DNA of 64,000 nt from NCBI GenBank assembly GCA_963556495.2, contig OY747710.1, positions 22,943,500 to 23,007,499 on the forward strand. Direction: 5' to 3'. Of the stretch, positions 1 to 64,000 are shown one piece after another. Below the pieces are notes generated by a model. That model had not been told where the DNA came from and ran no database searches. It saw only the letters and a program-made list of their open reading frames with translations. The DNA is from Valencia hispanica (Eukaryota > Chordata > Actinopteri > Cyprinodontiformes > Valenciidae). The first letter of the stretch is position 1. Every line of letters starts with the position of its first letter. The translations under genes were made by a program, and so were the position numbers.

Positions 1-1
1 T

Positions 2-3000
2 GACTATTACTCCCTTGGACACAGTGCACTGAAGAGACAGAAGAACAAACATAAGAAGAAGCACCAACAGATGCACATGCAGGACCCAGAGTTCCTAGCC
101 GAACTGGATGAGCTGATCGCTCAGTTCAATGAGGTCCACATCGGACGACGGAGCTGGGCTAGGACTGGACTCGGGCAGGGCTTTGACGGAGGAAGGCGGC
201 ATCATTCCTCCTCTCATTCTCACAGGTCCAACATCTTCCGGATCAATCTGAACGGCTTCTACTCGCCACACCCTACATCCTTCCCGGCAGCTCCTTCGTT
301 CACCCCTCAACCCTTCTATCCCTGCCATTGTAACAGGAAGCTGGACCGTCGGCAGTGCGGCTGCCCTTCAAAGTTCCAGGAAACAATTGAAAACATGGGC
401 TTTTACAGCAGCTACCCACCAGCGCCTCCGTCGCTCTACCACCACCTCCCCAGCTCCTTCCCACTTCCACCCCCTCACCAGTACGCCCCCCATCAGCCCC
501 ACCATGCTCACTTCCTCCTCAATCCAGCCAGATTCCACAGGCGTAGAAGCAGGTTGCTCAGAGAGGGAGCTTTAGGAGGAGAGGTGGAGGGAGATTTAGG
601 GGCTAGCACCAGAGGGTTTGTTTCTGGCCTCTCTTGCAGCTGGGGGAGGAGTGAACACAAACATAAGCACCGTCACCAGCACTGTGAGCGAAACATGGAA
701 ACCGAAGAGGAGTTACAGGATGAGGAGGACGAAGATGCAATGGATAGGGAGCTTTTGGGTGGTTCAAAGACACAATCAGGGTTCATTTTTGGGCAAGTAG
801 AAGGAAGAAGGAAAGGGGGAAAAGGACCCGGAAGCATGCTGTCTAAAGATTCACCCTGGTTACGTCAAAATGGAAGCATTCCCTTCTCCACTGCCACCTC
901 TTCTTCATCATCTTCAACAGAGAGGTACAAAAATACATCTCTCACGTCTTTGGGCCTTGGCTCCACTCACCTGTCTTCCTTCGGAGGAGGCTGGGGCGGT
1001 TTGGGCCAAAGCTGGGCGACATTCGGGAGTCTAGGAAGCCCAGGATTTGGGCTGAACCCAAGCTGGAGAGGCTTCTCCAGGGACAAGCACATGGGTAGAC
1101 TGGCTGAATCAGAGGGAGAGGAAGAGGAAGGCGAAGACGATGTGGACGAGTCACACCTGTATGCTTCAAAACACACCAACCTGTTTACTTCTGCTGCCAT
1201 GTCAGCAGTGGGGAGGGGCCTGAGGAGCGGATTGGCCAGTAGGAACCCTGGAAGTGGAGAAAAGTCGTGGAGGAGGGACGAGCCAGCGTGGACAGAGAGG
1301 AGGGAGGCAGGTGAGGATTCTTGAATGATTTTAGTGGAAAACTGTTGAATCCACAGCTGTCTTCTGTTGTGGCTTCACTGCCACTAAATGTGAATCTATT
1401 TTGAATGCTGACAGCAATCCAGATAAAACGGAGATTGAAACACCATTGAAACACAACAAAAGCAGCCAAATAATGACAGCGAGCTGAGAAAATGGGTTTA
1501 CGCAGCGAGGCTCTTTTCACTCGCATAGTGTGACAGATTTTGTTATTTGCACAGCGCAGAGATGAAACTCCGCCAACCAGCAGCCGTGTGCCCAATATAG
1601 TGACAGCCCTGTTTTTTCTCAGGTGTTGTTGAGCCACACATCAAAGCCTGGAGGGTGCATGAGGAGAAATCAGACTCCATTCTTTTTATAGCCAGTTTCA
1701 GACTCCCTTCCCTGTTCAAGGGCACCCACACAGCCACTCCTCTGAGAAATTGCTTAGACATTACAGTGGTGATCAGAAGTTTACATATATTGACAAAGGG
1801 CATACATCTCATTTGGACTTAGAGCTCTTCACAATTTATTTGAACTCTTAATTTTCCAGGATAAGATGATTCTACAACAAACAACATCAAAAAATTAAAC
1901 AAGAATTGGTTGCAGATGTTTGAAGTTTTTTCAGGTTTTCTCAAATCCACACAAGGTGATGATACCTCAAATATATACATTCAGTCTCATAGGCCAGTTT
2001 AGTCTTACTCAGCTGCCTAACTAATTTTCTTAGATAGATTGGTAAAAAACACAACTAGGTGCTTTAATGGGTACAGTGATCCCAAACAGAGATCAAAAAA
2101 GGTTTTAAAATGATTCAAGTAGGCTGACATTAACATCTGGAACGGACCCAACCCCAACTCTTAGTCCAGATATACTAGAAGTTAGGTGGATTGTGCTTAA
2201 AAGCCAAGTCAGTACTAATTAATCAACCAATTTGATGTTTACATTTGAGCCTGTGTGAAATCTTGAAATTACACAATAAATTCAAATCTTCTCATTTGTT
2301 TTTAGTTGTTTTAGTTTTTCATAGCACAAGTGCCCATTATTTGCTGTTCTTAGACAGGAAACAGGCAGAGAGAAGGGGGAACACATGCAGCAATGGCCCC
2401 AACGTTGGGAACTGAACTGAACCCCTGATGGCTGTGTTGAGGTCTATTGGCTCCTGTGTATGGGATGCCCGCTTTACCTCTACACTGCCTGACATAATTC
2501 TTAGTTTTTAAGTGCATTAAAGATGTGTGTTTTATGTTTCTTCCACTCTGAAACCAAAACAGTTCAAACACATTGCTAAAACTATATAAAATTCTGACTT
2601 CTATATCTTGAGGGGAATCTGCAAGAACATCTTTAAAATCTTCCCAAACTGCAAGCTGTCCTTGCTCAGGGCTGTCCAGCGAAACGCAGTCATTAGTTAA
2701 CCACCATGCCGGCTATTTAAAGCTCGCCCTATTCCTCCCCGCTGGGCCGGCCGGGCCTGTTTGATTTGGAAAAATCCAATAAGGAAAGAGTGGTCAGTCT
2801 TGTCAGTGGCTGAGGAAAATGGAACAAAAAGATGGATGACCTCAGGAAAGATTGATGGAGAACTCAGAGAGGGGTCAGGAATGAGCCACTAAGAATATGT
2901 GTGAGAAAAAAAGGCTGATTTACTTCCTGATCTAACAAAACAAAACAGAAGAAGAATGTTAGGTCATACTTTGTTCTGTTTCCTTTTCCAGTACTGTTTT

Positions 3001-6000
3001 CTGCTTTAACTGAGTGTGCAAAAACAAATGCTGCGCATGAAAGGTATGCATGCCTCACTGTGTTTGTATGCATTATTTTTTTCTCTGTCTGTGTGCAGCT
3101 CGTAAATCACTTTTAATGCGTTTCCCAGAAGTGATCCGGTCAGAGGAAATGTTGTGACTCACCTAATCTGCAGCCCGTCCACATGACTCAGCCCAGACTG
3201 GCCTCACCTCACACCTGCTGGCTTAATCTCTCATCCACATCTGTCTTATTTCCTCTCCGCCACTCATGCACCCTCCCCCTCACCTCCTCTCCCCCTCCTG
3301 CAGGTTTACAAGGTGACTCGAGGAGCCGGGGGCAGCGTAGAAGCGTGCCAACTCCAGACTGCGCTGCGGTGAAAAACAAAAGAGGGCCAGGACGTCCCAG
3401 GAAGCACCCACTGCCCTCCGCTGTGTCCTCCCCTACACGCTCATCTCATCCAACACCGTCCATGTCGCCAGCTGACTTCTTTCTAGAAGCGGGAGGGGGG
3501 GCAGAAGAGGCAGTGCCAGAGAAAAGAGGAGGAGGAGGCAACACAGTGCAGCAGGTCCTGGATCTGGAGTCGCAGGCCCGGAGAAAGAGGGGGCGGAAGA
3601 GAAAACACGGTGACTCTCCGTGCCATCAGAGGTGAACACCGGAGCTGGTTGACTTGACTGTTCAATACAACCACTCGCTGCTGTTATATTAACCCACCGT
3701 TTTCAGCACTGTGTGCTAAACCAGTGCCCTCTATCTCTCTCTTTCTCCTTTACCCTCCCTATCACTCTACCTCTCTGTTTACACTTTCCTTTTAGTTTTG
3801 CCAAGGACATCCCTGAATGTGACATGCATTCTGAGTTTTTCAGCCAGTCAGATGTCGATGAGGCTCCACCCCAAGCAGTAGCCACCCATAGGGAAGAAAA
3901 CAGTGATGGTTCTCCCAGGAAGAATTACCTGAGAGCAGGCCTTTACTCTGATGATTATAAAACTACGGAGTGAGCTGAATGAACTTATGAACACCCTTAT
4001 ATATAAGATATTTAATTTCCATTTTCTTTTACAGTAATGTTTTTTTACCCTGTTTGTCTCAGTCCTCCCGTCCAAGCCCAGAAGAACTGCAGTGAGAGTT
4101 TGGAGTACACACCAGGGGAGCATGAGTACAGCCTCTTACCTTCTCCCATACATGTTGGTGAGTACAGGTTAACCCCACAGTGGGCCCGTCCCACTTCCAG
4201 GTTTAAATCCACTGATCTTCTGACTTCTAACTTCTATGAACTTATACATATTTTATATCACTGGAAGGCAGAGTCTTGTGATTCCAATTATATATGCCAA
4301 TCAAGGATACAATTATAATTAATTTAATCTTATCCAGTGTAATACAAATCATATTACTTGGTAACAATAACACTTAGACATATTATCATTACTCTGGGAG
4401 ACATTTCAGTGTGTTTTCTTTCCAAAGAGACATGTCTCTACTCAAAATGGTGCTCCAAGAACATCAATAATTTTAATTTGGGTATGCGTTTAAAAAAATG
4501 TAGGGAGGAAATTGCAGGAATGTTAATGGCTTAATATCTTGACGAATTATTTTAAACTGTCTTAATCTTCTTTAGGAAAGTACTTGAGGCTAAAGCGAAT
4601 ACACTTCCAACTGCCATATGATGTGATGTGGCAGTGGCAACATAACCAGGTATGGAGGAAGAAACAAAAATTCAAGCAAAAATATTTTTTCTTAATGCCT
4701 TGGATGTAATTCTTTTCTGATTTGGGTACAGCTTCAGCGTCAACCTGCTGTCCCCCTGAAAAGGAAGCGGCGTTACTGTGAGTTTATTTCTTATTTGAGA
4801 CCCTCCACTTCTATCGTAACCTCAGGTAAATATCTGTAAAAAAAAGCCCCAACATAAATTATTATAATGGAGGTGAAACTCCTTGCTGCAAATTTCTAAC
4901 AGTGAGTTTTGGATTTATTTTATCTACCTATATAGACTTGGGTCCCCATCCAGCCTCCTTATCGCTCCGCTCACTGCTTTAACTGTATATGTGAGCAAGT
5001 AGGCCAGTAGCCATTATGTTGGGACATTTCCTGCCTTTTTAGGATCAACATTACACATCTGCCTTACTTGAATGGTATGTTCTCTTGGCTTTTCCATTTT
5101 GAGAAGTGGCTAAATGTGGGCCTCTGTGTCGCATCATATTTATGCCACATCCTTCTCCTTGTGCTTAGTGCCAAGATACATTTGGTTCCCAGGGTCTTTG
5201 AAAGTGAAACAGGCTCACAGCATTACAGATCCTCCACTTTACATATCAGTGGACAAATGGTGCTATTCACAAAGTCTGTCTTTTTTTTTAATTGCCAGAC
5301 CAACCTTTGTCTTTTGCCGAAAAAATCAATCTTAGTCTGTCTTGATCAAAGCATACGCTTCAGAATGTCACATTTGTGTTTGTAATGGTAGGACAGAATT
5401 TTTTTTTCTTGGCATCTTTATATACATAGATATATCTTTAAGTTACTTATATAATATCATAAATTTAGTGACCAAAGATGACACTGCTTTCTGTAGTTCT
5501 CATCGAGTTTTTGAGATTTGTTTCTATTTTACAATCCTTATTTGTATATCTGGTGGCAAGATAAACTTGGGTCCTCATTCAGCCTTGATTGTCACAGTTC
5601 GACCTTTACATTTTTGCTCTGTCTGTAACAACTTTAGAAAAGAAGCTATTTATATTTGGAGCAATTTCATGACCGATAAACAACACCACAAATCTGACTC
5701 ACTTTAATGGTATGTTCTATTGTCTTTCCCATTTTCCCAAAAACCCAGACCTCTGTATCACATCATATTTATACCCCATCCTCCTCCCTATGCAGAGTGG
5801 TAACATGAACTTGGTCCGTAGGGCCTTTGGAGGAGAAACAGCCCACAGTACTATGGCTCCTCCACCATGCTTAACAGTGGGCCTTTGTTGCTTTTCCAAC
5901 ATACTCATTCTTTGTTTTATTCTAGACCCACTTAGACTGTATAATATATTTTTGCCTCAAGAAAAGAGGAAATGAAAGATTATGTATATTTATTTACAAA

Positions 6001-7449
6001 TTAAAAATCCTTTAGCTGGATATATTTTTATGTGGTTGCTCTTTGGTGTGGCATTATTTCCTGGTATTGTTTTATTTTTCCCCCTAGAAAATAAATGTAC
6101 TATGTACTATTTTAAAAGCTGCATTTAAAAATGAAATTATTTCAAGGTTTTTTTACACAGCTTTACCAGGGAAGTCTGGTGTGTCACATTGGGATCTTAC
6201 TGCGTATCTTGATTTAAGCAGGTCGCCTGAAGCAGAAGACTCCATCTTCCCAGCAAATACTGGTGGGTTTTGTGGCTTGAGCTTTTTTTTAATTCCAGCG
6301 CAGATTTATTACTTTGCTTCCATTTATCTCCTTATGCCTGTATTTTACTGAACAGGAGGAGAGGTCTGGAGACATCGCCAGCTTGTTCCCTCACCTCGAC
6401 ATGGAGCCTCTGACCTGCAGCGAGAGGTATAGATTTCAAAATAAACTGCTGTTAAACTCATTTCAGCGTCAGTGGGGTAACTGTCTCTCTCTGTGTGTGT
6501 CGGATCCAGGAGCTTTGTGGTGAAACACCATGTGTTCCTCGTCAGGAACTGGGAGCTCGTGAGAGACCGACAGATCCGAATGAGGATAGAGGGGGGCAGA
6601 GCCGGAGACGAGGAGGGAGAGGACACGCAGATCATGTCCTGCGACGGCACTAGTGGGGACGACAACCACATCAAGTCAGGTCCATGAAGCAAGTGTGTGT
6701 GTTAGTTTTTGTTTCTGTAGGTGTTTGTGGTTGAATCTTGCACATTTTCATTTTTTTGTTTTGCTGTACATCTGTGTGGATTGTAATGTATGTGTGCATG
6801 TACAGAATGTGTGCGCTCATCCGACTTCATGTTTGGCTTGTCTTTCCATATCATACTCAGCAGCCCAAACTAAGTGGTTTTCCAACCACAGAATGCAGCC
6901 TGCAGAAATGTTTCCCTATTTCTGTCATCCAATGCTGGAGTCCAAGAACTCAGCAGGCATCGACTTTCTCCATTAGCAGTGAAACCACACACTTTCATCC
7001 AGCAGACAGAAACCAAAAAGAAAACAAGAACACATATAATTAAAATGTAACCGTAAAAGATTATGTTCCTGCCTTCACTAATGTGCAGAATGCTGTTTGA
7101 CCTGCAGATTGCTCAGTGGGGGTGGAGGTGACGGTTATCAGCAGCAGTGACCCCCTCCACCAAAGTCAGGACACCTCCAGCTTGCTCATTGCCAGCCCCA
7201 GCGTGAGTTAACGAACATCAGACCACCCACATGGAGAAATAAGTATTTTAATACAGTAAAGATTTTTTTTAAAAATCTGCTTTTGCAGTTATTGTACATT
7301 TTTGTTCTCTCCAGCCCACCAATAGCCAGAGCAGACAAGAGGAGGAGGAAGAGGAGGAGGAAACAAAACGAAGGGAAAGAAAGGTCTGCAGCAGAGAACA
7401 GAGAAGAAAACGGTTGAACGATTTACTTTTGACCCTGCAGCATTCATAA
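2..7449 (+). CDS. ash1l: ash1l-type gene, 3' part, lacking SET, bromo, PHD and BAH domains
   Basis: Exons read directly: 2-1310 (enters from the left edge), 3304-3631, 3796-3969, 4063-4157, 4576-4649, 4732-4777, 6222-6262, 6356-6426, 6510-6679, 7108-7202, 7315-7449. All junctions are GT/AG and phase-compatible, giving 845 residues and a TAA stop. ASH1L landmarks in order: a His/Lys/Pro-rich large exon; an AT-hook ([11 protein letters not shown]) at about 3378-3410; [29 protein letters not shown]; a [15 protein letters not shown] segment carrying the MRG15-docking FxLP; then [14 protein letters not shown] and DDNHIKS, which in human ASH1L lie between the SET and bromodomain. Human ASH1L is an H3K36 methyltransferase of 2969 residues. 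Here the AWS-SET-post-SET block should fall between 4777 and 6510, and the bromodomain, PHD and BAH after 6679, but none is present. The end ([18 protein letters not shown]) resembles the basic helix near the human C-terminus. Identity as an ASH1L relative is firm; whether this is a diverged paralogue, a decaying gene or an assembly artefact is inference. Confidence 0.87.
1311..3303 (+). other. ash1l-type intron with Tc1-like remnant
   Basis: Intron between the large exon (donor CAG|gtgagg) and the AT-hook exon (acceptor ctcctgcag). About 1752-2290 resembles the decayed end of a Tc1-like element, opening with the fish transposon-type phrase ggtgatcagaagtttacata. A short GC-rich patch with a GGCCGGCC core sits near 2744-2757. 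No coding sequence is seen in the rest. Confidence 0.55.
3378..3410 (+). other. AT-hook coding segment in the ash1l-type gene
   Basis: The codons spell [11 protein letters not shown], with the canonical GRP core at 3390-3398. AT-hooks bind the minor groove of AT-rich DNA. A second basic patch, [11 protein letters not shown], lies near the end of the same exon and could act as an AT-hook-like or nuclear localisation element. Confidence 0.8.
4605..4616 (+). other. FxLP (FQLP) MRG15-docking motif codons
   Basis: TTC CAA CTG CCA encodes FQLP inside RIHFQLPYD. In ASH1L the equivalent FxLP motif just upstream of the AWS domain binds the MRG domain of MRG15 (MORF4L1) and activates the methyltransferase. 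The motif survives here although the SET domain it should regulate is not in the gene. Confidence 0.75.
4936..5930. repeat. Diverged tandem duplication (~630 bp unit) in the intron where SET exons are missing
   Basis: The phrase acttgggtcc recurs at 4936 and 5565, and ggtatgttct at 5074 and 5709. Many shared words lie between, such as gcatcatatttat against cacatcatatttat. The two copies are heavily diverged, so the duplication is old. The second copy is shorter. No SET-like codons are seen in either. Confidence 0.55.
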
Positions 7450-7494
7450 ACGGACAGAAAGAGAGAGAAAGGTAAGTTGAGCATGAGCCGGTGC

Positions 7495-8130
7495 AGAGTG
7501 CTTGCAAAAGTATTCACACTCCATTTACATTTTTTCTAGTTTTCCCACGCAATGACCACAAACTGCAGTGTATTTTATTTAAATATAATGAGATAGATCT
7601 ACACAGTGTTGTGTAGATCAACTTTATAGTTGAAGGAAATTATTATTATTATTTTTTTATATAAAATAAAATTTGAAGTGTGTGGCGAGCAACAATTCAA
7701 AGCATTCATGCTCAGCCGACAGGTCAGAGATATAGCGCCAGAGAAGTTTTCCCAAAGTGAAACGGATTGAGCTAAAAGGCAGCGCATTTCTGCAACCCCC
7801 CCCCCCCCCCACACACACACGTAAGGTTTAAGACATACAACATACATAAAGAGCCAGGACTTGAAAATTGACATTCACAGATGTTGTCCATCAAATCGAC
7901 TGAGCATGAGCATTGCCCAAAGATGAATCGACAGAAATTATAATCTCTTTATGTGCAAAGCTGTAGATGCATATCCCTTAAAAAACCTGCAGCTGTATTT
8001 GCAGTGAAATGTGGTTCTAAAAAGTGTTGACAAGGAAAGTCCTGGGATGGCACACATTTCAGATTTTTAAATGGAGCAGTTTTTCAAAACCTTCCCATAA
8101 AATGCTAATAAAATATTGACATTTGTGGGT
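7495..8130 (+). mobile_element. Deleted Tc1-like transposon remnant
   Basis: It starts with the fish Tc1-type end gcaaaagtattcacac and ends with text matching the 3' end of the same family (gcagctgtatttgcag, ggtggttctaaaaag-like). Most of the transposase-coding middle is gone. Confidence 0.65.
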
Positions 8131-10584
8131 CCAACTCAAGAAATGTGGGAAGGTTCAACTAGTATGTAGTTTGTTGACTTTTATTTTCTCTTTATAAAGG
8201 ATGGAACTACTCCAAAAAGGGACCAGCCTCAGCGGTGAACAGATGGATTAAAAGTGATGTCACTGCATTGACTAAAAAGACAGAAAGAAGAAGACGGGGA
8301 TAGTTTGATAAATTATCTGTGGCTGAAAATCCAAGAAAAACACCTCAAATGTTGATACATGAGCGTGCCGAAAATTGCGCTCCAAAGGGCATCCCACCAA
8401 GGATGAAACTATGGCAACTATTGTCCGAGCAGTGCCAGATGAAAGAGACAGACACACACTGACGTGGATTAAGGAAAAAAAAGAGAAAAGACCAGCAGAA
8501 ATGAATTTGCACTAGTGCTGTATGAATAAGCACACTAAAGACTGTATGTATGCTGAGTGGACACACTTTAAAAAAAACCCACATATATACACTTTGAATG
8601 CTCTCACTGCGGCACCTTAAGCAAAAACAAAGTAAAAGGACGTGTGTTGCACGGGAGGTTGAAAGCGGACACGTACAGTGCGGTACTCGGCATTTTCGGC
8701 TCCCTAGTTTCCAAGAGACGAGGAGCTCATAAGCCGCCCGGGGAGGGGAATACGCAAATGTAGCCCGGGCCCCCCTTTAAGTAGGTCAAAATTGAACTCT
8801 CATTTACTTGTTAAGCTTTCAAAGTCACATTGCACCTTTGGGAAATGGCACAAGGAGAAGTGAGCCAGTTAAAAGCTAAAAAAAGAGACAGTGTTAGTTT
8901 TTTTTTTGCTTCGCTTTAACAAGACTGTGTCTGCCATGTACCAGTGAATAGGGAAAAGGGAGGGTGGGAAGAGCTTAGCAATAGGAATTTTGGCATTGCT
9001 GCAAGAGAATTTCTAATGAGGTTTTACGAAAGAGCTTATTTTTTTGGAGAAAAAAAATGATTAAAAAAGTGTTGTCTGCTATAGAAATGGACAAAATATA
9101 TCAATGACAAGAATGTTTATTGTTGAACTATTTTCAGTATTGCTTCCAAGGAAAAGAGGGAGATAGATTTGTTTACTCCAGACTGCCTTTGAGAGTGTTT
9201 CCCTCTTTGCTTCGGAGCACTGACAATCAGAATGTCCTCGGAGATGGAGGTAGTGGTGGGTGGAGGTGGGTGTTAGGGGTGGTGGTGGGTGGGGGGGGAG
9301 ACAAGAACTAATTTACCCCAAAATGCTCTGTAGAAGTGCCATGTCGTCTTATGTGTAAAAGCGAGTCTTTAAAAGCAATATCTCCTCTAAATAAGGACTA
9401 TATAAGTACTCCAGTTATGTTTTTTTAGTTAATTTGTGAATATTTGAGGACTTTGTTTTTTTCTGTGCAAAAGCATATTAGATTGTTCTCATCTTAGGAG
9501 CATTGGATTAACAAGCCTTCAGTTGTTTGTGAATGTACAGTATGTTGAGCTGTTTTTCTTTCATCAGCAGTAGAGTGTAAATTTAGCATAACACATACAA
9601 GCTACCAGTCAGATCTTTCATTTTGCTGAGACGTTTTTAACAGTGTAAGCAGCTGACCAATATATCTTTAGAACTGATATGGTTGTATATGATTTTTACT
9701 CTTTTCTTTTTGGAGAGTTACATATTTTACCTCCCCTTTTAGCTGAGCGTACTTTGGTCAGACAATCTGTGACAGTAAATTAGTTGTTTTTTTTCCAGTG
9801 CTCTCTTTCAGTAGTGTGGCTCCTTATAACGAGCCAAAAAAGTGCAATTTCTTTGACTGTTTACATACTGTATGTATATTTTTCTCCCTCTTTACTTTTT
9901 TTTTTACCTAAAGGCACTACATTATTGCCAGTGGATGATTAACTTTATAGCAAAGGTACACATAAAGAGTTATTTATCTAGTTTGCATGACATGTAACCT
10001 TTGCCTGTTGCCTCTGACGGTGTGCATCTGATAAGCAAAACAAAAAAAAAACAGTGATAACTCAATGCCATAGAATGTCAGCTCAAACATTTTGCCTCTA
10101 TATCCATAATAATAAAAGCATTTTATGTCTCCTGGTACTAAACCCTGTGAACTTGTCATGTTTCAGCCACAAGGCTCTGCTTCCTGTGTGTGTGTGTGTG
10201 TTTTAAGTGGAAGTACCGCAGTGATGCAAATCAGTGTCCGTTCACAGTGCTATCTAGTGGTGTAAGACTGTACATCTCACACTGTGTTGTCCTTTGTAAT
10301 GACCCACAATGGACAACAGGGCTGTCAAAGGAGCACAATAACAAGATGGGGGGGGGGGGTTGCAGCATACTATACAGATACTGTTATGTTCTCTTTCCAG
10401 GATTTAAAATCAGTCGGGGCAGAGTTTGATTTGAGATTACCAGTGTGAATAGATATTTGTTTTTAATTGCTAGAATCTGTGTCTGCACCATTTAACATCT
10501 CGCTTTAAAGAAACCTGTTTATTAGATGCTCAAACTAACAAATGTTTTTTTTTTAAAGAATACTCATTAATTAGTTGATTTCAA

Positions 10585-11260
10585 CAAGGGGGCTGTAGGT
10601 GGAGCAGTTGGTAGCATTGTTGCCTTGCATCAAGAAAGTCTTGGGTTTGAATCCTGGCCTGGGGTCTTTCTACATGGAGTTTGCATGTTTTCCTTGTGCA
10701 TGCGTGGGTTCTCCACTGGTACTCTGGCTCTTACAGTCCAAAACAATGACTGTTAGGTCAATTGAACACTTATGTCTGAGTGTGTGTGTGTGTGTGTGTA
10801 TGTGTGTGTGTACATGTATAGCTATACTTGTGAGGACCAACCTTTGACGGCCCACCAGCATTGTGTGGACATTTGTAGTTGTGAGGACATTTTGCCTGGT
10901 CCCCACAATGTTTAACTAGCTATTAAACTCTACTAGTTAGGTTTAGAGGTATGGTGTGAATTAGGTTAAGGTTAGGGTTAGGCATGTATCAGTAATGGTT
11001 AGGTTTAGGGAAAGTGTCTGGGTTAGGCATAGTAAAATCAATGGAAGTCAATACAATGTCGACACAAGGATAGCAAGACGTGCGTGTGTGTGAGTGTGTG
11101 TGTACAGGGTTGTCCTGCGTGTGTGCCTGTGTTGCCCTGTGATGAACTGGCGACCTGTTCGGGGTGTACCCTGCCCCTCGCTCAATGACTGCTGGAGATA
11201 GGCCCTCCCTATGACCTTGCAAGGATAGGCAGGTATAGAAAATGTACGAATAAGATTTCA
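10585..11260 (+). repeat. Fish SINE-like repeat interrupted by a second repeat
   Basis: The head (about 10585-10775) has tRNA-promoter-like A and B boxes (gtggagcagttggtagc; gggtttgaatcc). The tail (about 11125-11250) carries ggcgacctgttcggggtgta and ctggagatagg. Between them lie a TG-run and another common fish repeat (about 10830-11090) with gtgaggac, gtccccaca and ggttagggtta words. Related copies or tails occur at 41343-41475, 51890-52165 and, inverted, 52375-52520. Confidence 0.6.
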
Positions 11261-12263
11261 ACAAGAATTTGCTAAAAGTCATTCAGTGCCTCAACTAAAA
11301 GATGCTAAAAGACACACTATACTGCCAAATGTATGTGCTCATAGGCCCCGATCATTGAATTCAGGTGTTCAAATCACTTTCATGCCCACAGGTGCATGAA
11401 ATCCATTACATAGGCACACAGACTGCGTCAAATAACATTTGTGAACAAACAGGTCGGTCTCAGGAGTTCAGTGAGTTCCAGGGTGGCGCCATGATAGGAT
11501 GCCACCTGGGCAATAAGTTCAGCCGTGCAGCACATGAAGATCATCTGTTTGAATAGCCATCTAAATGCATTAAAACTAGAGTTTGCATAAACAATGACAG
11601 TTTTTGAATCTGGAGTTCTACTATGATTGTAGACATCCAGATTGTCATTAGCTTCAGAGAATTAACTACAGGCAAGATATTGACAGCTTATTAACTTTTA
11701 GGAGAACTCCACTTCAAAAATGAAAAAAGGCATTTTCACATCAACACAAGGTTTTGTCTTTTTTTTTTACTGCACAAACTGAGGAGTAGTAAACTTCTCC
11801 ATACTTTTCTATCTGAAAGACTAAGAATTAAGTCTTTCAGAAATAATAAAATGCAATGGGATGAAATGTAAAATCAACATTTATTTTTACAAAAAATACA
11901 AAATCCTTAGTTACAGGTTCATGATTTCTGGACTGGCTATTTTAAGGCAATACCATCCATAATGGGATTATGTTCAGAGCCCTGTCCCATGACTGCTACT
12001 TTCAGGACCCCAGCTGAGTCAACTCAACTGAGCTCCACCCAGAGGGAGATTGTTGCCTTTACATCTCTGCGGCCAGACGTCGACTTCTTCTCGAGTAGAA
12101 ACCCAAATCCTCCTTCTGCATCAACCTGGTTAGACACGTTATTTTTTCCTGAGGTTGGAAGAAATTAGGTACACATTGAGGGAATGTATTGATAAGTGAG
12201 GCAGGGGTTTACTGTTGGTTTTTTTCCACTGTGATTTTCGTATGTTGTTAATACTTGATATTC

Positions 12264-12269
12264 AATAAA
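12264..12269 (+). terminator. Candidate poly(A) signal AATAAA, ash1l-type gene
   Basis: A plus-strand AATAAA in an AT-rich setting, followed by A/T runs. It lies 136 bases from an opposed signal for rusc1, which would fit tail-to-tail transcript ends. Assignment to the ash1l-type gene is inference. Confidence 0.35.
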
Positions 12270-12405
12270 AGTAATCAAAAAAAGTTTAAATACTGACTTG
12301 CATAATTATTTTTCATACATTTTATATCAAAAACGGATTTCTATTGAGGTATTCTGCAAAAAATACAAATAAAACAGCTGAACAGTTTGGTATGAACAGA
12401 TGATT

Positions 12406-12411
12406 TTTATT
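12406..12411 (-). terminator. Candidate poly(A) signal AATAAA, rusc1
   Basis: A minus-strand AATAAA (TTTATT on plus). If used, the rusc1 3' UTR would run from 15518 to about 12390. A nearer AATAAA on the minus strand around 15468-15475, some 45 bases after the stop, is an alternative. Confidence 0.35.
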
Positions 12412-13172
12412 GGGTGTATTTACAAACAAGCACATGCAGGAGGTGGACAACAGACGGATACCGGAGGGGCACGCAACTATATGTAACAGTGGGACTCGGG
12501 AATGTCTACAGGCTACGTTACACCAGAGAGAGAAAAAGGGGAGGAGGAGGCTTTTTGTTACACGCACACAGCAAAAGAGCAGGATGTGCTGACACATGAA
12601 AGTGCTCACATCACGTCTACTTTCACTTCCACACACACCCTCACACTTTCAGAACCCAGATAGATAGAGACCTGTTCTTTTATTTTTTTTACAACTTGGG
12701 ATCAATAAATAGTACATCCAATAAATTACCAGCTTTGACATAGAAAAATCAAAATGAACAACTTTATTTGTCCAATAATATTCAATCTGAAGGTATTTTA
12801 TTACTATCCATTTGATGGTACTTTATTATGATAATTATTTACAATATGAGCGTGTAATGGTTTCATTTACTGCTACCGGACCTTTGCTGTACTGCCAGTA
12901 ACATCATGCTACATGGCACTGGCGTACGCAAAAAAAGAAGAAAAAAACCCCGCAAGAATTGAGCTCTCCCTGATTTGTCAGTGGTAAAGAAACTTTCCTA
13001 AAGAACCAAATCCAGACATCTTAGAGTCTCTTCATCTGGTAACTCTAAAGTGTAAGATATTTTGCAATGCCTCGGATGTACACGAAACTAAAATGCTGAT
13101 TTTATAACAAAACAGTTCAACGTTTAAGCATATGCATAGTCGTTGATACATCTAGAATCCAGAGATAAACGA

Positions 13173-13280
<108 letters not shown>

Positions 13281-13859
13281 GACACAAAGCAACAGGTTTC
13301 ATGGGTGCCATCAGTACAAACATACCCCTTCCACCATCACCACTATCATTAATATCAATGATTATGATCGGGAGACCTGGTGGGAAGATAAATACAACAG
13401 ATGAGAACCAGCCACCAAAACTATAAGCTTTCACTGCAGCATTTTACATCACTTCAAGGTTTTTGTTTTCGCTGCAATCATATTTTAGTTCGGATAGTGT
13501 TACACAAGAGCTGAACATGTTTTTGTGAGGTTTCTCAAACCACAAGATGCGCTACAGCTTGCTTTGTCTCATATTTCATAACTGGGAGGGTTATATCAAT
13601 GTGTCACTCATTTAAAGCATTCATGCTAATGCTAAAATGCATTCAGTGTTCAAAATTAGGAGCTATAGGTAACAATTTTCAGAAAAATACAGTCCTGCAG
13701 AAGCCTTGAGTCATCCCTAGTTTCCTTTACAGTTGCCTTAAACTCAGCCAGACCTTCCTGTAATCTTTTACATAGTGGTCCAAATTAGTAGTTCTTCAGA
13801 ATTTCATTCGGTTTTTATTAAACTTTGGCTGCTTTTTTACTAATTTTCAGTCCAGACCC

Positions 13860-14400
13860 TACAGATATTCTAAGTGTCCGGTGTGTGGGGACACAGTAAA
13901 CATGTGGAACAGAGTACTCTGGTCACAAATATTTAACTCTTCGACCTACGTGCAACACTATTTGTGGTACTGCACATCACCATGAATACACCATCCCAAC
14001 TGTAAAACACAGTGGGGGCAGCATGGTGCTGTGGTAATGCTTTTCAGCATTGAGAGGAAAATTGATGTAGGTAAAAAGGTCAACCCTGGAGGAAAACCTG
14101 TTTGGGACTCCAAAATACTCGAGACTGGGGTGAAGCTTCACCTCCTAGCAGGACAATAACCCTGAACAACAATGACATGGTTTGGATCAAAGCATATTCA
14201 TATGTTGGAATGGCCCAGTCAAAGACCAGACCTAATATCAATAAAGAATCTATGGCAAGACTTGAAAACTACTCATTACAAACCCTATAAATCCTTCCAG
14301 ATTGAGCTTCACCCATTTTGCAAAGAAGAATTAGAAAAAAATCAACTCAGGGGGGAGGGCTGAATAGAAATGCAAACCACATTTTTGCAAGGCACTGTAG
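13860..14400 (+). mobile_element. Tc1-like transposon remnant, 3' half
   Basis: Decayed transposase text: ggacacagtaaacatgtgga, acaccatcccaactgt, ggcccagtcaaagaccagac and aagaatctatggcaagac correspond to the conserved Tc1 order. It ends with the 3' phrase ggctgaatagaaatgcaa. No open frame spans it. Confidence 0.75.
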
Positions 14401-15518
14401 GTCAGAGGTAAGTAGGAATTATAACTTGAAATAATGGACAGATATTGAATGAAAAAGCATCCAAAGCTCAAAGAATGGTTAAGAAAACCTTCAAAGATTA
14501 CAAGAAAGTCTGGTTTACCAGAAGCAAAATGTAAAGATATAGTGCTTTGATAAACGCGTTTGCACCTTAATTTATGGAAAAACAATTTGCAAAACAAAAA
14601 GCATGCTTAAAGGAAGATATTGGATTTTATAATAAAAATTAAAAAATCACTTTGCAGGACATTCACTTAATGTGTGAAGCGAGGTGCACATGTAAAGATG
14701 GATCAGTCCATTTATCTCATATTGATCAAACTCAGCAATGTCACAGTCTTTACTGTATTACTGTTTTCTCTTGGTCATCTATCTTTCTATCTATCTATCT
14801 TGGTAAAATCATTCTCAGTTTATATAGCTATACACATGGATTTATTATAATTTATATATATTTATACAGTCTACTATAATTGCAGAAACACACACAAACC
14901 GGGTCAGAGATGAGAGGTTGATAAGGGAACACAGATCTACACAGCTACAATTCACCACATTGATACACGGTATGCAAACAGAAGCTGTGGTGCAATACTC
15001 TAACATCCTTTCTTCACTCGATGACTGGCCGGCTGCAACTCTTAAGCTGACTGGTCCAAAGATGTTGACTTAAACATCTTAACTGGACAGGGTCTCCCCC
15101 GACACCAGGTTCAGATCAGCGGCTGACATGGAGCTCAGAAATGAAAGAAAAGCATTAAAAGGGATACTTCACTCAAATATTATAATGGTTTTCAATTTGA
15201 GTTGAGTCATTACTTAACGCCATCTGCGTTGTTCCTGCTACTTAAACTCATTAGCTACTAAACAGGATGAGTTTTAATGAGAAAAAAAGCCCCATATGTT
15301 CACAACAGGAGAGGGCTGGAGACTACTCGAGATGAAAGTAAAGCAGAGCAGATGGCGTCATGCTCTCAACTCCAACCCATGTAAAATATCCCTTTTAGAG
15401 TAGTGCGACATTCCCATAAATCCTCCATACTCACTTAAAATATCTTTAATATGTATATATTTTATATCTATTTATTTAATATAAGATTGATTTTAGTGCA
15501 GCAGTTATAGCGCCGACG

Positions 15519-18500
15519 TCACATGATGAGAGAGGTGTAGCCAATAGGTACCAGCCCCTCCTCGTCTCCCTGACGACATCGAATCCAATCCTGATCGACG
15601 CCTCCCAGCACCATCAGCTCTTCGCCTTTGCAGAAGGTGAGCTCCGAACCGGTTCCAGTGTGGTCACACAGCGTTCGAACGAACCTGAAGCAGAAGATCG
15701 GTTTCAACCATGAGAACAATACTGTCAGCATATGAAGTAGGACTGGATGAGTCACGATCAGGACCGGTCAGAGGGATGAGTCACCAGTCAGTGAAAGTCC
15801 TTCAACGAGAGAAATGATAACAGCCGCTATTCTGATCTCTGCTACACCCACTGGTGTTCTTGGAGGGTTAAAGACATGCCTTGGTTTCCCTCAGACTATC
15901 TTGTCTTTATCTTTTTTGGACTAGTGCTTCCTGTTTATAATTGATGGTCTAAATCCAGAGGTGGGTAGAGTAGCCAAAAATTGTACTCAAGTAAGAGTAG
16001 CAATACATCAGCATATTTTTACAGAAAAATTACAGAAACTACTCAAGTAAGAATAAAAAAGTATTTGATGAAAAGGCTGCTGAAGTACAGAGTAACTATT
16101 TAATCATAACATTTGATGTAATATTTAAAAATGATGTCATCAGACCGCCAAAAATGTTGTGTGCAGATTCCAGTAATTTAAAGACTTAATTAGTACAAAT
16201 AAATTGCATATTTACAAACTAGCAAATTCACGCATGAAAAACATGCATCTAAACAGTTTATTTCCAAAGAAAAACTTTTGAAACTAATACTTACTGTAGG
16301 AAATGTATATATACTGTATGTTAGAAGGGACTAAAGTACTTCCATTGACAATATGGTGCTTACCATATATTTACTATGTCCAAATGGCACAACATGTTCA
16401 AAATATGTTTGTTCTTCATTCACTGAAGTTACTCATGTTGGGTATAGAGTACCCACAAATTTTACTTAAGTAAGAGTAGCGATACTTCATAACATTATTA
16501 TCGTACTAAAGTAAGGGTAAAAAGTACAGTGTAGTAATGCTACTCCTAAATTAATTTTTTTTCCAAAACGTTACTCAGGTAAATGTAACTAGTTACTACC
16601 CACCTCTGTCTAAATCTGATGTTTTAATTTAATGTAAATAATGGCAAAACATGTTATTTAGGGTCAGGGATCTGTTGTTGATTTTGGATCCCCAGTTTAT
16701 ATATAGCTCCAAGTTGTCAATGCAGATTTTAGCTGATTCATCTTTAATTAAAACAGCATTTAAACTGTCTGACATGAAATCTACCTATTTCTGTTTCAGT
16801 TAGGATTACCAAGATTATTTATTTTTGCTAAATGCCAGAGTAAAGAACAAGTAAATTTTTTATTTAACTTTCTTCAACGTTTGCATACATTTCCTCAATA
16901 TTTGTTGGAGATGCCTTTTATACCGGATGACTTGGGAAAAATAGTTTCTTTTGTTTCTCCCTCCTGCACATGCTTCACACAACAGTTTGCTGGAATTTTG
17001 GCCTTTCAGAGTAATGGCCTCTTGCTCTCAGAGTGGCCTTTCAGCCCATAATGCTACATGACTTATTTCACTGTGACTAATGACACTCGCTGGCATTAAT
17101 TTAAGATTATGGTACCACCTTCAATTTTTGTTGAAGGAACAACCACCTTCAACAAAAATTGTTTGGGGTTAATAATGTATTTACCAACTAGATATCTAAC
17201 CCAAGTTAAGTAATTTTTTTTAAGTTAACTAAACCTTAATGAGTAAAAAAAAAAAAAGAAAAACTGCAGCTCAAGCAACTAAAGCTGAAAAGGCGGCCCT
17301 AATAAGACCATCTCCATCAGTTTCTGTTGTTTACCTGAGTTGTCTGGGTTTTTCCTTCATCTCCGTGGTCTCTGCTTTTTTCTCTGATTCTGTGTGACCT
17401 CCTTCCTTAATTTCGGGGGTTCCTCGTAGCGTCGGGCTGGAACTGCTGCTCACCATTCGGGTCAGAGCAGTTACACCAGGCGCTAACCACTGAGAGGGAC
17501 GCCTACAGTTTGGAGAAATTGCACAGATAAGGTCGTGAGATTCAGTACAAGGCACATTGTCGTAATAAACCTGCAAAAATCCAATTTCTCTTGATTGTTA
17601 CATTCGGATTAATCAAGAAAATTATTTTTTGTCCTCACTGACATGGAGGATTGTGCAAAAATTATGTTTCTGTTGGCGTTTTCTCTTTAATACTCAAAAT
17701 CTGTCCCACAAGATTTAGCCATGGCACATACTTGGCAAAGGTCTAGTTTACATTTTTCCATCCAAAAAAGTTCTTTGAATTATGGTTTTGTTGCAAACAT
17801 CAGTAGATGTCTATTCTATGAACATGGTTCATATGCAGTCTAGAGAACTCTTGACATGTCTGAGTAATAATCTAAGAGACATAAAAAAAACTAAGAAAAC
17901 TTTGTATTTCCAGACCTTGTTTCCTACTCCATTATTGTATCTTTTAATTCAACTGTCCATCCGTCCGTCTTCTTCTTAACAGTATTTAGTTTTTGCAGGT
18001 TACATGTTTATAGTCTGATTACTGAAGAAATGCCATTCATAAATTTGTAGTGAAGAAACAACCCTTGTGATATACTTCTGATAGCACAGTGAGTACATTT
18101 ATACATATTTTCTATTATTTTCTGAGGCTTCATTCCATCTCTTTAAAAATCTCAAAATTGGTTTTCCAGCTCCTTTGGGAATTCTTTTCCATTTGGAAAC
18201 ATTAGCACTGACTTGCAGAACACCACGGCCTCTAAAACTGAAAAGAAAGTTTGGTGTAGTTTGTTTATAACAAGTTTATTGAGATAGATTAAATTAAAAT
18301 TTTGCTTTTTCCTGATTTTACATCAGGAAAAACAGTACAACGGTATTTTGTATGTCTTTAACTTTGGGTTCTGTTTTTATTTTGTTTTTCTGCAGTGTAT
18401 GTTTTTGAATGTTTAAAGGAGAAAATAGCGTACTTAAACTAAGAAATGATTTAAGTTTTGTTAGGAACTGATACAGTTTTGAATTGATGTTGAAGTACAC

Positions 18501-21500
18501 TGTAAAGTCAGTGGCTCACCTGGTTGATGGTGTGTGACCCGTAGGGCTGTTAGGGCTTTTGGAGGCTCCAAAGAGTCGGCCTAGACTCCAGGGAACCTGA
18601 GTGCTGCTGACGGGGGAATAATCACTTCCAGCCTGGTCCTGGAGATCAGGATCATTGGTCTTTAGCTCCTCTATTTTCAAGGAAGACAGGCTAAAGTCGG
18701 CCAGGTTCTGGCTCAGCCGACCTCCCCAGCGCACCACAGCTCCCCAGCCCTGCTGGATCACCTATAGTTATGGTTAAAAAGAAAAACAAAAGTTCATTGG
18801 CAGAACTATTCAATCAGGAGTTACTGAAAACACTGAGATAAAATACTGACCTGTCCTGCTTGATGAGTAAAGCTATCCTCCTCTACATTAGGAAGAGGTA
18901 AACTTTCAATTTCCTTTTCCTGCACCCACAGCAGCTGAGGACTTGTTTGTCCAAAACTAAGTGAAGCCTTCACAGGTTCAGAATCAGCATTTGTTGATGA
19001 CTCTGATCCCCCATTGTTTAAAATTGGTGAAGGATTTCTGTTTGCTGGATGTTCAGGACTTCCAAAGTCCACTTCTGAGAGACTTTCCATGTATCTGCCG
19101 CCTGTGGTTTCCGGTTGGCCCTGTGGTGACTGCTGGAACACAGCCTCCTGATGGGGAGATCTGGGCATTTCAGGCCTGTGAGCACCTGCCTCCAAATGAT
19201 GGTGCTGGAAGAGCAGGTCGAGGTTAAAGGTAAGCAGGCTCAGTGGCTGGAGCACAAGGAGCAGCTCCTCAAACAGAGGCCAGCAGGTGGTCAGTGACAG
19301 ACGCATAAAGGAAGTGGGGCTGAAATATGCCTCCAGCACATCTAAGGGTGAAGAGAAATCTGGGTTTTAGCATGTGCTTGCTCGCAAATATAAAATGTAT
19401 ACCACTTTGAAATATTTACTAATGTAATGTTGTTTAACAAACTACCGAGGTGCGGCTTTATACTGAGATTCAACTACAAACAGGTGGATTAATTGTGGGG
19501 TATGTGATTAGTTACACTTTGTTTTATTTAGGGGTTATAGAGCAAAGGTGTCTGAATGCAAATGTTTTGTGTTGGTTTATCACACCAAATCCCATCAAAG
19601 TGTGCCAATTTTTTTCCCTAGATCAAAACTCAAACTGGAATAAATCTCTAGTGATAAAAATAATTTTGTTAGGCAGTGTAACAATAGCCGAATCTGATAA
19701 GGGCTTAGAAACTCACCGCTGCAAGACTGAAGATGAGACAGCCAGAAATCAAGGAGCTTGGTGCTTTAAGACAAAATCAGAAAAAGAGATTATAAGCAGC
19801 TGTGGTAAGAACATTTAGACAGGGATGAGTAATAAGAGCAATTTCTTACTTTAGCAGACCAAGGAGGAAAGCATTGAACCTCTGTTTGCTGTGCCTCAGC
19901 TGCGGCAGCTCGCCAACTCGGATTTGTAGGTTAAATAAGGCTTGAGTTTTGGGACCTTGCAGAAATGGTCGAGTGAGAGAGCATGAGAGAGAATTGGTGA
20001 TTGAAATACTGCTGTGAAGCTTGGCACTCATAAACCGATCAATATGTACATTCACAGTTGGTTTTCCTTCATTCAGCATATATTTTATTCAGCATATATT
20101 TTATATATGCTGAATACATATATTAATATATATATTATTGTATTAATATATATATTATATTATATATATTAATATATATATTTTTTTATTCAACAATAAA
20201 GATAAACAGAGGGGAAAAATAAAGTTGAGGTAGAGAAGACTGAAACAGTTACTTCCTACTGTCCAAGCAACAGATGTTTTAGATGCTACCTGTCCTTGTT
20301 GTGGCCTGCACCAGACTCCAGGCTGAGTTTGGCCTCCGGCCTGCAATCAGATCACTCTGGTGAGGTTTCAAGCCATCAGTCAGCAAGTTGTGCAGGGCAG
20401 GGCACAGGCACTGCAGCACCAGGCGGCCCAGAGATGGATTTATGGTGCTGTCTCCTGATAAGGCCTGTGGAGAAGAGAACATGGAGGGGAGAGAAATTGG
20501 ATTGATTGAGTTAAAGGGTTTGTAGCAATTGAGAAAGATGTGTTTGGAAAGAAGCGCTCAAGAGAAAAACAAGAGAAACACGTAACTCATGAACAGGTAT
20601 TCGAAGGAAAGAACAGGTATTTTGAAGGTATTTGATGAGGTTCAACAAATATTATGAGGGCATATTTAATTTTTATAGCTTTTCCTTTTTAACTGTGTTC
20701 AAGCTTGTATAGATCATTATAGTTTTAATAAATTCAAAGCCAGTAATTGAGAAATATTTTTTTTTCAATTGTCAAAGAATGCAGCCAAAAGTTCACAATG
20801 CCGCATGTGTTGCGGTTGAAAGGGAAGCTAAAGTAGTCAAACAGCCTATGCAGTAAAACCATTGCTCCTTCATTGGGCTTATTTGGCTCAGACACAGGAA
20901 GAAAAATGCTGCAACAGCTAATTTTAAGAAAAAAAACATTCTAAACATACATTTTATGCTCACAAACAACACTCACTATCACCTTGTGGTCTGGATGTTA
21001 AGACCCTGTTCAAGCATTCTATCCTAGTCAAGGCATGAACTGTGTTGTGTCCTCATCCCCCAGCTTGGGTTGTTCCTTTCCTTAAATCCAGTATTTCAAG
21101 TGTTTCAAAATCCTGGGGTAAAAACCTTTTTAAAGGGAAACATCGATTTTGATGGGCAAGGAGAAATTTGCTCTTGCTTCCTTGTTTACTTTTTAGAAGC
21201 ACACCCACACTTCCAAATAAGAAAATCTTTGGAGCAAAAGTGCTTTCTACACTATTTTTGTGGGTCTATTAAGTGGACACACATTCAGTAGACATTTCCC
21301 TTTAAAGAATGTAGTTTTTGTGAACAAAACAATGGGTTATTTTTCTACAGCTGCAGCTACAGACAGTCTTCCATTTATTGTAGTGCCTTCCTGTTTTAGT
21401 GAGCATGACTCAAAACCCTTTTTTTCACAAGTTTTAAAATTCCTTATCCACTTTGAAAACTCACATCTCTTTTCAAACTATTCATTTCCATTGAAACATT

Positions 21501-24500
21501 TAGCCACACCTTAAAAAGGAACAAAATAAATCTGCCATTCAAAGCAATTAAATCTGCTCGTCAGGGACTGACCTTCTGGACTATGGTCCGAGAAGAACTG
21601 AATTGAGCCAAGATGGCCTCCACTGCAGCACTGACTCCACTGACCAGAGCTGAAGCGAAGAAGCAATATGACATGAACTGGGTTATAAGTTCATATGGAG
21701 TGGAGAAGAACATGAAAATATAAAACAGCAAGAAAAGGTACCTTTCTTTTCCTGCAGACACAGAGAGGTCAGGCCGAGACCCCTCACTGGAAGCTCCACA
21801 TCATCGCCCATCCAGGGAACGTCTATCTTCTCTACGGAGCCAGCAAACGAGACACTGCGGACAGCTTACAGTGGCAGAGTAAGAACAGTTATTTACAACA
21901 TAAATCTCCAAGCAAAACTAACATACGAGTTTTATTAATAGGTGAAATTAGGCAGATATAAGCAGATGGTGCTTTGCCAATAATGTGTGAGCACATCCTT
22001 TGAGTGTTGGATATAAATTGATTAGGTTGTTTTACATCTGAATCTGTGATGATGACCTAGTTGAAGATTTAAACAGAATCTCATGCATCAACCTCAGCTC
22101 ACAAACACAACGTGAAATTAATCAATCCACACTGACTCACATAACGCTTCATAGGTTTCATTTAACAAGTTCCTGAGATCTTACAAACTCCTAATCAAAA
22201 AAATGGTTTTTTATGCTACCATTACAGCGTAACTATCTTAAAATTAAATAATAACCTTATGGGGTACTGGTTGCATTCAGAGGTAAATGTTGCATCTAAA
22301 TGGAAGCCTGAACAACTCATAACTTACTTTGGTCTCCCAGCAACCAGCACAGCCGTGCATAACTACAACTTGGAGAAGTACAGGTATCTCCTCAGGGAGA
22401 GCCAATTGATATGTGTGAGTGAGTTGAACGCTATGCTGCAATTTACTGTTGCAAAGAGCAATAATAATTGGTGGAGCTGCTTGGTGAGATACAAGCAGCG
22501 TGTAATATTTCCCCATTTATATTATTTTAATGGAGTAAGAAAGAGTCATTTGATTCGGGTTTAAGATCTGGTTACGAAGAAAAAGTAGAATTGTTGATTA
22601 GATATAAATTTAAAACTTAAACATTCTGATTTGGTGTAACTATTTCAGTGCTTGAGTATTTTAAGTTAGGTTCAGAGTTTAACTTAATTAAGAACTGTCT
22701 TTGGGTTTCAAACAATGTACCCTCAAAGCCAAAATTTCAGTATGGCCCAGCATCATTAATGTACGAATAAAGCTTTGGTTTTTGCAAGGTGCCATTAACA
22801 GCACAGAAATTTTAACATATGGATTTCTTCCAAGAAGATCTATGACATCTCCTCTGAGTTTTTTGTCAGTGGATGTAAAATAATCTACAAATTTACAGGA
22901 AGGAAAACTGAATAAAACAAGAAGCTGAAAAAAAACAGCTGTTGGTGCTACCACCAAAGTAACGGGACATAGAATAACAAACATCCAGATGTTGTGAACA
23001 CACTAGTATTTATATAAAATTAACTTACACATAATTCTTATATATGCAAAGACGTGCAGTGGATTAAAAAAAGTTTACAGAAACCCAGTGCTAAAATGCC
23101 AAGTTTTTGATATATAAAAAATGAGACCATATTCAATTATTTTAGAGCTTTTTCCACCTTTAATGTGGCCTGTCAGCGTAAATCTTTTTGAGCGATAAAA
23201 CAACAAATGTTGTTGCATAAATGTACATAGCATTATTATTATTATTTTAGAAAAAATACGATCAATTAAAAACAAAAAGTTAAGAAAAACATAAAAGGCA
23301 TCTAATTGGTGTTATGTGTATTCACTTATTTCATTTGGTGTTTAATTCAGAACATCAGAATATTCAGCCACATCTCCAGTTAAGAGGATGTGCAAACTTA
23401 TGCAAGCATATCATTTAAGAGTCAAAAGGTTAAAAGTCATGTTAAAAGTTCAAAAATAAATAAAACCCTGGTCTATTTTAAGTGGCATTTTAAATATGGT
23501 GGGTACACTTTTTTTAATCCACTGTATAAAGATGTTTAAATGATGTCCAAGTAGGGAAGAGAACAAACACAGTAAACACTAAAAATCTATTTTATAATTT
23601 TCCTGGAATTTTCCTCATGTAAAAAAAAAACTTCTGTGATGTGGGTGTGCTTTGGCTGAGATGCATGTGTCAGTTTTAACACATCATGCAGAAACAGAAA
23701 AAAAACAAGGAGAGGAGGCAGAACAGACCAACACAGACAAACATATAGAGGACAAAGAGAGACAGACTGAGCAGAGTGACTGGAGACGCGCTGTGACAGG
23801 ACCAGCTGTTCCACGTCTGAAGGCCCTTTTGCAGATTTGAAAGAAGAGTGGAGATAGAACATATCAGATGACCTGCAGGGAGCTGGCCTCTGATGTGATA
23901 AACAGCTACGGTTACTTTCAAATCTGGAAACTCCCACAAAAGCTGAGAAAAGGAACAGCAGCTCCAGATTGAAATACACAGAAGTAAAATGTCTAATAAA
24001 AAAAAAGGAGAGACAAAAATGTGAAATGCAGTGTAAGAGAGAGAATCTTACTCGCCCCATGTGGCTGCGGAGGACCCTGGTAGAGTTTAGGGGGTAGGGG
24101 GGGCGCCCTGGGTGGGATGGGGGGGTAGAGGTTGGGGTAGTAGAGGGGAGCAGTGAGGGCAGGAAGGGTGTGTGAGCGGGGGAAGAGTGGGGAGTTGAGG
24201 CGAGAGAGCGGGGGAGCTCCGGGGCGCTGGGGAGGGGAGAGGGCGCCGATGGGTGAGAGGCGCGGAGGAGCGCCCCTGTGGAGCGGGCAGTTTTTAGGGT
24301 GGTACAGGTAGCATGTGGGGAGGGGAGGCAGTTCTTTGGACATTCTGGCCCTAATGCTACTATCGTCTATACGAGGGCGCCTCTCTGAATACAGCGAATC
24401 CACAGCACTGATGCTATCTGAGCAACTCATCATAACATCTATGTTCTTATACGGAGTGGTGCAGCCCGGCACCCCAGAGGTGTCACTAAGCGAGGCGCGG

Positions 24501-27500
24501 GTGTCGCCTTGCTTCTCCAAATTGCTGCAGTAGCGTGAGTCAAAATTATATGTCGAGTCAAAGTCCCCCAAGTTGGTTTTGGAGTCACTGACATATTTAT
24601 AAGCTGAATGTGAGTTTTCACTGAGAATGTCTCTGTAACACTGAGGAGAGTCTGCACCATAATCAGCCAGGGAATCATTAAATCCAGAGCCTACAAGAGA
24701 GCTGGAGTCGTCTCTGTGGATGCAAGTCGAGCCTGCAGCAGCAGGACTCCATTGTTCGCTGGCCTGTTTGTCGGAGGACCACCGATCTGCGAGAAGCTGC
24801 GAGCTATGGAGGTCAGCGTGGGTGGGAGGGAGGGCAGAGTGCAGGAAGTAGGGTTGGGAGGATCGGGCAAGGGACAGCGGGGGTGAGGAAACTGTTCGAT
24901 TCAGCGCGTTAAGGGGGGAAATATTAATCAGGACAGGGCAGATGCAAAGCCAAGCAACACACATACAATGGATACAACCGAGTGGGATGGATGGGTGATA
25001 AAAAAAACAAAGTGAGATAATGTGGCAAAGAAATGGGAAGGAGAGAAAGAGAGAGAGAGATGTAGAGAATGTTAGTGTAAAACAGGAGAAAAATGCACAA
25101 TTCTGACAGTATTTTACCAGAGATCTCCATCACGTCTAGTAATAAGGCACTTAAACATGGCTGACATTTGAGAACCTACCACAGGAGACAATGAAGCTGT
25201 TTTATGAAGATCACTTTCACACGCTTTCATGTAAGAGGGCAGTTTATCAGAACAGAGGGTGATCCTGTGACAGTAAAAACATAAATCCTGAACTATTCTC
25301 AACCTGTCCCACCTGTGATATTTAGACTGCAGGTAAGTGAATATTAAGCACAGCTGTCAGTGCATAGGTTGCATTTGTTTTTGTTTTTCCAAACACAAAT
25401 AATGGGAAATCTGGAAGAACCTGAAACTTGAATTCTATCTTTTGACCAGCAGATGGCAGCTTTAAACACAGATCTTTAAATTTTCGGATTTAAAAAAAAG
25501 AAGCTACAGACACAAACTTCAATGCATTTTGTTGGGGCTTTATGTGATATAGCAACACAAAGCAGTAAATAATTTTAAACTGGACAGCAAATGATACATG
25601 GCATTAAATGTAAAATGTTTTACAATAAAATGCATATGGATTCAGTTCCCTTTACTTTGATACTTCTTAATAAAATCGAATGCACCCAATAGCTCCACGG
25701 TTCACATGTGTGCAAATATATTTCTGCATAAATCCAGCCTGTCTATGAAGGCCTCGGAGGTTTGTTAAGAGCTAATTAGTGAACAAACAGCATCATGGAA
25801 ACCAAGAAAGACACCAGACCGGTCAGGAATAAAGTCGGGGAGAAGTTAAAGCTTTGAACATCTAAAGGAGCAATTCATCATCCAAAAATGGAGAGGATAG
25901 TGTACAGCAAACCCACTAAAACATGGCTGTTAACCTTAAATTATGAGATGAGCAGGGAGAGCATTATTCAGAGAAGCAGCCAAGAAGCTCACAGTGACTC
26001 TGGAGGAGCTGCAGAGATCCCCAGCTCTGGTGGAAGAAGTTGCTGAGAGATAACTATTAGTTTAGCCATCCAAATTAACTTTTTAGCCTCTATGAAAAAT
26101 ATTATGAAAATTATTGTATTTTACATGTAGGCATAGGACTCCATACATATACAGTCGGGCAAAAAAGTATTTGGCAGCCACCGAAAAAGATGAGAGAGCT
26201 CTGTAATTTCACCATAGGTACACTTCAACTGTGAGAGACAGAATGTAAAACAAAAATCCAGGAAATCCCATTGTATGATTTTTGAATTATTTATTTGTAT
26301 AATGGTGCAGAAAAGAAGTATTTAGCACCAACAAACAAAAAAGAATTCTGGCCCTCACAGATCTGTTACTTCTTTTTTAAGAAGCTCTTCTATCCTCCAC
26401 TCGTTACTTGTATTAATGGAACCTGTTTGAACTTCTTATCTGTATAAAAGACACCTGTCCACACAATCAAACAGTCAGACTCCAACCTTCACCATGGCCA
26501 GAGAGCTGTAAAAGGACACCAGGGACAAGATTGCACACCTGTACAAGACTGGGATGATCCCTTCTACAATAGGCAAGCAGCTCGATGAGGAGAGATCAAC
26601 TGTTGGAGCAATTATTACATGGAAGATCTCACCTCATGGGGTCCACATCATCTTGAGAACGGTGAGGAAACAGCCCAGAACAACACAGGGGAACTGGTCA
26701 ATGACCTGAAGAGAGCTGGGACCACAGTAACAAAGGTTACTAACACACTACATCATCATGGATTCAAATCCTGCAGCGCTCAAAAGGTCCCCCTGCTTAA
26801 GCCAGCACATGTCCAGGCCCGTCTAAAGTTTCCCAGAGACCATCTGGATGATCTAGAAGAAGATTGGGAGAATGTCATGTGGTCAGATGAGACCAAAATA
26901 GAACTCCTTGGTATAAACGCCACTCATCGTGTTTGGAGGGGGAAGAATGCTGAGTTGAATGTCAAGAACTCCATACGCACTGTGAAGCACGGGGGTGGAA
27001 ACATTATGCTTTTGGGGTGCTTTTCTGCAAAGGTACCACGACTGATCAATATTAAGGAAAGGTTAAATGAGGCCATGTATAGTGGAATTTTGGGCAAAAA
27101 CCTCCTTCCATCAGTGAAAGCATTGAAGATAAAACATGGCTTGATCTTCCAGCATGACACTGATCCCAAACACACCGCCCAGGCAACAAAGGAGTGGCTA
27201 CGTAAAAAGCATTTCAAGGTTCTGGAGTGGCCTAGCCAATCTCCAGACCTCAATCCAATAGAGAATCTGTGGAGGGAATTGAAAGTCTGTGTTGCCTAGC
27301 AACAGCCCCAAAACATCACAGCTCTAGAGAAGATCTGCATGGAAGAATGGGCCAAAATACCAGCAACAGTGTGTTTAAACCTGGTGAAGACCTACAGGAA
27401 TCGTTTGACCTCTCTTATTGCCAACCAAGGTCACATTACAAAGTATTGGGGTGAACATTTGTTTTTGACAAAAATTTATTTTCTGCACCATTATCCTTAT

Positions 27501-30500
27501 CCATTCTTTAAAAATCATACAATGTGATTTCCTTGAATTTTTTTCACATTCTGTCTCTCACAGTTGAAGTGTAGCTATGATGAAAATTACAGACCTGTCA
27601 TCTTTTTTAAGCAACTTGCACAGAACTTGCACAATCAGTGGCTGCCAAATACTTTTTTGCCCCACTGTAGTTCAAACCTTATTCAAGTGTTAAACTTAAA
27701 CCTAATTAAGAATCTTTGGTAAAACATGAAAATTGCTGCTTCCAGGAGGACGTCTGGTAGCAGCAATCTGACTGAGCCTCAACGACTTTACAAAGAATGG
27801 GCAGAAAATGTCAGTCCCTAGAAGCTGATGGAGACATAGAAACCCAAGACTTCCAGCTGTAATACCGGCAAAAGGTGGTTCTAAAAAGTATAGATTGAGG
27901 GGTTGCTGAAAACAAATGAATGTCAAGCCTATCAGATATTTCTAAAAACAAATCTAAAAACATACATTAAAGTTGTTTGCCTTCAAACAAACTGTGAAAA
28001 AGTTGAAGGGGTGTAAATACTTTTGCCAGACAGTGTGGTTTCACTTTCTGTAGGCTGTTTCTATACACTTGTTAAGAGCATATGAAGATAATTAATCTTT
28101 AGACACCGTAAACTAGTCCAAATATCTTAAACTTCACTGCAGTGCGCTGCCATCTCTGGATCACCTTCCCTCTGTCAGTTTTCTCCTTTGTTTCCTCCCC
28201 AGCAGTATCAGCAGTCAGCGTATGAATGCTGAGTCAGTAGACAGAGATAACACACTTCAGTCTCTAACCTAGTCTCTGTAGAGCTTCACAGAGTGGCACC
28301 ACAGTTTTCTGCCAGGCTAAAAAAAGAGCTTACAGAGAAGTCGTACCTTGTTTAGATTTGAGCTCCCTTTGAACTGTAGTCAACATATGTTACTTCCTAT
28401 TATCATAACAAAACTCTCAGCAATTGGTCTGTATGCTGAGATCCACCCCTTTGGGTCTTAAAGGTGTACACACCTTTTCTTATGTTGTTTCTTTCTCATA
28501 TAAGTGCGGTAACTTCAGGAAAAAAACAAACAGTTAACTTATTCATTTGTTTTTGTAGTTTAGCTAAAATGATCAACTATGCTGTATTAATCAGAAATAT
28601 ATCAATGAGATATATCACTCCATGGCCTTAAATTATTAAAACAGACTTTCATATTGCAGCACCCAGAGTTTAAGGATTTAAATATGAGTTTCCTTAATCC
28701 GGAAGTGGAAGAGGCATTTGGATACTGGCTACCAGTCCTCTTACACACCATAAACTGATGGGAATTAAACCTACAGAGCTGTGAAAAAGTATTTGCTAAC
28801 ATACCAATTTACAATAACCTGAGAAAATACAAAAAGCTGTTTTGAATAATGATTCTACTAATAAATGTCATTGGAGGTAATAAGATTAATAGGAGAGAAA
28901 AAGCTATCTCATGCAACCTTTCTCTGTGTGAAAAAATAATCCTTTCTATAGTTACATCATGAATTAATTGGATCTTTTGAAAAACAAAGTTCGATTTCAC
29001 TTGCCACACCTGATATATCACTTAAATAGAACCTTTCCAACAACATGAAGTAGTCTAAAACATCAAAACAAACAGCACATCATGAAGCGGTCTGAAGAAA
29101 TTCAAGGACTGATCTCATACAAAGTCTTTGAGATCCAAAAGTCTGGAAAAGTTTGCAAAGACATTTCCACACTTGTGGGATTCCAGCGAAACACATTGAG
29201 AGACATTATTTATACACAAAGAAAAAACATGGAACAATGGAGAACCTTCCCAGGAGTGACCAACCTACCAGAATGACTCCAGGAGCGCATTAACGAGTCA
29301 TCCAGGAGGTCAGGAAAGAATCCAAAACAACATCTGCAGGGCTTACTTGCCTCACTTATGCTCAGTCCTCATGATTCAACCCACAATCATTTTGGAAAGA
29401 TATTCTAAGGACTGATGACGGTTGGGGAGAGAACAAAGTCTAGAAATACAAACATTTTTTCCATACTCTTTTGAGTCTTTTCAACACCTGAAAAATATTA
29501 CAATTAAATTCCATACATTTCGGGACTGCGTATGAACCATGTGAGGAAAACACGAAAACTGAGGTTTTAGGAGGAAAAGAAGAATAGAAAGTATTCTTTA
29601 GTGCTCTCCATTATCCCCCGACCCTCAGAATGAAGAGGGGATAAATAATTTAATAAGTTTATGATGAAATCATACTTTGATAACCAGTAGAAGATGTGCT
29701 AGCTGGAAAGTTTCCAACCAGCTCTTTTATCTCATATTACCTCATCTATCCTCAGGGCTGTTCATCTTCCACTCTCATGCTTCCCTCACTCCTGAACTCT
29801 CGCTGCGTACCCCTCATTATCAGCCATCCATCACATTATCCTTACTCTCCCTCAGTGAGTCATGTTCAATGCACCATTACCATTAATGAGTCAACATTTT
29901 CATCCATCTTGGTCTTTCTATTACGAGAAAACAAGGAGGAAAACATCCAAGGAAATAATCTCTGCCTGACTGGGAATGTGAGAAAACAGCCTATCTGCCT
30001 GTTTGTTTCCCCCTCTGGTCGTTTTCATTTTCTTATCATCTGTTTTTCAGTTTATAATTTGTAAGGCACACATTCACATGATTGTGCAAAACCTCAACTC
30101 TTCATGAGCTGCTTCCAAAAAGCCCAACTTTGGAAAAATAATTGAAACAAATCATTACTTCCTCATACATTTTTGGACTGCACGCAAGGGTAAGCGGGGA
30201 GGAAAACTAACACATCAGCATGAAACAGGGCGGTGGTAGCATCATGCTGTGGGAATGTGTTTACCTCAGCAGGGAGAGTGAAGCCAGAAAACAGTACAGT
30301 CTTTAAAGAAAATACGTCAGAATGTGTAATGGAAGGATTTAGATCAAAGCATGTTCTTGTGCTAGAATGGCCCAGTCAAAGTACAGACCTAAATCCAACT
30401 AAGAAAACTTTTCATCCAATCTGGTTTTAAAAAACTATGTGTTATTTTAGTTCTTTGCTGCTTTGTGATGATCTATCACATAAAACCCCAACACTACAGC

Positions 30501-33500
30501 TTCTGGATGCAGAGCAACGAAATGTGAAAAACTGAAAAGGGTACGGATACTTTTGTAAGAATTTCTGTGTTTTTTCAGCTAAAAGCTTATTGGCAATTAC
30601 CCTGTTGTAAATAAAAACTATTTTAGTTTGCCACATTTTATCCCTGCTATTTTGTATAGACTCAAATAAAGAAATTCGAACAGTTTCTGCCAATGTGACA
30701 GCCTGCTAGTAACAAAGTCTCTTTAGATCAAATTGGTTCTTTTCTTTTTCTAGGGCTTAATGGGAAAGTGTGCATGAAGGTCCAATTAAAAATTGGGTCT
30801 TCATGCATGAAATGACAACTGCAGAACTACACTCAAGACCACCATGAGAAATGACTTCAAGGCTTTCAACTGTATTAAATTGAAATGTCATTGTTATTTG
30901 TACTGTAGACTCACCAGAAGGTCTTGATTCAAAAGTTCTCCCTCCATCGGCCCGGCCTCTCACCTCCATTTCCTCCTTCCCTTCTTCTATCTTCCTTTCC
31001 TTCATCTCTTGCTTCCCTTCCCCCATCTCCCTGTTGTGGCCCACGTTCCACAGGCTGCTGTCACTGACTGAGCAGCCAATCTTCTGCGACGGGCACAACT
31101 CCAGCCGCCCGCCCTCCTTGTCAGCTCTCTGCAGCATCTCGTTCAAGGCGGCCATGGAGGTGAGGGCTGGGGGCGGCTGCATGAACAGGGCCTGGGCCTG
31201 TGAGGTGTACTCCCACTGGCTGCCGTCGCTGCCAGCCTTCTCCCTCCTCCACCTCAGGTTGTAGAGTATATCCGGGTCGGGGGTGATGACCGTGGGGTCG
31301 GGCTCAGGATCGGTGATCACCTTCGTGGGAGGGGAGGCGTTCTTGCTGCGGAAACGAAGCTCTTTAAACGTAGTCACCTTTGGACCAGAGCCCACAGACG
31401 AGCCTGATGAACTGAGCTTCTTTGGGATTTCAGTGGTGGATTTTCTCTTCTCCAGTACTGGGAGCTGTGGTGGGGCTTCGCACTCGGGTGTGAACGCTAT
31501 AAGCCAATCAAAGCGCTCAGGTTGCTCAGAGTTAGCAGGTAAAGTGCTGACTTTGGGGGGTGCTAAGGAAGAGGGAATTGGAGGAAGAGGGCGAGGAGGT
31601 GGAGGAGGGGGAGGAGAATCCGGTAACTTAGTTGGATAAGAGAAATTCTTTACTGTAGCTTCGTGTGGATTACTAAAACTTGTGCTGTAGTAATGGTCAG
31701 TGACCAAAGCAGTGTTCTTCCTCCTTCTTCTTGCAATCTCAGTAAAAGAGGTGGTCCTTTGTCTGTCTTTGTTTTCCCCCTCCTTATTGCCTTCTTCAGA
31801 AGCTTTTCCGTCTCCATCCGTTTTGCCTGTGCTGTTTTCCGTCTCTGCCTCCCCGTCCTGTAATCTGAACTCTCTGGTCTCCAGAGATCTGGATGTAAAG
31901 GGTTTATCTGCTTCCTCGTCCAGCTCCCCAACACAGACACCGAGCTCGGGGCTGAGTTTGAGTAGCTCGGCTTGGGTCAGTCCAGCAAGCATGAGCAGCT
32001 TCCGGATCTCCACGTCCAACGTGTGGAAGGAGGGGGGAGGGGGCAGGGCAGGGGGAGGTGGTATGGTGGGGGGTGAGAAGGAGCAAGTCACTGAGATGAC
32101 AGGTGGAGGAGGTAGGGGTGGAGGGCGTGTGGTGGGTGGCGGAAGAGAGAAGGGGGTCTTTTCCTGTTCGGCTTGAAGAGCAGCGAGGCGCTGTGCCTCC
32201 TTCCTGGCAAGGTGTCGCTTTCGAGGTGGAGGGATGGGCGGGGTTGGCGTGAGAACGGACGGAGGTGGGGAAGGAGTGGTGTAGAGGCTGAGGTAAGGGA
32301 CTGGTTTGGAGGCGGGAAGAGGGGGGATGCACGGTGGAGAGGGAGGGAGGGGCTTCTCGCATCGAAACGTCGAGAATGTGGGGGAAGAAGAGTTGGGGGA
32401 GAAAGTTGTCAAGGTGGGGGAGGTGGTGACGGCCATGGAAGTGGTCTCTCTACTGATGTTGATGTAAGTGTGGAGGTCGGAGCTCACGCTGGCATGACGG
32501 GCAGGAGGTTTGGGGGGTCTGGGTGGTGGCTCGATGGGGGAAGGGGTGAGGGAGTCCGGAACAAAGGGATCTTCACAGTCCGATGGAGCGGTGAGGTCAA
32601 CCCCGGCGTCTGAAAACTCCTGAGATCCTTCCATTGTTCCATCGCGGGTTTTATACAACTTCCAGGGAATGTCGATGTTTCCCATTTCATCCATGATGTC
32701 TGAGAGGTCCTGCTCCTCCAGGTCCTCAAGATCAAATCCCTTCTCGTGAAGTCTGGCGATGTAAGCTAGCTTCACCTCCCTGTTCACTTTTTCCAAACGA
32801 TCCAGGTGATCTAGACGATCCCTGAGTACATCCCAGTGCTGCTCCCCTTCCAGATCCCAGCGAGCAACTTGGATAACCTGGCTGAAGCGCTCCATTTTCC
32901 CAAACTCCCCTACAGACTCTAAGAAGTCAAGCAAATCTAGTTTGTTAGCGTCAGAGTCGCCTTTTACTCCCAAGTAGTCGGGAGAAGGTGAGTCGAGCGC
33001 AGAGGGGTAGCCCTCGTCGGGAGAGCAAGAAGCAACTGGGGAATAGGAGGTTAGGGAGAAAGGGTTCTGGTTAAGTGGAAGAGATGAGGGAGGTTTGAAC
33101 TCAGGGAATTGGTCTTTGGGGTTCAATGCGGCACACAGTTGCTCCTGGTCCTGTGAGGAGCACATGGAGGCGCACTGATCGGCACAGTCGGACTCCAGGT
33201 CGGAGCAGGAGCTGATGGAAGTGGAAGAAGATGAGGTAGAGGAGGAGAGCGAGAATTCCAAGAGGGATGGAGGGCAGTCGCAGCATGACGGGACCAGGGT
33301 GTCATCATCATCATCACTATCTGTCTCGTCGCCCTCATCATCATCAATTGCAATATCTCTGCTGCTCTCTTCCTCCTCATCTTCTTCGTCTACAGTTTTC
33401 TTGTTGTCCACGTCTACGTTTTCATCTGCGATCTTTACATCGTTTTCCAGATTGGCAGCAGACTGGGCGAGGGGCTCCGCGTGTGAAGGAACCGGCTCTT

Positions 33501-34044
33501 TGGCCTCCATCCCGTCACCCTTGTGTGCTAACTGAACCACAGGAGGAGGAGGAGGTAGCTGCAGCTGCTCCCTGATGGAGACAGTGTTGTTGTTGTTGTG
33601 GTTATGGTTGAACATGCTATTGTTGTCCTGAGGGGAGCGCCCATCGCAGCACAGACAGGGGAGGCTTGGCTCGTTGCAGTTTGGATCCAGAGGGAGGACG
33701 GATGGCAGCGGCAAAGGAGGGGCAACGACCTCTGGCGCGATCTGGGTCATCACAGATGGTCGAGTGCTTTTCGGTTTGGGTTTGGCCGATCTGGAGACTG
33801 TGGCACCTTGTTTCTGAGAGCTCATTCTGGACTGGATTACTGGAGCTCGTGGCTGTGTACCAGTCCTGCTCCTGGAGGAAGCAGCAGGGGCTTTAGCAGC
33901 ACGCCGTGGGGACAAAGTGGTGATTGTGTTCATGTTTTTATCCTCCTTCTGAAAACTAGGGCCACGAAGCTTGGACCCAGCTGAGTTAGCGGTCCGCCTG
34001 CTGGCGTCAAAGCGTCGCGGCTTTGGACCCTGGGAGGACTGCAT
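15519..34044 (-). CDS. rusc1: RUSC1 (NESCA), RUN and SH3 domain-containing protein 1
   Basis: Coding exons, 5' to 3' on the minus strand: 34044-30915, 24786-24052, 21864-21742, 21649-21573, 20464-20290, 19955-19850, 19763-19717, 19341-18851, 18761-18520, 17502-17335, 15684-15519. All junctions are GT/AG and in phase, totalling 5460 nt = 1819 residues plus stop. The RUN domain (about residues 1330-1513) spans [57 protein letters not shown] and [14 protein letters not shown]. The SH3 domain is the last ~54 residues, [11 protein letters not shown] to [14 protein letters not shown], as in human RUSC1. The first exon encodes about 1043 residues: an acidic tract, poly-Pro SH3/WW-type ligands (for example [13 protein letters not shown]) and [10 protein letters not shown]. 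Human RUSC1 is 902 and RUSC2 1516 residues, so this N-terminus is long. RUSC1 is known as an adaptor in TrkA, TRAF6 and NEMO signalling. Position between ash1l and fdps supports RUSC1 rather than RUSC2. Confidence 0.93.
15956..16612. mobile_element. Foldback/MITE-like element with inverted ends
   Basis: The left end reads cagaggtgggtagagtagcc and the right end ttactacccacctctgtc, near-exact inverted copies, with internal words such as tactcaagtaagagtag repeated in both orientations. It lies in the last rusc1 intron. A fragment of the same family lies at 63392-63510. Confidence 0.7.
17122..17161. repeat. Perfect 16-bp inverted repeat (hairpin)
   Basis: Arms 17122-17137 (caatttttgttgaagg) and 17146-17161 are exact reverse complements around an 8-base loop, inside a rusc1 intron. 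Probably a transposon vestige; no function is implied. Confidence 0.85.
20075..20190. repeat. AT-rich palindromic tract
   Basis: It contains a duplicated ttcagcatatattttat unit followed by its inverted copy (atatatgctgaata), then TA/AATA runs. It lies in the rusc1 intron between exons 20464-20290 and 19955-19850. Confidence 0.8.
21865..24051 (-). other. rusc1 intron, no other feature recognised
   Basis: Intron between exons 24786-24052 (donor cga|gtaag) and 21864-21742 (acceptor ctgtaag). AT-rich, with short low-complexity runs. I see no gene and no confidently assignable repeat family here. Confidence 0.6.
26152..27667 (+). mobile_element. Nested Tc1-family transposon, 1516 bp, TA target sites
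   Basis: Both ends carry about 30-bp inverted repeats starting CAGT (left cagtcgggcaaaaaagtatt, right the inverted copy with one mismatch seen), flanked by TA at 26150-26151 and 27668-27669. Tc1/mariner elements insert at TA and duplicate it. The element interrupts an older Tc1 remnant, so it arrived later. Confidence 0.88.
26619..27299 (+). pseudogene. Tc1-type transposase, C-terminal catalytic part (N-terminus broken)
   Basis: The 226-residue open stretch carries the DD34E triad: D90 in MWSDETK, D180 in [12 protein letters not shown]215 in NPIENLW, with 34 residues between the last two. It also has the family words [10 protein letters not shown] and [14 protein letters not shown] candidate original start (ATG at 26494) runs into TAA after five codons and lies in another frame, so the DNA-binding N-terminus is disrupted and the protein is unlikely to be active. 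Transposases of this family cut and rejoin the element at its inverted ends. Confidence 0.88.
28785..29440 (+). mobile_element. Tc1-like transposon remnant
   Basis: It opens with agctgtgaaaaagtatttgc and carries degenerate transposase-leader text (catgaagcggtctgaagaaa, agaaacacattgag-like words, caggagtgaccaacctacca). Stops in every frame. Lies in rusc1 intron 1. Confidence 0.6.
30185..30560 (+). mobile_element. Tc1-like transposon fragment
   Basis: Conserved family words cggtggtagcatcatgctgt, cttgtgctagaatggcccag and tacagacctaaatccaact are followed by the 3' tail ggatacttttgtaagaa. It lies just downstream of the first large rusc1 exon, within the intron. Confidence 0.7.
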
Positions 34045-34169
34045 CGTGGGAACGGGAGTGTTTAAGACTCTCAGATACTTCTGTTGCTATAGAAACTGGT
34101 GCTGGAAATTCTGGTCGGATCCTGGCGATGACGCACCGTAAGTCACATCTTGGCTTGACTCCCAAGATC
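34045..34169 (-). other. rusc1: rusc1 5' UTR part of the first coding exon
   Basis: The stretch from the acceptor ttgatgttgcag (exon start 34169) to the ATG at 34044-34042. The start was chosen because the large open frame begins here and the N-terminus [13 protein letters not shown] is basic and open throughout. Confidence 0.55.
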
Positions 34170-34519
34170 CTGCAACATCAAAGGAGACACATGATGAATA
34201 ATTTCTACAAGCAAACGCCAGTTTTCGAGTCTACACGCGTCTTTGTATCATATCAAATTGAAGTGAACCAGTCGTGGACTATAATATATTCATTAAAACA
34301 CCGTTTTACAGATACGACAGTACATCTCCAGAGAACACTTTGTCTCATGCTGTTGATGTCAGAGGAAATTAAATCTGATTATGTATTTTTATAACACTGT
34401 GCTACTCATGACCTGTGGGTGCTCTATTTCTTTATTGCATATCGGCACATCCACAATGGCTGCAAAAGCGTCAGACAAACAAACTGAAACACCGACAGTA
34501 ACCTGAGCTTTCAAGCCGT

Positions 34520-36300
34520 CATACATAGGTATTCACGCCTCTTGAACTTTTTTAGATTTTGTACAAGATTATCCTGTGTATAGTTTCACCCATCTTCCTA
34601 TCAACTCCACCCAGACTCCCTGTCCTTCCTGAAGACAAGTATACCCAGAACATGATGCTGCCACTGCCATGCTTCACCATGGGGATAGGAGACGTGAAAT
34701 TAATTTTCTCTTTTGGACTGAACTAGATTTTTTTTTAAAGAGGTATCGGACTAAAAGGGGTTGAATACCAATGGACACGGCACTTTTTAGACTTTTCAAG
34801 TCAATACCATACTTCCTTTTCCGTCCCCTTTAAATCGAGCATGAATTACGTACTACTTTCTGCAACTCTGTTACATACATTTCCAATGAAATGCATAGAA
34901 ATTCGTGGTTGCAAGGTCATAAAATGTGAGAAAGTTCAGGGGTGTGAATATTTATGTAATCTACCATATGGTTGCATAAATGTTACATTTAATTTTTTTC
35001 TTTGACTGTTTTTGTGTTAAAGTAAGAAGACTCCCTCCATGAGGAATGCTCAGTGTGAATCCACAAGAAATTTAACATCACTTCAAGACATTTTCCATTC
35101 TCTCCTATTATTTTTTTTTTTGCCACATCAGAAAAGACCACAATATAGCCAGCTACCCTTGAAATTTTACATAATCAATAATCATATATGGCTAGAAAGA
35201 AATCAAATGGTACATTTGAAAGTTTCTACTGTAAAAAATGTGAACAATAATTGGTAGATATGACAGTGCTGTTATACATCTTAAGATCTTACATCATGTT
35301 CTCTTTTCTCAAAGAGCTTCTGCAAAGTCGCTGTCCACCTCATTTTTCATCCTTGATGTTATAGTATAAAACCTTTGTAACAGACCTTTGTGGTCATTTT
35401 CCTTGGCTAACATAACATAGTGGCTTGTAAAGGTTTTACACATATCAGTAGCTACATTACAGCCACAAACTTCAGAATATTCTGTTGGGCTTTAAAGTAA
35501 TAGATCAACACAAAGTGGTGCATAGCTGTAAAGTAGAAGGGAAACATGGCTTTTTAAATTTATTTTTCAACTAAACATCTGAAGAGTGGTGTGTGAATTT
35601 TTATTCCACCCCCTCTGTTAATAGTTAAAACCAATTTTCACGGCACACAAGCCTTCTGGGGTTCCTACCAACTCTGCCCATCTTGCAGCCGAAATGTTTC
35701 CAGTCTTCTTTGCAAAAATAGCTCTAGCTGAGTCAAATTGGATGGAGAGCAATTTCGAACATCACTTTTCAAGCCAAAAGATTCAATTGAGAATCTAGAC
35801 TCTAGACTTTGACTAGACCATGGCCACACATCAAAATACTTTGAGCCAAACCATTCATTGTAGTTTGGGCTGGATGTTTAGGGTTGACGTCCTACTGGAG
35901 GGTGAAACCCCACCCCAGTTTGCAGCCTTTAATATGTTTTCTTCCAGGACTGCTCCACATTTATCTCCATCCATCATCAACTCTGAGCTCACCTCACACA
36001 GTCCCCCTACAGTATGATACTGCCACCACTATGTTTAGGCAATTAGGATTAGGTGTTCAGGGTGAAATTAAATTACACACACCAGAACACTACTTACTAA
36101 CTAGGTGACTTCTGAAGGCAATTGGTTGGCACAATATTTTATTTAGGGGCATCAGAGTAGGGCGGGCTGAACAAAAAACACAGTTTTCTTTCTTATTTGA
36201 AGCCATTAATAATTTTCTTTCTACTTCAATTCAGTTGAGTTTATTTTCATAGCACCAATTCCAACACATTTCATCTTAAGGCACTTTATTAAAAAAAATG
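34520..36300. mobile_element. Two overlapping fish DNA-repeat copies upstream of the rusc1 coding exons
   Basis: About 34525-34980 and 35430-36300 share transposon-end text (gtattcacgcctcttgaact; acaaacttcagaatattct; gatcaacacaaagtggtgc) and the phrase atgctgccactgccatgctt or its variant atactgccaccactatgttt. The same family recurs at 44150-44870. No open frame. They sit in the intron between the rusc1 untranslated first exon and the coding exon. Confidence 0.55.
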
Positions 36301-36784
36301 TCAACTCAATTCAACCATTCATCCATTCCAACAATACAGTCAAGATAAGTTTTTTTTTTTTTTTTCTATCTAAGGAAACACAGCAGATTGCAGTTTGACT
36401 TGCAGAAATCCTCCTCCTGGACCAGAATGTAGCGACTTCTTAAATATAGTGCACTTTGTGTTGGTCATCCCCATGAAATACAGTTTGTGGTTAAAATGTA
36501 ACAAAACGTGGACATAATGTAAAGGAATATCAATGCTTTTTGAGGTACTGTACAGACAGTACTGTCATCGTGTCGCAAAGCTTTCCTCAGTCATCATGAC
36601 TTGACAGTGTTTCCATCTGTGCCACAAGCTAATGTAAAAAGAAAGAAGATCCACATCTAATGAAAAAAGATTGTAGCTTCATACCTGGAGCATACCGCAG
36701 ATGTAACTGGAGCATGAAATAATCAGCTCAGCACATCACTGAGTGTGCCTTTTTCCTTTAGAAGCCCATCCACCTAGGGCTATT

Positions 36785-36841
<57 letters not shown>

Positions 36842-36852
36842 TATATATATAT
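36785..36852. repeat. Compound microsatellite (TC)n(AC)n(AT)n
   Basis: Direct runs of tc, then ac, then at dinucleotides in an intron upstream of the rusc1 coding exons. Confidence 0.95.
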
Positions 36853-37396
36853 TCCTCTACAGTGTCCTTCACAGCAAAGGGAATATAAATGACTAAAGCA
36901 TCCATTTGTTCTCAGGAATGCAGGCTGAAGCCATCAAAGCTAGAAAGTGAAGCAACAAACAAACGAACAAAAAACAAATGCTACATCCTATCCCTGTGTG
37001 TGTTTGGACGGTCCCGTCCAGAACCTTGTTTGCATTGATCCCACAGAGCTGATGGAGACGGGGCTGAGGATGGGTGGAGGATGGGGTTGTGGGAGGGCTA
37101 CATCCATCCGCATCGCTCTCATACACAGGCCCACCCGCCCCATTTATTACGCTTTATAACACCAGCCTCTATGTTATCCCTGCTCCAACTCAATTATATA
37201 TATTAATAAAATAACATTGATTGATAGGCTACATATATATTTAAATCTACATATCACGACTACAAGCGAGATTCTATCTTTTTTAACCGGGTTAAATCAT
37301 GGCATTTCCCTGACATGGCTCGTTAAAGCTGGTACGCTTAAAACCTCAATATACGGACATGTATATAGATATAAATGTAGTACTGAAAGGACTCAC

Positions 37397-37520
37397 GTCG
37401 GATTCGTTTAAAGATGGGGTAAGGTCTCCATCTCCTCCGTCTCTCTCTCATCCAAGTCCGAGAGGATGTGGATTCTTCTCGCTGTTAACGGCCGTGTCTT
37501 CCGTCTTCTCGCGAGAACAG
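37397..37520 (-). promoter_or_regulatory. rusc1 promoter / untranslated first exon with TCTCGCGAGA motif
   Basis: The palindrome TCTCGCGAGA at 37507-37516 is the CGCG element bound by BANP at CpG-island promoters. About 110 bases downstream on the minus strand a good donor (ccgac|gtgagt, exon end 37397) could splice to the acceptor at 34169. The stretch is more CpG-rich than its surroundings. The motif is seen directly; its assignment to rusc1 transcription is inference from position and splice sites. Confidence 0.5.
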
Positions 37521-37979
37521 AGAAACCTCCAAAGTCATAACATTGCGTTGTTCTTATAAAGCCTACAGTCTATGGTTTTTCAGTATTTTCCCCAAATAAC
37601 TGGTACTAAAGCTTAAAATTAAAAAGCTTTTAAAAATAAATTATAAATAATGAATCCACCTAAAAGCTGTTTAAATATGTCACACATTTATTTTCTGAAT
37701 TGAGAACAAAAGCAGACAGCAAATTTTTATTTCTTTATCTTGTGACAACAGCTGAGAACAGTTGCATCTTAATGAATAAGAACATTATAAAAAAGTTTAG
37801 TCATTTAAGTAATTCAGGTAAAAAATATAACATATTTATATAACATATTTTACATAAATGCATTACGGTGACGTATTGAAATGCTTGTTTTTGTAATTTT
37901 TTAGTCAAAAAAACAAAAACTGTGTTCCTTAGAAAATTTCAATATTAAATAACACAAAATCAAAAAGACATGTCAGTCT

Positions 37980-39120
37980 GTTGAAAAGTGAATACATTTA
38001 CTGTACACTATGTACATTTCATGTTTCTTTGGGGCTCCTTTAACATAAATTACTGCATTGATGCAGTGTGGCATGGAGGTAATCAGTCTGTAGCTTTGCT
38101 GAGCTATCAAGGAAGGCCAGGTTGCTTTACTAGGGGCCATCAGCTCGTCTGGACATTTGGTCGTGGTGTCTCTCACCTTCCTCTTGACAAGCTCCACAAG
38201 AGATTTAGCTCAGGTCAGGTTTCAGGCCAATAAACCTCAAGGATACCATGGACAAACAATCCAGGTATTGGTACTTTTGGCAGTGTGGGCAGGTGACAGT
38301 GTGGAGCATGAACGGAGCCTCTCCATGAAGTTTGTCACCAGTGAAAAGCATGAAGTGCTTCTATTTTCTGGTGTCATCACTTGCTCAATCCAAGTGGATC
38401 AACACCATCAGTTGACATGGCTCCCCAAATCATTTCTGACTGTGGAAAGTTCACACTGAACTTCATGCAACTCAGATTCTGGTAGCTGAGGTCCTGGATA
38501 TATCTTGAAGCTCTAACTTTAGCTGCATACCACAACTTGAGAATCCCCCAAACTCTTGAATTGACTGGTTCAAAATCCTCCCAAGGTTGCATTCATCTGT
38601 GTTAGACATGCACATTTTTTCCTTCCACTTAATTTTTTTATACATCCCTGGACACAGCAGTCTGAACAACCAGCTTTGCCAAAAAGGACCTTAAATGGCT
38701 TACCCTTTTTGTGTAGCATGTTAGTGACAGTCTACTGGAGAACTATGAAATCAGGAGTCTTCCCGATGGGAGTGTAGGGCAGGCCATAAAATACCACTTT
38801 TGTATTATATACATTTAATATTCCTGCTTCTTTTTATTTTCTTTAATATTGACCATTGAGCAAAAATTATTTTAGAGGACTAATTTCCTTATATGAACCC
38901 CTTCCTTATTGGACTTTCATGCTCTATTGTGAATCCGTTGTAGTTTGATAATTGTGAAACCATTTCCGATTTCCACTCTGTGTCACTGGCATATCAATGT
39001 TAAATTGCTGTCTGAATATATTTTTCTAGCCATTATATACTACTTAGTTCTTGTTATGAACAGGTGTAACTGTAATTGAATTGCAGTCTGGGATTAATAA
39101 AGTTTTCTGAATCTGAAAGG
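37980..39120. mobile_element. Decayed fish DNA transposon and LINE-like tail
   Basis: About 37980-38730 matches a repeated fish DNA element by phrases such as acatggctccccaaatcatt and tctgactgtggaaagttcac. About 38960-39120 ends in gattaataaagttttctgaa, the style of a fish LINE 3' tail. Family names are uncertain. Confidence 0.45.
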
Positions 39121-39489
39121 GACAGGAGCTGGAACTCAGAGGGGAGTCGAGCAGCATGTTAGAGTCTGTTGCCAGAGCATCCAACAGTAGGAAAAATAAT
39201 CAGAAAGGTGACAAAAAAGTGTTAACTACACTTAACAGTTTCACAGACACATGGTAAGTATGCAGGAGGCTTGAGGTCTTGTGCAGTTGCCTGGTGTGCA
39301 AGTTGTATTTTCACAGGGTGTGGGATGACAACGTAGTATGTATAAATGATTAAATAAGATGTGGATTAAGTGTTGCTGTGAAATAAATATAAAATGCCCT
39401 TATGGTGGTCGGTGAGAACAGTGTTGTGGCCTTGCATGACACCCTTGCTCCTCAGAGCTTCTGATAAAAGAACTGTTGTACAATAGGCT

Positions 39490-39950
39490 TCACAGTTAGT
39501 CTGATCTGGTCCTTGGATCATGTGTTTCTTTTTAAACTATTACTACAAATTCAGAAATATACAAACTTCACTGGAGCAAATATTGAAGAAACATTCTGAA
39601 CTTTTAGGCAGAAAGTTTAGTCACAAATGGGTTTTCCAAATGGAAAATGACCCTAAGCATGCCACTAAACAAGCTTCAAAGTGGCTTAAGAACAACTTAG
39701 TCAATGTTTTGGAGTAGCAATGACAAAGTCCTGATGTCAGTCCCAAAGAACGTTGTAGGCAGAGCTGAAAAGGTGTATTTGAGGAAGGTGGCCTACAAAC
39801 CTGACTCAGTTGCACCAGTTTTGTTGTCAAGAGTGGGCCAAAATCCCAGTGAATTATCTTGTGGAAGGAAACCTAAAACATCTCAACCAAGTCACATACT
39901 TGGCAGTTGTACAAAATAGTAAGAAAATGTATGCCAATTTAATGTCAGTC
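39490..39950 (+). mobile_element. Tc1-like transposase fragment
   Basis: Reads aatgaccctaagcatgccac followed by aagtggcttaagaac, the HxxDPKH region of a Tc1-type transposase, then ggagtagcaatgacaaagtc (TGG-to-TAG in the usual EWPSQSPD position). Stops and frameshifts throughout. Confidence 0.65.
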
Positions 39951-40149
39951 ATTGAGTAAAAGTAATGCGTCTTTTTATACCATGTATGTTATTATCTGAT
40001 CTCAACTGCTCTAGAGACCATTACAGAAAATCCTCAAAAGTCTTCACTGGTCTGCATGTGTTTTTCCCTTTTTCCTCTCGCAGCAAGTGTAATTGGTGGC
40101 GATTCTTCTTTCACAGGAAACCAATACAAAAGACACAGATCATAAATAA

Positions 40150-40155
40150 TTTATT
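40150..40155 (-). terminator. Candidate fdps poly(A) signal AATAAA
   Basis: A minus-strand AATAAA about 340 bases after the fdps stop codon, giving a compact 3' UTR. No closer canonical signal was noticed. Confidence 0.5.
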
Positions 40156-40497
40156 AGATGCAATTACATTGAGACAATTAGGTACTTTATAAAACACTAT
40201 AAAAAAGGTGCAAGGAAATAATTTCCCAGGAGATATCTGCTTTCACTCTTTCATTGCTCCTTCCCGAGCCCAAATAAAGGACAACTCTTTACTTGACGTT
40301 GCTGTCAAAATACAAACAATACCTTTTTGAGACTGTTGTGGGGTAAGTAAGCAATTTTCTCAGCCTTGAAGGCTGTTTCATGACATACACAGCCAAACAT
40401 TTATAACTCACTTAAAAAGATACTTAAATATTTCTGTTCAGTTCAGACTGAAACTTTTACACCTCAGTTACAGTTCTTCTCTGTAATGTTCCACTCT

Positions 40498-42563
40498 TCA
40501 CTTGTTCCTCTTGTAAATCTTCTTGGCAAAGTTGAGAAAGATTGAGTGAGGGAGGTTCTGAGCGTGCCGAGCGATGAGTTTCTGCAGCCGCGTGTAACTC
40601 TCCTCTTCATACGTGTGATACAGCGTTGGCATTTGTAGGGCGTCGTACAGCTTTTTGACCTTCGCCACGCTGGCTTCATCCTTTCGCCCGTAGCAAGCCT
40701 GAAGAGGATGTGAAAACATCAACTCTTGATACGGTTTAGTGAAAAAGGTTCCCACAGGGTGGAATCAGAATGTTATCGAGCAGAATATCACTCTGATTTA
40801 CTTTGAAAACAAATACTGCAGTTATTCGCTGTCTTGAGCTTCACAGATTAAATACAATTTAGCTAATGTCAGAAATGTCCTGCAGCCAAACAGCCAGAAC
40901 TTTGTTGTTTCGCCCTCAATGGAAACGGATTATTTTAATAATTAATTACTAAGGAGAAAAAAAAACAACCTAAAAGCAGCCCATACCCACAATTAACTAT
41001 GTTGGAGGATCTGAGGCTGTGGGCCTGATTCTATTTCAAATACATTGGGAACATTGTTACAGTGCATAAGATTATAAAGAGGGTTAGGGTTAAAGACATA
41101 CCAGGACATAGGAAGAGATTAAATGGCAACACATGGATGCAAATTGGCATGAACTGGTGAAAATTAACCTAAAGCTTCACAGACAGCTGCAGTAACCACT
41201 TGCCAAACCAAAAATAAGGCTGTTCTTCATTGTGAAAAGCGCAGTGCACCAAGGGAAAAAAAGCCATCATGTGAATCTTGAACGATCTTCTGATTTAACT
41301 GTTTCCACAGAGCTCCAATGTGGAATAGTGGTTAACAAAATGTTCTATGCTGCGATGGACTGGCGACCTGTCCAGGGTGTACCCCGCCTCTCGCTCCTTG
41401 ACCGCTGGAGATAGGCACCAGCCCCAACCGCAACCCTGCATTAGGATGGGTGGCTACAGAAAATGGATGGAAAATTTTCTATGAAAATCTGGATATGGAT
41501 GGGTAGATGGATGGACTTTAAATTTGGCATTTTATTTTTAATCCATATTGCCCAGCCCCAACTTCCTTTAATTTTTCCGAAACAGTTGTATAATGTCTGA
41601 TGACATGTACGACTTTTCCTTAAATCAAAGATAACATTCTGATATCTTCAAATAGGACCAGGAAATGTTAAATTTTGACAAAAGTAGTTGTTTGTTTTAT
41701 ATTGTGATATACATCAATAGAGTGATATGAAAGATATCGTGATATATATTTTTTTCCATATTGCCAAGACCTATTGAGTAATATTTCTGACGAACAGGAT
41801 TGTATCAGCTGCAATTGAAAGTTTTTATTAAACCGTTGATCTTCTGAAAGTAAACAAGCAGAAACAGACGAACCAGTGGTATACTATAAACAGGTGGAAA
41901 ATTGCTAACATAGGGAAACTGGCATAAGCAGTCTGTGGGTGAACACCGTTTATGTCTGGTTGAAATCACAAATCTCACCTCCAGAAGTGATCTCTGGTCA
42001 GGAGTCATCACTTCCAGAGCTTTCACCACCAACCAGCTGCATTTGTTGTCCTGGATGTCTGTCCCAATCTTTCCAGTCACAGCAGGGTCACCATAACAGT
42101 CCAAGAAGTCATCCTGCAGAATCAAATGTATAAAAAGGTTTATTATCACAGCAGACATGGCAGCATGTTAACTAATCAGTGAGAAAACTGATTACATTAA
42201 TAACTACCTGTATTTGGAAGAACTCTCCCATCTCCAGTAAGATGTTTTTTGCATTACTGTGTTCCTCTTCGCTGTCAATTCCTGCCTGCAGAAGCGAAGG
42301 TACAGCATGTAAAAGAAACCTGCTACATTCTTTCATTACTTTAGAAGGCCAGGCTGTGCCGTCTTATCTTTTTCTGGCCTTCTCAATGAAACAATTGTGC
42401 ATTCTTTAACGTCCTCCTCTTACATTATCAATATTATTGTTGTGGTTAATGACTGCACAATACAAGAATACTCACTCACCATGTACATTGCAGAGGCCAC
42501 TGGGAGGTAAAACGAGTAAAATGCTGTCTTGTATTTCACAATTGCTTTATACCTGGAGTGAAG

Positions 42564-42595
<32 letters not shown>

Positions 42596-45500
42596 TCTGA
42601 TAAATCACAAATTTATCGATCATTTATCTCTTCTGTTATTACCTTTCCATGGTAAATCTAGTCAGGTCAATCTGACCGGGGGGAGCGGTCATGAGATCCA
42701 GAGTCTGACCAAGCTCAGTCTGGAAAGTGGTCTGAAACACACAAAAGGTGCCATAATTGTTCAAAGGGAAATGTTAAAATTTAGTTTTCTAAAAGAAATA
42801 ATCAGGCTTAAAATCTGCATTCATACACATTTCTCTTTTCAATTCAACTACACACTTTTCTAGACTCAACTTTCCAGAGTCTTCCGTTCTTACCACTTAT
42901 TTTACAACATAAATTGCAAGAGTTTTTTGTAACAGATACTCTTGACAGAATGTGGATCTCACATGGTAAACAACAGAGAGTGAGGGAACAAAAGGATCAA
43001 AGGACAAAAGGAGGGAGATAGGACACAAGGAACAAAGGAAATGTAAGACAAGAGGAGCAAAGGAAGGATACAAAGTAGAAGAAAAAGTTACAAGAATAGA
43101 AAGGAAAGAAGAACAGACATTGGAAAAGTTAAACATTCAATATTCTGTGACTTAATGGGATGAGGTGGTGTACATTTAATTTATAGAAAAGGAAACAATG
43201 AACCACCACTCTAGAAACCATTTTACACCTGACCGGTCAATACATTTCAATGACACAACTACTGTACACATCTAGCACTGATCCAGTGGTACGTTATATA
43301 ACAAGTGTGATTTCAATTTAAACAAAAGACACAAATTTACAAAATTAGTCAAAACCTGAAGTAAGATCACCACTCAAATGTTAGATTTTCTTTAAAAAAA
43401 TAACTCTCTGGATTGTTAGTCGTGTTTGTATGTTTGGGTTAACTACTGATTAAATGTGCCTGGCAAGGCAAACTCTGCATTATGCCGATCTGTATAAACT
43501 TATATCTTTAGAGGAATGACTATAAAAATGGTCCTTTCTTTAAGTCACAGAGGCATCTTGAACAAAGACAAACTTTATTTCTGCTTCTATTAGCAGCACT
43601 CTTGGAGCGGACACATCCCCAGAAATGTGATAAACACAGCCCACCTTTTCACTACTGCTTTCCAGGGATTGGGACTTACTTCATTAAAAAGCTCCAGTAA
43701 ATGAAGATAATAAGGCTGATCCCTGCATTGCCTCCGAAGGATTCTGTATATTGATGACTCTACAAGAAAAGAATCATTTATTGCGTCCAGGCCTACACCA
43801 TCCTAAAAGAGGAAGAAGAAAATGTTTACATTACAGAATGCCCTTAATTGAGAATATATGTGAATAATTACACAATATAAATACGGTTTAGCCTCCATTT
43901 TCTTTTCGGAACGACTGAGGCCTCACCCTCTTGTACCAGCAGGGCTGACCTCTTCGAGTCACAGATGCATCCATGATGTCATCGGCCATGAGGAAAAATG
44001 CTTGAAGCTGGAAGAAACAAAGTGACAAAGCCGAAACTAGAGATAGCAGCCCACAGTCACACCCTGTGCACGAAAAGCAAGATTTTAGTAACAAAGTGCT
44101 GAAGCCACAGGACCCTGCGATTCATACTCCCTTGAATGTTTTCACATTTTGCATCATCATGACTAAATACTTGTATGCATTTTATTGGGATTGTATGTGA
44201 TAGAGCAACACAAAGAACTGCATAATTGTCATAAACAAAATTAAAAAACAAAACATGGCTTTCAAGAGTTCTTACAAATTGATACCTGTAAAGTTTGGTG
44301 TGCATTGCATTCATGCCAAACTTGCCTGTTAATTAAGCAACTTCTACGTTGCAGAACCCACCGTTTCCAGCAGTTACAGCTCCAAGTTTTTCTCTCGCAG
44401 ATTTGCAAATCTAGACATTTTTGTCCAGTGTTTTTTTTCTTCTTTCATTTGGCTCAAGCTCAGTCTTGTTGGATGGAGAGCTTGTGTGTAAATCAATTTT
44501 CAAAATCCTACCACAAAATACAGGTCTGAACTTTGACTGGGCCATTCTAATACAACAATATAGTTTGAAACCACACCACTGTAGTCCAGGCTGTACACTT
44601 AGGGGTTTTGTCCAGTTGGAAGGTAAAGCTTCCCTCCAGCTTCACTACAGAGGTCTTTTGCAGCCTCTATAACCTTTTATTTAATCATCATCATTAGTTC
44701 AGTCTTATCTGACGTGAGCTCCATCTTGCACTTTAAAAGCTTGAAATGCATGTATTATTTTCAATGTTGGCAGTTAGGTGCAAAAATCCCAATCAAATGG
44801 ATTGATATTTGGAGTTGTAATGTGAAAAGTAAAGCTCTAGGCGCATAAATACTTTTTCAAGACAACTTTATGCCTCCTTTCAAAAACACTTATTTAAACT
44901 TTGTGGATTTTAATCTACGGATTGTAGGAACTCCCTCTGTTCGTTTATTATATCAGACTACATGTTCTTAAACTTAGTTCTGCAGAATAATTTCGGAAGC
45001 TTTCCCAAAGTCCCCAGTTCCTTAAAAACCTTCCCCCCCCCCACAACAGTTGTGACATTTGATACCCAATTGTTTCAAGTGAATACGCAACAATGTAGTG
45101 CAACTTGTTCAACTAAACCAAGTTTAGAACTGTTTTTAGAAGTGTGAAAACAAACTTTTCCCTCAATCATGTGGTTTCATCTGGCACTCACTAATGGAGC
45201 AGCGATGATCAACGATGATACGAACTCCTCAAATCCTTACCATCTCAATGCACCAGCCAACCATCAGAGCTTTCTGGACAGTATCCTGGTTGAGCTGGGG
45301 GGGTGGAAGGAGCTCCCTTAGGGAACCAATCACCGATAAACCTCTGTTCTTCTTGCCTCCAGGAACATTGTACTTTAAAATCTAAAGCAAAAAGTGAACA
45401 ATTAGACAAAAATCAAACTGTTGGACTTGTTACAACGAATTTCACAAGGTGAGCATTAATAAATGTATACCTCTCTCAGCCTGTTCAGGGCGTCAGCCAG

Positions 45501-45746
45501 CCCAGGATCCTGTAGGTCCCTCTCGGTCAGCTCTGTCGCCAGCTCCTCGAACTTGGCATCGAACAGCTGCGGGTCCGACAGCAACGCCTTTTTGCTTTGC
45601 GTCCCGTTGCAAACTGTGTCCCCCTGCAAAGAGGAGGTACACAGCATAGATGCCCGGTTGTTAAATCTAAAAGGAGACGCAACCAACCACATGGCCCGAA
45701 GGGTTTTAGGAGAATTAACTGCACAGTTTAGCAGCAGGCGTCTCAT
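40498..45746 (-). CDS. fdps: Farnesyl diphosphate synthase
   Basis: Coding exons on the minus strand: 45746-45471, 45381-45241, 44007-43927, 43802-43680, 42731-42643, 42552-42480, 42285-42208, 42113-41979, 40698-40498. They total 1197 nt = 398 residues, all in phase. The enzyme condenses IPP with DMAPP and then geranyl-PP to farnesyl-PP, feeding sterol, dolichol, ubiquinone and prenylation pathways. The two Asp-rich Mg-binding motifs are intact: DDIMD at residues 148-152 and DDFLD at 288-292. [58 protein letters not shown] and the C-terminal KIYKRNK match the family. The first 48 residues ([14 protein letters not shown]...) are basic and Ser/Asn-rich with no acidic residue before D43, as in a mitochondrial presequence. 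A second Met at residue 34 could start a cytosolic form. Start chosen at ATG 45746 because the frame is open with a plausible leader. It lies upstream of rusc1 on the same strand, as in human. Confidence 0.96.
41343..41475 (+). repeat. SINE-like 3' tail
   Basis: Carries gatggactggcgacctgtcc, gtaccccgcctctcgctcc, ctggagataggcaccagcc and ends with atggatgg-type words, the same tail as the repeat at 10585-11260. Located in the last fdps intron. Confidence 0.7.
42565..42598. repeat. Short (AT)n and T-run microsatellite in an fdps intron
   Basis: About ten AT dinucleotides followed by a T run, about 15 bases upstream of the 42552-42480 exon on the minus strand. The T/A tract overlaps the acceptor's polypyrimidine region. 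Confidence 0.85.
44150..44870. mobile_element. Decayed DNA-repeat copy in an fdps intron
   Basis: Opens with gcattttattgggattgtat and gagcaacacaaagaactgca, and carries ttggatggagagcttgtgtg and actttgactgggccattcta. It is the same family as the copy at 35430-36300. No open frame. Confidence 0.6.
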
Positions 45747-46406
45747 TCTGGAGGAAATCTCCAAACAGTCTGCAACTGACGACAAACTTATCGGAGTCCG
45801 CCGATGTGTAGTTTTAGCAGCAACATTACATTTAAAAACTCGGTTCGGTCTAGGTAAAAAAAAAAAAAAATCAAGGTTGCTACAGTCATGGAGCTGTACG
45901 ATAAGACACAACAAGGACTGTGATAAAGAGAATTACCGCTTCAAGTGCTCAAGGCAATGAAGTCAGCTTCTGATTTGTCACTTCCGATACCGATAAAGGC
46001 TAATTTCACCATTTTTTTGGGTTCTTAAATCAGTTCCTGCTCAACTTTTACAAATATTTATTCGGAAAATCAATACCTTACTATCAATGGGGATTCTTTA
46101 AAATGCAGCAAGAGATCTGCAAACTCATTTTACTTTGTATAAATATTTGTAATAAAATCAAAAAACGGTATTATAATACCCTTTTTAGATTTTACAAGTT
46201 AAGAAAGGTAAGAATATCACAATATACATTTTAAGGAGCATATATTTAACCTACATTAATCCAGTACGTATTTGATAAGTCTAAAGTTTATTGATTTTGG
46301 ATTAGAAGTGTTTTAAAGTGCCAAAAAGGGGGGAAATATCCATTTAAAGTGAAAGAAACAAATCTTAATCTAACTTCAGCGTCGTCAAACTGCGTTGCTA
46401 TGAACT

Positions 46407-46459
46407 ACTAAAAGCAGGAAGCTAACCATCGGCTAGATGGTTAGCTTCCTGCTTTTAGT
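46407..46459. repeat. Perfect 24-bp inverted repeat with 5-base loop
   Basis: Arms 46407-46430 and 46436-46459 are exact reverse complements (core agcaggaagctaaccatc) around the loop ggcta. It lies in the fdps 5' UTR intron, between the untranslated first exon and the first coding exon. It could be a transposon end-to-end remnant or a transcribed hairpin. Confidence 0.9.
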
Positions 46460-46663
46460 CTGTTATCATGCGATGTTTTATACAACAATATGTTTCGTTT
46501 GTTTGGATGTCTTTACATACCATACTGGCTTTGATCTCTTGCTCCAAACTGCACCGTATAGTTGAATTTAAAAAACAGCCTTTATCGCCTTCTAGCAGAC
46601 AAACGGAGGTCTTTGAACGCTTCCTCAAACCAGGATATAAAGATTGTAGTTCGTTAACTCACC

Positions 46664-46835
46664 GCTGCAGTTTTTATCTGGAGGCTCCGGGACTAAATGT
46701 CCCAGCGTTCCTTGTGTGTAGGCGGGGTTAAGAAAGGCTTCATCTGACATTTAGCGTTTTTATTGGTGGCTTGCATCGAACCAGGATGGGTTCTTCCGTT
46801 GATCAACCAATAGGAACTAAACATGGGCGGAGCTT
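46664..46835 (-). promoter_or_regulatory. fdps promoter and untranslated first exon
   Basis: A strong donor (tgcagcg|gtgagt, exon end 46664) fits an untranslated exon spliced to the acceptor near 45768 (gtcgtcagttgcag) before the ATG. Upstream on the minus strand are a CCAAT box (46762-46766), an inverted CCAAT (46807-46811) and GC boxes (ggcggg at 46721-46726, gggcgg at 46825-46830). Mammalian FDPS promoters also use CCAAT with sterol-response elements; no clear SRE was identified here. Confidence 0.55.
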
Positions 46836-47863
46836 AAGTGGAGTGGTCAGAATAAATTTAACTATTGAAGAGGTAAATTAAAGGAGTAAAACATCAACCA
46901 GTCAAATTTCAGAGTGACGTTACATCATTTCTCGGCTAATCCATGATGTTTTAAACTGGGAGTGAGGAGGCAAAAAGTAAGCCTTAATCCTAAAGTGTTT
47001 TTAGTTTGCTGTGGTGTTAAATGAACAAAAAAAAGTTAAGTACGACAACAGGTAGGCCAGCAGGGAAAAACGTTTTAAAATCTGTTTTCTGAAATAACAA
47101 CAGTGTCAGCTCCAAATATGCGATCCTCGTACTGATGTATCCTTTAGTGTTTTGTACAGCCTCACTTATCAAATTTAAATTAAGCCCATTAGGCTCTATC
47201 AGGCAAGAACTTTGGAAACTTTGTTTTGTACCTATCTGATGAAACAAGAAAATAGGTAGGCCTTAAGGCAAAAAAAACAAAAAACACTAAAGAAACAAAA
47301 AACACAAGGAGATGAAGACATTTCAGTGACTTCTTAAAGAGTAAGAAATGGGATAACATTTATTCAGTAGAAATATTTAAACTTTATTATATTTAAACTT
47401 ATTAAAATCAAAGAAAGATATTTTAAAAATCAGTTATTTGCATTAGTGTATATATTAAACACACTGACTTCCTCATCTGATATGATTTTAAGTGTGTAGA
47501 GCTCAGGTTATTGGTGGCATAAAGTTGAACTCATCAAAACTCACACATGTTCTATTTTGGGCTTTCCCCCTTTTTAATTAGACAATGTATAACAAGAAAA
47601 CTCAAGAATGCTGGTTCTAAAACGGTATCAGTGCTTTGTATTTAGATTCAAATAAGTTATAAAGATCATTTTAGACAGCAAACCCCCCCCCAAAAACTGT
47701 GCATTCTAAAAGTATTCATACCCCTAAAAAGTTTAGTTTTTTTCACTCTGCTACCACAAACCTCAATGTATTTTACACAAATTATTTGTCATAAAACCAA
47801 TACAGTAAAGTGAAGTAGAAAGAAACAGGACATTTCTGATTATCAACTGATCTGTTTTATTTA

Positions 47864-47992
47864 TATGAGCGATTCTTATTTTTTACAGAGTAGCAAAGTC
47901 GTTTTTACCTTTTTTTGCTGACGATTTCAGCTTCACTGTCGTCTTCATGAAGCTGAAACCGTCAGCAAAAAACGTAAAAAATAAGGATCGCT
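47864..47992. repeat. Imperfect long hairpin
   Basis: The left arm (tgagcgattcttatttttta ... gctgacgatttcagcttca) is matched by the inverted right arm (tgaagctgaaaccgtcagca ... aaaataaggatcgctgata), with the left arm holding about 20 extra bases. It lies between fdps and its partial copy. Likely a MITE; the hairpin is seen directly. Confidence 0.8.
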
Positions 47993-48301
47993 GATATAAA
48001 TAGTTAGTAACACAGAATGAACAACAACATGAAAGTAACACAGAATGAACATAATGAAGATGATCTGTTGTAATCTCTTGTAAAGTATCACTGGTTTAAG
48101 ATGTAATCAATTAAATAAAATAAAATTTGTATAAATATAACAAGTTACCCGAATGAGCCAGTCTGTTTAACAATATCATTTGATGGCATTCTCACCCACA
48201 TGTGTGCTTTTGAATACTCAAGCTTAATTCTAATGAAATCAAAGACTTTTGCATCTCAATAAAACTTATTTTCTAATTTCTTCAACAGCCATTTTAACCC
48301 C

Positions 48302-50343
48302 TCATTTCTTTCTCTTGTAGATGTTCTTTGCAAAATTGAGGAAGACTGAGTGAGGAAGGTTCTGAGCATGCTGAGCGATGAGATTCTGCAGCCGCTGGTA
48401 GCTCTCCTCTTCATACGTGTGATGCAGTGTTGGAATTTGTAGGGTGTTTTAAAGCTCTTTGACCTTTGCCACGCTGGCTTCGTCCTTGTGCCCGTAGCAA
48501 GCCTGATGGTGACATGATGATGAAATCAAAATGTATCAATAGCAAATGGTTTGAATAACAAAATGTGTAAAAGATAGAAAAGGAGGCTAGGATAGAACAA
48601 AGACATTAGAAGAAAAACATTCAGGACACCATAAAGTCAGTAAATCAAAAATGGCATCAAATACTGTAACCCCAGATCTTGCATTTTTGTGGCACTCAAC
48701 GGGACACTTTAAAATCAGGTTCTTGACACTTTTTGAGCTGTTTAATTTAGTGTCAGAAGTAAAAATGGCACAAATAATTATCTCTCTAATTGGTGAGATA
48801 ATCAGCTGATCCTTCACAGAACAAATGGATTTATACTGAAAGTAGATTACACACAGTTGGGCTCTATATGCATCAATTAGGTGACTTCTAAAAGAAGTTG
48901 GTTGCACTTGGCTTTATTTAGGGAATGCAGTGAAGATGTAACCAGTGCCGGACCTCCGCCCACTCGCTTCATACGCCATGCATAGGGCACTAAGTGCCCA
49001 TGGGGGCACCGAAAAATCATGTTAATGAAAAAAATCATCATGATTATAGTAATAATAACAACATAATACATATAAAAGTATGTAAAGCATTTTAATAGAT
49101 TGAATACAAAGTAATATTTTTGCTAGAGAGACAGATGAATCTCCTGGCTGGAAGCAGGGCTGTAATACAAAGGGGCATAAACTGAGTGACCAATTTAAGA
49201 CTCGCAACATAAGGTTCAAAGACTGACAAACAAATACAGAATACACAAATATTTCAGATTGATTGAAACTATTTATCTTTTACTCAAGCAATTATTAATT
49301 AAAAATATTATCCACATAAGACTTTCTCATCAGGAGGGGTTAGTGAGGGTCATTAATCTGAGGTGGTCTAGGATTTTGATTTTTGACTAATCAAATTTAC
49401 ATTTGGAGTTTGAGTGAGTTTGTGATGTTATAGGTTCTTAATCAATTTAGAACAGAAAGTGGTGCTGCAGAAGGTAGAGTTGGATTAAAATCACTGACTT
49501 ATTAACAACTCATCTAACATTTTGACTGATTTACTGACTACTAAATAATTAGCTGCAGCTCTAGAATGTAATAAATAGTGTACAGTACATCTGCATTTAA
49601 AGACAATTACTTGGACTAAATTTGGTAATAAGTTAAGTAGCAATAATCGGAGGACCAACATGTTTAGAAGGAAACACATTATACATGGAAGACAACACAT
49701 ACTAGAATATAACCACAAATTAATAGATACAGATCTGCAGCTTGCGAGTATGTTGTCCTACACGTTACAACATTCGGTAGACGTAGCTCAAAGGTTTTTG
49801 CACTGGGGAAGCACCACAAAACATTTGTGCTTAGGGCACCCAAATGGCAAATCCACACCGGAGCTGGTGTGAGATAATACAAGTTCAAATCTATGTTTTT
49901 AACCTTCAGTTACAACAGAATCTCACCTCAAGCTCTGATCTCTGCTTCGAGGTTGCAACCTCCAGAGCTTTCACCACCAACCAGCTGCATTTGTTGTCCT
50001 GGATGTCAGGACAGTCCAAATCGTCATCCTGCAGCAGAAAAGGCATCAGCCGTTCATTGCCTGAGAATGGACACAAGCCAGTGATTTGGATTTTGGGAAG
50101 ATTTGGAACAATAATCAGCAAAATAACTACCTGTATTTGGAAGAACTCTCCCATCTCCAGTAAGATTGTTTTGGCATTATTGTGTTCCTCTCCGTTGTAA
50201 ATTCCTGACTGCCACAAAGCAAAATAAAGAAGTAATGAAAAGACCATCGCAAAACCTGTTATTTTCATATTTGTACAGGCAACTACAGATAGACACGTAT
50301 CATGTACATAGCTGCAGCCACTGGGAGGTAAAATGAATAAAAG
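48302..50343 (-). pseudogene. Partial segmental duplicate of fdps (exons 6-9), broken
   Basis: Exon-by-exon counterparts of fdps on the same strand: 50343-50301 (3' part of exon 6), 50208-50131 (exon 7, 78 nt, same length), 50028-49927 (exon 8, 102 against 135 nt) and 48502-48302 (exon 9, 201 nt, same length). Introns are kept, so it arose by DNA duplication, not retrotransposition. Damage: exon 6 is 5'-truncated and its donor GT is lost. Exon 8 has an in-frame 33-nt deletion removing the segment between DCYGD and DIQDNK, including the conserved lysine of TGKIG. Exon 9 has TAA at 48451-48449 after AKVKEL. Exons 1-5 are absent. Exon 9 looks roughly 85% identical to the parent by eye. No farnesyl diphosphate synthase can be made from it. 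Confidence 0.93.
48938..49872. mobile_element. MITE-like insertion inside the fdps pseudogene intron
   Basis: The left end accagtgccgg... with catagggcactaagtgccc faces a right end containing gtgcttagggcacccaaatg and caccggagctggtg. These are loose inverted counterparts. The interior is AT-rich without an open frame. Family unknown. Confidence 0.45.
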
Positions 50344-50769
50344 GGAGAGGATATTTTCATAATTAGTTTTTATGTATAAGTTAGATGTTAGCTAATGTTT
50401 GAAAATCTTCCTTGCCACTAAATAAGTTAATAGATAAATACAGTTTTTAAGATCCCATTTTACATACCATTTTGAGAGTTTTATTCTTCACAACAGTTCC
50501 TTCTCTCTTGCTAAGTTTCTCCTGTTGTCTTCCCAAATCAGCCAACGCGGTCAAGTGAGCTGTCAAACCAACCGCCGCTAGGGTTCTCATAAACATTATA
50601 TAAACATATAAACATACAAGGTGCATTATGGTAATAGGGCACTGGGCAGCCATTTCAGGCAACAACAATCAGAGAGAGGAATTAAAAAGACTAACCATAA
50701 GAAATGCTTTTTATTACCTACATAATACTTTTCCATACTATATCCCAAGTACATATTTTATAATTTTAC

Positions 50770-51130
50770 AGCAAGTTTTTGAGAAATACCAAGTCAAAGT
50801 AGCCAACAGTATGAGGCCTTATCAGAATAGGCGTTTGTGTCATTTTCAGGAATTTATATTTCTCCAAAATACTAAGAGGTGACAACAAACTCTCTTCAGA
50901 TTATGATAAAGGATGTCCTTTATTATAACTCGAATAAATATTTCTGAATTTTACTTTACAATTTTGGAGAAATACCAAGTCAAAGTACAGTATAATGCTT
51001 TTCCAGAAAACGGATTTGTGTCACTTTCAATAATTTATTTCTCCAAAATACTAAGAGGTGACAGCAAACTCTCTTCAGATTATAGTAAAGGGTGTCCTAT
51101 TGTATTACCAGAATAAAGATTTCAGAATTT
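50770..51130. repeat. Two tandem copies of a ~186-bp unit
   Basis: The phrase gagaaataccaagtcaaagt starts at 50781 and again at 50967. Both copies continue with tttctccaaaatactaagag and caaactctcttcagattat. No coding potential. Confidence 0.85.
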
Positions 51131-51327
51131 TAAAATTACTTCAATATACTTTATTAAAAAATATATTAGTATGAATGTATCACTATAATGGCTGAAGATT
51201 CCATGTATCCCTTATTTAAATAATAAATCAAATGTAAAAATATCAGCAAAATTAATCTGGATCCAGCAAAGTTAGTGCTGGATCTCTTAAATCCATCCAT
51301 CCACCCATATTCTATGGTGGGATATAT

Positions 51328-51522
<195 letters not shown>

Positions 51523-51884
51523 GTACCTGTCCGGTCCAGTTACCTTCACTGCCCCGTATACTGGTGGGGAATTACATCTGCAGCTGTGAATCATGCTGAG
51601 ATCAGCTTGCAGTGACCACACCATCTCAGACAGTCAACGTTTGAGAAGTGTTTGAGAGACGTGGTTTATTGCTTATTAGCTTGAAGTTATTGCTGTCAGT
51701 GGAGAATGAGCCATGAATAGTGACATTGAATTTGCTTGTTTGTTTGGCTTTTGTTTTTAGGAATTTGGATCATATTTGATTATCTGTCATTCAAAAGCTA
51801 AAATGTTTAGGCTTAACTGGGTTGTTACATTCTAATAAGTCTGTCTAGTTATAAGCATTTGACTAGATACTTTGATATAATAGT

Positions 51885-52520
51885 CAGGATGCATGATGGC
51901 ATAGTTGGTAGCACTGTTGCCTTGCAGCAAGAAGGTCCTGGGTTCAAATCCTGGCTTGTGTTTTTTGTGTGTGCATGGAGTATGCATTTGTGGGTTCATT
52001 CATAAATGGTACACTGGCTTCATCCCACAGTCCATAAAAACCTAACTGTTAGGTTAATTGGTCTCTCTAAATTTTCCTTAAGTGTGAGTGTGTGCATGCA
52101 TGGTTCTTTGTCCTGTGTGCCTATGTGTTTCCCTGCAATGAACTGGTGACCTGTCCATGGATAAATAATATAATAGCCCATGTATGGAGAACAGAATGGA
52201 GCCATTCATTCAAGGTGGTAATGTAGAAAAACCAGTAAAATAGATCTGTTTGTAATTTGATTTCTTTCCTAGAATTATCTGTTGGAAATGTGTCTATTTT
52301 AGCATCCTGTCAGCTCCATCTGTGAGAGACTACTTCATACTCACAGAAAAAAACATCTATCCATTTATTTATCCATCCATCCATCCATCCATCCATTAGC
52401 TGTACCCGTCCATCCTACGCAGGGTTGCGAGCGGGGGCTGGTGCCTATCTTCAGCGGTCACAGGGTGAGAGGCGGGGTACACCCTATACAGGTCGCCAGT
52501 CCATCGCAGGGCAACACACC
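51885..52520. repeat. SINE-like repeat and an inverted tail of the same family
   Basis: 51890-52165 (plus) has the tRNA-like head ttggtagcactgttgccttg and ggttcaaatcctgg, then ggttaattggtctctct and gaactggtgacctgtcc. 52375-52520 is an inverted tail, starting with (ATCC)n and carrying ggtgagaggcggggtacacc and gtcgccagtccatcgcaggg. Confidence 0.75.
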
Positions 52521-52724
52521 ATTTATCTGTTTATTTATGTATTAATTTACTTATTATCAGTCAAATATAGTGGAAAAGTAAATTCCAAAATGTTGAAATC
52601 CTGTGCATCATTTCAGCTTTCTAAAATGTTATTATTGCTTTTAGATACCACATCCACAGCAAACACTTTCCTTAATGAAAATGTTTACTATTACTTTCCA
52701 AATTATTGATAAATTATGAATTTA

Positions 52725-52800
52725 TATTTGTAAAAGAGATCTCCATCCCAATGGGACTTTACCTGGTTAAATGAAGGTTAAATAAATAAATGAATTGAGC
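52725..52800 (+). mobile_element. LINE-like 3' tail
   Basis: Reads atgggactttacctggttaa and aggttaaataaataaatgaa, the usual 3' end of a fish RTE-like non-LTR retrotransposon. Only the tail is visible. Confidence 0.5.
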
Positions 52801-53039
52801 ATTGTGTAATTAACTGTAGCTGTAAAAACAGAGTTAGAAAGGTATCAGTTAAGGTAATTTAACACATTAAGAAGAACACTGGTGTGCTGCCATAAATAGA
52901 TCCCCTACAGTTCTGATTAATAATTTCTTTAATCCTGTGACCTTTTATTAAAACGTGAATTTTAGTTGGCATTTTTAAATCTGAATCCAAAATGGACTGG
53001 GGCACAATTTAGATGTTGCAAAATCCTAAAACTGGGATC

Positions 53040-53765
53040 TTTACAGCTCTGGTCAGAAGTTTACTTACACTCATCAGGGGACGAATGTCTTTAATTTTGA
53101 GCAAGAGTGTTTCTGTTAAACTCATTTTTTTCAGAGCTGACTTGCAGGATTTTTAAAAACAAGAATTTTTATTCTTAATTTGAATTTGTTGTCTGTTTTT
53201 CCTGATATACATTGGGTCGGAATTGTGCATACTGGCTCAAATATATAAACACTCCCACTGACATCTGGTTAGTGTTCGCAAGTTCCAACTTCACCACACG
53301 CTTTTAGTATGACGATCAACAAGCTTGTGACATGGTTCTGGTTGGGCATTTGATCAATCTTCAGCTCAGAGTCGGTAAAGTTAATTTAAATTGGTTGGTT
53401 TCCTGGCACAGACCTGGCAACTGTTGAGGTCAGAGCCATTCCAGAAACCTAATGTTAGCCTGATTTATCCATCCCTAAACTATTTTCCAACCATCAAGCT
53501 GTTAATTTCAGACGTAGCTGAAGAATTTGGAAAAGGTCCTAATTCTACATTGTGCAAAGTCCAGCACTATAAGCAGCAAAAGAGAATCTCAGCATGATGC
53601 TGCCACCACCACCATGTTTGACAGTGGATACAGCAATTTAAATAATTGAAAGCATCCCCTTGATTTCTCCAAAGATACTTAAGTCATAATGGTAAGTAAC
53701 TGTGTGTCATCGGACTGTAAAACAGAACAACATGATTTTAGTAAGCATATGTGAACTTCCGAATA
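53040..53765. mobile_element. Decayed DNA-transposon remnant
   Basis: Begins acagctctggtcagaagttt, similar to the end seen near 1770, and later carries gcatgatgctgccaccacca and tgtttgacagtggat. No open frame. Confidence 0.55.
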
Positions 53766-54332
53766 GATTTATAAATGGGAGATGCATGGTTCTGACTACT
53801 AGTGTCTTAGAAATCACTGTCTTTCATAATACTTAAACAACAGCAACTCCTTTTTAATTTCTATTATTTATTTCATATAATTAAGTACATAACTTGCATT
53901 GAACATTTTACTATAAACACTGTATTTAAATTTCAAATAAGTGTATTATTTAGTACATTTATCATTCAAGGTGAAAGGATTTATCAAGGTGGGCCTACAA
54001 TACAGATGTCTCTTCAAATGAATAAAACTGACTGCAAGACAGGTCTCAGTGCCATTCTGAATGTGCCAGTATCTTTTGTTTACTAGTGTTGTTGTATGGG
54101 TGTAAATGTTGAAAAGTATGCATGTCCTTGTGTGTTCCCAAAATGTGCCTTCAGTGAAGTCAGTGTAACCACCTTAAAAAAAACAGCCTGATATAAATGT
54201 GTAAATACACAATCATACATTTCTCTTAATTTAATCATCTTTAAACAACCACTGTCCAGCTGAAATAAGCCAACACACGGTATGTATCCAGAATCACATG
54301 ATATATTTACTACAAGAGCATCTCAGAGCAGT

Positions 54333-54691
54333 TCACACGTGATATCTGACAAGGATCATCCTCTTGTAGCCAAGGTCCAGAGGTGAGTGTGGAGCCATCT
54401 GGCTGGATACTTTGCCCCTGACCTCAAATAACATTTCAAGTGGCTGCATCACAGGTCCTGTGTGCAGGAGGGGAAACAGAAGAAAGAAGCAAACATGCAG
54501 ATAAAGATATTCAGAGCACTTGTTACTTAGTTACACAGACAGGCAGAATCAAATGCACAAGGTTCCCGCTGTAGCAAAAACATGCACATTTTGGTTTGCC
54601 ATCACACGCACCGAGATACATTTCAGCCACTCGAGTCGTATCTGTGGTGGGCATTGTGTCTCCGTAAGGAATGCTGGCTGCTTTGTTTAGG
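54333..54691 (-). CDS. Two candidate coding exons of an unrecognised protein
   Basis: On the minus strand, 54691-54612 (80 nt, donor ctcg|gtgcgt) and 54457-54333 (acceptor ctcctgcacacag, stop TGA) join in phase. The joined text includes AASIPYGDTMPTTDTTRVAE, MYLGPVMQPLEMLFEV and ends LGYKRMILVRYHV. A further possible upstream piece ends at a good donor (cggtcag|gtgagg) near 56298. I do not recognise the family. The pair is not phase-compatible with the visible entrep3 exons preceding it, so it may be a small separate gene, alternative 3' exons or a relic. The first acceptor choice is weak. Confidence 0.28.
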
Positions 54692-54839
54692 CTAACGCCG
54701 CCAAGTTGGTGAAAAATAAATAGAAAATGAAATAAAGAGGAAAATACAGTTGATTGAAGGTCTTTGTTGCAGCATTTGTCTTCATGTGCAACCTCATTGG
54801 TGCATCTTATAGTATATTCAGCTGACTTGGTGCTGCTGT

Positions 54840-56220
54840 TCCTATACAGAGGCTTACAAAAGTATTCACACCTCTTGAAAATTGAAACAAACTTTAATGC
54901 GTTTTTATTTTTTTGGGGGGGGGGGGTGAAAAACTAGCACTAATCACTGCATGGTTGTAGAGTAGAAGGACAAGTGATAAATGGTTCACAAACTTTCTTA
55001 CAATTAAAAATCTGAAAAATGCAGTTCAACTGATGGCCTTCAGAGGTAATTTAAACCTGCAGTCCGGAGAACATATTTATGTATCAAAGTTTTATAAATC
55101 TTTAAAATGATAGTGGGGTTCAACACTATGATAAAAGGCTAGTGCTCCACAACATTTGTTATTCTTCCTAAGTCCCACCTGCCTTCCATAGACGCCTATG
55201 CATGTCACACTGACCGCCAAATTTTTTTAGCCAATAGAATTCGAGTTTCCGCCTTGTCAGCTGTCAATCAACTTGCATGCGCGTGAGGATGGGGCCGTGA
55301 ACACAGGCCGCTCCTGTTTATACAATCGCCAAATTGGAAGAGAGGGTCAGTCATGGAGAAGTCGCTCACCTCTGAACTGTCCATAAAAAAATACAATCGG
55401 GTGATGATGGATAGCGCTTGCTGCTTTTCCCCTTTGACTCGCTGTGACAACACAGGTGATGCTCGTGCACAATTGTTGAGGTGGGGCTAGAGGGCGGGGG
55501 AGGGATGTTTTGGGAGGGGCCTTGGTAGTGGGATTAAAAAAATCTCTCTATCTCTCAAATACTCCAGACAGCAGCTTTAATTTGTAAGTGGAGTCCAACT
55601 CAGTAATAATTAGATTTTCTGGTAAAGTCATTAAGAAACCACTGCTATATTGTTTATTTGCCAAAACAACACATGTAGGCCAATGTGTGCCTTTTTCAAT
55701 AGAATTAATTTAATATTTTTTAGCTAGTTGTGTACATCTTATCTGTAGTCTATGGTTGCAATGAACCCAAGTCCAGAAGACGTTATCACTGTTAAGTTAG
55801 CTATTTGTTTATCGACAATCCGTAAACATTTTTGCTTAATATAATACAGCCCGAGTATAAATACAGACAGCATGTTCTGTGAAGGCCTCAAAGATTTGTA
55901 CATCTATATATAGCCAAATATGCAATATAATTGGTTCAAATTAAAGCATATCCTTGTGTTAGAATGGCCCAGTCAAAGTCCAGCCCTAAATCCAAATCAG
56001 AGTCTGTGGCAAAACTGCTTTTCCCAGATCTTCCCATCCAATTTGATAGAATTTGGGCTATTTCACAAAGATCAATGGGAAGCTGCAATTTTAATAAAAG
56101 GTGGTCCCACAAAGTGCTGATTTAGGGGTACCAATGTATGCCATGCTTTTCAGATTTTAATCTGGGGAAAGAATAATTGGGGTCTAGGGTATGAATACTT
56201 TTGTAGGATACTATATTCAG
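54840..56220 (+). mobile_element. Tc1-like remnant split by another repeat
   Basis: The left end (54843-55065: acaaaagtattcacacctct, agaaggacaagtgataaatg) and the right part (55845-56215: gttctgtgaaggcctcaaag, gttagaatggcccagtcaaa, tgaatacttttgtaggat) belong to one Tc1 family. About 55080-55590 is a different repeat with tgacaacacaggtgatgct and gggcggg words. Nothing is coding. Confidence 0.6.
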
Positions 56221-56633
56221 CTGACTTTGCTTTTGGTGGTATTTCTGTTAATATACATGGAAGACAAATAAGGATTTCCTCAATCTCCTCACCTGACCGA
56301 TGAAGTCGTCTGACAGTGATGTAGAAAAAGGATGAGAAACATATTGCAACCCATAATTTTGCAAGAGACTAAATGCAATTGTACTGCAAGTGCTCATTCT
56401 ATTTAGATCATTGTTCTACATTGTTCGTGAAGAAAGCTGGAGCTCTACGCTGATGTTCAGTCAATCAGGAGCACCACTGAAGAAAGGGCATTTGCACAGC
56501 AGACCTCTAAAAATGGAGGCAACGAAGAGAAAAAGGAGCGAAGACCTTTGAGAAATAAATTCTGAATGTTTTCACTTTTGCCAAAATCGTACCATCTTGT
56601 CATCCTCCTTCCTCCTTTGCTCTCCTTTACTGG

Positions 56634-59600
56634 TCACAGTGCAGACTCTGAATAGAGAGCTCCAGATGACCCATGGGCTGTTGGAGGGGCCATTAATCGG
56701 CGTAACGACGACGTGGAGGAGCTTAGATCGCCGCAGCTGCGCAAGTGGATCCCCTCTGGCACTAGACTGCTGTGGTGCCGGTTGTGTCTACTGTCGCTGT
56801 GGGAATGGTGATGTCCCCGGTGATGAGGGTGATGGGAATGAGCGTTGTAGTGTCCTCGGCTGGTGCTCCAAGGGGTCCGCGACACCTGGAGGTAATATAA
56901 TGAAGCTGAAGATGAGAAAAAAAGACTGGAGGTGGTGAATGTGTGGTGAAAATGAGTTGGAGTTTGGGTGTCATACTTGCTCAGAAGGCCGGTGGTCAGG
57001 CCCAGCAGTTTCAACTCCACTTCTCCTCTTAGGCCCCTGTCCTGTGCTCCCAGCATGTTCAGAGGACGGCGCCAGGTTACGTTTGGAGCGTTGCAGGAAG
57101 CGAGCCACTAGAACTCGGGTAACCTTACAGAAAAGCAAGAAAAGTAATAATGTCAGAGCCTGGAGTTAGTGTGTATTCTTCCCTCCAGAATTGTAATTGA
57201 TATCTGACGTACCTTCAGGTCTCCTAGAGAGCGGTGGCAGTCTTTCGGTATACGTATAGGTGAGGTGGGTGCAGGTTTAAGGGGTATTTGCACCCCTGCG
57301 GCTGCTGTCTTAATTCCGCCTTTAATTGGCAGAGCTGCAGCAGGAGCCACAAAAGAGCGAGGCAACAAACACGCTTCGGAAGATGGAGCTTTGGAGTGGA
57401 AAACAAGAGAGAAATTGAGTGTAATTATGTTCTACAGTGAACATATGTACTCATCTTCATCTTTATTAGGTACACCAGTTTAATTTGTTAAAGGAAGTAC
57501 TGAAATAACCAATCCCATAGCAGCAACTTAGTGCATTAAGGCTTATAGACATGGTGAAGAATGAGGAAGAAATTGGATTTAAGAGATTTTAAATGTAGTG
57601 TGGTTGTTGATGCCAGACAGGCTGTTCTGAGTATTTCAGAAACTGCTGATAGACTTACAATCTTTACTCAAAACCATCTCTCGGGTTCACAGAGTATCAG
57701 TCCCTGAAGCTGTGACTTTCAGATGGTGGGGTCAAAATTGACCATAAATAACATGAAAGCATGGATCCATATAACCGAGGTCACATCATCTCGTTGTTTT
57801 TTGAATATAACAATGAGTTCACCGTACTCCATTGGCCTCCAAAGTCACCAGAACTTTATCTAATAGGGCACCTTTGGGATGTGGTAGAACAGGAGATTTG
57901 CATCATGGATGTGCATTCAACAAATCTGCATCATCATGAAAATATTAGAGCTTCACAATATACTGAATTGCAGTTGTCATCCCAGTAAAAGTGTGCAAAA
58001 ATGCAATCACAGAGGCGTGCTCGGACAAGTTGTTTGGTTATATACTACATTTTAAGTCTCATGCATTCAGCTGGAATAAATGTCATCATCTGATGTATAT
58101 TTTTAGTGGTTGCAACCCCAAAGCTCACAGAGATGGGTATGAACATTGTACAAAAGTAAAGAGGAAAATGTGTCATAATAACATTGTGATCACAATTTTT
58201 AGCAGTTATTTTGCATTTGCATTATTCCCTGATATTGTGAAGTCCTAGTCAATATGCAACAAAAACCTCTAAAGAATGTTTCCAACCACTTGTTCAATGT
58301 TTATGACTTATAATTAAGGCAGTTCTGAAAGTAAAACAAAGTCCAACTTTATTAAGGTGTAACTAATAAAGTGGCATATGAGTGTAAATCTTTGAGCAGC
58401 TTTGACAAACAAGGGTTAATCCAAAATAGTAAGCAGACCACATAAATGAAGGGGAAATAATGGAAACAGTTTGGTATCTTTTATCTCACGGACCAAAATA
58501 AGTTACAGCTTAAGTGTCGAGAAAAATTATAACACTGTGTAACTGCTAACTTCTTATTAAACTGGGAATGTAATATAGATACAGTTTTAGCCTGTCTGTA
58601 GAACAGAGCTGTAACATCAGCCCAAAAGTAATAATTTGTCAAATAGTTTCCAAACCTGTGGAAATATAATATGAGGTAAAACGTGTACAGTGATGTGAAA
58701 ACATTTTCCATGAGTATCAGTACAGTTCTGGGATAAAATAAGTACACTTCATAATTCTGTAGCTTGTAGTTTGTTTACTGCATGGCCGTCAGGAAGTTAG
58801 GAGAACATTTCTTCAGTTCATTTAGATTTGTTTGCGTTAATTAATTCCTAGCTCCCTAATGTTTCCCCCACATCCTTTCAATCAAGGTTGAGGTCTGGAG
58901 TCTGTACTTAGACTGGGCATTGCATTTTCTTTAACACATTCTGTTGTCAATTTACTGCTTTATTTGGCATGATTGTCCGGTTGTTTTGACTCAAGGATAA
59001 TTTAATGTACAGAAAAACTGAAGGTCAACTCAACTGAAGGTCAAGGTGCCCAGGTTCTCTAGCTCTGGAACACAGCCAAATAATCAGCCCTCCACCACTG
59101 TGCTTGACAAGCCAACCATGGTGTCCTCTATGTTTGGTTTTACTTAAATCAAATAGTTTGCAACACAACCAAACAGGTCTATTTTGGTCCCATCTGTTCA
59201 AAATACATTATTCCGATCTCATGGTTAACTCAGACAGGGTTCACTCTGTGGCCCTTCCAAACCACAGTATTTTATATATATTTTATATTTATTCTGTCAC
59301 AAGCTTTATCATAAACATGAAAGCTAAACCCTGTAGAGTCTGAGGGTGTATTCACTTGCTATGGTCCAGACCAAATGTTTTTTTTTTGTTTTTTGTTTGC
59401 TGCGGTTTCTATGCTGCCAGTAAATGCCACGGGAGCAGAGTTTCTCAACAAAAAGACACGTGTGCTAAGGTCTTTCAGCCATTGGACAGTTAAACATGTA
59501 AGCGAGGTAAAACCAGGAAGCCATGTGAAAATAGGTCACCATAAATAATGGAAAGTGCTGTTCTTATCATCTTTCTGGCATTATGGTTAATACACAGAGG

Positions 59601-62600
59601 TCACGTTAACCAAATGTTTTCCGTATTTTACTGGGGTTTTTTAACGGCGATGTAAAAATCTGAAAGGTGTCGGTCATTTTGACAAATATTCAAACCCCTG
59701 ACCACTTGGTGCAAATGCGCAGACATTTTCACACCTGATGTGCTTTTACATCTGATTTGCTCCAAACCAGGATTTGTTTGGAATCGATCAGAGAGCAACT
59801 CTTTAGCTGGGAGTCGATTCGCTTGTTAGGTGCAAACCAGAGATCGCTGGGTTGTATTCACATCGGCCCAAACGGACTGGACCAAGAGAGGAAACGAATT
59901 TGAGTTTGTTTTAGGCAAACTAAACGAGGCTGGTGTGAATATGCCCTGAGATGCTATCATTTTTTTAAATCTCTCTGTCCATGGCATAGTAGGACCTTAA
60001 TAAAAAAAGGCTGTAACCCCTTAACATTGCTGCAATTTTTGCCCTAAATGTTTTAAAATCCATACCCAAATTAAACATAAGGCTGTTTTTGAACCATTTG
60101 AGTAGAGACATGGCTGTAGTCTCTTTGAAAGAAAATACTCTAAAGTTTCCCCCAGAACAGTGAGAATATGTCTAAGTGCTATTGTTACCAAGTAATATGA
60201 TTTTGAATACACTGGAAAAGATTACATTTTATGTCTGCCTCTTTATTTTCAAAAAATACAGGCTCTAAAAGTGGCTTTAGAATGGAGTGGTGACCTGAAA
60301 CGCAGTGTGGGTCTAAAGCCTGAAGTATTATCTTTATCCACACCAACTTTGACAGCAATAAACCAAAAATTAGTATTTTGCACATATTTTTCTAACTAAA
60401 GGTTAAGGGGCACCAGAAGTGTGCAAGAAAATGTGTCCTCTCCAGGGTGAATGCATAACACATCACAGTATCCAACTGATTAAAAAAAGAAATCGTCAGA
60501 ATCCTTACTATCTCTTCTCTGATAAAGCCCCAGGGCTCTCTTACTGGTGTTACATTGTATATGTACATAGAAGTTGGTCGAGAAGATCGGCGGATTTAAA
60601 CCCCGAAGTAGGCAATGTTCTGCCTGCAGGGCAAAGGAACGGTAAAATAATAGGTTGTGGACCAGAAATTGGAAGGCCCACTCCTGGAAAGAATGTCAGA
60701 TGTTCCTATTGTTTTTCACTTTTGAAAGCTCTTTCTCACAGTAGTTTGGTAGACTTCAGATTGTCGTAAATGGATTTAAAACCCTCACATAGATCAATGG
60801 GCAGCAACAGTTTACTTTATTAAGGGCCTTGCTCATGGGCGTCATTTTAGCCGGGGACATGTCCCCAGCATTATGATTGAAGGTTTCAACCCCACCACTT
60901 TTATAAACCTGATGCGGAATTTCCTACCAGCGCTGATCAAACATCCACTTGTGCTCCCAGCGCAATTTCCACATAATCACTATCTGAACGGACTATTATT
61001 TAAATCACTCCATTCCACTTTCTTATACAGTCATGGTTTCTTTCTGCGCAGATGCTGCAGCATTCTTCGCAGTGAATACGCCGAGGTTTTAGAAGACTAA
61101 TAGTCCGCTGCAAACAGGGCAGAGTCCTGCAATGTCCCTGGTACCCGTTTCAAAAATACATCAATTAAATTTAATGGGTCTGGCGGAAGTTTCTTTACTG
61201 CGGGTGAAAAAATATTTATGTAATGTTTTGTTTAAGACTCCCAAAAAGCATCGTGTTGAGACAGCATACCAGAATATTCCTCCAACTTTGTGCTGAAAGC
61301 AAAATGTTATTGCTATCTAAGCATCCAGCGATGCAAGACAGAGATTTTTCAGCGGCTGGATTTTCAGGAATGGAGAACAGACAGGTAAAGTCAGAGACTG
61401 TGGAAAATATTTTGTTTCTGCACAGCAATCTATGCAACAAATACATATCAACTGTGCAATATTTCAAAGAAATAAAAGGGACATAACTCATTGTTATATA
61501 ATTTATAACCAATCAGGGGTTGTGTTATTTTCTGTCTTTGATCGTTTATTTGAAACTGTAACGGAAAAATCTTAAGGCCGTCCTACATTTTGAAAGTTTA
61601 CAATTCACACCGGTGACCACAAGATGCAGACATGCAGACATTTTCAACTTTATGCACAGAGTTTAAGAAACTCAATCAAAAAAGATTCAAATGTAAGCAT
61701 CTGAGCATCATCTCAGACCTGGACTCCATACTCAATGTAACGCTATCTGGGAGATTTATGGAGGCTTTGGGGGGCTTAGCTGCAGTGGACAAAGACCGCT
61801 GCATCTTACCAACTGATCCAGAAGGAGCGCATGCTGTGGATTTCCTCCTGCCGAAGCAATAAGGAAAGCCTCCGTTGAGGAAGAAGTGGTGCTTGTTATT
61901 CCAGTCTGAAATCTGTGACCAGAGTGGATTCATCCTCCCTTACGCACAAGCAGGTGCACAAATCACGTCCATGGATGGTTGTTTGGCGATGTCTGCTCAT
62001 TTCCCTCTGAATTACAACCAATCAGCGTGACTTAACGACAGCTTCCTCTGAGCAACTCGATCGGCTATTTCGAGTAGAGAAATGATACCGAAAATGGCCC
62101 TGATGGCCCAGTCTGATGAAGTGGAGACACGCGCATACCGGGAAGGTCCGGTCAAATTGTCCTGAAGTTCCGATAGTGGAAATGATTATCTATAAAGGAA
62201 GATGCTTCAATCACGTACACAAGCAGACATACAGCAGGACCAAGACAGTGGCTAACCACGGCTCCTTTTGGAGTACAAAAACAAATGTTCTGACCACCGA
62301 TCTAGAGCAGCCCAGCCATTCGGGAAAACTCCCGAACCTCCCTCTGGCCCCTGAAAGAATCTCAGCTTTCAAATTATGTATAATATGAATACATACATAG
62401 AAAGGCAGATTTGACCTGAAAATATGTAACACACTGCCAACAGGACGTAAACACGCAAAGGGGTTAAATTACAATTCTTTGACTCTGTAGTGGCATCAGC
62501 CATCTTTAATGGTGTCGTTGTAGCAGCAGTTTATCTACAGCTGAGAGAAAGAGGTTGGATAAACTCATCAGTAAGGCCGGCTCTGTTCTAGGATGCCCTC

Positions 62601-64000
62601 TGGATCCAGTGCAGGTGGTGGGAGATAGAAGGACCCTGGCCAAAATAACATCACTGATGGACAATGTCTCCCACCCCATTCATTAAGATGTTGCTGAGCT
62701 GCAGAGCTCCTTCAGTGACAGACTGCTGCATCCTAGGTGCATGAAGGAGCGTTTTCGCAGATCCTTCCTCCCTGCAGCTGTTAGACTTTACAACCAGAAC
62801 TGCTCCCAACAAAATCAATAATGTTTACATCCCTGCTGTAATTTGCGCTGTTTGACTCATTTAATTAAAATTTCTGGGGCTGCAATTTGCACATCTGTTT
62901 TTCTCAGTTTACATTCTGTTAACTTCTTGTAGATAATACGTTTTCTTTTTTACTTTTTAATTGCAGAACTACACATGCACATTCTGTAAATATTCACTGT
63001 TTTTAAATTTTCCTACTCAGTTGCACATTCTAATCTGTATATGCCACTTTATTTTTAATAACTGCACAGTTAATGTAAATATATTATTCTTAATTCTGTT
63101 TTTGTACTTTTTCTATCTTTCTTGTGTGATCATGAATGCTTCTATTATCTGTCACTTTGCTGCTGTTACAGCCAAATTTCCCCTTTGTGGGACAGTAAAG
63201 GCTTATTTTATTATATTCTCAATCATATACCAGAAGTAAGGTTGTACTTAGTTTTTTCTGACTCTGTTTTAAGTTCCTACCACAACATTTCAAACAATAC
63301 TATTGTTACACCATGACAATCCTGTTGCAATTATCTAAATTTGGCCAAGCTTTCATGGATAAACAGATTTACAAACCTTCATGCTACATGCAGAGGTAGA
63401 GAGATTACCCAAAATTGTACTCAAATAAGAATAGCTATGCTTCAACATATTTTTACTCAAGGAAAAGTTAAAAGTATCCATCCAAGAACTACTTTCTGTG
63501 AAAAGGTTTTGAAGTGTGAAGAAATCTGACGGTGAGACACCTATCAGGAAGGACTTTAGATATAAGCTCTTACCTGTGTCTGTGGATGCCTTGCTCCCTC
63601 CGGATCCAACGTCAACTGGAACAAAGAAGGTAATAAAAAAAAAAGGTTTTGTCACTACTGTAAAACTGGTAGAAGTGTACACTTGTTGGTCCTTGCCTCA
63701 CCTGTGTCTGTTGAAGAGCCAAGGCCTGGTTCACTGTGCGACCTCACAAGGCGTAAAAAGCCTTCACTCTGTCTTCTAACAGTTCCTCCATGTTTGTCAT
63801 TTCTCTCAGCCCTTCGTCGAAGGTACAGGGCCCCGTGAGGAGGGAGCAGTCCGTTCCCGTGTTCACAGGCTGCTGAGGAAGATGATGGATGGGGAACAGA
63901 TGAGGCCAGGGCAGCTTCCTGGTTTGAGGGGTCTGTGAGGTTCACCTGAATCTCTGGGATGAGACGTTGCTGTTGATTTGGGGAGCTTTCTATTGCTTCT
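56634..64000 (-). CDS. entrep3: ENTREP3 (FAM189B), C-terminal exons, partial at the right edge
   Basis: Exons on the minus strand: 64000(edge)-63702, 63615-63574, 57388-57213, 57123-56977, 56885-56634 (TGA stop 56636-56634), all in phase. Matches to human ENTREP3/FAM189B are seen as an ordered series: RSHSEPGLGSSTDT (human RSHSDPG...SSDTA), ASTDTAPSSEACL (SSADTGLCSEACL), CHRSLGDLK (AHSLGDLK), LVARFLQRSKR (LVTRFLQISRK), and IHLRSCGDLSSSTSSLRRL (LHLRSCGDLSSSSSLRRL). The family has N-terminal membrane-spanning segments and PPxY-type motifs; these lie outside the window. Only the low-complexity cytoplasmic tail is visible, with a His-rich stretch (SHHPHHRGHHHSHSD) in the last exon. The intron 57389-63573 is over 6 kb and mostly repeats. 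In human FAM189B lies a few genes from FDPS. Confidence 0.9.
57464..58385 (+). mobile_element. Mariner/Tc1-type remnant in an entrep3 intron
   Basis: Starts with tattaggtacaccagtttaa and carries gttgatgccagacaggctgt, gagtatttcagaaactgctg, aatgagttcaccgtactcca, gcacctttgggatgtggtag and catcatggatgtgcattcaa, ending with attaaggcagttctgaaag and aactaataaagtggcatatg. These are in the order of a common fish mariner-like transposon. A foreign stretch of about 260 bases interrupts it near 58000-58260. No intact transposase. Confidence 0.75.
58830..59339. mobile_element. Decayed DNA-repeat copy
   Basis: Phrases such as tcaaggttgaggtctggagt, gttgtcaatttactgcttta and ccctccaccactgtgcttga place it in a fish DNA-repeat family related by style to the copies at 34520-36300. 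No open frame. Confidence 0.5.
59340..59950. mobile_element. MITE with inverted ends
   Basis: The left end ctgagggtgtattcac and the right end gtgaatatgccctgag are inverted counterparts with two mismatches. The interior has gtattcacatcggcccaaac and lacks an open frame. Confidence 0.7.
59951..62489. other. entrep3 intron, little recognised
   Basis: Mixed AT-rich DNA. About 60840-61150 has ccggggacatgtccccagc and cgcagtgaatacgccgaggt, probably another MITE. 61632-61862 is open for 76 codons on plus (SGRFMEALGGLAAVDKDRC...), but no family, splice site or context supports a gene. Confidence 0.4.
62490..63215 (+). mobile_element. 3' end of a non-LTR (LINE-like) retrotransposon
   Basis: A degenerate coding end (gagctgcagagctccttcag, cagactgctgcatcctaggt, ttcctccctgcagctgttag) is followed by a T-rich 3' region and the tail ccctttgtgggacagtaaag, then TTATTTTATTATATT. 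This is the order seen at the 3' end of common fish LINEs. 5'-truncated. Confidence 0.6.
63392..63510 (+). mobile_element. Fragment of the foldback family seen at 15956-16612
   Basis: Reads gcagaggtagagagattacc, ccaaaattgtactcaaataa and tttttactcaaggaaaag, matching the left end of that element. It lies about 60 bases from an entrep3 exon. Confidence 0.6.

What the first reader, a model, noticed from the sequence alone, without database searches (positions are those of the whole stretch)
2..7449. An ash1l-type gene that lost SET, bromodomain, PHD and BAH but stays in frame
Segments that in human ASH1L flank the AWS-SET-post-SET block (HFQLPYD before, [14 protein letters not shown] after) are joined by exons 4732-4777, 6222-6262 and 6356-6426 with matching phases. 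After DDNHIKSD, where the bromodomain, PHD and BAH should follow, two small exons lead to a stop. Eleven exons keep one open frame of 845 residues with consensus splice sites. That argues for a gene maintained without its catalytic and reader domains, perhaps a teleost-duplication paralogue acting as a scaffold or competitor. I know of no description of such a form.
Basis: partly seen in the sequence, partly recalled or inferred. Interest (0 to 1): 0.9.

Follow-up and report, generated by a model that had tools for sequence, protein, structure and literature searches.

The report
ASH1L twin gene without its enzyme
Many bony fishes keep a second copy of the chromatin gene ASH1L that has lost its enzyme and reader domains but still carries the two short motifs by which ASH1L holds its partner proteins, although databases often label it a methyltransferase.

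Summary
Confirmed. The 11 exons splice into one open frame of 845 residues. Upstream DNA completes the gene: 12 coding exons, ATG to stop, 1963 aa. No remnant of the AWS-SET-post-SET or bromodomain-PHD-BAH blocks was found within 114 kb. A second ash1l with all these domains (25 exons, 2933 aa) lies on another chromosome. The SET-less form recurs in 77 listed proteins from 73 named species, pike and salmon to tuna and medaka. With the window gene they form one side of a tree against 113 SET-bearing rows (support 100). What survives includes the docking parts of the ASH1-MRG15-Caf1 (AMC) complex: the MRG15-binding FxLP motif in 78 of 78 rows, and the Caf1/RbAp48-binding motif, with its key arginine in all 75 rows that hold the motif. 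AT-hooks also persist. Best reading: an ancient duplicate, probably from the teleost genome duplication, that lost catalysis before pike, salmon and spiny-rayed fishes separated. It was kept as a non-catalytic platform for MRG15 and RBBP4/7, scaffolding them or competing with the enzyme. Docking and competition are inferred, not tested. My paper searches listed no description.

The parts
2..1310 (+). 3' part of the large coding exon (whole exon C12:22940810-22944809)
   Evidence: 1346-codon open frame
3304..3631 (+). coding exon with AT-hook-like [11 protein letters not shown] (about 3372-3404) and [10 protein letters not shown]
   Evidence: AT-hook column entropy 0.27 in 78 rows
3796..3969 (+). 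coding exon ([16 protein letters not shown] block)
   Evidence: block conserved
4063..4157 (+). coding exon, 95 nt, phase 2->1, same length and phases as exon 5 of the SET-bearing copy
4576..4649 (+). coding exon, 74 nt, phase 1->0, with the MRG15-binding FxLPxx(hydrophobic) motif at 4605-4625
   Evidence: PDB 6INE, 6AGO; F, L, P in 78 of 78
4732..4777 (+). coding exon, 46 nt, phase 0->1, corresponds to exon 7 of the SET-bearing copy (LYKRPDVPLYKKIRS); the last exon before the lost AWS-SET
4778..6221 (+). intron where the AWS-SET-post-SET exons are missing
   Evidence: no remnant by tblastn
6222..6262 (+). coding exon [13 protein letters not shown], probably the 3' remnant of the post-SET exon (RLKEKRKSKHQL in the other copy)
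   Evidence: weak match E=10; entropy 1.45
6356..6426 (+). coding exon corresponding to exon 13 of the SET-bearing copy; ends with the conserved acidic residue of the Caf1-binding motif (6422-6424)
6510..6679 (+). coding exon with the Caf1/RbAp48-binding motif [14 protein letters not shown] (6511-6573)
6680..7107 (+). intron where the BRD-PHD-BAH exons are missing
   Evidence: no remnant by tblastn
7108..7202 (+). coding exon, poorly conserved
   Evidence: entropy 1.26
7315..7449 (+). last coding exon; C-terminal motif [16 protein letters not shown] (7393-7440), resembling REAQRERLNKILLDLL of the SET-bearing copy; TAA 7447-7449

Best explanation
This is a SET-less duplicate of ash1l, most likely from the teleost whole-genome duplication. 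Shown: the AWS-SET-post-SET exons and the bromodomain-PHD-BAH exons are gone, the rest is open and spliceable, and the same form recurs across euteleosts beside a complete, SET-bearing ash1l. Inferred mechanism: the AT-hook-rich N-terminal part places the protein on DNA. The FxLP motif binds the MRG domain of MRG15, and the Caf1-binding motif binds the histone-H4 pocket of RBBP4/7. It thus builds a catalytically empty counterpart of the AMC complex that brings or holds MRG15 and RBBP4/7 at chromatin. Because MRG partners are thought to bind one surface exclusively, it would also reduce the MRG15 available to activate the SET-bearing ASH1L.
For: Complete ORF and structure. SET-bearing copy in the same genome; its AWS, SET, bromodomain, PHD and BAH by Pfam. 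77 listed SET-less hits without a precomputed Pfam domain, 73 named species. hmmscan of two of them gives 0 families, of two SET copies gives all five domains. All 78 SET-less rows on one side of a 191-row tree, support 100; 17 and 9 of these rows in slower trees, 100 and 100/100. FxLP-to-Caf1-motif distance 74-116 residues in 75 of 78 SET-less rows against 260-315 in 118 of 122 SET rows. Same junction in 16 relatives. FxLP residues F, L, P in 78 of 78; Caf1-motif Arg in all 75 rows that hold the motif; acidic residue at the Glu position in 77 of 77 (72 Glu, 5 Asp). Sequence match to the ASH1L chains of PDB 6INE and 6AGO that stops just before the lost part. The motifs are experimentally defined in Ash1/ASH1L: passages of PMC5963871 and PMC10148413. 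Exclusive MRG surface: passages of PMC8701324. Contigs that look like spliced transcripts: P0018, P0027 and P0046 hold 1550-2026 aa on 6.7-7.7 kb, whereas the window gene spans 13 kb.
Against: No binding, expression or knockout data. Lys1608 of the Caf1 motif is replaced (Leu in 67 of 76 rows), and the Glu is Asp in 5 rows. Three of 78 rows lack the Caf1 motif in their model: P0004 and P0062 miss part of the exon, P0076 stops before it. Both motifs are less constrained than in the SET copy (18 species pairs: FxLP exon 0.85 against 0.99, Caf1 motif 0.84 against 0.97 mean identity). Several N-terminal blocks are as conserved or more so, so the docking motifs need not be the main function. The BAH domain, which helps fly ASH1 bind chromatin (PMC8426247), is gone. 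Cichlids and pufferfish are not among the SET-less hits listed, so some lineages may lack the gene.
Confidence: 0.62

Rival explanations
1. The main role is AT-hook and N-terminal chromatin or DNA binding, independent of MRG15 and RBBP4/7. The docking motifs are kept only as lesser contributions.
For: N-terminal blocks such as INVSKRGTIYMGKRRGRKPK and EQDSRPLKKRKARRPSWTKL are the most conserved windows; the second is even more alike among SET-less than among SET copies (0.95 against 0.81). [quoted passage not shown]
Against: The FxLP tetrapeptide is invariant in 78 of 78 and the Caf1 motif is held across the clade, while exons 7 and 10 beside them drift. The BAH partner of the AT hooks is lost.
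Confidence: 0.2
2. It is purely a dominant-negative brake: it titrates MRG15 away from the SET-bearing ASH1L and has no positive role of its own.
For: MRG15 strongly stimulates Ash1/ASH1L fragments (about 30-fold fly, sevenfold human, PMC5963871 passages), and MRG partners are thought to be mutually exclusive (PMC8701324 passages).
Against: A pure sponge needs only the FxLP segment; here AT-hooks, the Caf1 motif and many N-terminal blocks are also conserved over about 1963 aa.
Confidence: 0.15
3. A decaying pseudogene that happens to be open.
For: Faster evolution than the SET copy (0.62 against 0.78 mean identity over 18 species pairs) and a long stem branch (0.78).
Against: Modelled and alignable in 73 named species, same junction in the 16 relatives aligned, transcript-like contigs, conserved blocks.
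Confidence: 0.01
4. Assembly or gene-model error: SET and reader exons were missed.
For: 52 of the 77 SET-less hits are named ASH1L or ASH1L-like methyltransferase first.
Against: No N in the window or the 40 kb upstream; no remnant in 114 kb; the same absence in 77 models and in transcript-like contigs; the domains are all on C16.
Confidence: 0.01

Closest known systems
ASH1L / Ash1 (SET2-family H3K36 methyltransferase, trithorax group)
   Same: Exon phases around the motifs, AT-hook-rich N-terminal part, FxLP MRG15 motif, Caf1-binding motif, C-terminal [13 protein letters not shown] motif
   Different: No AWS, SET, post-SET, bromodomain, PHD or BAH, so it cannot be a methyltransferase of this kind; Lys1608 of the Caf1 motif replaced
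AMC complex (Ash1-MRG15-Caf1)
   Same: Both published docking motifs, for MRG15 and for Caf1, are present
   Different: The catalytic subunit would be empty; complex formation untested
NSD3-short (SET-less isoform of an H3K36 methyltransferase; listing and starts of abstracts seen, adaptor role recalled)
   Same: A form of an H3K36 methyltransferase that lacks SET and is thought to act as an adaptor
   Different: NSD3-short is an isoform of one gene; here a separate duplicated gene lost the domains
Fly ASH1 deleted for SET (transgene, PMC8426247 abstract and passages)
   Same: Shows that ASH1 has SET-independent functions
   Different: Artificial construct that keeps the BAH domain; rescue of the null was partial

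Membership tests
ASH1L gene family (homology) | Sequence and exon-phase homology to ash1l | tested here: met
Histone-lysine N-methyltransferase (SET) | AWS-SET-post-SET catalytic core | tested here: not met
   Pfam 0 families in both parts of the protein; no remnant in 114 kb
ASH1L reader module | Bromodomain, PHD finger, BAH domain | tested here: not met
MRG15 (MRG-domain) ligand | FxLP(x)2-3(hydrophobic) motif | tested here: met
   Motif in 78 of 78 rows; definition from PMC8701324 passages
MRG15 (MRG-domain) ligand | Physical binding to MRG15 | not testable with these tools
   Needs a binding assay
Caf1/RbAp48 H4-pocket ligand (CBM) | Residues E1591, V1595, F1601, L1602, R1604, N1605, K1608 | tested here: inconclusive
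   Six of seven kept in the window, K1608 replaced by Leu; residue list from PMC10148413 passages
Teleost-duplication ohnolog | Duplication before the teleost radiation | tested here: inconclusive
   Euteleost-specific duplication rejected (p 3.75e-6), clupeocephalan-specific not rejected (p 0.077); no shared neighbour gene in the 120 kb of C16 compared; both chromosomes carry a SET exon that I recall as KMT2B-like
Functional gene | Expression and splicing | tested here: inconclusive
   Transcript-like contigs in unnamed sources; nothing for this species

The most novel reading that the evidence does not exclude
Euteleost fishes evolved a dedicated, gene-encoded non-catalytic AMC complex. An ASH1L duplicate stripped of both its enzyme and its histone readers joins MRG15 and RBBP4/7 on AT-rich chromatin and sets how much catalytically active ASH1L-MRG15 exists. 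This would separate the methyltransferase-independent functions of ASH1 into a gene of their own.
Probability: 0.45. Interest if true: 0.85.

Novelty: new variant of a known kind. Interest (0 to 1): 0.76.

Why it matters
Whether ASH1 works through its methyltransferase or through its other parts is open; fly work points to essential SET-independent functions (PMC8426247). Here evolution has separated the two: one gene keeps everything, the other keeps the docking parts without catalysis or readers. Knocking out each copy in medaka, which has both (P0058, P0171), would address the question directly. In one search, 52 of 77 database clusters of this protein are named first as ASH1L or ASH1L-like histone methyltransferase, which they cannot be.

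Tried and rejected
Pseudogene and assembly error: rejected by the upstream completion, the second copy and 77 orthologous models. Hidden remnants of SET, BRD or BAH: none by tblastn. Local synteny of the two copies: the 120 kb around the C16 copy share only ash1l and repeat-like matches with the 114 kb of C12, so ohnology rests on the tree and on the weak hint of similar SET exons on both chromosomes. A search for paralogues of the neighbouring 1109-aa ORF never ran (tool busy). dN/dS was not computed: no coding DNA of relatives was obtained and the two copies average 38% identity in the same species. Structure prediction was not attempted: the proteins exceed the 1200-aa limit, and the window protein is spliced and reaches outside the window.

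Papers: searches, and 68 for NSD3-short. I saw listings of at most 20 papers each with the start of their abstracts (alone matched 3,384 papers). No listed title or abstract start describes a teleost SET-less ash1l. One search for the words ash1la, ash1lb and ASH1L-like matched two papers, neither on fish by its listing. PMC2200798 (passages) lists one zebrafish ash1l, on chromosome 19. PMC9454494 (passages) lists ash1l once among tilapia bromodomain genes. The library holds open-licence papers only.
Full report
What was checked. The window is C12:22943500-23007499 of a 1.29 Gb genome. The window begins inside the first of them. Forty kilobases upstream show that this exon belongs to a 1346-codon open frame. 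One earlier coding exon with the ATG lies at C12:22937905-22938567, and the large exon spans C12:22940810-22944809. The whole protein is 1963 aa from 12 coding exons with no internal stop. It has AT-hook-like sequences (RKRGRPK, KKRGRPPK, KRRGRKPK, GPGRPRK) but no Pfam family: 0 at E<=1 for the last 845 aa and 0 at E<=0.1 for the first 1118 aa.

The second copy. AWS and SET hits and a search with 183 residues of the window protein pointed to C16:19.51-19.55 Mb. Reading that locus gives a complete ash1l: 25 coding exons, 2933 aa, no internal stop. Its 756 residues from exon 7 to exon 23 contain AWS, SET, bromodomain, PHD and BAH by Pfam. The window exons 4063-4157, 4576-4649 and 4732-4777 have exactly the lengths and phases of its exons 5, 6 and 7. 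Exons 6356-6426 and 6510-6679 correspond to its exons 13 and 14 (same phases, each 3 nt longer), and 7315-7449 resembles the 3' part of its exon 24. What is missing is exons 8-11 with most of 12 (AWS, SET, post-SET), exons 15-23 (BRD, PHD, BAH) and the last exon. tblastn of the two lost blocks against 114 kb around the window gene gives nothing better than E=2.2. The only interpretable trace is [13 protein letters not shown] in exon 6222-6262 against GRLKEKRKSKHQL of the post-SET exon, itself at E=10.

It is old and conserved. A protein search with the C-terminal 344 residues returned 397 proteins, the best 120 listed. The first 77 have no precomputed Pfam domain and stand for 73 named species (three are unnamed 'lgn' contigs, one species occurs twice): cyprinodontiforms, many other spiny-rayed fishes, cod relatives, Lampris, Aplochiton, Esox, Dallia, Umbra and Salvelinus. 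In 52 of the 77 the first name is 'histone-lysine N-methyltransferase ASH1L' or 'ASH1L-like'; 22 are 'uncharacterized', 'hypothetical' or 'unnamed'; 3 have no name. hmmscan of the Xiphophorus and Esox SET-less proteins finds 0 families, while the SET copies of Esox and medaka show AWS, SET, bromodomain, PHD and BAH. Several species hold both forms (Esox P0073/P0131, Umbra P0077/P0132, medaka P0058/P0171, Lampris P0076/P0126, Syngnathus typhle P0051/P0117). The distance from the FxLP motif to the Caf1 motif is 74-116 residues in 75 of the 78 SET-less rows (the other three lack or break the Caf1 motif in their models) and 260-315 in 118 of 122 SET rows. Sixteen relatives aligned across the junction with the window protein show the same order (FxLP exon, a P-VPL-type exon that is degraded in Umbra, a short variable stretch, the FPHLDMEP exon, the Caf1-motif exon) from pike to percomorphs; Aplochiton and Myripristis models end early. 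This argues for one ancient loss.

Tree and age. A FastTree of 191 rows separates all 78 SET-less rows from 113 SET-bearing rows (support 100). A quick tree of 41 rows (17 SET-less) and a careful tree of 31 rows over 907 columns (9 SET-less) put the SET-less rows in one clade (100 and 100/100). In the careful tree that clade lies outside the 13 clupeocephalan SET copies (100/100). It is joined, weakly (84/90), with the SET copies of Megalops, Scleropages and Arapaima; the SET copy of another osteoglossomorph, Brienomyrus, falls outside this group on a long branch, so the link is unsure. A duplication inside euteleosts is rejected (p-AU 3.75e-6); one at the base of Clupeocephala is not (p 0.077). 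This fits the teleost genome duplication with loss of SET before the euteleost crown, but does not prove it. A second protein search, best 120 of 483 listed, shows for Otocephala, Osteoglossomorpha and Elopomorpha no SET-less form of this kind: the rows carry AWS, SET, and BAH or bromodomain calls, except one Sinocyclocheilus model (P0128) with AWS and BAH but no SET call. Zebrafish was listed with one ash1l in a 2008 survey (PMC2200798 passages).

Is it expressed? Nothing can be said for this species. In the protein database, P0018 (2026 aa on a 6680-base contig), P0027 (1966 aa on 7725) and P0046 (1550 aa on 7164) contain the FxLP, Caf1 and C-terminal segments in one protein. The window gene spans about 13 kb, so these contigs are most simply spliced transcripts (inference; what 'lgn' denotes is not stated by the tool). 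Other 'lgn' proteins, about 1350 aa, look like the single large exon in genomic DNA.

What is kept. Exon 4576-4649 carries FQLPYDV. The match to the ASH1L chains of PDB 6INE and 6AGO covers 48 and 39 residues and stops just before the lost part. In fly and human the FxLP motif, about 40 residues before AWS, binds MRG15, which stimulates Ash1 and ASH1L fragments about 30-fold and sevenfold (PMC5963871 passages). The refined motif is FxLP(x)2-3 plus a hydrophobic residue, and partners are thought to exclude each other (PMC8701324 passages). In 78 rows (77 hits plus the window) F, Q, L and P are invariant and the hydrophobic position is Val (76) or Ile (2). Exons 6356-6426 and 6510-6679 carry the Caf1-binding motif, mapped in fly to residues 1582-1616; E1591A and R1604A mutants did not bind in pull-downs (PMC10148413 passages). 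The window keeps E1591, V1595, F1601, L1602, R1604 and N1605 and has Leu for K1608. Three models lack the motif or part of it (P0004, P0062, P0076). The Arg is kept in all 75 rows that hold the motif (one search prints 76, one of which is P0004, whose model skips the motif core). The Glu position is Glu in 72 and Asp in 5 of 77. Lys1608 is replaced (Leu in 67 of 76).

How constrained. The docking motifs are not the most conserved parts: several N-terminal blocks rank above them (FxLP window fifth, Caf1 motif fourteenth among non-overlapping 20-residue windows). Across 18 species that have both forms, the SET-less copy evolves faster overall (mean pairwise identity 0.62 against 0.78) and in both motifs (0.85 against 0.99, 0.84 against 0.97), yet far above its own average there. 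One N-terminal block (LKKRKARRPSW) is more conserved among SET-less than among SET copies, 0.95 against 0.81.

Interpretation. The pattern is loss of catalysis and histone reading with retention of the two partner-binding motifs and the DNA-binding hooks. The most economical mechanism is a non-catalytic docking platform for MRG15 and RBBP4/7 that can also compete with the SET-bearing ASH1L for MRG15. Shown: gene, structure, second copy, conservation, clade, motif retention. Inferred: binding, chromatin placement, competition. In fly, deletion of SET alone is not lethal (rescue of the null is partial) while loss of AT hooks together with BAH is (PMC8426247 abstract and passages), so SET-independent roles are plausible. 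The loss of BAH weakens any simple transfer of that result.

Surroundings. The minus strand downstream carries a polyprenyl-synthase stretch at 41808-42167 (Pfam; FDPS by position), an unassigned 1109-aa frame at 30760-34086 (RUSC1 by recalled gene order) and FAM189B-like pieces near the window end and in C12:23007649-23014690 (recalled resemblance). This matches the recalled human order FAM189B-FDPS-RUSC1-ASH1L.

Noticed in passing
Genome G000, repeated hits; L003: Near-identical SET-domain matches with internal stops (10 of 429 bases, 16 of 456 bases) are scattered over the chromosomes and look like dispersed copies. L003, a separate single hit, reads like KMT5A (recalled).
   Followed up: partly
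6680-6687: Reading through the donor of exon 6510-6679 gives IKSGP then a stop. 15 of 77 SET-less models end in SGP in this way, suggesting a shorter alternative 3' isoform that still holds both docking motifs.
   Followed up: partly
large exon, protein residues 1003-1022: SESHSDETLPSDSGIGTDNN is among the most conserved blocks in both copies and contains DSGIGT, which resembles a beta-TrCP-type phosphodegron (recalled motif).
   Followed up: no
C16:19580164-19591419 (L039, L040): Minisatellite-like array that reads as SHGHMVTWSHGHMVARS repeats downstream of the complete ash1l.
   Followed up: no
13120-13443 and 51169-51633: Simple repeats that translate as runs of IY.
   Followed up: no
26589-27296: Tc1/mariner-type transposase remnant (Pfam HTH_Tnp_Tc3_2 and DDE_3).
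   Followed up: no
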